A DNA stretch of 35,621 bases. Origin: a bacterium. GTDB lineage: Bacteria; CG03. Below are positions 1 to 35,621 of this stretch, piece after piece. A program made the translations under genes and the position numbers. How positions within the stretch are numbered: position 1 is the first letter of the stretch; every line of letters starts with the position of its first letter. Under the pieces are notes generated by a model, which saw only the letters and a program-made list of their open reading frames with translations, was not told where the DNA came from and did not search any database. The stretch is taken from positions 1 to 35,621 of the forward strand of contig VMTI01000114.1 in assembly GCA_013791675.1 (NCBI GenBank). The letters are read 5' to 3'.

Positions 1-114
1 AAAGCCGGACACAGGGTTGAAAGATTGAAGGCTCTCGGAAATGCAATCGTGCCGCAGGTGGCAATAGAAATTATGCGAGGAATTAAAGCGGCAGACCAAG
101 GGAGGTTATTTTGA
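1..114 (+). CDS. C-terminal fragment of a C5-cytosine DNA methyltransferase (truncated by window edge)
   Basis: Frame 1 reads KAGHRVERLKALGNAIVPQVAIEIMRGIKAADQGRLF*. 'RLKALGNAIVPQVA' is the typical C-terminal motif X region of Dcm-type methyltransferases. Confidence 0.75.
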   Translation, partial: KAGHRVERLKALGNAIVPQVAIEIMRGIKAADQGRLF

Positions 115-284
115 CAGAATCAGATAAACTAATTCACGGCGGAGGGTTTAGGATACGCTCCTGTCGCCAGCTATGCCGGGCGAGCCTTCAATGCCTTACC
201 CCGAAACGCCGGTGTAGCGTCCGCGGGAAGTGTATGTCGGTGAGGCTGAAGATATTTAAGCTGAGGAAGAAGGAGAACAAATGA
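111..284 (+). CDS. Small Cys/Arg-rich protein (57 aa), TTG start
   Basis: TTG start 5 nt after GGAGG (101-105); stop overlaps next ATG as ATGA (281-284). Reads MTESDKLIHGGGFRIRSCRQLCRASLQCLTPKRRCSVRGKCMSVRLKIFKLRKKENK. Confidence 0.5.
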   Translation: MTESDKLIHGGGFRIRSCRQLCRASLQCLTPKRRCSVRGKCMSVRLKIFKLRKKENK

Positions 285-589
285 GATTTAACAGACACAA
301 ATTCAACGCCATAAGAACGGAGCGCGACGGCATAAAATTTGGAAGTAAAAAAGAAGCCAAGTATTATTCAGATTTGAAATTAAGAAAGTCGTCGGGAGAA
401 GTTATATTTTTTCTGCGACAAGTCCCGATAGACCTTCCGGGGAATGTCAAATATCGAGTTGACTTCGTTGAGTTTCACGCAGACGGCACGGTGCATTTTA
501 TAGAAGTCAAGGGATTGGATGTGCCTATGGGAAAACTTAAGCGCAAACAGACGGAAGCATTATACCCGATAACGATTGAGGTTGTATGA
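281..589 (+). CDS. DUF1064-like phage protein (nuclease-like)
   Basis: KFGSKKEAKYYSDLKLRKSSGEV...VDFVEFHADGTVHFIEVKG resembles DUF1064 phage proteins. Confidence 0.75.
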   Translation: MRFNRHKFNAIRTERDGIKFGSKKEAKYYSDLKLRKSSGEVIFFLRQVPIDLPGNVKYRVDFVEFHADGTVHFIEVKGLDVPMGKLKRKQTEALYPITIEVV

Positions 590-595
590 AAGTAC

Positions 596-624
596 TTGAC
601 AGGATTATGCTGAACTGTTATAAG
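596..624 (+). promoter_or_regulatory. Candidate sigma70 promoter TTGACA-N17-TATAAG before terminase genes
   Basis: TTGACA 596-601, 17-nt spacer, TATAAG 619-624. The predicted start site falls near the ATG at 630. Confidence 0.4.
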
Positions 625-629
625 GGATT

Positions 630-1001
630 ATGGCTATTGATAAAAGAAAGAAACCCGTCAAATCGGCGCGCGAACTTGAAAATAGGTTCATCGCCTACTT
701 CGAGGAATGCACCACCAATAAAAAACACGCCCTGATATCAGGACTGGCCCTCGCGGCCGGCGTCAGCTCTACCACCATACGATCATGGCGCGACAAAAAT
801 ACAAATAAGTATCACGAAATTATAACATGGGCTTACGCCTTCGTGGAAAATGGATATGAGAAGCATATGTCTGAAGACCCCGGGCGGGCCGGCGGAGACA
901 TCTTTGCTCTCAAAAACATGGGCTGGAAAGACAAGAAAGAATTCGAAGGCAACTTCACATTCGCGGACATGGTCAAGGCCGCAACAAAGAAAAAAGAGTG
1001 A
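630..1001 (+). CDS. Terminase small subunit (putative)
   Basis: 123-aa HTH-like protein (ALAAGVSSTTIRSWRDK) immediately upstream of the large terminase; position and 'GGDIFALKNMGWKDK' are typical of phage TerS. Confidence 0.65.
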   Translation: MAIDKRKKPVKSARELENRFIAYFEECTTNKKHALISGLALAAGVSSTTIRSWRDKNTNKYHEIITWAYAFVENGYEKHMSEDPGRAGGDIFALKNMGWKDKKEFEGNFTFADMVKAATKKKE

Positions 1002-2450
1002 ATGGAAATAAATGATTCATCCTGGATTATAAACAAGTATAAAAAAGACCCCATAAGATTTTTAATCGACGTCCTTGACGTTGAGGAAGAATACGTCTGG
1101 GACAAAATGCGAGAAACCGCCAGATCCGTCTTAAACAACAAATACACGGCAGTAAAGGCCGGCCATTCCGTCAGTAAAACTTATCTCGCCTCACGCCTCG
1201 CCTTATGGTTCTTATATTGTTTCGGCCCCAAGGCCACCGTTATAACCACTGCGCCCAGTCAACCGCAGGTAGAGGAAGTGCTATGGCGCGAAATCCGCGA
1301 CGCCCACACAAACGCCAAAATACCGCTCGGCGGCCACATGACGAAAACAAAGCTCGAGCTCGCGGAAAAATGGTTCGCCTATGGCTTTGCGACAAAGAGC
1401 GATACGGTGACGCAGCAGGCCACGCGCTTCCAGGGCTTCCATAACGAAAATATACTCATCATCTTTGACGAAGCCGCCGGAATACTATCCCCCATATGGG
1501 GAGCCTCAAACGGCCTTATGACAGCCGGAAACTGCCATTTCCTCGCGGTAGGCAACCCAACATCATGCGACGGAGAATTCGTGGAGTGCTTCAAAGACGC
1601 CAAATTTAACAAAATAACGATATCCGTCATGGACACCCCGAACTTTAAGGCCGGAAAAGAAATAATCCCCGGACTGTCGGGTCAGGAATTTGAGATGGAA
1701 ATAGCAAATAAATTCGGCAGAGATTCAAACGTATATAAAGCCCGCGTCCTTGGAGAAATACCCACCGAAGATGTGGATTCCATTATTTCAATATCGGACT
1801 TTGAGAACGCATACAAGCATTCAATAACACAGACAGAAGGCGTCCGGCGCTTTGTAGTGGGCGACCCTGCCGATGGCGGAGATGAATCCGTATTCTATTA
1901 TATGGAAGACACCGACATAAAAGACGCCCTTATATTCCAAAAGAAAAATCCGATGGTTACCGCGGGAATGATAAATATATTCATGGAAAAGCACGAAGTC
2001 AACACCTACGCCGGCGACTGTATCGGAATTGGCACAGGAGTAAACGCGGCCCTTGCCGATATGGGGCGGGTTGTCATAGATATTGACAGCCGGCACGGTA
2101 AGCCCCACGGCGTCCCCGATATTTATTATAACCTCCGCGCCCAAATATGGATTGAGGCCGGAGAGGCCTTCTCAATGGGTGACATATTCCTGACATGGAA
2201 GGACGACATCCTGCGAGAGCAATTAACCACCGTTAAACAGACAATGCGCTCCGGCCGCATACTTATAGAGCCGAAGGACGCTTTGCGCACCAAATTAGGC
2301 CGTTCCCCCGATCGTGGGGACACTTATGTCATGGGACTATTCGCCCGCCAGTATGTAAAACCGGACAACCATGTAAAGAGCGACAAAAAATATAAAGAAT
2401 GGAAGAAAAAGTGGGGGCCGGATAACCACGGCTCTGCGATGGCCTGTTAG
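1002..2450 (+). CDS. terL: Terminase large subunit
   Basis: ATPase with Walker A-like AGHSVSKT, Walker B ILIIFDEA, and nuclease motif VVGDPADGGDES. Confidence 0.9.
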   Translation: MEINDSSWIINKYKKDPIRFLIDVLDVEEEYVWDKMRETARSVLNNKYTAVKAGHSVSKTYLASRLALWFLYCFGPKATVITTAPSQPQVEEVLWREIRDAHTNAKIPLGGHMTKTKLELAEKWFAYGFATKSDTVTQQATRFQGFHNENILIIFDEAAGILSPIWGASNGLMTAGNCHFLAVGNPTSCDGEFVECFKDAKFNKITISVMDTPNFKAGKEIIPGLSGQEFEMEIANKFGRDSNVYKARVLGEIPTEDVDSIISISDFENAYKHSITQTEGVRRFVVGDPADGGDESVFYYMEDTDIKDALIFQKKNPMVTAGMINIFMEKHEVNTYAGDCIGIGTGVNAALADMGRVVIDIDSRHGKPHGVPDIYYNLRAQIWIEAGEAFSMGDIFLTWKDDILREQLTTVKQTMRSGRILIEPKDALRTKLGRSPDRGDTYVMGLFARQYVKPDNHVKSDKKYKEWKKKWGPDNHGSAMAC

Positions 2451-2504
2451 ATTATAATAAGTAAATAAATAAGTCGTGCCCGTAATAACCACCGACCTAT
2501 AAAC

Positions 2505-2532
2505 AGTGTAGCATTTTCCGAAAGCTTGTCAA
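2505..2532 (-). promoter_or_regulatory. Candidate minus-strand promoter TTGACA-N16-TACACT
   Basis: On the minus strand, TTGACA at 2532-2527, 16-nt spacer, TACACT at 2510-2505. Embedded in the 13-mer AAAGTACTTGACA that also occurs at 589-601 (+). Confidence 0.25.
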
Positions 2533-2583
2533 GTACTTTACTCTAAATTTTCCCCGAAATTCACTGCGCTATATTTTTCCCTA

Positions 2584-2612
2584 TTGACAAGTTTTATCGC
2601 ATATGTTAAAGA
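2584..2612 (+). promoter_or_regulatory. Weak candidate + strand promoter (TTGACA with poor -10)
   Basis: TTGACA 2584-2589; best -10 at 17-nt spacing is TAAAGA 2607-2612. Confidence 0.25.
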
Positions 2613-2618
2613 AAAACA

Positions 2619-2641
2619 AGAATAGTATTTAATACTATTCT
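2619..2641. repeat. Perfect 11-bp inverted repeat AGAATAGTATT-T-AATACTATTCT (operator-like)
   Basis: Read directly; lies between a TTGACA element and the portal gene. Confidence 0.6.
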
Positions 2642-2659
2642 ATAAAGTAAGGGGGTTAT

Positions 2660-2695
2660 ATGCGGTATGAACCAGTGAAGTGTGATAAAATATGA
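2660..2695 (+). CDS. 11-aa leader peptide MRYEPVKCDKI coupled to the portal gene
   Basis: AAGGGGG Shine-Dalgarno 4-5 nt before ATG; stop overlaps portal ATG as ATGA (2692-2695). Confidence 0.4.
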   Translation: MRYEPVKCDKI

Positions 2696-4512
2696 GCACC
2701 TACGACACCAGACAGCGACAGTTAAAGTCATTTTGGAAAGAGGGCAAAGAAGGAAATGACGGATGGCGCACAAAGGCCAAAGAAAACAAATCCTTTTATA
2801 AGGGAATTCAATGGGAAAAAACAGATGTGGATATCCTCGACGCCGAACACCGACCTCACCTAACATTCAACCATATATTCCCCACAGTTAATCTTATTTC
2901 AGGCATACAACGCCAGAACAAACAGGACATAAAAGTATTCCCCAAGAAAGGTGGAATGAAAGAGCTCGCCGATGTGCTCACCGCGGCCGCAAAGAACGTC
3001 ACCGACGAATCAAACGGCGAATACCTCACCTCAATGGCCTTCTTTGACGGCCTCGTAACCGCCAAGGGTTGGCTCGGCCTTGACATAACCTACGACGACG
3101 AGCCGGTAAACGGTGAAATAGTAATGGAGAGATACTCCCCGTTCAGTATAATTGAAGACCCTAACTGTGAGAACTATGACCTCAATACCAGCAAATACAT
3201 AATCCGTACCTTCTGGTGGGACAAAGAGGCTATCCGGCTCGCATACCCGAAAGTCAAAGAACTTAACATCGGGCTTGACGCCATAGCGCAGAGCGAACCT
3301 GACGACGTGCAGACGATATCCTTCGAAACCGACACCTATCAGGACGCTACGGACGACGAAACAAAAAACCCCAATAAAATACGATACAAAATCCGAAAAT
3401 ACTTCTGGCGCACCTATGAGCGCCGAAGTTTCCTAATCAACAAAGCGTCGCTTGAAGTCCAGCTCATAAATAAAAGCAGAATGGACGAGGTGGCGGCGAT
3501 TATGAAATCGAAACTCGGCTCCGGCTGGACTATTCAGGAAAGGATTATACCGATACTTCATAGAACCACAATGGTCGGCGAACTCGAGCTCGAACACGAA
3601 GATAACCCCTACGGCGAAGAAATAAGCGCCTATCCTATAAAGAGATTTTGCCCGTATTGGATAGATGGCGACCCCCTGGGGGCTGTTGACAACCTAAAGG
3701 ATCCGCAGCGCGAGCTCAATAAGCGGTATTCACAGCTTCTGCACCACCTCAACCATTCCGCGAACTCCGGCTTTATCGGCCCCGAAGGCTGGGAAGTAGA
3801 AACCAAAGAGGAAGTAGCAGCCTTCGCGTCAAAGCCCGGAGCCAACATCCATTACAAGCTCAACAAAAAGCCGGAGCGTATCGTGCCTACGACACTATCG
3901 TCCGGACATCTTGCGGCCTCACAATACGGCGCCGCCAACATCAAAATTATATCCGGCGTCAATGCCGACTTGCGCGCGGAAGATACATCACGATCGGATT
4001 CCGGCATAGCCATGCAGGAACGCAAAGCGCAGGGTGCTCTGGTTTCGGAAATCATATTCGACAATTTCCGCTATACCCAGCAGATGTTTAATGAAACGCT
4101 CGTAGACTTTATAAGGAAAAGCGGGTCATTAACGGATATCGAAATAAAAGATATCGCAATCAATGCCGGAGTGCCGGAATTTGATATAGAATTGCTCAAG
4201 CACAGAGCCGCGGGGAAATATGGCATTAAGGTATCGCAGAGCCAGCACTCGCCGACCACAAGATTGTCGAACTTCTCAATGCTCTTGGAAGCGGCCAAGG
4301 CCGGCATGCCAATACCAATGGACGTGTTGCTTGAAATGAGCGATATACCGAATAAGAAAGAAATCATAGCAAGAATACAACAGCAACAGCAGGAAGAAAA
4401 ACAGCGCGAGGATATCAAAATCCAATCGCAGGCAAACGCTATGAACGCCAAAGCCGCCCAAGCGCAGAATCAGGGTGGCCCGCAACCGGGCGGACAATCT
4501 CCGGGGGCTTGA
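2692..4512 (+). CDS. Portal protein (P22-like)
   Basis: N-terminus FYKGIQWEKTDVDILDAEHRPHLTFNHIFPTVNLISGIQRQNKQDIKVFPK is typical of P22-type portals; 606 aa; follows terL. Confidence 0.9.
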   Translation: MSTYDTRQRQLKSFWKEGKEGNDGWRTKAKENKSFYKGIQWEKTDVDILDAEHRPHLTFNHIFPTVNLISGIQRQNKQDIKVFPKKGGMKELADVLTAAAKNVTDESNGEYLTSMAFFDGLVTAKGWLGLDITYDDEPVNGEIVMERYSPFSIIEDPNCENYDLNTSKYIIRTFWWDKEAIRLAYPKVKELNIGLDAIAQSEPDDVQTISFETDTYQDATDDETKNPNKIRYKIRKYFWRTYERRSFLINKASLEVQLINKSRMDEVAAIMKSKLGSGWTIQERIIPILHRTTMVGELELEHEDNPYGEEISAYPIKRFCPYWIDGDPLGAVDNLKDPQRELNKRYSQLLHHLNHSANSGFIGPEGWEVETKEEVAAFASKPGANIHYKLNKKPERIVPTTLSSGHLAASQYGAANIKIISGVNADLRAEDTSRSDSGIAMQERKAQGALVSEIIFDNFRYTQQMFNETLVDFIRKSGSLTDIEIKDIAINAGVPEFDIELLKHRAAGKYGIKVSQSQHSPTTRLSNFSMLLEAAKAGMPIPMDVLLEMSDIPNKKEIIARIQQQQQEEKQREDIKIQSQANAMNAKAAQAQNQGGPQPGGQSPGA

Positions 4513-4516
4513 TGAA

Positions 4517-4556
4517 CATGCTAAAGCATGGTAGGGTAACTTGCACCCAAAGCAAG
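4517..4556 (+). promoter_or_regulatory. Two short hairpins in the portal-scaffold gap
   Basis: CATGC-TAAA-GCATG (4517-4530) and CTTGC-ACCCAAA-GCAAG (4540-4556), followed by GGAAGGAGG and ATG 4570. Confidence 0.35.
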
Positions 4557-4569
4557 GAAGGAGGCCGAA

Positions 4570-5337
4570 ATGGCTGATGGAACAGATGGATTAAAAGATG
4601 ATGGGAAGGGAAGAACACCCGAAGATGTGAGAAAAGAGCTTTTTGAAAAGCTGGCGGAAACTGGTTATAGAGTAGAGGACGATGAAAGGTTCAAAGGCCT
4701 CATCGCTGATAATCAGAAAGAGCGTAATGCTCGCCATTCAGCAGACGAAGAACTCGCGCGTTTAAGGGAGGAGAATGGAATGTTATCAGAAGAACTTGCG
4801 GGCAAAAAAAACCCGAACTCCGGGGGAACACTGGAGGGAAAATCTGACGATGAGTTATTGACCGTCGGAGCCGTAAAAAATCTTCTGAAACAGGCAAGTG
4901 AGCAGACAGAGGAATATGACAAGAAACAGCGTCAGGCGGAATTTACCCGTAAAATGCGGGATTCCGAGGAAGCTGCGAAAGAAAAGTTTACTGTCGCAAA
5001 GGTCGGAGAAGGACTTGATTTTATGTCAGTACTCGAAGGGTGGAAAAGAATTGTTGCTAAAAATCCCGGCTATGCGGCCGTGATAAACAACTCTAAAAAC
5101 CCCGCCGAGGAAGCATATAAGATAGGACTGACCGACCCCGAAATAGCTCAACGTGTCGCCAACTCCACAAATTCACAACTTCTCGCGAAGATGAAAACAG
5201 GTGGCAGCGGTTTTATACCGAAAGGCGGAGTTAAAAGCGGCGGAGCTTTAGAGGATTTAAGCCAAACAGAATTAATGGCTATGGACACCTCTGAACTTGA
5301 AAAATCCATACGCGAAGACGAAGCCAACGCCAAATGA
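4570..5337 (+). CDS. Scaffold-like protein
   Basis: Acidic, helical 255-aa protein between portal and capsid genes. Confidence 0.65.
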   Translation: MADGTDGLKDDGKGRTPEDVRKELFEKLAETGYRVEDDERFKGLIADNQKERNARHSADEELARLREENGMLSEELAGKKNPNSGGTLEGKSDDELLTVGAVKNLLKQASEQTEEYDKKQRQAEFTRKMRDSEEAAKEKFTVAKVGEGLDFMSVLEGWKRIVAKNPGYAAVINNSKNPAEEAYKIGLTDPEIAQRVANSTNSQLLAKMKTGGSGFIPKGGVKSGGALEDLSQTELMAMDTSELEKSIREDEANAK

Positions 5338-5363
5338 TTTCATAAAGGAAAAAGGTAAATAAA

Positions 5364-6425
5364 ATGGCAGATACACAATTTTTGACAGGGAATGCCGCGA
5401 CTATCACAAAATGGTCAGCGATTCTTATGAAGCAGGCGCTCAAGCAGATGTATTTGAGCAAATTTTCAAGCACGAAAGATTCATCCATTTTTCAGGTAAA
5501 ATCTGAACTCACCAAAGCGAAGGGCGACAAAATCACCTTCGGTCTGCGGATGAAACTCTCCGGTGCCGGCGTTACAGGAGATTCCGACATCGAGACAGCC
5601 GAGGAGGCGATGGTATTCTATGACGATCAGGTCGTTGTTGACCTACGTATGAATGCCGTTAAGGCCGCCGGTAAGATGACGTTGCAGAGGACTGCATACA
5701 ACATCAAAGCGGAAGCCAAAGACGCACTCGCTGACTGGGCTGCTGAAATTCTTGATGAAGACATGGTTTACGCCCTTTCCGGCATTGCCAATGCCGCCGG
5801 AACGATTGCCGTCAACGCCCCGAGCACAAACCGTGTGTGGTACGGCGGGCAGACTTCCGCGGGCGTGGTAACAGCAAACCTTGCCTCTGACGCTGCTATA
5901 ACCAGCTCAACCGACCATTTGTTCGGAACGAAGGTTATATCGCTCATCAAGAGAAAAGCGAAAGCCGCAAGTCCGAAAATCAGACCTGTCATGGTCGACG
6001 GAAAAGAAATGTACGTGATACTCATCAGCCCGCTTCAGAACAAATCTCTGCGGGCAGACGCCGACTGGCTGAACGCGCAGCGTAATGCCAACTGGAGAGG
6101 GAGCAAGAATCCTATCTTCGATGGCGCTGACGGAGTATGGGACAACGTCGTTGTTCATGAGTACGACCGAATTCTCACAAGAGCTTTGGGCGAATCTTTT
6201 GAAGCCGGCGACGTATGTGGTATTGCCACAGCCCGCGCACTTTTCTGCGGAGCACAGGCCGGAGTTATCGGCTGGGCGCAGTATCTGGCGTGGTATGAGA
6301 AAATGTTCCAGTACGGCAGAGTGCCTGGCGTAGCCACGGACATGATCTATGGCGTAAAGAAAACAGAGTACAACAGCGAAGACTTCGGAGTCATAGCCGT
6401 TGACACTGCAATCGTAGAGGACTAA
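5364..6425 (+). CDS. Major capsid protein, N4-gp56 family
   Basis: 353 aa; position after scaffold; sequence style (DKITFGLRMKLSGAGVTGDSDIETAEEAM..., C-terminal YGVKKTEYNSEDFGVIAVDTAI) matches N4_gp56/DUF4043 capsids. Confidence 0.85.
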   Translation: MADTQFLTGNAATITKWSAILMKQALKQMYLSKFSSTKDSSIFQVKSELTKAKGDKITFGLRMKLSGAGVTGDSDIETAEEAMVFYDDQVVVDLRMNAVKAAGKMTLQRTAYNIKAEAKDALADWAAEILDEDMVYALSGIANAAGTIAVNAPSTNRVWYGGQTSAGVVTANLASDAAITSSTDHLFGTKVISLIKRKAKAASPKIRPVMVDGKEMYVILISPLQNKSLRADADWLNAQRNANWRGSKNPIFDGADGVWDNVVVHEYDRILTRALGESFEAGDVCGIATARALFCGAQAGVIGWAQYLAWYEKMFQYGRVPGVATDMIYGVKKTEYNSEDFGVIAVDTAIVED

Positions 6426-6445
6426 GGTCTGGGAGGTATAAAACT

Positions 6446-7870
6446 ATGAGCTATTTTAAAGCCTTAGTGATTACTCTCTTATTGTCTGTCGCTGCCTTTG
6501 CTGCAGTCGGAGCACCATATGTGAATTACAACTTCACTGTGGTGGACGAGAACGGCGACCCCATAACGGGGGGCTTGAATGCGTATATTTACAACACCTC
6601 TGATTCTTCAGTTACGATCAAAGCCGATGGGCAGGGGATTGGCACAAAAACCAATCCTATCTACTTCACGACAAATGGACTTGTTTCCTTCTTCACAAAG
6701 GAGACTTCCATAAATGTCATTGTCGTAGATACGCCGACAATAACGAGAACAATGAAATGGTCAAGTATGCCAGTGACAAAGCACAGGATTGTCTTTCCGA
6801 AAGCATGGACGACAATTGTGGTTGATGAAGCCATTACTGTATCGGGGACTATTGCAGCCTCCGATGTCACGGCAACCTACGGGGTGGGCGCCGCCACAGG
6901 TGTTTTTTCAAGCACACTTGCGGCCGCAACACTAAACACAGGCCAGGGAGCAAACGAGCTCTACGCCATGAGCCAGGACGTGGAATCTACTGACGCAGTA
7001 ACATTCAGAAATGTTGCGGCGACGTGGGGCGTAACAGGAGCGACCTTCACCTTCACAGGCGCGGGTAACGCGGCCACGATCAACACAGGGCAAGGTGCGA
7101 ATGAAGTTTACGCTATGAACCAGGACGTCGAGACCACCGATGATGTTACCCACAGAAATGTGACAGCGACATTCGGTGTAACCGCGGCCACCTTAACAGT
7201 GGTGACAAGCCTTGACTTCCCTGCCGGCTCTGTAGCGGGAGCTGACTTGGTGAGCGACAGCGTAACTGACACGCAACTGGCCTACAATACCGGACAGGAT
7301 TTAACGACAGCGAGCGACCCTACGTTCAGGGACGCAACGGTGACTTATGGTATTGATGTTGGAACGGTAGAGGCGTCTGGGGTTATAGACACAGCGTCCA
7401 CTATTGAGGCCGGCAGCGGTAACATAACAATCGTGAATGCGACCGGAAATCTTGACGGCGAAGTGATTGCCGACAACACCATTGACACTGACAGTGTCGA
7501 CTGGGGTGCCGGAACCGGGCAGATTGGTTTCCATTCACTGGCGACAATCGCGGTAGTGTTTGATTCCTCAACCATAACCACAACGGATATGGGGAAAATC
7601 TACATTTCCACGAAGACATTGCCTGCGTCATTTACATTACCGTATTCGTCAAACACGATTGACAACGGCTGTGTGATGATTAAGAACACCGGCGGGTCAA
7701 ATATCTATTCAGTCATTCCTTCGGGAACTGATCAGATAGATTTGGCCGGCGCGAGTGTGGCCTACGACGGCATTGACGCGGATAACGACTTCGTTGTCCT
7801 ATACAATGACGCGGGGGCCGCAGGTGTTGCTGGAAACTGGTATATCCTCGGGAAGAACGGTAGCCAGTAA
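6446..7870 (+). CDS. Repeat-containing structural/tail-like protein with N-terminal signal peptide
   Basis: MSYFKALVITLLLSVAAFAAVGA signal-like N-terminus; repeats NTGQGANELYAMSQDVESTDAVTFRNVAATWGV / NTGQGANEVYAMNQDVETTDDVTHRNVTATFGV / NTGQDLTTASDPTFRDATVTYGI. Confidence 0.6.
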   Translation: MSYFKALVITLLLSVAAFAAVGAPYVNYNFTVVDENGDPITGGLNAYIYNTSDSSVTIKADGQGIGTKTNPIYFTTNGLVSFFTKETSINVIVVDTPTITRTMKWSSMPVTKHRIVFPKAWTTIVVDEAITVSGTIAASDVTATYGVGAATGVFSSTLAAATLNTGQGANELYAMSQDVESTDAVTFRNVAATWGVTGATFTFTGAGNAATINTGQGANEVYAMNQDVETTDDVTHRNVTATFGVTAATLTVVTSLDFPAGSVAGADLVSDSVTDTQLAYNTGQDLTTASDPTFRDATVTYGIDVGTVEASGVIDTASTIEAGSGNITIVNATGNLDGEVIADNTIDTDSVDWGAGTGQIGFHSLATIAVVFDSSTITTTDMGKIYISTKTLPASFTLPYSSNTIDNGCVMIKNTGGSNIYSVIPSGTDQIDLAGASVAYDGIDADNDFVVLYNDAGAAGVAGNWYILGKNGSQ

Positions 7871-7880
7871 AGTATTGTGC

Positions 7881-7922
7881 GGGGAGGTTGCCCTTTGTGT
7901 AAAAGCAATGGGTGGCCTCCCC
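7881..7922 (+). promoter_or_regulatory. Long hairpin with 7-bp GGGGAGG/CCTCCCC stem just before a Shine-Dalgarno
   Basis: GGGGAGG 7881-7887 pairs with CCTCCCC 7916-7922; GGAGG 7926-7930 precedes ATG 7940. Confidence 0.55.
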
Positions 7923-7939
7923 CACGGAGGTAACAATCA

Positions 7940-8518
7940 ATGGCAATAGAAAAATCTGAAATTCTGGCAATAATAAATTCGCGTCTTAACAGGGCTGAAA
8001 CCGACATAGACGAAGAAATAAGGTCAGTGCTCTATGATATAAGTACCCGCGCCAATTTCATAAATAAGGAAGCGACCGCAGATACCACGGCAAGCACAAA
8101 CTATTACGCCGTGCCTGCCGACTTCAAGGATATGACCGTCATAAAAGCTGACGACGCCACACCACTTGACAAAATAACATTTGAGAATTTTCAAAAGAAA
8201 ATAGCGGAAGTTACGGGAACAAGCGAACCGAATGAATACTCAATAAAGAATGATTTTATATGGCTCTACCCGAACCCCGACAAAGTTTATACGCTGACGA
8301 TGTTTTATTCCATATTCCACCCGAATGACGTGGACACCATAGAATTCGGCGAACTGTTCAGGGAGTGCATTTATCAGGGAGTACTCGCAAAAATATGCGA
8401 GAAATACGAGGACTGGACAGCCGTGTCTTCACATATGACATTATACGAAGCTGAAATACAGAAGCGGAAAGACGCCCTTGACGAACCTATGTTCTTTTTG
8501 AAGGGCAACAATATATAG
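7940..8518 (+). CDS. Head-tail adaptor-like protein
   Basis: 192 aa, located between capsid and tail genes; composition consistent with podovirus adaptor (gp6/gp4-like) proteins. Confidence 0.5.
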   Translation: MAIEKSEILAIINSRLNRAETDIDEEIRSVLYDISTRANFINKEATADTTASTNYYAVPADFKDMTVIKADDATPLDKITFENFQKKIAEVTGTSEPNEYSIKNDFIWLYPNPDKVYTLTMFYSIFHPNDVDTIEFGELFRECIYQGVLAKICEKYEDWTAVSSHMTLYEAEIQKRKDALDEPMFFLKGNNI

Positions 8519-8527
8519 GAGGCAATT

Positions 8528-9400
8528 ATGGCATTCACAACTTTTGATACATCAAAACCTGCGGGCACTGACGACCCGTCAGCCGGAGATGATCGCATTC
8601 GCGAACTTAAAGCGGCAATACAGGAACGATTAGCGGTAGACCATTACATGCCGGCGAGCGGCACGACTTTTGACAACGCCGATACAGGCGAACACAAGAA
8701 AGTAACCCTGCGACAACAGACATCTGCGCCAGTACCCGGAACTGACAAAGGCGCTCTCTACACACTGGAAGCGTCAAGTATCGCCGAACTTCATTTCAAA
8801 GATGAGGGAAATTATATAAAGCAACTGACCGTCCGTGACACCGTAAACGCAAAGCAATGCCTGAACATTGAGGCAAAGGATATTGAGAAAGCGGGAACGG
8901 CTATTGTTGACGATGTCACAATAGAACAGACGGCAGGGAAACTGAATGTTAAAAATGCTGGAATTTCTGCTACAAAGTTAGCGACCAATGCAGTTACGGC
9001 AGATAAGCTCGCCTCCGACGCAGTGGTCAACGCAAGCGTGGCGGCTGGTGCGGCAATCGCATTGTCCAAACTTGCTGCCGGTTCGGCGAGGATTGCGGTT
9101 GGCAAATATACAGGCGATGGCGGCTCCGCACATTCTATCACAACTACGGATGGAGCGACCGCGATAGGGTTTCAACCGATATTTTTAGTGATATGGTATC
9201 AGAGTTCGGGAGCCGGAGCCGCGATTGTCTTTAAAACCAATCAGGATGGGGCGTATACAAAAATTTCAGGTGGCGATGCACACTACTTAACCGGTATTGT
9301 GACATCTCTCGATGCCGACGGTTTTACATTAAATACTTCTGGTTACGCAAACGGTAATGGAATAACCTATACGTTTATAGCGTTTGGAGTTAATGCATAA
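8528..9400 (+). CDS. Tail/fibre-associated protein
   Basis: MAFTTFDTSKPAGTDDPSAGDDRIRELKAAIQERLAVDH is a common N-terminus of phage tail-associated proteins; 'ATKLATNAVTADKLASDAV' fibre-like repeats. Confidence 0.6.
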   Translation: MAFTTFDTSKPAGTDDPSAGDDRIRELKAAIQERLAVDHYMPASGTTFDNADTGEHKKVTLRQQTSAPVPGTDKGALYTLEASSIAELHFKDEGNYIKQLTVRDTVNAKQCLNIEAKDIEKAGTAIVDDVTIEQTAGKLNVKNAGISATKLATNAVTADKLASDAVVNASVAAGAAIALSKLAAGSARIAVGKYTGDGGSAHSITTTDGATAIGFQPIFLVIWYQSSGAGAAIVFKTNQDGAYTKISGGDAHYLTGIVTSLDADGFTLNTSGYANGNGITYTFIAFGVNA

Positions 9401-10962
9401 TGCAGTCACACAACTTTAGTATAATGTCGCCGACCGCAGGAAATAGAACGGACATTCCGTCTATCCTCCTGTCAAAGGCATACACCACGGACAGCGAGAA
9501 TACGATAATCCGCTGGGGGGAAATCCACCGCCTGAAAATGAGACTGCCGGAATTGCTTGACACAAGCGGAGATATAACACAAACACCGGACGCCAACCCC
9601 ATAATCCATTACCACCGCTTTATAACGGAGGACACCGGAGTGGAATACCTGCTCGTATTTACAAAAAAACACGTATACCGCTGGGTGCCGGCAACCAAAA
9701 TATACGACGCCGCCGACGTCTTCACCTGCGCCAGCGACTGCGAATATTGGAGCTCCGTCAGCTTCAACAATCAGGTCATACTCACAAACAACGTGGACAA
9801 GGTGCAGGTTTGGAGCATAAGCACGAGCTTCGACCCGCTCGACAGCGCCTCCGGCATAGAATATGCGACCGCGACATATCTGACAAAAGCAAAATATGTT
9901 TTCACATACGAAAATTACTTATTCCTCGGCTTTACCACAGAGAACGGAACAGTATTTCCGCAGAGGGTGCGTTGGTGCGACCTTGGAGATGAAACCGACT
10001 GGAACACAGGGGACGCCGGATCCGCCGAAGTAGGAAAGGGCGACTTCATCACAGGCTTCGGCGCATATCAGGGAAACCTCATAATCTTCAAAGAGCGGAG
10101 CTATTATCGAATGTGGCTCGTGGCAAGCACCGATATCTTCAATATGAGCCCGCTTTCACTCAAGGTTGGCTGTCAGTCACCGGACAGCATAATAAACGAC
10201 GCTTCGGGCGAACTATACTTCTTTGCCTCAAATTACACGTTTAGAGGGCTTTCTGCGGGCGAAATCTCACTTCCCATAGATACAGAGGCAAAAACCATCA
10301 ATCCCAGCTATATCGGCACAATACGGGGTCAATACATAGCGGAATACGACCAGCTATGGTGGGCAATACCCTATGGCACGGCAACAACCACAAATAACAA
10401 GGTTCTGACATATGCCACAGGAAAGTGGGGAACGGTGGACATGGCAATATCGGCTTTCGGGAATTACGCGCGGCAGGCCGTATATTCATGGGACACCCTG
10501 CCTTTCGCCACATGGGACACTTGGGCCTGGGATAAGTGGGACACCCGCGAAGCAATGGTCGGATTTGGTATAGACCTCGGCGCCGACTATTCCGGCTACA
10601 CTTACGCCCTGCATGAGGCGGTGCTTGACAACGGCGCGGCTTACAGCGGATATTTTGTGCTGACGACAGACCTCGCCGATAAGCAAATGCTGGTGATGAA
10701 TAAGCGCCTACTGCATATTCAGCTATATTTCAAAAAGGGCGCGGCAGGGCAGACCGCCACCGTATACGTAAAAAGCGACAGCCAGCCCGCCTGGCAGAAC
10801 GCCGGCGATGTTTCACTTGAAGCGACCGCAGATGAAGCAATAATTATAAAAGACCTGCCGATAGATTACCGCGGGAAGACATTCCTGATAAAAGTATCGG
10901 GCGCTAACGACTTCCGGTTTCTGGGCTGTATTCTGAAATTCAATTTGAGCGGGGAGAGATAG
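9400..10962 (+). CDS. Tail stabilisation / tail tubular B-like protein
   Basis: 520-aa beta-rich protein; GDFITGFGAYQGNLIIFKERSYYRM and following segments resemble podovirus stabilisation proteins. Confidence 0.6.
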   Translation: MQSHNFSIMSPTAGNRTDIPSILLSKAYTTDSENTIIRWGEIHRLKMRLPELLDTSGDITQTPDANPIIHYHRFITEDTGVEYLLVFTKKHVYRWVPATKIYDAADVFTCASDCEYWSSVSFNNQVILTNNVDKVQVWSISTSFDPLDSASGIEYATATYLTKAKYVFTYENYLFLGFTTENGTVFPQRVRWCDLGDETDWNTGDAGSAEVGKGDFITGFGAYQGNLIIFKERSYYRMWLVASTDIFNMSPLSLKVGCQSPDSIINDASGELYFFASNYTFRGLSAGEISLPIDTEAKTINPSYIGTIRGQYIAEYDQLWWAIPYGTATTTNNKVLTYATGKWGTVDMAISAFGNYARQAVYSWDTLPFATWDTWAWDKWDTREAMVGFGIDLGADYSGYTYALHEAVLDNGAAYSGYFVLTTDLADKQMLVMNKRLLHIQLYFKKGAAGQTATVYVKSDSQPAWQNAGDVSLEATADEAIIIKDLPIDYRGKTFLIKVSGANDFRFLGCILKFNLSGER

Positions 10963-10963
10963 A

Positions 10964-11545
10964 ATGCGTCTTCCGAAAGATATCATCTTGCCTGACTTCT
11001 CAAAAGTCGAAACGCTTGAAGACACAATCAAAGCGCTTAAGCTGACATCTGAATCATTGGACAGTTATATCAAACTGCTCTACGGCGATATGATAAGGGT
11101 ATCTTCATCAGCTGACGGTGGAGGCACAGTTCAGTCAAATACAATGCGGTCGGCAGAAGGGTCGGGCAGTTCAAGTGTTACATCATGGCAACTGCGTTTG
11201 CCCGTTTCCGGCAGAGCGCCGAACTATTTCGGGAATGACGGCACAAAAGTAGCGTCAGCAGCATACCATTGCGTCATTGGATTAAAAGGCGACGGCACGA
11301 ATACAGTATCGGGGAAAATAAGGTTTAGCGGACAGAATGGAAACCCATACGACGGAACAGTCAGAACCAACGCCACCACAGACTGGGCGTATTGGTATGA
11401 TTCAGTAACCGTGCCTATAACAGAACTCTACCTTGACGGAGCGGACGGCGGCGCATATCAGTCAGGCGTGATGATTTCTGCCGACGGCGGAACAAATTAC
11501 TATTATAACGGATTCGCCGAACTAAGGATAAAATTAAATGCTTAA
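10964..11545 (+). CDS. Unknown tail-region protein
   Basis: 193-aa ORF with start 2 nt after previous stop. Confidence 0.6.
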   Translation: MRLPKDIILPDFSKVETLEDTIKALKLTSESLDSYIKLLYGDMIRVSSSADGGGTVQSNTMRSAEGSGSSSVTSWQLRLPVSGRAPNYFGNDGTKVASAAYHCVIGLKGDGTNTVSGKIRFSGQNGNPYDGTVRTNATTDWAYWYDSVTVPITELYLDGADGGAYQSGVMISADGGTNYYYNGFAELRIKLNA

Positions 11546-11714
11546 AATCAATCTAACAATATCAACCGAGAAAGACGCCGGACAGGCGAAAGCTCATCTC
11601 TCCGACAACGGTATCTCGTGCGAAATTACGATAGAAGAAAATATAGTCTATGTGGAAAACTATACCGATAACGACAGAAATCGGATTATAGAATTATTGA
11701 AGGAGTATTTATGA
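11538..11714 (+). CDS. Small unknown protein (58 aa)
   Basis: MLKINLTISTEKDAGQAKAHLSDNGISCEITIEENIVYVENYTDNDRNRIIELLKEYL; overlaps both neighbours; stop overlaps ATG 11711 as ATGA. Confidence 0.6.
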   Translation: MLKINLTISTEKDAGQAKAHLSDNGISCEITIEENIVYVENYTDNDRNRIIELLKEYL

Positions 11715-12112
11715 GTGAACAAAAAGAAACAATTTTCCTGACGACAAAGACAGCGCACCTCATTGAGGTATGCAGAAAGCTGAAACTTTCAGAAGACAAA
11801 GAAATGAATGCCGGCATATTTCTAAAGTATATGCTTATCGGAATTTCCAGCAGGCAGACATTCGTCCTCGTAGCCCCGAAAGATGACAGCCCCGACAAAA
11901 TAAACGGATACGCCGTTATAACAATTATGAATAACCTCGAAAATAATCACATATGGATAGATTCAATGTGGACAGACGGAATGGATATCGAATTTATGAC
12001 AGTTATTGAAGATTTCGCGCGGACACTGGATATAACAAAAATTCACGCTAAAACGAAGAAGAACCTGAAGGGGTTTAAAGAATTATATAGAGTGGTTGAA
12101 AAACTGCTATAG
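11711..12112 (+). CDS. GNAT-like acetyltransferase-fold protein (cf. T7 gp13-type)
   Basis: 133 aa: INGYAVITIMNNLENNHIWIDSMWTDGMDIEFMTVIEDFARTLDITKIHAKTKKNLKGFKELYRVV has a GNAT-like layout; located before ejection proteins. Confidence 0.5.
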   Translation: MSEQKETIFLTTKTAHLIEVCRKLKLSEDKEMNAGIFLKYMLIGISSRQTFVLVAPKDDSPDKINGYAVITIMNNLENNHIWIDSMWTDGMDIEFMTVIEDFARTLDITKIHAKTKKNLKGFKELYRVVEKLL

Positions 12113-12121
12113 GAGGATATT

Positions 12122-12946
12122 ATGGCATTTCCATGGTTAGCGGTAGCAATAGCAGCTTCGGCTTATGCAGGATACAAGGGACAGAAAAGTCTGGCGGACA
12201 AAATGAATCAGCCACAGGCGCTCCAAACCCCGGAACAGGAAGCCGCGGCAAAATACCTCTTGGCTTTGCTACAGGGTAATGCTCCCACAATTCCCACGGC
12301 AGGCGTCGCGGGAATGACCGGAGTAGAGGGAAGCGCGCAATCAATGCTCGAACAGTATATGGCCGCTCCCACTGGCACAGGATATCAAACAGGACTGTCA
12401 GAGCTTGAAAAGACGGTCGCTGGAGAAGCATACGACCCCTACACATCACCTTACTGGCAGGCATTAAGGGAAGGGTCAATGGCTGATGAAGAACAGGCAG
12501 TAGGCGGACTTCGCAGAGGCTCACAAATGGGCGGTATGTTTTATTCCGAGCCGTCCGGCCGGACAGAAGCAACACTCCGCTCGCAATATGGCACAGGCAG
12601 AATGCAAACGCTCGGCGGATTAGCCGAAACCGAAAGAGGACGGCAACTCGCGGCGATACCACAGCTTATGCAATACTCACAGCAGTCACCGGAACTTTAT
12701 AAAGCACAAATGGGGATGATGTATGGCGGACTACCCAGAGAGATTGAGCAGAACAAATTAAATGCTCTGTATCAGCAACAGTATGGGCAGACGATGTTAC
12801 CCATTGAAATAGCGGGAACATTAAAAGGCACTCCGTATTATTCAAGTAATCAGCAGCAGGGGCAAACGCCCTTCGCCTCGGGTATGGGCGCGGCAGGGCA
12901 GACCGCCACCATGATAGCGACGCTTAAGCAATTGGGACTGTTCTAA
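12122..12946 (+). CDS. Internal virion / DNA ejection protein candidate
   Basis: N-terminal hydrophobic AVAIAASAYAGYKG, Ala/Gly/Gln/Met-rich body, position before the giant protein. Confidence 0.55.
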   Translation: MAFPWLAVAIAASAYAGYKGQKSLADKMNQPQALQTPEQEAAAKYLLALLQGNAPTIPTAGVAGMTGVEGSAQSMLEQYMAAPTGTGYQTGLSELEKTVAGEAYDPYTSPYWQALREGSMADEEQAVGGLRRGSQMGGMFYSEPSGRTEATLRSQYGTGRMQTLGGLAETERGRQLAAIPQLMQYSQQSPELYKAQMGMMYGGLPREIEQNKLNALYQQQYGQTMLPIEIAGTLKGTPYYSSNQQQGQTPFASGMGAAGQTATMIATLKQLGLF

Positions 12947-12955
12947 GGAGGAATA

Positions 12956-13801
12956 ATGCCAAATAGAAACATACAGCAAAGCCCGTGGAACCAGAATGTG
13001 CAGGCGGTGTCACAATTCCTTGAAACGCTGAACAACCTCAAAAAACAGCAATATGAAGGCGAACTGATGAAGCAATACGCTTCACAGGTCAGTCAGGAAA
13101 CCGACAAAAAGAAACTGCCCGAAATTATGAAACTCGTTGAGGGCGGAAATCTGACAGGCGCTCTTGAAATGGCTCTCCCTTCAATGGAGGCGCCCGCTAT
13201 TATGCAACAGAGGCAGGCGCCACAGACAGGCGGCTTTCTTTCACGGCTCGGCAATACCCTCAATCCCGTAGGCCAATATCGCGGCACCGGGCTGACACCA
13301 ACAGAGGCAACGATAACTGACGCTCGCGCCGGACAGACATCAAAGGCGCTGACACTGATAAGGAACATGCAGGCGCTGTTGGAAAGCCAAACTCCAAAAG
13401 CCGAAACAGAAGCGGCGCGCAAAAGACGAATGGCCGTTCAGGATATTGCCACATCACTGCAGAGGGGCTGGTGGAAGAATAAAAAGGGAGAAACGCTTGA
13501 TGTAACCAGCTCTGACCCGAATATGGTGATATCTGACATGGCAAGGGATTACGGCATTTCGGAAAGTGACCCCAGCGTTGTCGCTATCAAGAAGCAGATT
13601 AAAAATATAAAACCCGCACAGGCGAGAAAAGGAAAATGGAACCCGTTTGTCGAAAAGGCAGCGACACCATACGGAATAGAACTGAATAAATCGCAGAAGA
13701 CAACCTATAAATCGGCAAATGAAATAAAGAAGGCGTTTGCCGAAAATAAAATAACCGCTGTCGAGGCAAAGCAACAGTTGCTGAAATTCGGGTTCAAATA
13801 A
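12956..13801 (+). CDS. Internal virion / ejection-associated protein candidate
   Basis: 281-aa Gln-rich helical protein; TAATG overlap with the giant gene. Confidence 0.5.
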   Translation: MPNRNIQQSPWNQNVQAVSQFLETLNNLKKQQYEGELMKQYASQVSQETDKKKLPEIMKLVEGGNLTGALEMALPSMEAPAIMQQRQAPQTGGFLSRLGNTLNPVGQYRGTGLTPTEATITDARAGQTSKALTLIRNMQALLESQTPKAETEAARKRRMAVQDIATSLQRGWWKNKKGETLDVTSSDPNMVISDMARDYGISESDPSVVAIKKQIKNIKPAQARKGKWNPFVEKAATPYGIELNKSQKTTYKSANEIKKAFAENKITAVEAKQQLLKFGFK

Positions 13802-16800
13802 TGGCTCTATCAGCGGATGAATTCTTGGGAATAAAGCCGAAGCGAAAAGCGCAGTCGGCTGACGCATTCCTCGGTATCAAACCGTCCGCAGATGAATTCC
13901 TTGGAATACAGGAAGAACAGACCCCCAAACCATACGCCGGACTGACCCCGGAGCAAATCCAAGTGGAAAAGGAACGGCAACGGCAGGCCGGGACAATGCC
14001 GCAAACTCCGCAGGAACAATTTATACCCATGCCCGAAGGCGGCCCGCGCCGGGATGTATTCCAGCAACCGCCGCAAATACAACCGCCCATAGCGCAGGCG
14101 CCGGGAGCAATACAAATACCGCAGGCAATGCAAATGCCGACACCACAACAGCAGGGAATGCAAATGCCGTCAATGCCCGTGCCTCAACAAATGCAGCCAC
14201 AGCCCGGACCGCAAATGTTACCAGAGCAAGTGGAGCAATTAAGGCAGTCGGTACAGCCGGGGGAAATGGCAAAGATGATGTGGCAGGGCGCCGTAGAAGG
14301 CGGAGCGACCGCGGCTTCCGGTTTTACGGGTATCTACAAAGTGGGCGAACAAATAATCAAGGGCGAAGATTTGCTGACATCGATGCAGACCGCCACAGAC
14401 GCAATTCAAAAAGGACAAACTCTCGGAGATTTATTAAGAGAGGGATATGAGCCACAAACAAAAAGTGTATTCCAAAACTTTGTCGCTTACGCCGGACGAG
14501 ATTTGACAGCATGGGCTCTTGATACCATAACCAATCCCAAGGAACTCGCCGAACTTTATTTATGGTCGAAAGGTATAGGGATGATAAGGCGGGCAGGAGT
14601 AACCGGAGTAAATGCTATTGCGGAAAAATTCGTGGACAGCCCCGGAGTGCTCGGAAAACTATCCCGCGCGGGATTAGCGGAAAGAAAGCTCGCCGATGTA
14701 TTGCCGAAATATACCGAAGCCGACGCGGTGGCGATCAGGAAGTTTTTTTACAACGTGGACAATAAATTTGGTAGGGGCGCCGCAGATAGAGTATGGAGAA
14801 GTTTATACGAAAAAGGCAAGACATGGGAAAAATCCCGCGTGACGTCGTTAATACAAAAAATAAAGGGCGCTGGCGCAGAAAAGAGAACCGAACTATTGGC
14901 AAAGGAAATCTTGGGGCAGGTAAAAAAAGCACCTGTGCAAAGGGTATCAGAGGGAATAACAGGCGGAGAGGTAAAGGCGCGGCTCGGTCAATGGGGTGGC
15001 GGTGGAATCGGGAAAATCAAAACACCGAAGGGCGCCTCAACAGCCCTTGAGCAGATTGACGACCTGATAAAAACAAGGGCAAGTTTGCCGACAAAACCAA
15101 CGGCTGAAATGCCGAACCCTGACGCCGTGCTGAATGACATCACAGGCGCGATAAACAGCGCCGTAAAAGCCGCCGGAGAATACTTCAAAAGCGTGGGAGA
15201 AGAAGCATTCAGATATGCGTCCGGCGAAACCTTAAAAAACAAAATTATCGACCTCGTAAAGAAAAACCCCGAACTTAGGGAACATCTTGATATTCAGGTG
15301 CTTATGCCCGCCGCAGTATCTCCCGCAGCAAAGCCCGCAGAGGTTAAGCCCGCCATTGTATCAGAAGAAGCGCCCGAAGAAGAATACGTTGCCCCCACCG
15401 CCGAACAAGAGGAAACGGCGCGAATACTCGGCACGGCAGAGCTCACAAAAGAGGAAATCGCGCAGGGAAAGCAGGCAAGCGTAGGACGGCTGATATCCAG
15501 TATAGCCAAAACCGAACAGCGCGGCAATCCTTCAATATCATTTGCAGACCTCGTACAAGCCGGAAATATAGGAACCATGAAGGCCTATAAAAATTATATC
15601 CCCGGGGAAACGAAATTTTCAACATATGCCTACAAATCTATACGCTCCGCCATAAGAGAGGAAATAGCTCGGCAGAAAAACCTTATAACCTATCCACAGT
15701 CCGTGCGCCGAAAGCTCAATAGGGTATACAAAGCAATTTTTGAAATTCAACAGGACACCGGAATAGTTGATAGAATACCGCCAACATCGCGCATCGCCGC
15801 CAGAACCGGAATGCTAAATAAAGAAATAGATGAATTGCTCTCCACACAATTAACCCGCATGGAAAAACTTGAACAACAGGAAGAAGGGCAGAAAACGACC
15901 TATATTGAAACATTACCCGGCACAGAGGCGCGGCAGGTAGAAATAACCGAAATTAAAGACAGGGTTTCTCACCTGACGAAAGGACTATCCGAAAGAGAGC
16001 TCCAAATAATTGATTTAAAATATGGACTGACATCCGGCAGTACAATGAATGTGCGCGATATTGCCGATGAATTTAAAATATCAAAAACAAGAGTCGGTCA
16101 AATAATAGATATCGCCATAAGCAAGATGAAAGCCCGGGCCGGAATTACAACCGAAGCCACCGACGAACAAATAACAATGCTTTTCGAACATAAAAGGGCG
16201 CTAACGGAAACAGTGCAAACTGAACTCACCTTCGGAACTACGAAAAAAAGAGACGCCGGCGCGCTGGAAATGATTAAGAATATGGATCTGAACAAAGAGC
16301 GAGAGCAGGTAGTATTAAAGGAAATAAAAATCAAACATATAAAGACCGAGGGCTGGAAAATAACTGACGACAAAAGCGCCGTGAAATTCGTCAATCTTAT
16401 TCGCCACCCAGGGATAGAACATTTCACAATAATATACACGGACAAGACCGGGAAAATAATTACATACAAAGTATTCTCCAGCGGCGCCGTGGATTATGTG
16501 GATGTAAAAGAGCTATACCCGATACTCTCAAGGGATATGAAGGCCGACCCCAATATAGTAAACTTTTGGATAGGACATAACCATCCGTCCGGCAACCCTG
16601 AGGCCAGCACCAATGACAGAATTTTAATGAAAGCTCTGACAAAAATACCAAAATTCGCGGGACATATAATCACCGACCATAAGACATACACTTCTATCGG
16701 AAAAGACGGCTCCGAGCGTCTGAAACAGCAGACGCAAAAACTCGAAGACTGGAGTGGAGTAGAGAGCAGCATAAAATCAATAAACGATATTGCCAATTCA

Positions 16801-19800
16801 TTTATGGCGCTAACCAATAAAGACGCTAAAATGGCGGTGGCTATACTCACCACAAAACAGCAGAATACAATAGCCGCAGAGCTGATAAACGAAAAAGATT
16901 TATCAAAAGAAATGCTTGATAAATTGGAGAAAAAATACGGAGCCTCCAACATAACAATAGTATCGAATTTCAACATAAAAAATCCCGAAAGTGCCGGAAT
17001 TAAAAAAAGCAAGTGGGTGACTGAATACAACATTTACAACAGAGAGAAAAAGAAAATAACAGCAGAACTGGCCGAGCCCGCGTTCCGCGTAGCGGAAGAC
17101 GAAAAGGATAATCTCGGTGACTTCTCATATCTTCATACACCGGAAGAAACGGATATCCTGACTCCCACAAACGAGGAAATACAAAGGGAATGGGCTGGAA
17201 TAACCAGAGAGGCGCTGAATATTTGGAACAAAGAAAGAGAAACAAATTTTTTCTATATGATAGAACATGGCGAAAATCCATTCGGAGTAACAGGTTCGGA
17301 AGACCCGTCGTTACCGCCACCACAGAGAGCATGGATAGCCGATGGATTGGGCGGAGAATGGGACGCGTTGCCGGATTTCGTCAAAAAAAAGCTCAACCAG
17401 GCAGATATCCGATCCAAAGCATATAAGGCCACACACGCCGATACAGGCGGAACCGACAGATATACCGAGAGCATGGGGATAGATGATTTCAATACCGTGA
17501 TAGACGCCCTGCATAAAGTGAAACCCATAGGCAAACGCCCGACCGTTGCCGGCCCGGTAGATCATGACTTCATAAACCATTATTTTACATCGCCTGAAGG
17601 CCAGAAAGCATTGAGGGATAACAGGGAAGGCGGCATAACAAGCAAAGACGTCAAAGAAGAAATAGCGCGCATGGCAAGAATTATGATACAATGGGATGAG
17701 CAGGCCCCTATCATTCAACCCACTGGAAACAGCAAAGTGCCTGTCGCGGTGTACAGACGAACTGTCGAAAACACACAATTCAAGAAAGATAACTCGCCAA
17801 TGCAGTGGGCTGGCGCAAAAGACCAAATGCTTGGATATATCCTGAACATTCTCGGCCTGCCAAGCGAACTGAATAAAGTGACGGCCGCGGGACTTGAAAA
17901 ACTATCCCGCTTTGAATATGTCTATGACGTATTCGGGGGCTCGGGTTATATGACACTGCTTGCGCAAGAACTATTCAAGGACGCCGAAACAAACCTCAAC
18001 GAACTGGACGCCGACATGCAAAAGATATGGGCAACCATAAAAACCAACCCGGAAGGCGTAAAGGCGCGAATAGCCGAATTAAGCACGTGGATCCATATGC
18101 CCATGAAAAGTGTTCCTGTAGATTGGTGGAATCATCTCAAAGAGAAATTCGGCAAATATTATTGGGCGACCGATGAACTATGGACAGCCGCAACGATATT
18201 AAAAAACAACACAGGGCGTGACACTACAACAAAAATATCTCCAACCAAAGTCCACGAAATATGGAACTCCATAACCCCATACAGCCGGAAACTTAATAAA
18301 GCAAATATAGAACAAAGGGACGCCATAGAAATAATAGACGAAGCCCTAAAATTTCCACAGAACAAAGCGGAAAAAACTCTACTTATACTTGACCCTCCAT
18401 ATCTTTGGACATCAGGATACAAGCACGGCGCCAACTTCGAAAGACCCGCCGGATTTATGGAACTGCTCGATAAGCTGGAACAATTAAATAAAAAGGGAAT
18501 ATCCTTTATGTTTTTTAATTCAGAACCGGCGTCAGTATTCCCACGCGTCATATACGACTGGTCGCAATACCTGAAATTCGACGAAATGCAGCGGAGACTA
18601 AATGAACTCGCCGAAATGCCCGGTATGACAGTCCTTCGCATGGTGGCCCCGGCTGGCGTAGCCTCGTCTAAATTTGTTCCGAGAAAAGAAATAATCATCA
18701 CCAACCTTGAAACCGGAGGATATAAAGCAGGAAAGATAAAGAAACTCCCGTGGAGTAAAGTATCGGACTACATTAAGGTCACGAAAATCGGAATTGAACT
18801 GATAGGACAAGAAATAAAAGGCGCCCCCATAGAAAACCCCCTTACCACCAAACAAAAGAGAATGATCGCGGTATTGGCGAAAAACACTCCGTTCCAGTGG
18901 GAAGGCGATTACACTCACGAATTCCGGCAATTCGCCGAAAGGACAATTGGGAAAAAGCGCCTAACACTGATGACCGAAACCGAAGGCAAAGAACTCATCA
19001 GCGCCATTATGAAATACAAGAAAATAAACCGCGAGATAACCAACAGGACGCGAACAATGAATATGTCGCCGGCACTCTTGAAACAACAGATACACTCAAT
19101 ATTTCCCGACAAGCGCCGGATATCCGAACTTAACGACGAACAGCTCAAAATACTGAATGAATCGCTTACCCTATATGAACACACCGAAAGTGTCCCCATG
19201 CTTCATCTGATACGATACACTTCGGACTGGCTCGGCACATGGGCGGGCAGACAGAAAAGCCCAGCAGCAATGAACCTATACCACTCATTCAAAAGCCTTG
19301 AAGCCAACACAAAAGACGGCAGGGAATGGCGACTGAAACTGATACAGCAATTCAGAGAAGTATTCGAGGGAATGAACGCAAAACAGCGGGAAAAGATATT
19401 CAATTTTATGCACCGACCCAAAGGCACGACAATGGCTGAATTTATGGCAGAACGCGAAACCTATGGCCTGACAGACGCGGAAAAGAAAGCGGCCCTGCAG
19501 GCCCGCGAGCTATGGAACCGGCTATTCAAAGCCGCCGGCATGAAGGGGGAGAGATATTGGAAAGAATACCAGCCCCTCATCTTCCGCATGCTCAAAGACC
19601 CCGATACCGTAATAAAAGAATTCCGTCACCTTCCAAAAAAAGAGGTCGAGATGTTCTTCGAGAAACAGAGAATAGCCGAAGGCGACTTCATACTCGCCGG
19701 CGCCGAACAATTGACAGACCCCATAGAACTGTTTGAAATATATTCTGCGGGAGTGGTAAAAAAGAAATACATATGGCCGGCCGCGGCAAACGTGGAGAAA

Positions 19801-21252
19801 TACTTCCCGCTCGTTCCCAAAACCGTGAGAAACGCGATGTCATATATTTTGAATGATTTACTCGGTAAACAACACCCATTAGTAGAACAAATTGACGCCG
19901 GACTGCAGCGCGCCGTTCAGGCGGCTATTGACAACAAATTGGGGAGAGCAGTTAAAACCGAAGAAGCCCTCAACTGGCTCGGCTTTACAACCCGCGGGAG
20001 AATGATTGACGGAAATATATCGACACTCCGGGACTTGGTATATGCCGACCTGATAGGAACACTCGGATCAGCCATAAAGAATACCACGCAGGAAACACAT
20101 ATAATCGCGGAATATGGCGGAGTAAAATGGAGTCGCGCGGCCTGGCGGAGTAAAACCGCAAAAGGCAGACAGGAAACAGACGAGGCCGATATCTATACCC
20201 TCGGCGTTGGCGTTAAATTCAGCAAAGGCAAAGGCGCTATAGGCGAAGCTTCTCAAGTAATGACAACCCTGTTCAGAGCAAAAGACAAAGGCAGTCGCCA
20301 GAAGGCATACCTCTGCGGAATAATAACGGCAGAAGACTGGGTGCCTAAATATGAAGCCGGGAAGATAACGGCAGACGAATTGGCGAGCAAACTAAAATTC
20401 ACATTGAGAACAGACGCTCAATACCAAATAGGAATGATGGTTATACTGGACGACCCAAAAGCGTATACCGAACCGGTTATCAATAACCTGACAAAAAGGG
20501 TAAGAGATAAAATACTGAAACTGAAAGAAACCGACCCCATTGCCGCAAAGATATTCTATCTCGGTCACCTTTCCGGCTATTGGGCGCAAGCAATGACACA
20601 ATACCCATATTACGCCGAAGAAACGGAAGCGCTTTATCGCGGGCCGGCAGGTAAACTGCTGGGGACATTCGGAACATGGCCTCCCCGTTTTGCCGCTATG
20701 GTAAACCGGTGGGCTCACGGCGGGGCTGACGGACGCAAGGCATTCATCAGATATATCCTGCAATGGATTTTAATAATAACAGCAGGTTCGACGATGGGTA
20801 TCAATTTCAAGAAATGGATAGGCCCTGCATCGTGGAGAATAGGGAACGGTTTTGCCACTGTACTTGGTGCCCCCGGTTATCTGGCGTTGGCTATCTCAAG
20901 TTATGTAGGCAGTATTATGACCGACAGTAAATGGGATTTAACAAAAGCAAATGATTGGATGTATAAAATGAGAGGAAGTATACGCGCCCCCGGACAAAGG
21001 CAAATCAAATCAACTGTCGAAGCCCTAACCACCCCGGGATTAACAGACTGGGAAAGATTAAAGATATTCACGCAAATGCCCCAGACTGAAGAATTTTCAG
21101 AGAAGCGCCGGAAGATAAAGCGAGATGTAAAAAAGGCAATAAAAAGTAAATCAACATACCAGGGCGGAACAGTACGAACCGGATCGTCCGGCGAAACCGT
21201 GAGAAGCGGAGGAACAGTAAGCACCAGAAGCGGCGGAACCGTGAGGAGATAA
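13801..21252 (+). CDS. Giant multidomain internal-virion-like protein: sigma-70 regions, RadC/JAMM domain, Dam-type adenine methyltransferase
   Basis: 2483-aa uninterrupted ORF. Sigma-like DLVQAGNIGTMKAYKNYIPGETKFSTYAYKSIRSAIREEI and LSERELQIIDLKYGLTSGSTMNVRDIADEFKISKTRVGQIIDIAISKM; JAMM HNHPSGNPEASTND; MTase WAGAKDQM, DVFGGSGYM, DPPYLW. Confidence 0.85.
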   Translation: MALSADEFLGIKPKRKAQSADAFLGIKPSADEFLGIQEEQTPKPYAGLTPEQIQVEKERQRQAGTMPQTPQEQFIPMPEGGPRRDVFQQPPQIQPPIAQAPGAIQIPQAMQMPTPQQQGMQMPSMPVPQQMQPQPGPQMLPEQVEQLRQSVQPGEMAKMMWQGAVEGGATAASGFTGIYKVGEQIIKGEDLLTSMQTATDAIQKGQTLGDLLREGYEPQTKSVFQNFVAYAGRDLTAWALDTITNPKELAELYLWSKGIGMIRRAGVTGVNAIAEKFVDSPGVLGKLSRAGLAERKLADVLPKYTEADAVAIRKFFYNVDNKFGRGAADRVWRSLYEKGKTWEKSRVTSLIQKIKGAGAEKRTELLAKEILGQVKKAPVQRVSEGITGGEVKARLGQWGGGGIGKIKTPKGASTALEQIDDLIKTRASLPTKPTAEMPNPDAVLNDITGAINSAVKAAGEYFKSVGEEAFRYASGETLKNKIIDLVKKNPELREHLDIQVLMPAAVSPAAKPAEVKPAIVSEEAPEEEYVAPTAEQEETARILGTAELTKEEIAQGKQASVGRLISSIAKTEQRGNPSISFADLVQAGNIGTMKAYKNYIPGETKFSTYAYKSIRSAIREEIARQKNLITYPQSVRRKLNRVYKAIFEIQQDTGIVDRIPPTSRIAARTGMLNKEIDELLSTQLTRMEKLEQQEEGQKTTYIETLPGTEARQVEITEIKDRVSHLTKGLSERELQIIDLKYGLTSGSTMNVRDIADEFKISKTRVGQIIDIAISKMKARAGITTEATDEQITMLFEHKRALTETVQTELTFGTTKKRDAGALEMIKNMDLNKEREQVVLKEIKIKHIKTEGWKITDDKSAVKFVNLIRHPGIEHFTIIYTDKTGKIITYKVFSSGAVDYVDVKELYPILSRDMKADPNIVNFWIGHNHPSGNPEASTNDRILMKALTKIPKFAGHIITDHKTYTSIGKDGSERLKQQTQKLEDWSGVESSIKSINDIANSFMALTNKDAKMAVAILTTKQQNTIAAELINEKDLSKEMLDKLEKKYGASNITIVSNFNIKNPESAGIKKSKWVTEYNIYNREKKKITAELAEPAFRVAEDEKDNLGDFSYLHTPEETDILTPTNEEIQREWAGITREALNIWNKERETNFFYMIEHGENPFGVTGSEDPSLPPPQRAWIADGLGGEWDALPDFVKKKLNQADIRSKAYKATHADTGGTDRYTESMGIDDFNTVIDALHKVKPIGKRPTVAGPVDHDFINHYFTSPEGQKALRDNREGGITSKDVKEEIARMARIMIQWDEQAPIIQPTGNSKVPVAVYRRTVENTQFKKDNSPMQWAGAKDQMLGYILNILGLPSELNKVTAAGLEKLSRFEYVYDVFGGSGYMTLLAQELFKDAETNLNELDADMQKIWATIKTNPEGVKARIAELSTWIHMPMKSVPVDWWNHLKEKFGKYYWATDELWTAATILKNNTGRDTTTKISPTKVHEIWNSITPYSRKLNKANIEQRDAIEIIDEALKFPQNKAEKTLLILDPPYLWTSGYKHGANFERPAGFMELLDKLEQLNKKGISFMFFNSEPASVFPRVIYDWSQYLKFDEMQRRLNELAEMPGMTVLRMVAPAGVASSKFVPRKEIIITNLETGGYKAGKIKKLPWSKVSDYIKVTKIGIELIGQEIKGAPIENPLTTKQKRMIAVLAKNTPFQWEGDYTHEFRQFAERTIGKKRLTLMTETEGKELISAIMKYKKINREITNRTRTMNMSPALLKQQIHSIFPDKRRISELNDEQLKILNESLTLYEHTESVPMLHLIRYTSDWLGTWAGRQKSPAAMNLYHSFKSLEANTKDGREWRLKLIQQFREVFEGMNAKQREKIFNFMHRPKGTTMAEFMAERETYGLTDAEKKAALQARELWNRLFKAAGMKGERYWKEYQPLIFRMLKDPDTVIKEFRHLPKKEVEMFFEKQRIAEGDFILAGAEQLTDPIELFEIYSAGVVKKKYIWPAAANVEKYFPLVPKTVRNAMSYILNDLLGKQHPLVEQIDAGLQRAVQAAIDNKLGRAVKTEEALNWLGFTTRGRMIDGNISTLRDLVYADLIGTLGSAIKNTTQETHIIAEYGGVKWSRAAWRSKTAKGRQETDEADIYTLGVGVKFSKGKGAIGEASQVMTTLFRAKDKGSRQKAYLCGIITAEDWVPKYEAGKITADELASKLKFTLRTDAQYQIGMMVILDDPKAYTEPVINNLTKRVRDKILKLKETDPIAAKIFYLGHLSGYWAQAMTQYPYYAEETEALYRGPAGKLLGTFGTWPPRFAAMVNRWAHGGADGRKAFIRYILQWILIITAGSTMGINFKKWIGPASWRIGNGFATVLGAPGYLALAISSYVGSIMTDSKWDLTKANDWMYKMRGSIRAPGQRQIKSTVEALTTPGLTDWERLKIFTQMPQTEEFSEKRRKIKRDVKKAIKSKSTYQGGTVRTGSSGETVRSGGTVSTRSGGTVRR
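13810..13908 (+). repeat. Three copies of peptide motif SAD(E/A)FLGI(K/Q)
   Basis: LSADEFLGIKPKRKAQSADAFLGIKPSADEFLGIQ; peptide conserved while codons differ. Confidence 0.75.
21163..21249 (+). repeat. C-terminal GGTVRTGSSGETVRSGGTVSTRSGGTVRR repeat
   Basis: Read from ORF C-terminus. Confidence 0.6.
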
Positions 21253-21255
21253 AAT

Positions 21256-21423
21256 ATGGCACTATGGACAATAACAACCCGCGACACGACTGACTGGCCG
21301 TTGAGCAAAAGAGGCGGCTGGTTCACGGGGCAGTGGTTTATATCCGGTTGGTTTTCACCAGACGGTGTAATCGATAAATGGACAAAGACAGTAAAATCTG
21401 TTATAAGCTGGGTAGTAAAATAA
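21256..21423 (+). CDS. Trp-rich 55-aa protein
   Basis: MALWTITTRDTTDWPLSKRGGWFTGQWFISGWFSPDGVIDKWTKTVKSVISWVVK; sits between coupled genes. Confidence 0.5.
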   Translation: MALWTITTRDTTDWPLSKRGGWFTGQWFISGWFSPDGVIDKWTKTVKSVISWVVK

Positions 21424-21435
21424 AGGAGGCGGAAT

Positions 21436-21726
21436 ATGGCAGGCATCGACACGACTAACGGATATTTTAGAAAGCCGGCGTACGGCACATCCGGCGAAGC
21501 AGAGAAAGCCCTGTTTGACGCAGCTCTCGACCGCGCGGATGCGGAAATAGCATCACTAAAAGCCAGACTTGACGGGGGCGAAATAAGACGCCTGACGACC
21601 GCTCAAATACAGGCGATATGTTCCGGCGGAGACGCCACAAAAGTAAGGATATTTTTTAACACCTCCCGGGGAACGGAGGGCACTTTGGAAATGTGGATTG
21701 GGTGGTCGCTTGCGAAGCCGCTATAG
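21436..21726 (+). CDS. Unknown small protein
   Basis: AAAGGAGG Shine-Dalgarno upstream; 96 aa. Confidence 0.6.
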   Translation: MAGIDTTNGYFRKPAYGTSGEAEKALFDAALDRADAEIASLKARLDGGEIRRLTTAQIQAICSGGDATKVRIFFNTSRGTEGTLEMWIGWSLAKPL

Positions 21727-21735
21727 GAGATATAT

Positions 21736-23964
21736 ATGAAAAAAATACTGCTCGGTTTATTTTTATCTGTAGCGATATTATCGGCATGGTCTGACTCATT
21801 TTATCAGCCCGTTTACAACGACACTACCACACCGACAACTGTCGATTACCATGTGGCCGGCAGATTCTTCATAGGCCCGTCAACATATACATATGGCGTA
21901 GCGATATCATCATGGCAGATACGACTGCAGGACGGCACAATCATAACCTCAACGGCGGCATTCGCAGGAGCGGATAACCTAACATCTGAAATAGCAAGAG
22001 CAACCGCAAGAGAGAATGACATAGCAGTATCCACCGGAAATATACAAACGGACTTAGACATCGCAGAGGCGCGGCTTGTTTCCGTGGGAGTGGATACCGG
22101 CACGATAAAGGCGGCGCTGAACGCGGAAATTACGGATACCGATACAAACTTCGGGAATGTAGCCATAGATACCACGACATTGGGGACTGACCTTACTACC
22201 GAAATATCTGACAGGCAGACAGGTGATAGCGACCTCGGTTATTCTACGGGAGTTATAAGCGGGCAGATAGACAGTTTGCAAACACAAATATCAAATAATG
22301 ATGACGCGATAGAGGCACTCGGCGTAAGCACAGGCACAATATATGCGGCATTGCAGTCAACAGGTGCGGCTCTCTCCGCGGAGATTACAAGGGCGACCGA
22401 TAGGGAAAATGATATAGCCGTAGGCACAGGAACAAATAAAACGGCAATAGATTTGAATACATCGGGCGTTGCTGATTTGCGTGTTTCAACGGGCACGAAT
22501 TATGCGGCGATAAATTCTACGGCGGCGGCATTGACGGCGGAGATAGCAAGGGCGGTTGCGAGAGAAAACAATATAGCGTATTCAACGGGAACAACCTATG
22601 CGGCGTTGCAGGCGACATTCACATATTTGAATGAATATAAACTTGGAGTAACAGCGAAAGCCGCGGACAGCGAATTACTTGCCGGCAGGAATTACGACGC
22701 TTTTGTTTCTACTATGGGCGATACGATGAGCGGAGATTTAATTATAGAAGGATATGCGAATCCGATGAGCAACAGAAAATCGCTGATGTTAAAAGACAAG
22801 TATAGTGGTTTTGGCGGAACAATTACGGTGGACAGTGAGGGATTAAAAGTAATTAGTTCTGGGCAGTTAATACTTTATGGCGAGGATACAGCAGGTTTAT
22901 ATATCACATCTGACGGATGCGTTTTTCTAAAAAATGTGGAATTTGACCCCAATTTAACTCTAAGTATGAACGAAGGAAAAATCACAAACATCTCCACATC
23001 CCCCGTAAACAACGGCGACGCCTCAACAAAGGGCTACACGGATTACGCTATAATGAAGGCGACGGACGCAATCGGCGGCGGTTCAGGTGATATGACAAAA
23101 GCCGTCTATGATACCGACGCAAATAATGTCGTTGACAATGTTCAAAAGCGATATGTTTATTTCTCAAAAGTGGGAGAACTCTCATCTTTTACCGGAGATA
23201 GTTGGGGAAGTGATTTTAGACTTTTGCCGGATACCTACACCCTTACAAAAGCGTATATTATGCAGGGGTCGACAGGAACAACAGATACTATTATACACGT
23301 CGGAAATCAGGATAATCTTGAGATAGCGGCGTTCACAATTCCGGTGGGAGCTGATTGCGTAGAATTATCAACGAGCGTGGTTTTTAATAAATGCGATATA
23401 ATAAATTATCACATAGACGATATAGCAACTCCGACAAACTTAATGGTATGGAACGCCGGATTTGAGGACTCTCAAACAGGCGTAGCGGGTTCATCGTGGA
23501 CAGAATTAGGAACAGCGGAGAGTATAGGCAGGCAATCAGATTTTGCGCACAAAGGAACTTATTCCTGCCGCTTTGATAATTTAACGACTTCCTATTCTGG
23601 CAGGTGGATAGCATATTCCACGGTCACAATAACAGCGACGGAAACCTATACTGTATCGGCTTGGTTCAGGACGAATTACGCCACCACTACTAATATACGA
23701 TTGTATATTGACCTGTTTGACGCAGGCAATAATCTTGTCGGAACAGTGACAAGCGGAGCGACTAATTTAACAAGCGATAGCACGTGGGGGGGAATTTCAA
23801 TATCAACGACAGCGGCGAGCAATGTTACGCAGGGAAGATTAAATATAGACGCAAACGAAAGTATAAATAACGATGCCGAAGTATGGATAGACCAATGCCT
23901 TGTGGGTATAAATATCCCTGCTATCAGTAATCTTGCTATAACGCTGGAGCTTGAAAAGCAATGA
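21736..23964 (+). CDS. Tail-fibre-like repeat protein with signal peptide and C-terminal CBM-like domain
   Basis: N-terminus MKKILLGLFLSVAILSAWS; heptad-like repeats (EIARATARENDIAVSTG...); C-terminal NAGFEDSQTGVAGSSWTELG...GTYSCRFDN resembles CBM4/9-type domains. Confidence 0.65.
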   Translation: MKKILLGLFLSVAILSAWSDSFYQPVYNDTTTPTTVDYHVAGRFFIGPSTYTYGVAISSWQIRLQDGTIITSTAAFAGADNLTSEIARATARENDIAVSTGNIQTDLDIAEARLVSVGVDTGTIKAALNAEITDTDTNFGNVAIDTTTLGTDLTTEISDRQTGDSDLGYSTGVISGQIDSLQTQISNNDDAIEALGVSTGTIYAALQSTGAALSAEITRATDRENDIAVGTGTNKTAIDLNTSGVADLRVSTGTNYAAINSTAAALTAEIARAVARENNIAYSTGTTYAALQATFTYLNEYKLGVTAKAADSELLAGRNYDAFVSTMGDTMSGDLIIEGYANPMSNRKSLMLKDKYSGFGGTITVDSEGLKVISSGQLILYGEDTAGLYITSDGCVFLKNVEFDPNLTLSMNEGKITNISTSPVNNGDASTKGYTDYAIMKATDAIGGGSGDMTKAVYDTDANNVVDNVQKRYVYFSKVGELSSFTGDSWGSDFRLLPDTYTLTKAYIMQGSTGTTDTIIHVGNQDNLEIAAFTIPVGADCVELSTSVVFNKCDIINYHIDDIATPTNLMVWNAGFEDSQTGVAGSSWTELGTAESIGRQSDFAHKGTYSCRFDNLTTSYSGRWIAYSTVTITATETYTVSAWFRTNYATTTNIRLYIDLFDAGNNLVGTVTSGATNLTSDSTWGGISISTTAASNVTQGRLNIDANESINNDAEVWIDQCLVGINIPAISNLAITLELEKQ

Positions 23965-24311
23965 AAAAACTATTTACTCTTTTAGCATTATTTTTTCTTG
24001 CCTTATTTTCTATTGCGGCGAGGGCATCTCAATGGAGTAAAGTTAGAAAAGCATACTTAAAAGCTCATCCTGTTTGCGAGGTTTGCGGTAGTAAGAAAAA
24101 ATTACAGGTTCATCATATAATTCCTTACGCAGAGGATAAGTCGCTGGAGCTTGAGCCGAGCAACCTAATAACGCTTTGCAGTCGGTGTCATTTGATTTTT
24201 GGACACTTTGGAAACTACAAAACATATAATCCTTTTGTTCGGGAAGACGCCGAATGGTTTAGAAAAAGAATGAAAAACGCGAAGATTATTGACGGAGATT
24301 TAGAAACGTGA
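23961..24311 (+). CDS. HNH endonuclease with N-terminal signal-peptide-like segment
   Basis: MKKLFTLLALFFLALFSIAARA then CEVCGSKKKLQVHHIIPYAEDKSLELEPSNLITLCSRCH (two CxxC and HHII/N/H of HNH). Confidence 0.8.
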   Translation: MKKLFTLLALFFLALFSIAARASQWSKVRKAYLKAHPVCEVCGSKKKLQVHHIIPYAEDKSLELEPSNLITLCSRCHLIFGHFGNYKTYNPFVREDAEWFRKRMKNAKIIDGDLET

Positions 24312-24490
24312 TTGCCGACGAAATACGGGAACGGTTGGAAAAAATAGAGAAGGCCCTCGAACGCCTCGATATGGGGAATGTTATTTACAAGGAATTGACG
24401 GGTCATTATAATCGGCTGAAGGATGATATGAAAAAAGATATCGATGAGATAAAAAAAATACTTGATGGAGGTGATGATGGCGACACTTAA
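24308..24490 (+). CDS. Small coiled-coil protein, GTG start
   Basis: GTGA overlap with upstream gene; 60 aa highly charged. Confidence 0.55.
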   Translation: MIADEIRERLEKIEKALERLDMGNVIYKELTGHYNRLKDDMKKDIDEIKKILDGGDDGDT

Positions 24491-24716
24491 ATTGAACGGT
24501 TACGCCCCGTGGCTTATGCTGATACTTGTTTTAGCGACAACGGCGGGGGCAATTCTGGTAAAAACCGGGGGCGTAAAAGAACGGATAAACAACAATTCCG
24601 CGCGAATATCCGGCAACACGGCTGACATAAAAGAATTGGACAAAATCTTCAATACTACGATAAAGCAAATATCAGAGGACTTGGGAAAGATTAAGCAGGC
24701 AGTGGGGGTTAAATGA
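24477..24716 (+). CDS. Holin/spanin-like small membrane protein
   Basis: TM segment APWLMLILVLATTAGAILV; GGAGG upstream of ATG; lysis-cassette location. Confidence 0.5.
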   Translation: MATLKLNGYAPWLMLILVLATTAGAILVKTGGVKERINNNSARISGNTADIKELDKIFNTTIKQISEDLGKIKQAVGVK

Positions 24717-24796
24717 TTTTCAATATCCCGGAATTTTGGTATAGTGTAGCAGGGGCATTGATTGTTGTATACGCAATAAGGAGTTTACTGAAATGA
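24713..24796 (+). CDS. 27-aa single-TM micro-protein
   Basis: MIFNIPEFWYSVAGALIVVYAIRSLLK; ATGA overlaps at both ends. Confidence 0.45.
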   Translation: MIFNIPEFWYSVAGALIVVYAIRSLLK

Positions 24797-25176
24797 CGAC
24801 AGAACAATGGATGACGATTAAGCATTTCACCTATCGTGAATTTGTATCACCAGATACCGGCGAGGAGAATATGGATTATCGTATGGTTCATTTTCTTGAT
24901 ATTATGAGGCAGATATTAGGCTTTCCGATAGTGATAACCAGCGGGTATAGAACGCCGGAATATAATGCGAAGATTGGCGGAGTGGCGGACAGCGCCCATT
25001 TGCGCGGACTGGCGGTTGATATAAAATGCGTGAGCTCATTTACGCGCTGGAAGATAGTAAATTTTGTTATGAATTGGTATAATGGCGTAGAGGTAAGAAG
25101 GGCTGGGATTGGCGATACTTTTCTGCATATCGATATAGACAGCAGTTTGCCAAATCCCGTGATGTGGACATATTAA
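24793..25176 (+). CDS. Peptidase M15-family endolysin
   Basis: ITSGYRTPEYNAKIGGVADSAHLRGLAVDIKC ... FLHIDID matches the M15 SxHxxGxAxD / HxD signature. Confidence 0.85.
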   Translation: MTTEQWMTIKHFTYREFVSPDTGEENMDYRMVHFLDIMRQILGFPIVITSGYRTPEYNAKIGGVADSAHLRGLAVDIKCVSSFTRWKIVNFVMNWYNGVEVRRAGIGDTFLHIDIDSSLPNPVMWTY

Positions 25177-25186
25177 GGAGGATATT

Positions 25187-25639
25187 ATGAAAATTGAAAT
25201 TGACATGAAGATTGTGAAAGATTTGGTGGCTCACATGAAAGAGCAGCTCGGCACGGCAGAAATGAAAAACAAATTCCTGCAAATCCGTACGGACTGGAAG
25301 GCCAATCCCCTGAAAGTCAAAGGATCCATCAAAGACTTCCTCGCGCAAATGCAGATAAAATTCGCTATGGTCGACATCTTCGTCACCACGGTTATGGCCG
25401 CCGCCGACAAAGCCTCGGCATTCTTCAAGGGAATAGGGCAAATAGACCCCAAAACAAAGACCGGGGCCGAATGCCTCGAGGCCGGAGCGCTATTCCTGGA
25501 CAGCGTGGTTAAATTCCCCATGTCCTTCACCGGCCGGCTCCTCGAAATGTTCGACAAGAAAATATTTTACTTCCTGCTCCAACTGTTCTTCTACTTCCAC
25601 AAAAAGAAGAAAAATGACGGCTATGTGATAGAGATATAA
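25187..25639 (+). CDS. Unknown protein of the lysis region
   Basis: 150 aa, AAGGAGG Shine-Dalgarno. Confidence 0.6.
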   Translation: MKIEIDMKIVKDLVAHMKEQLGTAEMKNKFLQIRTDWKANPLKVKGSIKDFLAQMQIKFAMVDIFVTTVMAAADKASAFFKGIGQIDPKTKTGAECLEAGALFLDSVVKFPMSFTGRLLEMFDKKIFYFLLQLFFYFHKKKKNDGYVIEI

Positions 25640-25641
25640 CC

Positions 25642-26133
25642 ATGAAAAAGTTTACATATTATCTGGTAGCGATAGCTCTGTTTTCAACACAATGCCACGC
25701 ATGGTCATGGTTCGGCGCCGAATTCAAGAACGAAATGACCAAGCAGCAGAACAGCACCAACAAGCGCCTATCCGATATTAAGGCCGGAATCAATGATGTT
25801 CAGCTTAAGCTCGGAAATATCTCGCTGTCTCTCCAGGCCCAGGCAAACGCCACCGCAAAGGTTCAAGCCGGAATCGACAAGAGCAATACGCAGAGCGCCG
25901 GCCGCGATATTATCTCAACAGAGAACAACAGCACAGAACTGATGCTTAAAATCTTTGAGGGCGTCTCGGCCTTGTTTCTCGCAATGTTCGCTTTCATGAA
26001 GGCCCGCGTAAATGTGCTCTCGAAACAGAACGAATATCTTACCGAAAGCCGAAAAAAATATCAGGATCGCTTTCTGAAACTGCTTTCCCCGGAATACGAA
26101 AAACTCGTAGACAAGGAAAATCCCGAATCGTAG
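25642..26133 (+). CDS. Exported/membrane protein of the lysis region (spanin-like?)
   Basis: MKKFTYYLVAIALFSTQCHA signal-like N-terminus; internal TM LMLKIFEGVSALFLAMFAFM; charged C-terminus. Confidence 0.5.
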   Translation: MKKFTYYLVAIALFSTQCHAWSWFGAEFKNEMTKQQNSTNKRLSDIKAGINDVQLKLGNISLSLQAQANATAKVQAGIDKSNTQSAGRDIISTENNSTELMLKIFEGVSALFLAMFAFMKARVNVLSKQNEYLTESRKKYQDRFLKLLSPEYEKLVDKENPES

Positions 26134-26437
26134 AACGAAAAAAAAGAAAACCCCCGCAACAACCGAAAATCTTTCTCACCCCCCTACCCCCCAGACGCTT
26201 TCGCATTCTGTTCTATTATGTGTCAGATTACCGGATTTGTCCAGCCCAACATCAAAATCCAAACATAAATTCCCCGATTTCACTCACAAATCAACAGAAA
26301 CCCCTCAAATTCGCTGTTTAAGCCACTTTCCCCCATTCAACGAGTAACGAGCCGATACTTTAACCATTATGCGAAATTTAAACCATAAAACCCCCCATAG
26401 CTTTTGAAATTAAACCAATGTCAAGACCCCCTCTTTG

Positions 26438-26504
26438 GCACTGGATGGCATATTATAGGGGTGTACCACGGTTCATCACTCGACCCAGTGCGCCCTATAT
26501 GGCG
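26438..26504 (+). other. Predicted structured segment (7-bp closed stem plus adjacent hairpin)
   Basis: GCACTGG 26438-26444 pairs with CCAGTGC 26485-26491; CGCC-CTATAT-GGCG 26491-26504. Confidence 0.3.
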
Positions 26505-26778
26505 AGCCGACACCCCCCTCCCCCCCCTATGCAATGAGCAGAACAACGGCGACCGCGAAAGGACAGCACCAGGATCGCAGCACTACACACAGCACAGCAC
26601 AGGGCAGGGGCAGGCAATACAGGGTAGAGCCGGTTCGTAATACGCACGAGGTCGAGCACAGAGGCACGAACGACAGCGACGGCAGACACAGACACGCGGG
26701 AGAAGGCGAGCACAACAGACAGCAAGCGAAGCAGGGCAGTAGCGATAACGGCGGGGAGAGCGTGAAAATCAAGGCGTC

Positions 26779-26876
26779 GCAAGGACTTTCAAGCCCAAGT
26801 TGTGATAATGTTGATTATGTAAACTTTTAGAGACCGGAGAGCCCACGAAAATGCCGACAGGGCAAGGACTTTCAAG
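26779..26876 (+). repeat. 15-nt direct repeat GCAAGGACTTTCAAG (two copies)
   Basis: Copies at 26779-26793 and 26862-26876. Confidence 0.75.
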
Positions 26877-26946
26877 GGCAAATACTACTTAATACCCCTT
26901 AATACCCTTTCACGAAGGGTGCACGAACAGGGAAAAGTTTACATAA
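26815..26946. repeat. 14-bp inverted repeat TTATGTAAACTTTT ... AAAAGTTTACATAA
   Basis: Copies at 26815-26828 and 26933-26946, exact reverse complements. Confidence 0.75.
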
Positions 26947-27127
26947 CATATTTTACTTTCCGAAGGACAGAGCCAAAAAAGAGGGCAAATCGTACCCCAA
27001 CGAACTCCCCGAAGCAGCGGCCGGCGCACCGAAGGGAAAAAGAAAGGCGAGCGAAAGCCGAAAGGCGGGAGCCGGGCGGGAGCCAGCAGTAAACAGCGAG
27101 AACAATAGAGATAGAATAAATAAAGAG

Positions 27128-27197
27128 ACAACAACAACAACAAAGAGAAAGAACAGAACAAAGAGAACAGAACAGAACAGAACTAAGAACAGAACAA
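27128..27197 (+). repeat. Low-complexity ACA/AGAAC-type short tandem repeats
   Basis: acaacaacaacaacaaagagaaagaacagaacaaagagaacagaacagaacagaactaagaacagaac. Confidence 0.7.
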
Positions 27198-27374
27198 CGC
27201 ACGCACGCGAAACAAGACGCGCGAAAGACAAGGGGGGCAAGGCTCGGGACAAAGGCTCGAACAAACCCGACTGGACAAGAGGGCAAAAGCAACACATAAT
27301 ACAACAGCAGCGGACGACAGGACGCCGGAAAGAACGAAGCCGAGCGGACAGAAGCGGACGAAAGAGAGGACAAA

Positions 27375-28445
27375 ATGGAAGACAGAAGCGGAACAAAGAC
27401 AAAAAGCGAAATCAAATGGCTGGAAGAAGCGAAACACAACCGCTACCTAAGCCTGGCGGGAGAAGGGAGACTGCACACGCTGAAGTGGAACGAGGCACGG
27501 AAGGAAGGAGACCGCCGGAAGGCGGAAAGCGAGGAAGAAATGATAAACCACGAAACAGACAAAGCGGCGGCGCGCAACACCATCAAAGTCGGCGACACCG
27601 TAACCGTAGACCCACAGCTGACCACAGACCCCTACAACCGCAGAGGACAGAGCGGAACGGTAACGCAACTGATGGGCGACAAGGCCACGGTCACCTACGA
27701 GAAACCGCACGAGGCCTGCAACGGATACCGCACCAGGGCAGGCTACTACCACACAGACGCCCTGATAAAGCAGGAGCCGGAAGACGAAGGACTGCCGACA
27801 CCGGAGCAGGACGCGCAAATCGCCAAAGAGCGGAAAGCATACGAAGACACGGAGCGCGAGCCGGAGAGAACCAGAAAAGAACATCTCATCCACCAGTACA
27901 ACCACGGCGCAATCACGACAGCGGAGCAGAAGGAGCTGGACGCACTGGAAGCGAGGGAAAGAATGGACAAGAATTTCAAAGAGCCGGAGGACACGTTCAA
28001 CGGCAGGCTGAACAAACACGCAAAACCGAGCGACACACAGACAGAGCGGGTAAAAGCAGCCTACGAAACAGGGCTGGAACACGGCAGGGAAATCGCGGAG
28101 GAGGAAGCGGAAGAACAGCGCGACAACGCCACGATAGCCGGATACGAACAGGGCTACGAGGCAGGGCGCAAAAGAAGCGCGATCCGCGGAAACAAAGCGG
28201 AAGACGGAGCGGAGCAAGAAGCAGACGGCCTGATAGGAAAGGGAATCACCATCACCGGCCTGGACGAGCTGGGCTGGTGCGAAATCTGGTGGGCAATAGA
28301 CGCGGCCGTAATCAGCAGACTGGGCACAATGAAGACAGCAACGCACCAGGACGAAGTGGACTGGGCGACAAACGCCGTGAAGCAACTGCAGAACGCCAAA
28401 AAGCAGATAGGGAAAATAGCACATCCGATAGGGGCAGAGGACTAA
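27375..28445 (+). CDS. Unknown early protein with SH3/KOW-like segment
   Basis: 356 aa; IKVGDTVTVDPQLTTDPYNRRGQSGTVTQLMGDKATVTYE; AGAGAGGA upstream of ATG. Confidence 0.6.
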   Translation: MEDRSGTKTKSEIKWLEEAKHNRYLSLAGEGRLHTLKWNEARKEGDRRKAESEEEMINHETDKAAARNTIKVGDTVTVDPQLTTDPYNRRGQSGTVTQLMGDKATVTYEKPHEACNGYRTRAGYYHTDALIKQEPEDEGLPTPEQDAQIAKERKAYEDTEREPERTRKEHLIHQYNHGAITTAEQKELDALEARERMDKNFKEPEDTFNGRLNKHAKPSDTQTERVKAAYETGLEHGREIAEEEAEEQRDNATIAGYEQGYEAGRKRSAIRGNKAEDGAEQEADGLIGKGITITGLDELGWCEIWWAIDAAVISRLGTMKTATHQDEVDWATNAVKQLQNAKKQIGKIAHPIGAED

Positions 28446-28453
28446 ACGCCGAA

Positions 28454-28532
28454 ACCCGGGACAGCAACCGGGTCCGCGGGAAACGGTCAATCCGCGCTGA
28501 TGAGGCAGACCACAATACCGGCAGCAGGCCGG
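28454..28532 (+). promoter_or_regulatory. Three consecutive GC hairpins in the leader of the 28547 ORF
   Basis: ACCCGG/CCGGGT (28454-28473), CGCGG/CCGCG (28475-28496), CCGGC-AGCAG-GCCGG (28518-28532). Confidence 0.4.
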
Positions 28533-28546
28533 AAAGAGAGGAAAAG

Positions 28547-28783
28547 ATGAACGCGATCGACGCAAAGACAAAAAAGAAAAGCCGCCCATTCGTGCTGTGG
28601 GCAGACTGGAGAGATGCCAGCTCGCTGATGAGAACCCTGTGCCGGCTGACAAACAAGAGACCCCGGTGCTACAGATACATAAACACCGGAGCAGACGACA
28701 TCGCCGTGATAGTAAGCGACACCCGGCTAACAGAGAAAGAAGCGGACGCCGCATACTCGGCATGGATAAACGGGAAAGGCTAA
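28547..28783 (+). CDS. Unknown small protein (78 aa)
   Basis: MNAIDAKTKKKSRPFVLWADWRDASSLMRTLCRLTNKRPRCYRYINTGADDIAVIVSDTRLTEKEADAAYSAWINGKG; GAGAGG Shine-Dalgarno; lies inside the 455-aa track ORF, whose upstream part is probably spurious. Confidence 0.6.
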   Translation: MNAIDAKTKKKSRPFVLWADWRDASSLMRTLCRLTNKRPRCYRYINTGADDIAVIVSDTRLTEKEADAAYSAWINGKG

Positions 28784-28818
28784 ACGAACCGCCGGACACC
28801 GGCAGAGGAGAGGGTAAA

Positions 28819-29139
28819 ATGACACACAAACTAATCATAATCAGCCTGCACGACGCACAAGCGGAATGCACCTGCGGACACTGGCGAATGATAGGAACAG
28901 GGGAGCGGAGCAAGAAAGAGATACGAGCGGAATACAGAAAGCACAAAAAAGGAGAAAGCACAATGGAAACAAACAAGACCGAAGTTTTCAAATCAGCAGT
29001 AGGCGACAGAAAGGGATGGGCATTTTCAGTAGGCAGGAACTTTGTATCGGCGCTCTACAAGACACAAAAGGAGGCCAAGCAAAAACTGAAAGCCTACTTG
29101 GGAACAGGCAAGTTTGACTGGTACGGGACTGCGGAATAA
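28819..29139 (+). CDS. Unknown small early protein
   Basis: AGAGGAGAGGG then ATG 28819 in the 28597 track frame; a second in-frame ATG at 28963 has its own AAAGGAG. Confidence 0.55.
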   Translation: MTHKLIIISLHDAQAECTCGHWRMIGTGERSKKEIRAEYRKHKKGESTMETNKTEVFKSAVGDRKGWAFSVGRNFVSALYKTQKEAKQKLKAYLGTGKFDWYGTAE

Positions 29140-29155
29140 AAAGGAGGAAAGCAAA

Positions 29156-29404
29156 ATGAAGCAATGGAAAATCAACGTGTTCAAGGACTGCATCGTGGAA
29201 ACGGACGGAGAGAAAACGCGGATAGTATGCGAGCGCCCTAATTACAGAGGGTCGGAGGAAAACTTCGAGAAGGACGGAGCGCTCATCGCGGCCGCGCCGG
29301 AACTGCTTGATGCGTGTAAAATGGCAGTAAAAAAACACGGCGAATTTGATTATCTTATGAAGGCAATCGCAAAAACGGAAGGGGGCGAGGATGATTATCA
29401 TTAA
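29156..29404 (+). CDS. Unknown phage protein ('ALIAAAPELLDACK' type)
   Basis: AAAGGAGG upstream of ATG 29156; recurrent phage motif GALIAAAPELLDACKMAV. Confidence 0.65.
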   Translation: MKQWKINVFKDCIVETDGEKTRIVCERPNYRGSEENFEKDGALIAAAPELLDACKMAVKKHGEFDYLMKAIAKTEGGEDDYH

Positions 29405-29570
29405 AATTGAAACAGAGAACGCAGCATTTGAAGCGCCGGACAAAGACCACGAGGCCGCGCGGATATTGCGGAAGCTCGCGGACAGGTTAGACCGTCACGA
29501 TTGGCCTGTATCGCTTTATGATATAAACGGGAACAATGTTGGAACAGTGGAGGAAAAAGAATATGAATAA
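29391..29570 (+). CDS. Unknown small protein (59 aa)
   Basis: MIIIKIETENAAFEAPDKDHEAARILRKLADRLDRHDWPVSLYDINGNNVGTVEEKEYE; GGGCGAGG Shine-Dalgarno-like; overlaps both neighbours. Confidence 0.55.
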   Translation: MIIIKIETENAAFEAPDKDHEAARILRKLADRLDRHDWPVSLYDINGNNVGTVEEKEYE

Positions 29571-29904
29571 TGAACTCAAATGCACAGACGAAATAGTCAA
29601 CGGAAGGCAGGCGCTGAAGCGGCATGACGGCCTGGTGGTATTCCCGGACGCTAACGACCCGGAATTGGACGCAATCCGCAAGAGCGCGCCAAAGAAGGCA
29701 GTCATACAAGCCGTGGCGATCCGCAGGGCACAACAGATAGCGCATAACTACGCGGAGAAATACGCGCCGGAACTCCTGCCGTATTTCAAGATAACCCCGC
29801 TGATAAACAACCGGCGCATGCGGAGATATTTGACAAGCGGAGCGCGATTGAAGCGCGAAAAACTGGACAAACGGGAAAATCTAACACATAATAGGGTGCA
29901 ATGA
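29563..29904 (+). CDS. Unknown early protein
   Basis: ATG 29563 in track frame 29536; 113 aa. Confidence 0.55.
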   Translation: MNNELKCTDEIVNGRQALKRHDGLVVFPDANDPELDAIRKSAPKKAVIQAVAIRRAQQIAHNYAEKYAPELLPYFKITPLINNRRMRRYLTSGARLKREKLDKRENLTHNRVQ

Positions 29905-30044
29905 AACAAATTGATAGCAGCGGACATCGGAAAGCAACAACCGGCAACGAACAAATTTTAACGTCCGGCTCGACCCAACGGAGGACATCATCACGTCCGC
30001 TGCACCCGCGGGCGGCCGGACTAAAAAAGGACAAAATACAATGA
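29901..30044 (+). CDS. Possible small coupled ORF (47 aa) running through a structured leader
   Basis: ATGA overlaps at both ends; MKQIDSSGHRKATTGNEQILTSGSTQRRTSSRPLHPRAAGLKKDKIQ; may be a by-product of the RNA element. Confidence 0.25.
   Translation: MKQIDSSGHRKATTGNEQILTSGSTQRRTSSRPLHPRAAGLKKDKIQ
29963..30021 (+). ncRNA. Structured leader element closed by GTCCGGC/GCCGGAC
   Basis: Perfect 7-bp closing stem 29963-29969/30015-30021, internal GGAC/GTCC hairpin, then TAAAAAAGGA before ATG 30041. Confidence 0.4.
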
Positions 30045-30313
30045 AAGAAGAAAAGCCGATACAGGAAAAAATAGTTTACGACATCATGTCCATAATCTGC
30101 CCCGCGCGAACAGAGCTGATAAAGATAGCGGCCATGAGGCGCGGCGTATCATGCGCGGACAGACACATGAGGTTTCTGTCAGACCGGGGAATCGTAATAA
30201 ACGTTAAAAAAGCGAAGAGCGACGACAGCACGGACACATGGGAAGTTGTCGCGCCGTACACGCCCAAGAAGATCGGCCCGAAATATCAGGCGGACTTGGG
30301 ATTGGTATTATAA
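30041..30313 (+). CDS. Small winged-helix-like protein
   Basis: TELIKIAAMRRGVSCADRHMRFLSDRGIVINVKK looks like an HTH/winged-helix. Confidence 0.5.
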   Translation: MKEEKPIQEKIVYDIMSIICPARTELIKIAAMRRGVSCADRHMRFLSDRGIVINVKKAKSDDSTDTWEVVAPYTPKKIGPKYQADLGLVL

Positions 30314-30324
30314 GGAGCGCCAAA

Positions 30325-30525
30325 ATGACCAAACCGATAACCCACTGCGGAGAAATAGCAGACGCAATCAAGAAGATATTCCCGGACATCGTAGAATTCC
30401 ACCAGCTTCGGGAGAGCATACTCATGCGGATAAAGCACAGCGACGGCAAGAAATACACGATAACGATACACCCGGAGCAGAGGATAAGCGCAGCAACCAA
30501 AAAGGAAAGAGGGGTAAATGAATAA
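30325..30525 (+). CDS. Unknown small protein
   Basis: ATAAGGAGCGCCAAAATG; 66 aa MTKPITHCGEIADAIKKIFPDIVEFHQL... Confidence 0.55.
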   Translation: MTKPITHCGEIADAIKKIFPDIVEFHQLRESILMRIKHSDGKKYTITIHPEQRISAATKKERGVNE

Positions 30526-31336
30526 GCTTTCAACGGAACTCGATAAGCGCTCCCTCGGCATGAGTGGCATAAATATGCTCTTTAAGTGCGGCGAGCAATT
30601 CCGTCGCCGTTACATTATGAACGAAATCGTCCCGCCCGGCATAGCCCTCATTATAGGAAGCAGCACCCACAAAAGCATAGAAGTCGACCTCACCGAAAAG
30701 AAAGACACAGGCAAGCTGGCACCCGGCGACCTGCTGGCAGAAATAGCGTCCGAGCAGATAAAAGGCGCATGGGATAAGGGCGTGATATTGAACGATGACG
30801 AAAAGCTGGCCGGCAAGCGGGCAACACGAAACGACGCCATAAACACAGCCATAGCCATGTCAAACCTTCATCACGAAATCGTGGCCCCAACCATAGAGCC
30901 AATAAACTTAGAGGACTATTTCAGCTTCGACATCAGCGGAACGAACTGGAAGCTGGCGGGCACATCCGACATCGAGGAAAAGGTGGCAGGCGGTATCGGA
31001 CTGCGGGACACGAAGACAGCAGGGAAATCCCCGGGGAAGACAGACGCGGACGACAGCCGGCAGCTCACAATGTATTCGCTCAAAGTATTAAAGCAAACGG
31101 GATCCCTGCCGAAGCACATACAGCAGGATTACCTCATCAAAAACAAAACACCGAAATATGTTTCACAGGAAACAGAGCGCACAGCGGGCGACATCAAAAC
31201 CCTGCTGGTATGCGTGGCGCAGGCGATAAAAGTGATAGAATCAGGGATATTCACGCCATGCAGCACATCAGCATGGTGGTGTGCCCCGGCATATTGCGGA
31301 TACTTTGGCACGTGTAAATATAGGAGGAGAGGATAA
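30518..31336 (+). CDS. PD-(D/E)XK nuclease, RecB/Cas4-like
   Basis: N-terminal MLFKCGEQFRRRYI, GSSTHKSIE, LAGTSDIEEK...GLRDTKTAGKSPGK, QLTMYSL, C-terminal Cys cluster CSTSAWWCAPAYCGYFGTC (Fe-S-like). Confidence 0.75.
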   Translation: MNKLSTELDKRSLGMSGINMLFKCGEQFRRRYIMNEIVPPGIALIIGSSTHKSIEVDLTEKKDTGKLAPGDLLAEIASEQIKGAWDKGVILNDDEKLAGKRATRNDAINTAIAMSNLHHEIVAPTIEPINLEDYFSFDISGTNWKLAGTSDIEEKVAGGIGLRDTKTAGKSPGKTDADDSRQLTMYSLKVLKQTGSLPKHIQQDYLIKNKTPKYVSQETERTAGDIKTLLVCVAQAIKVIESGIFTPCSTSAWWCAPAYCGYFGTCKYRRRG

Positions 31337-31677
31337 TGGTAACAATAAAAACAACGCCGAAAATAGGAAAAGAAATGCTTGCACTTTCAGATAAGTTTAG
31401 AAAAAATAGGGCACGGTTGATGAATGCCGAATACACAAGAATAACTAAAGAAGTTTGGGAAGATTGGTCTGTTTCATATAACCATATAGGCAGAAGAATA
31501 AGCTCCCTGAAAGGATTACAGCGGGCAGTAGAACAACGCCGAGCCGTGGTCGTTCCGAAGTGGAGCGGATTTAGAAAGCCAAACCCGGCGGCATGGATGA
31601 TAAACCTAAACGGTGCGATATTGGTGAGATTGTTCGACAGCGGAATGTATATTTACAGGACTATAAAATGGGAATAA
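31336..31677 (+). CDS. Unknown early protein
   Basis: 113 aa, GGAGGAGAGG Shine-Dalgarno; overlaps previous stop. Confidence 0.55.
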   Translation: MVTIKTTPKIGKEMLALSDKFRKNRARLMNAEYTRITKEVWEDWSVSYNHIGRRISSLKGLQRAVEQRRAVVVPKWSGFRKPNPAAWMINLNGAILVRLFDSGMYIYRTIKWE

Positions 31678-31889
31678 TTAAAAACTACCTCGCCCGCCGG
31701 AAAGCGAAAAAGCTCAAAGCAGAGCAGGTGGCGAAATTTGAGGCAGATTTTATCGCGCACATCATAGCCGAGCGAAAGCTGATACTGTCGAAGCAAAGCG
31801 AATTCAGCGCAATGGACAGACAGCTTGTGCTCGACACTTATGATAGGCTGAAGCTGAAGGGTAAAGTAAAGGAGGAAAAAGGGCAATGA
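31668..31889 (+). CDS. Unknown small basic protein
   Basis: ATG 31668 in track frame 31593: MGIIKNYLARRKAKKLKAEQVAKFEADFIAHI... Confidence 0.5.
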   Translation: MGIIKNYLARRKAKKLKAEQVAKFEADFIAHIIAERKLILSKQSEFSAMDRQLVLDTYDRLKLKGKVKEEKGQ

Positions 31890-32239
31890 AAAAGACAAAA
31901 GATGATTTGGTGAGAGAGAAGGAGGCGGACAGGGCAGAAATTGTCCAATTGAAAGAGATGATCCTTACCACAGCCGAAAGGGATTTGAGGTTTCGCAAAG
32001 AATTCTCAAAGGTGTTGGACGGCTATATGGAAAGAGTAGAATATGGAATGATGTCCACCCGAATCCCCGAACCGCTCAACTGGGAAGGCATATTTTTCAG
32101 GGTTGGTGAACTTCACTCCGACGCAGGCAAGAACAAGCTCATCAAAACCAACAATGCGTTGCGCGAGAAGCTGGCGGAAGCAGAAAGAGAACTGGATGAG
32201 ATAAACAGGAACAGAACACAGGAGGTAATCAGAAGATGA
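31886..32239 (+). CDS. Coiled-coil protein of unknown function
   Basis: 117 aa; ATGA overlap with the upstream gene. Confidence 0.55.
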   Translation: MKKTKDDLVREKEADRAEIVQLKEMILTTAERDLRFRKEFSKVLDGYMERVEYGMMSTRIPEPLNWEGIFFRVGELHSDAGKNKLIKTNNALREKLAEAERELDEINRNRTQEVIRR

Positions 32240-32652
32240 GCAGAGAAACGACTGACACAAGGGGTTCGAATTATCTCGAACCAGGAATTCACGTAAAGCT
32301 GACCATTGACCACGTGGAGAAAGGGCACACGACGGGGAATCATCCGTATTACACTTTCTACTTCGACACACCCACGGGTGGCAAATGGAACAAAAGGTTT
32401 ATGGTGTGGCTGTGCCCGCCTATCCTTAAGGCGCTCGGGTGCAAGGAGACAAAGCCCGGAGTATTTGACTGGGACACAGACGAAGTGGAAGGAAGGGCAA
32501 TCGAGGCTGATAGCGTGATTGAAACAGTAAAAGGCAAGGAATACACGACAATCATCAACATCGAGCCCGCGACAGCCGACAGAGAAGCCGGAGATGATGA
32601 CGAATTCGGCGCGGGCCCAGCTGATCCGCCGGAATTTGACACGCCCGTATAG
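32236..32652 (+). CDS. SSB-like phage protein (DUF669-type)
   Basis: GIHVKLTIDHVEKGHTTGNHPYYTFYFDTPTGGKWNKRF... with acidic C-terminal tail DDDEFGAGPADPPEFDTPV; between nuclease and RecT. Confidence 0.5.
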   Translation: MSRETTDTRGSNYLEPGIHVKLTIDHVEKGHTTGNHPYYTFYFDTPTGGKWNKRFMVWLCPPILKALGCKETKPGVFDWDTDEVEGRAIEADSVIETVKGKEYTTIINIEPATADREAGDDDEFGAGPADPPEFDTPV

Positions 32653-32670
32653 GGCAAAGGAGAAGAAAAA

Positions 32671-33087
32671 ATGATGTTCGTAACTGAAAGGAAACTGAGG
32701 AAAGTAATCGAGGAGACGCTCGGCGTCGAGGGCAGTGGCGAGAAGAAAGTTCTTGGGCTGAAGAAAGAAATCGATGAGAGGGAAAAGCAGATCACATCAC
32801 TGAAAAAAGACATCGGCGAACTGGAGCTTAAGAAAGGGCTCGAGGAAAAGGAAATCAAGCACCTCGTCAAAATGAGAGAGGAACAGCAGAACATTGAGGC
32901 GACGAAGAAGGAACTTGAAATGCAGAGGAAGTATCAGGAAAAAGAAATGGCCATGCAGACAAGGTTTCATAACGACACCATCTCTCTGCTGAAAGAGGGG
33001 CACGATAAGTTGCAGGAGGTCTACGGCAAAATCATGGAGAGATTGCCCAACGTCAACATGCACATTAAGAGGAACGAAGAGGTATGA
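32671..33087 (+). CDS. Coiled-coil protein of unknown function
   Basis: 138 aa, heptad-rich. Confidence 0.55.
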   Translation: MMFVTERKLRKVIEETLGVEGSGEKKVLGLKKEIDEREKQITSLKKDIGELELKKGLEEKEIKHLVKMREEQQNIEATKKELEMQRKYQEKEMAMQTRFHNDTISLLKEGHDKLQEVYGKIMERLPNVNMHIKRNEEV

Positions 33088-33431
33088 GAGATATATTCCC
33101 CGGCGTGCTCGGACAGGCTGGACTCAATGTCTGGAAGAATCCGCTCACAAGAATGATGGAATTGGAAATCCCGGGGAGAAGGGTAGCTGTGTCCGAGACC
33201 GACCTGCACCGTTACAGCATGCAGGGAGCATGGGCAGAACAGGCAGTGGCGCTACCACCGTCGTTTGATGGTGCGTACAGTCAAGAGATATTGTCACGAA
33301 TGATGATGGAGATGACCGGTGTGCCGAGCGATTATGTCGGACGGAGTAAAAGCGTAGAGCCTATAAATACGCTCGAAAAACTGCGGAGAGATTTTGAAAA
33401 CTGGTGCGGAAATGTATTGAACGAAGAATGA
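33084..33431 (+). CDS. Unknown protein
   Basis: 115 aa; ATGA overlap. Confidence 0.55.
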   Translation: MRDIFPGVLGQAGLNVWKNPLTRMMELEIPGRRVAVSETDLHRYSMQGAWAEQAVALPPSFDGAYSQEILSRMMMEMTGVPSDYVGRSKSVEPINTLEKLRRDFENWCGNVLNEE

Positions 33432-33463
33432 AATCCCCGAAATGGGGAAAGGAGTAAAGTAAA

Positions 33464-34219
33464 ATGGCCGAAGTAAAACAGGAACTGACAAAGAAAGACC
33501 AGGCAAGCGCTCTGGTTGACTGGATGAAACCCGCAATGGCGACCGCCCTGCCCCGGCACCTGAACGCCGACCGCATGGTGCGAATCGTGCTCACAGAGAT
33601 GAGGCGCAACCCCAAACTGGTGACCTGCACAAAGCAGAGCCTGGCCGGATCCGTGATCATGGCCTCACAGCTTGGCCTCGAACCCGGAGTAAACGGGCAG
33701 TGCTGGCTCGTGCCCTACGGCAACGAAGCAACATTCATCATCGGGTATCAGGGGCTCATCGAGCTGGCCTACCGCAGCAACATGGTGGAATTCGTAATAG
33801 GAGAAGCCGTGTACGAAAATGACGAATTCACTTACTCGCTCGGCACAGAGCAGTTTATCAAGCACGTGCCGGCAGAGGCCGACCGCGGGAAGCTCAAAGC
33901 GGCCTACGCCGTAGCCAAAATGAAAGGCGCGAGCATGCCCGTATTCAAAGTGCTGACGAAAGAAGATATCCTCAAAGTAAAGGCATCTTCGCCCGCGGCC
34001 AACAGCGCACACAGCCCGTGGAATACGTGGCCGGAAACGATGTGGGTAAAGACAGCCGTCAAAAAGCTGATGAAATTCATCCCGAAATCAGCGGAGATTA
34101 ACAAGGCGTTGGAAGCGGACGACAGGGTGGACGCGGGAAAACCGCAGCCCTTTAGCGACGTCATCGACCTGCCGGAGGAGAAGGAAGGAAAGGGAATCGA
34201 GATAGAGGACGTAAAGTAA
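33464..34219 (+). CDS. recT: RecT-family ssDNA annealing protein
   Basis: LAGSVIMASQLGLEPGVNGQCWLVPYGNEATFIIGYQGLIELAYRS is the RecT signature. Confidence 0.92.
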   Translation: MAEVKQELTKKDQASALVDWMKPAMATALPRHLNADRMVRIVLTEMRRNPKLVTCTKQSLAGSVIMASQLGLEPGVNGQCWLVPYGNEATFIIGYQGLIELAYRSNMVEFVIGEAVYENDEFTYSLGTEQFIKHVPAEADRGKLKAAYAVAKMKGASMPVFKVLTKEDILKVKASSPAANSAHSPWNTWPETMWVKTAVKKLMKFIPKSAEINKALEADDRVDAGKPQPFSDVIDLPEEKEGKGIEIEDVK

Positions 34220-34227
34220 ATGAGCAC

Positions 34228-34293
34228 GCGTGGCGGCACTGTGATCGGTCGACAAAGTGCATTAGGCAGGGTGCAAATCCCTGCCCGCCACGC
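34228..34293 (+). ncRNA. tRNA-like three-way-junction element (T-arm-like hairpin) upstream of a Shine-Dalgarno
   Basis: P1 GCGTGGCG/CGCCACGC (34228-34235/34286-34293), P2 GCACT/AGTGC (34236-34240/34256-34260), P3 GGCAGGG-TGCAAAT-CCCTGCC (34265-34285). Confidence 0.65.
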
Positions 34294-34307
34294 ATTAAAA
34301 GGAAGAA

Positions 34308-35240
34308 ATGAGAAAAACTAAACCCCGCAAACGATATAGCGACTGCGCTCGCTGGCACACCAAAAAGTGGCGCACCATGCCCACGCACCTCAAAGTGCTG
34401 TGGCAATACATATGGGAGAACGCCAACTGCGCCGGAATATGGGAGCCCGAGCTCGCCCTCATGGGAATTGAGGCCGGTGGCGTACCCATAAACGAAACAG
34501 AAATCAAGAAGGCCTTCGGCGAAGATATCCTCATCCTCCCGCACGGCGAATGGTATATAATAGGATTTATCAAATTCCAATATGGCAAAGAGCTCGAACA
34601 GATGAACCCCAAGAGCATGCTCCACGCCGCAGTCCTGGCGGCCGCAAAGGATAAGGGAATAGGCAGGGGCAGGATAATGGGGCTGATGTCAAATCCGATA
34701 GCGCCGGAAATCCCCGCGCCGATAGTGGCCCCCTTGCCTGACCCCGGGCCGGCGCCGGAAGCCATAGAACCGGTAAAAGACCCTACTTATAAGGAAAAGC
34801 AACCGGAACTCCCAACAATACCCCCGCGCCCAGTCCAAGCGGGCACATATTACGGTACCACAACGAACTTCGAGAGCATATGGGCTAAATACCCCCAGAA
34901 GACAGGGAAACGCGGCGCATGGGCGCATTTCAAGGCACAATGCCGAACCGCCGCAGACTGGGAGGCCATAAACATCGCATTGGCGAATTATTTGAAAAGC
35001 CCGCGGGTGAGAGACGGGTATATACAGGACGGCGAAACATGGTTCAATAACTGGAAGGACTGGGTGGCCGATCCTAACGCCGCGATAGAGAAGAAAAAAC
35101 CGGACGATGATTTTGTGCCGATAACATGCACGACATGCAGCCGGAAATTCGCCGTGCCCAAGGATGTGGCAAAGGCGATAGCGGATGAAGAAAAGGACTT
35201 TGTGTGTAGGGACTGCCGAAAAAGAGAGCGGCCGGAATGA
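34308..35240 (+). CDS. Replication-initiator-like protein with C-terminal zinc ribbon
   Basis: FESIWAKYPQKTGKRGAWAHFKAQ...YIQDGETWFNNWKDWV (common in phage replication proteins) and CTTCSRKF...CRDC. Confidence 0.55.
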   Translation: MRKTKPRKRYSDCARWHTKKWRTMPTHLKVLWQYIWENANCAGIWEPELALMGIEAGGVPINETEIKKAFGEDILILPHGEWYIIGFIKFQYGKELEQMNPKSMLHAAVLAAAKDKGIGRGRIMGLMSNPIAPEIPAPIVAPLPDPGPAPEAIEPVKDPTYKEKQPELPTIPPRPVQAGTYYGTTTNFESIWAKYPQKTGKRGAWAHFKAQCRTAADWEAINIALANYLKSPRVRDGYIQDGETWFNNWKDWVADPNAAIEKKKPDDDFVPITCTTCSRKFAVPKDVAKAIADEEKDFVCRDCRKRERPE

Positions 35241-35250
35241 GGAGAAAACA

Positions 35251-35418
35251 ATGACAGCTATTGAGAGAATCCTGAAGGAACACCTTGACAAAATCAATAA
35301 TAGCGGAAAAGATAAGACGAACACGCGTGGCGGTAGTTTAAGAGTAGAACGCCTTGAATATCAAGGTAAATGCAACGCTCGTGTTGCCCGCCCGCATCTT
35401 AAAAGGAGAATACAATGA
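35251..35418 (+). CDS. Possible small ORF overlapping a tRNA-like element
   Basis: MTAIERILKEHLDKINNSGKDKTNTRGGSLRVERLEYQGKCNARVARPHLKRRIQ; stop overlaps ATG 35415. Confidence 0.35.
   Translation: MTAIERILKEHLDKINNSGKDKTNTRGGSLRVERLEYQGKCNARVARPHLKRRIQ
35325..35395 (+). ncRNA. Degenerate tRNA-like cloverleaf upstream of a Shine-Dalgarno
   Basis: Acceptor-like GCG(T)GGCGG/CCGCCCGC, D-arm-like GTTT-AAGAGTA-GAAC, CCTTG-AATAT-CAAGG, GCAAC-GCTCGT-GTTGC; followed by TTAAAAGGAG. Confidence 0.55.
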
Positions 35419-35537
35419 ATCTAATCTATGACTACATCGCGGAGAACGCATTGGTTGTATTCTATGTCGGATTAGGGCTAATGATATTCGTGGCGATTGC
35501 TGTGGATGCGTGGGAAGAATATGGAGGGAGAAGATGA
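35415..35537 (+). CDS. 40-aa single-TM protein
   Basis: MNLIYDYIAENALVVFYVGLGLMIFVAIAVDAWEEYGGRR; AAAAGGAG Shine-Dalgarno; ATGA overlap with next ORF. Confidence 0.5.
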   Translation: MNLIYDYIAENALVVFYVGLGLMIFVAIAVDAWEEYGGRR

Positions 35538-35621
35538 GCGAATATAAACGGCTTGAAAAGTATTTGAATACCGACAAAAAAGGATATAAACCTTATGACC
35601 GCATAGTATGTAAAGACGGGG
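35534..35621 (+). CDS. Truncated ORF at window edge
   Basis: MSEYKRLEKYLNTDKKGYKPYDRIVCKDG..., runs off the window. Confidence 0.45.
   Translation, partial: MSEYKRLEKYLNTDKKGYKPYDRIVCKDG

Follow-up and report, generated by a model that had tools for sequence, protein, structure and literature searches.

The recT-replication junction

The window, meaning the whole 35,621-nt stretch of DNA analyzed here, carries near its 3' end the recT gene of an uncultured phage, encoding an ssDNA-annealing protein, and downstream of it a gene for a putative replication initiation or primosomal protein (Table 1). The initial annotation had placed a compact tRNA-like RNA, here designated e1, between these two genes, and the Pfam and PHROG matches of the neighbors agreed with this position. 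Two features had been missed in that annotation: a paralogous four-way element (e2), and an in-frame open reading frame (ORF) of 33 codons running through e1. A 55-codon ORF containing e2 was listed by the ORF program from an upstream start at position 35185.

Table 1. Coordinates of genes, ORFs, and RNA elements at the recT-replication junction
Feature	Positions	Strand	Basis
recT, ssDNA-annealing protein	33464..34219	+	Pfam RecT 1.5e-46; phrog_148 1.6e-75
33-codon ORF overlapping e1	34220..34321	+	starts right after recT stop; overlaps replication gene start
tRNA-like three-way-junction RNA e1	34228..34293	+	fold z -4.6; model R1 match 34230-34291, 32.9 bits
e1 acceptor-like stem, 5' strand	34228..34236	+	8-9 bp; family register GUGGCGG 34230-34236; fold and R1
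e1 D-arm-like hairpin	34236..34260	+	GCACU/AGUGC, 5 bp; loop GG 34247-34248; fold
Linker AUUA replacing anticodon arm in e1	34261..34264	+	fold
e1 T-arm-like hairpin	34265..34285	+	GGCAGGG/CCCUGCC, 7 bp; loop UGCAAAU 34272-34278, identical in family
e1 acceptor-like stem, 3' strand	34286..34293	+	fold and R1
Shine-Dalgarno AAAAGGA of replication gene	34297..34303	+	sequence; unpaired in predicted fold
Putative replication initiation/primosomal protein	34308..35240	+	phrog_270 5e-7, phrog_9327 5e-5
55-codon ORF containing e2	35252..35418	+	ATGA overlap with next ORF start; sequence
Paralogous cloverleaf-like element e2	35325..35395	+	fold z -3.8; alignment with e1

No homologues of the replication protein were found among the genome contigs searched. 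One partial match (29% identical) was obtained in Pseudanabaena phage Pan5, and the region of this match gave no match with the covariance model R1 described below. Another genome of the same genus proved identical over the terminal 5.6 kb of the window contig and thus offered no sequence variation; its RecT and replication protein were at the same coordinates (G000:C209 and G004:C44).

Other structures were observed on the + strand of the window. At 28447-28514, in the gap between two phage ORFs, Rfam identified a type II hammerhead ribozyme (RF02276) with 44.4 bits, which exceeds the gathering score. A structured gap at 29963-30021, closed by GUCCGGC/GCCGGAC (z -2.3 for 29955-30030), lay just before a ribosome-binding site (AAAAAAGGA), a position like that of e1 and e2, and had no T-loop. 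A long stable hairpin (GGGGAGGUUGCCC/GGGUGGCCUCCCC) was located at 7880-7925, in the gap between the ORFs 6446-7870 and 7940-8518.

The codon-usage log-odds were -0.10 per codon for the 33-codon ORF and -0.20 for the 55-codon ORF, compared with a 5-95% range of 0.064 to 0.473 for true in-frame windows. However, codons 1-33 of the replication gene scored low as well (-0.06 per codon), so the codon-usage argument against coding is weak. The 33-codon ORF is probably not coding.

Predicted folds of e1 and e2

A three-way junction consisting of an 8-bp closing stem, a 5-bp hairpin with a GG-containing loop, and a 7-bp hairpin with the loop UGCAAAU had been described from the sequence of e1, and all of these parts were recovered by fold prediction at the same coordinates. 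The closing stem was formed by 34228-34235 and 34286-34293 (GCGUGGCG/CGCCACGC), with a ninth G-C pair possible. As also described, the T-arm-like hairpin directly adjoined the closing 3' strand without a linker, and an anticodon arm with a 7-nt loop was absent. The minimum free energy of e1 was -36.3 kcal/mol, compared with a mean of -22.1 kcal/mol (sd 3.1) for 200 dinucleotide shuffles, none of which was as stable (z -4.6). When the entire + strand of the window was scanned in 80-nt segments, e1 ranked second by z and had the best energy among the 40 segments listed.

The loop of the T-arm-like hairpin departs from the T-loop consensus UUCRANN: U54, C56, and A58 are kept and position 55 is G. 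ARAGORN did not call e1 as a tRNA, and none of 4227 Rfam models matched e1 or e2 at E up to 5. A hammerhead-type reading was rejected, as no CUGAUGA/GAAA core was seen by eye and no Rfam match was obtained; an intrinsic terminator was also rejected, since no U run follows the stem. The element cannot decode.

The initial annotation stated that e1 ends just before the Shine-Dalgarno sequence of the replication gene, and the gap was found to be 3 nt. The start codon was also unpaired in the predicted fold. Because this fold leaves the Shine-Dalgarno sequence free, plain occlusion of it by e1 would be unlikely.

The second element precedes the next Shine-Dalgarno sequence (UUAAAAGGAGA). Its acceptor-like sequence is that of e1 with a bulged U, and CACGCGTGGCGG is common to the 5' ends of the two elements and TGCCCGCC.CGCAT..TTAAAAG to their 3' ends. 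Their local alignment score was 26.0, compared with at most 18.5 in 2000 shuffles and at most 19.0 for other segments of the window; as this score exceeds both controls, e1 and e2 are paralogues. In e2, the D-arm resembles that of a phage tRNA-Gly (22/24 nt, 91.7% identity, E 3), a 7-bp hairpin with an AUA triloop takes the place of the anticodon arm, and a T-arm-like hairpin at 35372-35387 has no T-loop. R1 gave nothing above 4.3 bits on e2.

The presence of both elements in open frames raises the alternative that only a codon-level signal is seen, with e1 and e2 forming the 3' portions of reading frames for two related short proteins and the structure a by-product. The two ORF products do have TRGG and AR--LK-R in common (TRGG...AR--LK-R), and the 55-codon ORF has an upstream AGGAG and overlaps the next ORF at ATGA. 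However, neither peptide matched any family in Pfam or PHROG, the peptide searches gave no significant matches, and the codon log-odds of both ORFs were below the in-frame range, with the reservation noted above for the replication gene. Moreover, it is at the nucleotide level that e1 and e2 are similar: 11 identical bases extend over four codons, and the 3' end is conserved despite a gap. We regard this alternative as very improbable.

A tRNA-like RNA family in Bacillota phages

BLASTN of e1 returned weak matches of the T-arm only, in Lactobacillus phage LP65 and Enterococcus phage EG-TP1 (E 3 and 9, respectively), and the e1 T-arm (GGGUGCAAAUCCC) was followed into public phages and genomes. 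Both matches sit in unannotated tRNA-like sequences, in which the T-arm is preceded by a D-arm resembling that of tRNA-Leu and followed immediately by an acceptor-like 3' strand. With the EG-TP1 element as the query, the same layout was found in Schiekviruses and in Listeria phages B025, LP-101, and B054. Further matches were in a Brochothrix, a Paenibacillus, and a Bacillus phage and in Lactobacillus phage LpeD, and compact versions were found in phiFL2A and phiFL3A. In total, 14 phage loci of the family were collected. A T-arm pattern was also scanned against genomes, one per species. At least 68 elements with the full layout, nearly all from Bacillota, were present among the matches listed; most of the remaining matches listed are, judging from their sequence, presumably FMN riboswitches, which contain the same T-loop.

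In members of the family, a 7-bp acceptor-like stem is combined with a D-arm like that of tRNA-Leu (UGGCGGAAUAGGUAGACGC). The anticodon arm is replaced by an insert that varies from about 0 to 220 nt and in some cases is also split within the D-loop (L035, L092, L108, and L124). The T-arm, AUGYRRGG UGCAAAU CCYYRC (6-bp stem, G at position 55), abuts the acceptor 3' strand, and no CCA is present. The conservation of this T-arm partly reflects how the elements were selected, as the search pattern fixed most of its letters. A loop differing by one base from the T-loop consensus is not noise, since UGCAAAU was kept in the related phage copies read.

Compensatory substitutions had been proposed as a check on the structure of e1; among the family relatives, such changes were abundant in the acceptor-like stem. 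Acceptor pairing had been one criterion in collecting the elements; to guard against circularity, only the D-arm motif was used to find the 5' partner in 64 loci. In these loci, which contain 52 distinct acceptor sequences, 95.5% of the positions in the acceptor-like stem are paired, compared with 54.3% (sd 2.0, maximum 61.6) when 3' strands were swapped between members. Across 60 cores after trimming, pairing was seen in 97.9% of cells, both sides had changed in 241 cells compared with 63.7 in shuffles, and the covariation score was 0.655 compared with 0.199 for shuffled cores. These results indicate that the family exists and that its acceptor-like stem covaries.

No Rfam family at or below its cut-off covered the phage elements, and the same was true of the regions around the elements in nine genome loci; one weak, sub-threshold match to permuted tmRNA overlapped the EFDG1 copy. 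In the literature, of which our coverage was partial and is no proof of absence, nothing relevant was found on the UGCAAAU T-loop sequence or on such a family. A large set of tRNA-like RNAs in Firmicutes phages and prophages is apparently absent from listings. These RNAs are probably processed like tRNAs and cannot function in translation.

The inserts are diverse. A complete tRNA-Lys(TTT) is nested inside the insert of one element (L143:5812-6012, - strand), and a second T-arm-like hairpin (GUAGGGUGCAAAUCCC or GUAGGGUGAAAAUCCC) is held in the inserts of two others (L099:7539-7737, - strand; L144:1303-1502, + strand). The otherwise different inserts of L021, L023, L089, and L115 have the subdomain CGGGUAAA ... 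GUCCC ... GGUGCCG in common, which suggests an additional conserved structured module. The acceptor-like stem tends to track the host genus despite differing inserts, with GUCACUG in Enterococcus phages, GUGCUUG in lactobacilli, and GAUGUGG in Paenibacillus.

The typical site of the family, common and not universal, is between a RinA/ArpU late activator and terminase. Elements follow ArpU/RinA-type late activators in the phage records of VEsP-1, LP-101, BtpYZU01, phiFL2A, phiFL3A, and EG-TP1, and a late activator lies upstream in seven of the sampled genome loci (L047, L055, L060, L081, L126, L127, and L129). Downstream of the element, the small subunit of terminase is encoded in L126 and the large subunit in L095; a lysis gene and a transposase were among the other neighbors seen. 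Of the large lytic phages, EFDG1 has the element beside tRNA genes and LP65 has it inside a tRNA cluster. The tmRNA of phage EFDG1 (Rfam RF00023; L021:248-598, + strand) is immediately upstream of its tRNA-like element. The context of e1, a recT/replication region, differs from the late activator/terminase context common in the family. As most family elements are not located immediately before a gene, the family by itself does not imply a punctuation role.

Placement of e1, its candidate role, and known systems

A covariance-model search, also proposed in the initial annotation, was carried out with R1, which was built from the 60 genome cores with the window excluded. At E up to 10, R1 gave a single match in the window, at e1 (32.9 bits; E 7.3e-8, a rough value). 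For comparison, seven training members scored 35-58 bits as single matches or were split into pieces, and phage copies outside the training set scored 24-53 bits. FMN riboswitch loci with the same T-loop scored 16-19 bits. In genomes of the host's phylum, genuine tRNA-Leu genes identified by ARAGORN scored up to 31.8 bits, so the R1 score of e1 shows tRNA-likeness and cannot separate the family from tRNA-Leu. Among ARAGORN-called tRNAs in the fetched loci, a T-loop starting with UGCAA was found in 2 of 110. The model, derived from other phage and prophage RNAs only, thus picked out e1 alone in the window, and the compact copies of phiFL2A and phiFL3A adopt the same three-way junction without an anticodon arm, with intact stems and the same T-loop. 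These results confirmed the view that e1 is a tRNA-like RNA lacking an anticodon arm.

In the family register, the T-arm of e1 reads GCAGGG-UGCAAAU-CCCUGC, conforming to the family pattern GYRRGG-UGCAAAU-CCYYRC, and is followed directly by CCGCCAC. The 7-bp acceptor-like stem ending in G7-C is represented by GUGGCGG/CCGCCAC, to which two outer pairs are added. The D-loop in the ungapped register (UGAUCGGUCGA, 34242-34252) has the family length, with its GG in register. The D-arm matched the family consensus at 9 of 17 positions, a level reached by 1.5% of window positions, with a D-stem that is weak in register, and cmsearch treated this region as a local end. The UGCAAAU loop, the T-stem of at least 6 bp, and the absence of an anticodon arm as in phiFL2A and phiFL3A point to e1 belonging to the family, a kinship that rests on the T-loop, T-arm, and D-arm register in common together with the compact phage copies.

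The same observations bear on whether e1 could be a decaying phage tRNA gene, now functionless after loss of the anticodon arm. Pseudo-tRNAs do occur in phage tRNA clusters, as in the LP65 annotation, and e2 retains a tRNA-Gly-like D-arm without a T-loop. However, e1 has perfect stems of high stability, anticodon-less copies with intact stems and the same T-loop are found in other phages, and family stems are kept under massive sequence turnover. Decay therefore appears improbable.

We propose, giving it about an even chance, that e1 is a diverged, insert-free relative of the UGCAAAU tRNA-Leu-like Bacillota phage family that serves as a processing or punctuation element of the recT-replication mRNA. 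The functions suggested in the initial annotation, an RNase P/Z mimic, a translational regulator, or an mRNA stabilizer, are candidate roles. Both RNase P and RNase Z recognize an acceptor stem stacked on a T-arm. Since e1 also ends three bases before a free Shine-Dalgarno sequence, processing or end protection would be the simplest role for it. Within the recT-replication mRNA, e1 would fold as an acceptor/T-arm mimic of the kind recognized by these enzymes; the transcript would be cut, or its ends protected, at the gene junction; and the replication-gene mRNA would be left starting a few bases before the free Shine-Dalgarno sequence. The fold and tRNA-likeness come from computation, and from them we infer the processing.

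Alternatively, e1 may be an mRNA-stabilizing or translation-coupling structure that merely uses the T-loop module, with ribosomes leaving recT re-starting at 34220 and translating through the hairpin, thereby coupling recT with the replication gene. The 33-codon ORF is suitably placed, with its start next to the recT stop and its end reaching past the start of the replication gene, and the occurrence of the UGCAAAU T-loop in FMN riboswitches means that the loop alone is no proof of tRNA origin. By contrast, the Shine-Dalgarno sequence is outside the predicted fold, the R1 scores of FMN-type T-loops were far below the 32.9 bits of e1, and the codon usage of the ORF is not coding-like. Coupling is possible and, in our view, doubtful.

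More broadly, and with our judgment evenly divided, Bacillota phages and this phage of another lineage may carry an unlisted class of non-decoding tRNA-like RNAs with a constant tRNA-Leu-like core, a T-loop G55, and a freely exchangeable insert (none, hairpins, or a whole tRNA-Lys), of which e1 would be the minimal, core-only intercistronic module. The family spans unrelated lytic and temperate Firmicutes phages, often beside packaging genes, and is absent from Rfam, and such a conserved non-coding family would make a clear target for functional work. A tRNA core with a fixed elbow and no anticodon suggests that phages use tRNA-processing or tRNA-sensing machinery beyond decoding, and the compact forms of the window, phiFL2A, and phiFL3A represent a roughly 50-66 nt minimal version.

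Among known systems, bacterial and phage tRNA-Leu (Rfam RF00005) resembles e1 in its stacked acceptor and T stems, its T-arm abutting the acceptor 3' strand, and its D-loop GG, and the D-arm UGGCGGAAU.GGUAGACGC is kept in the family. Unlike tRNA-Leu, e1 has no anticodon arm, has G instead of U at T-loop position 55, stacks at least 13 bp instead of 12, does not encode CCA, and is negative with ARAGORN and Rfam. The tRNA-like domain of tmRNA also has tRNA-like ends without an anticodon arm, and most family members have a large insert there; by contrast, e1 has no insert and gave no Rfam tmRNA match. The T-loop module of FMN riboswitches contains the same hairpin as e1 (GGGUGCAAAUCCC), but no acceptor-like strand that pairs in a D-arm context follows it. 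Bacterial Y RNAs and the YrlA tRNA mimics are, like e1, non-decoding RNAs imitating the tRNA elbow; in comparison with these, e1 is matched by no Rfam model and keeps the tRNA order of arms.
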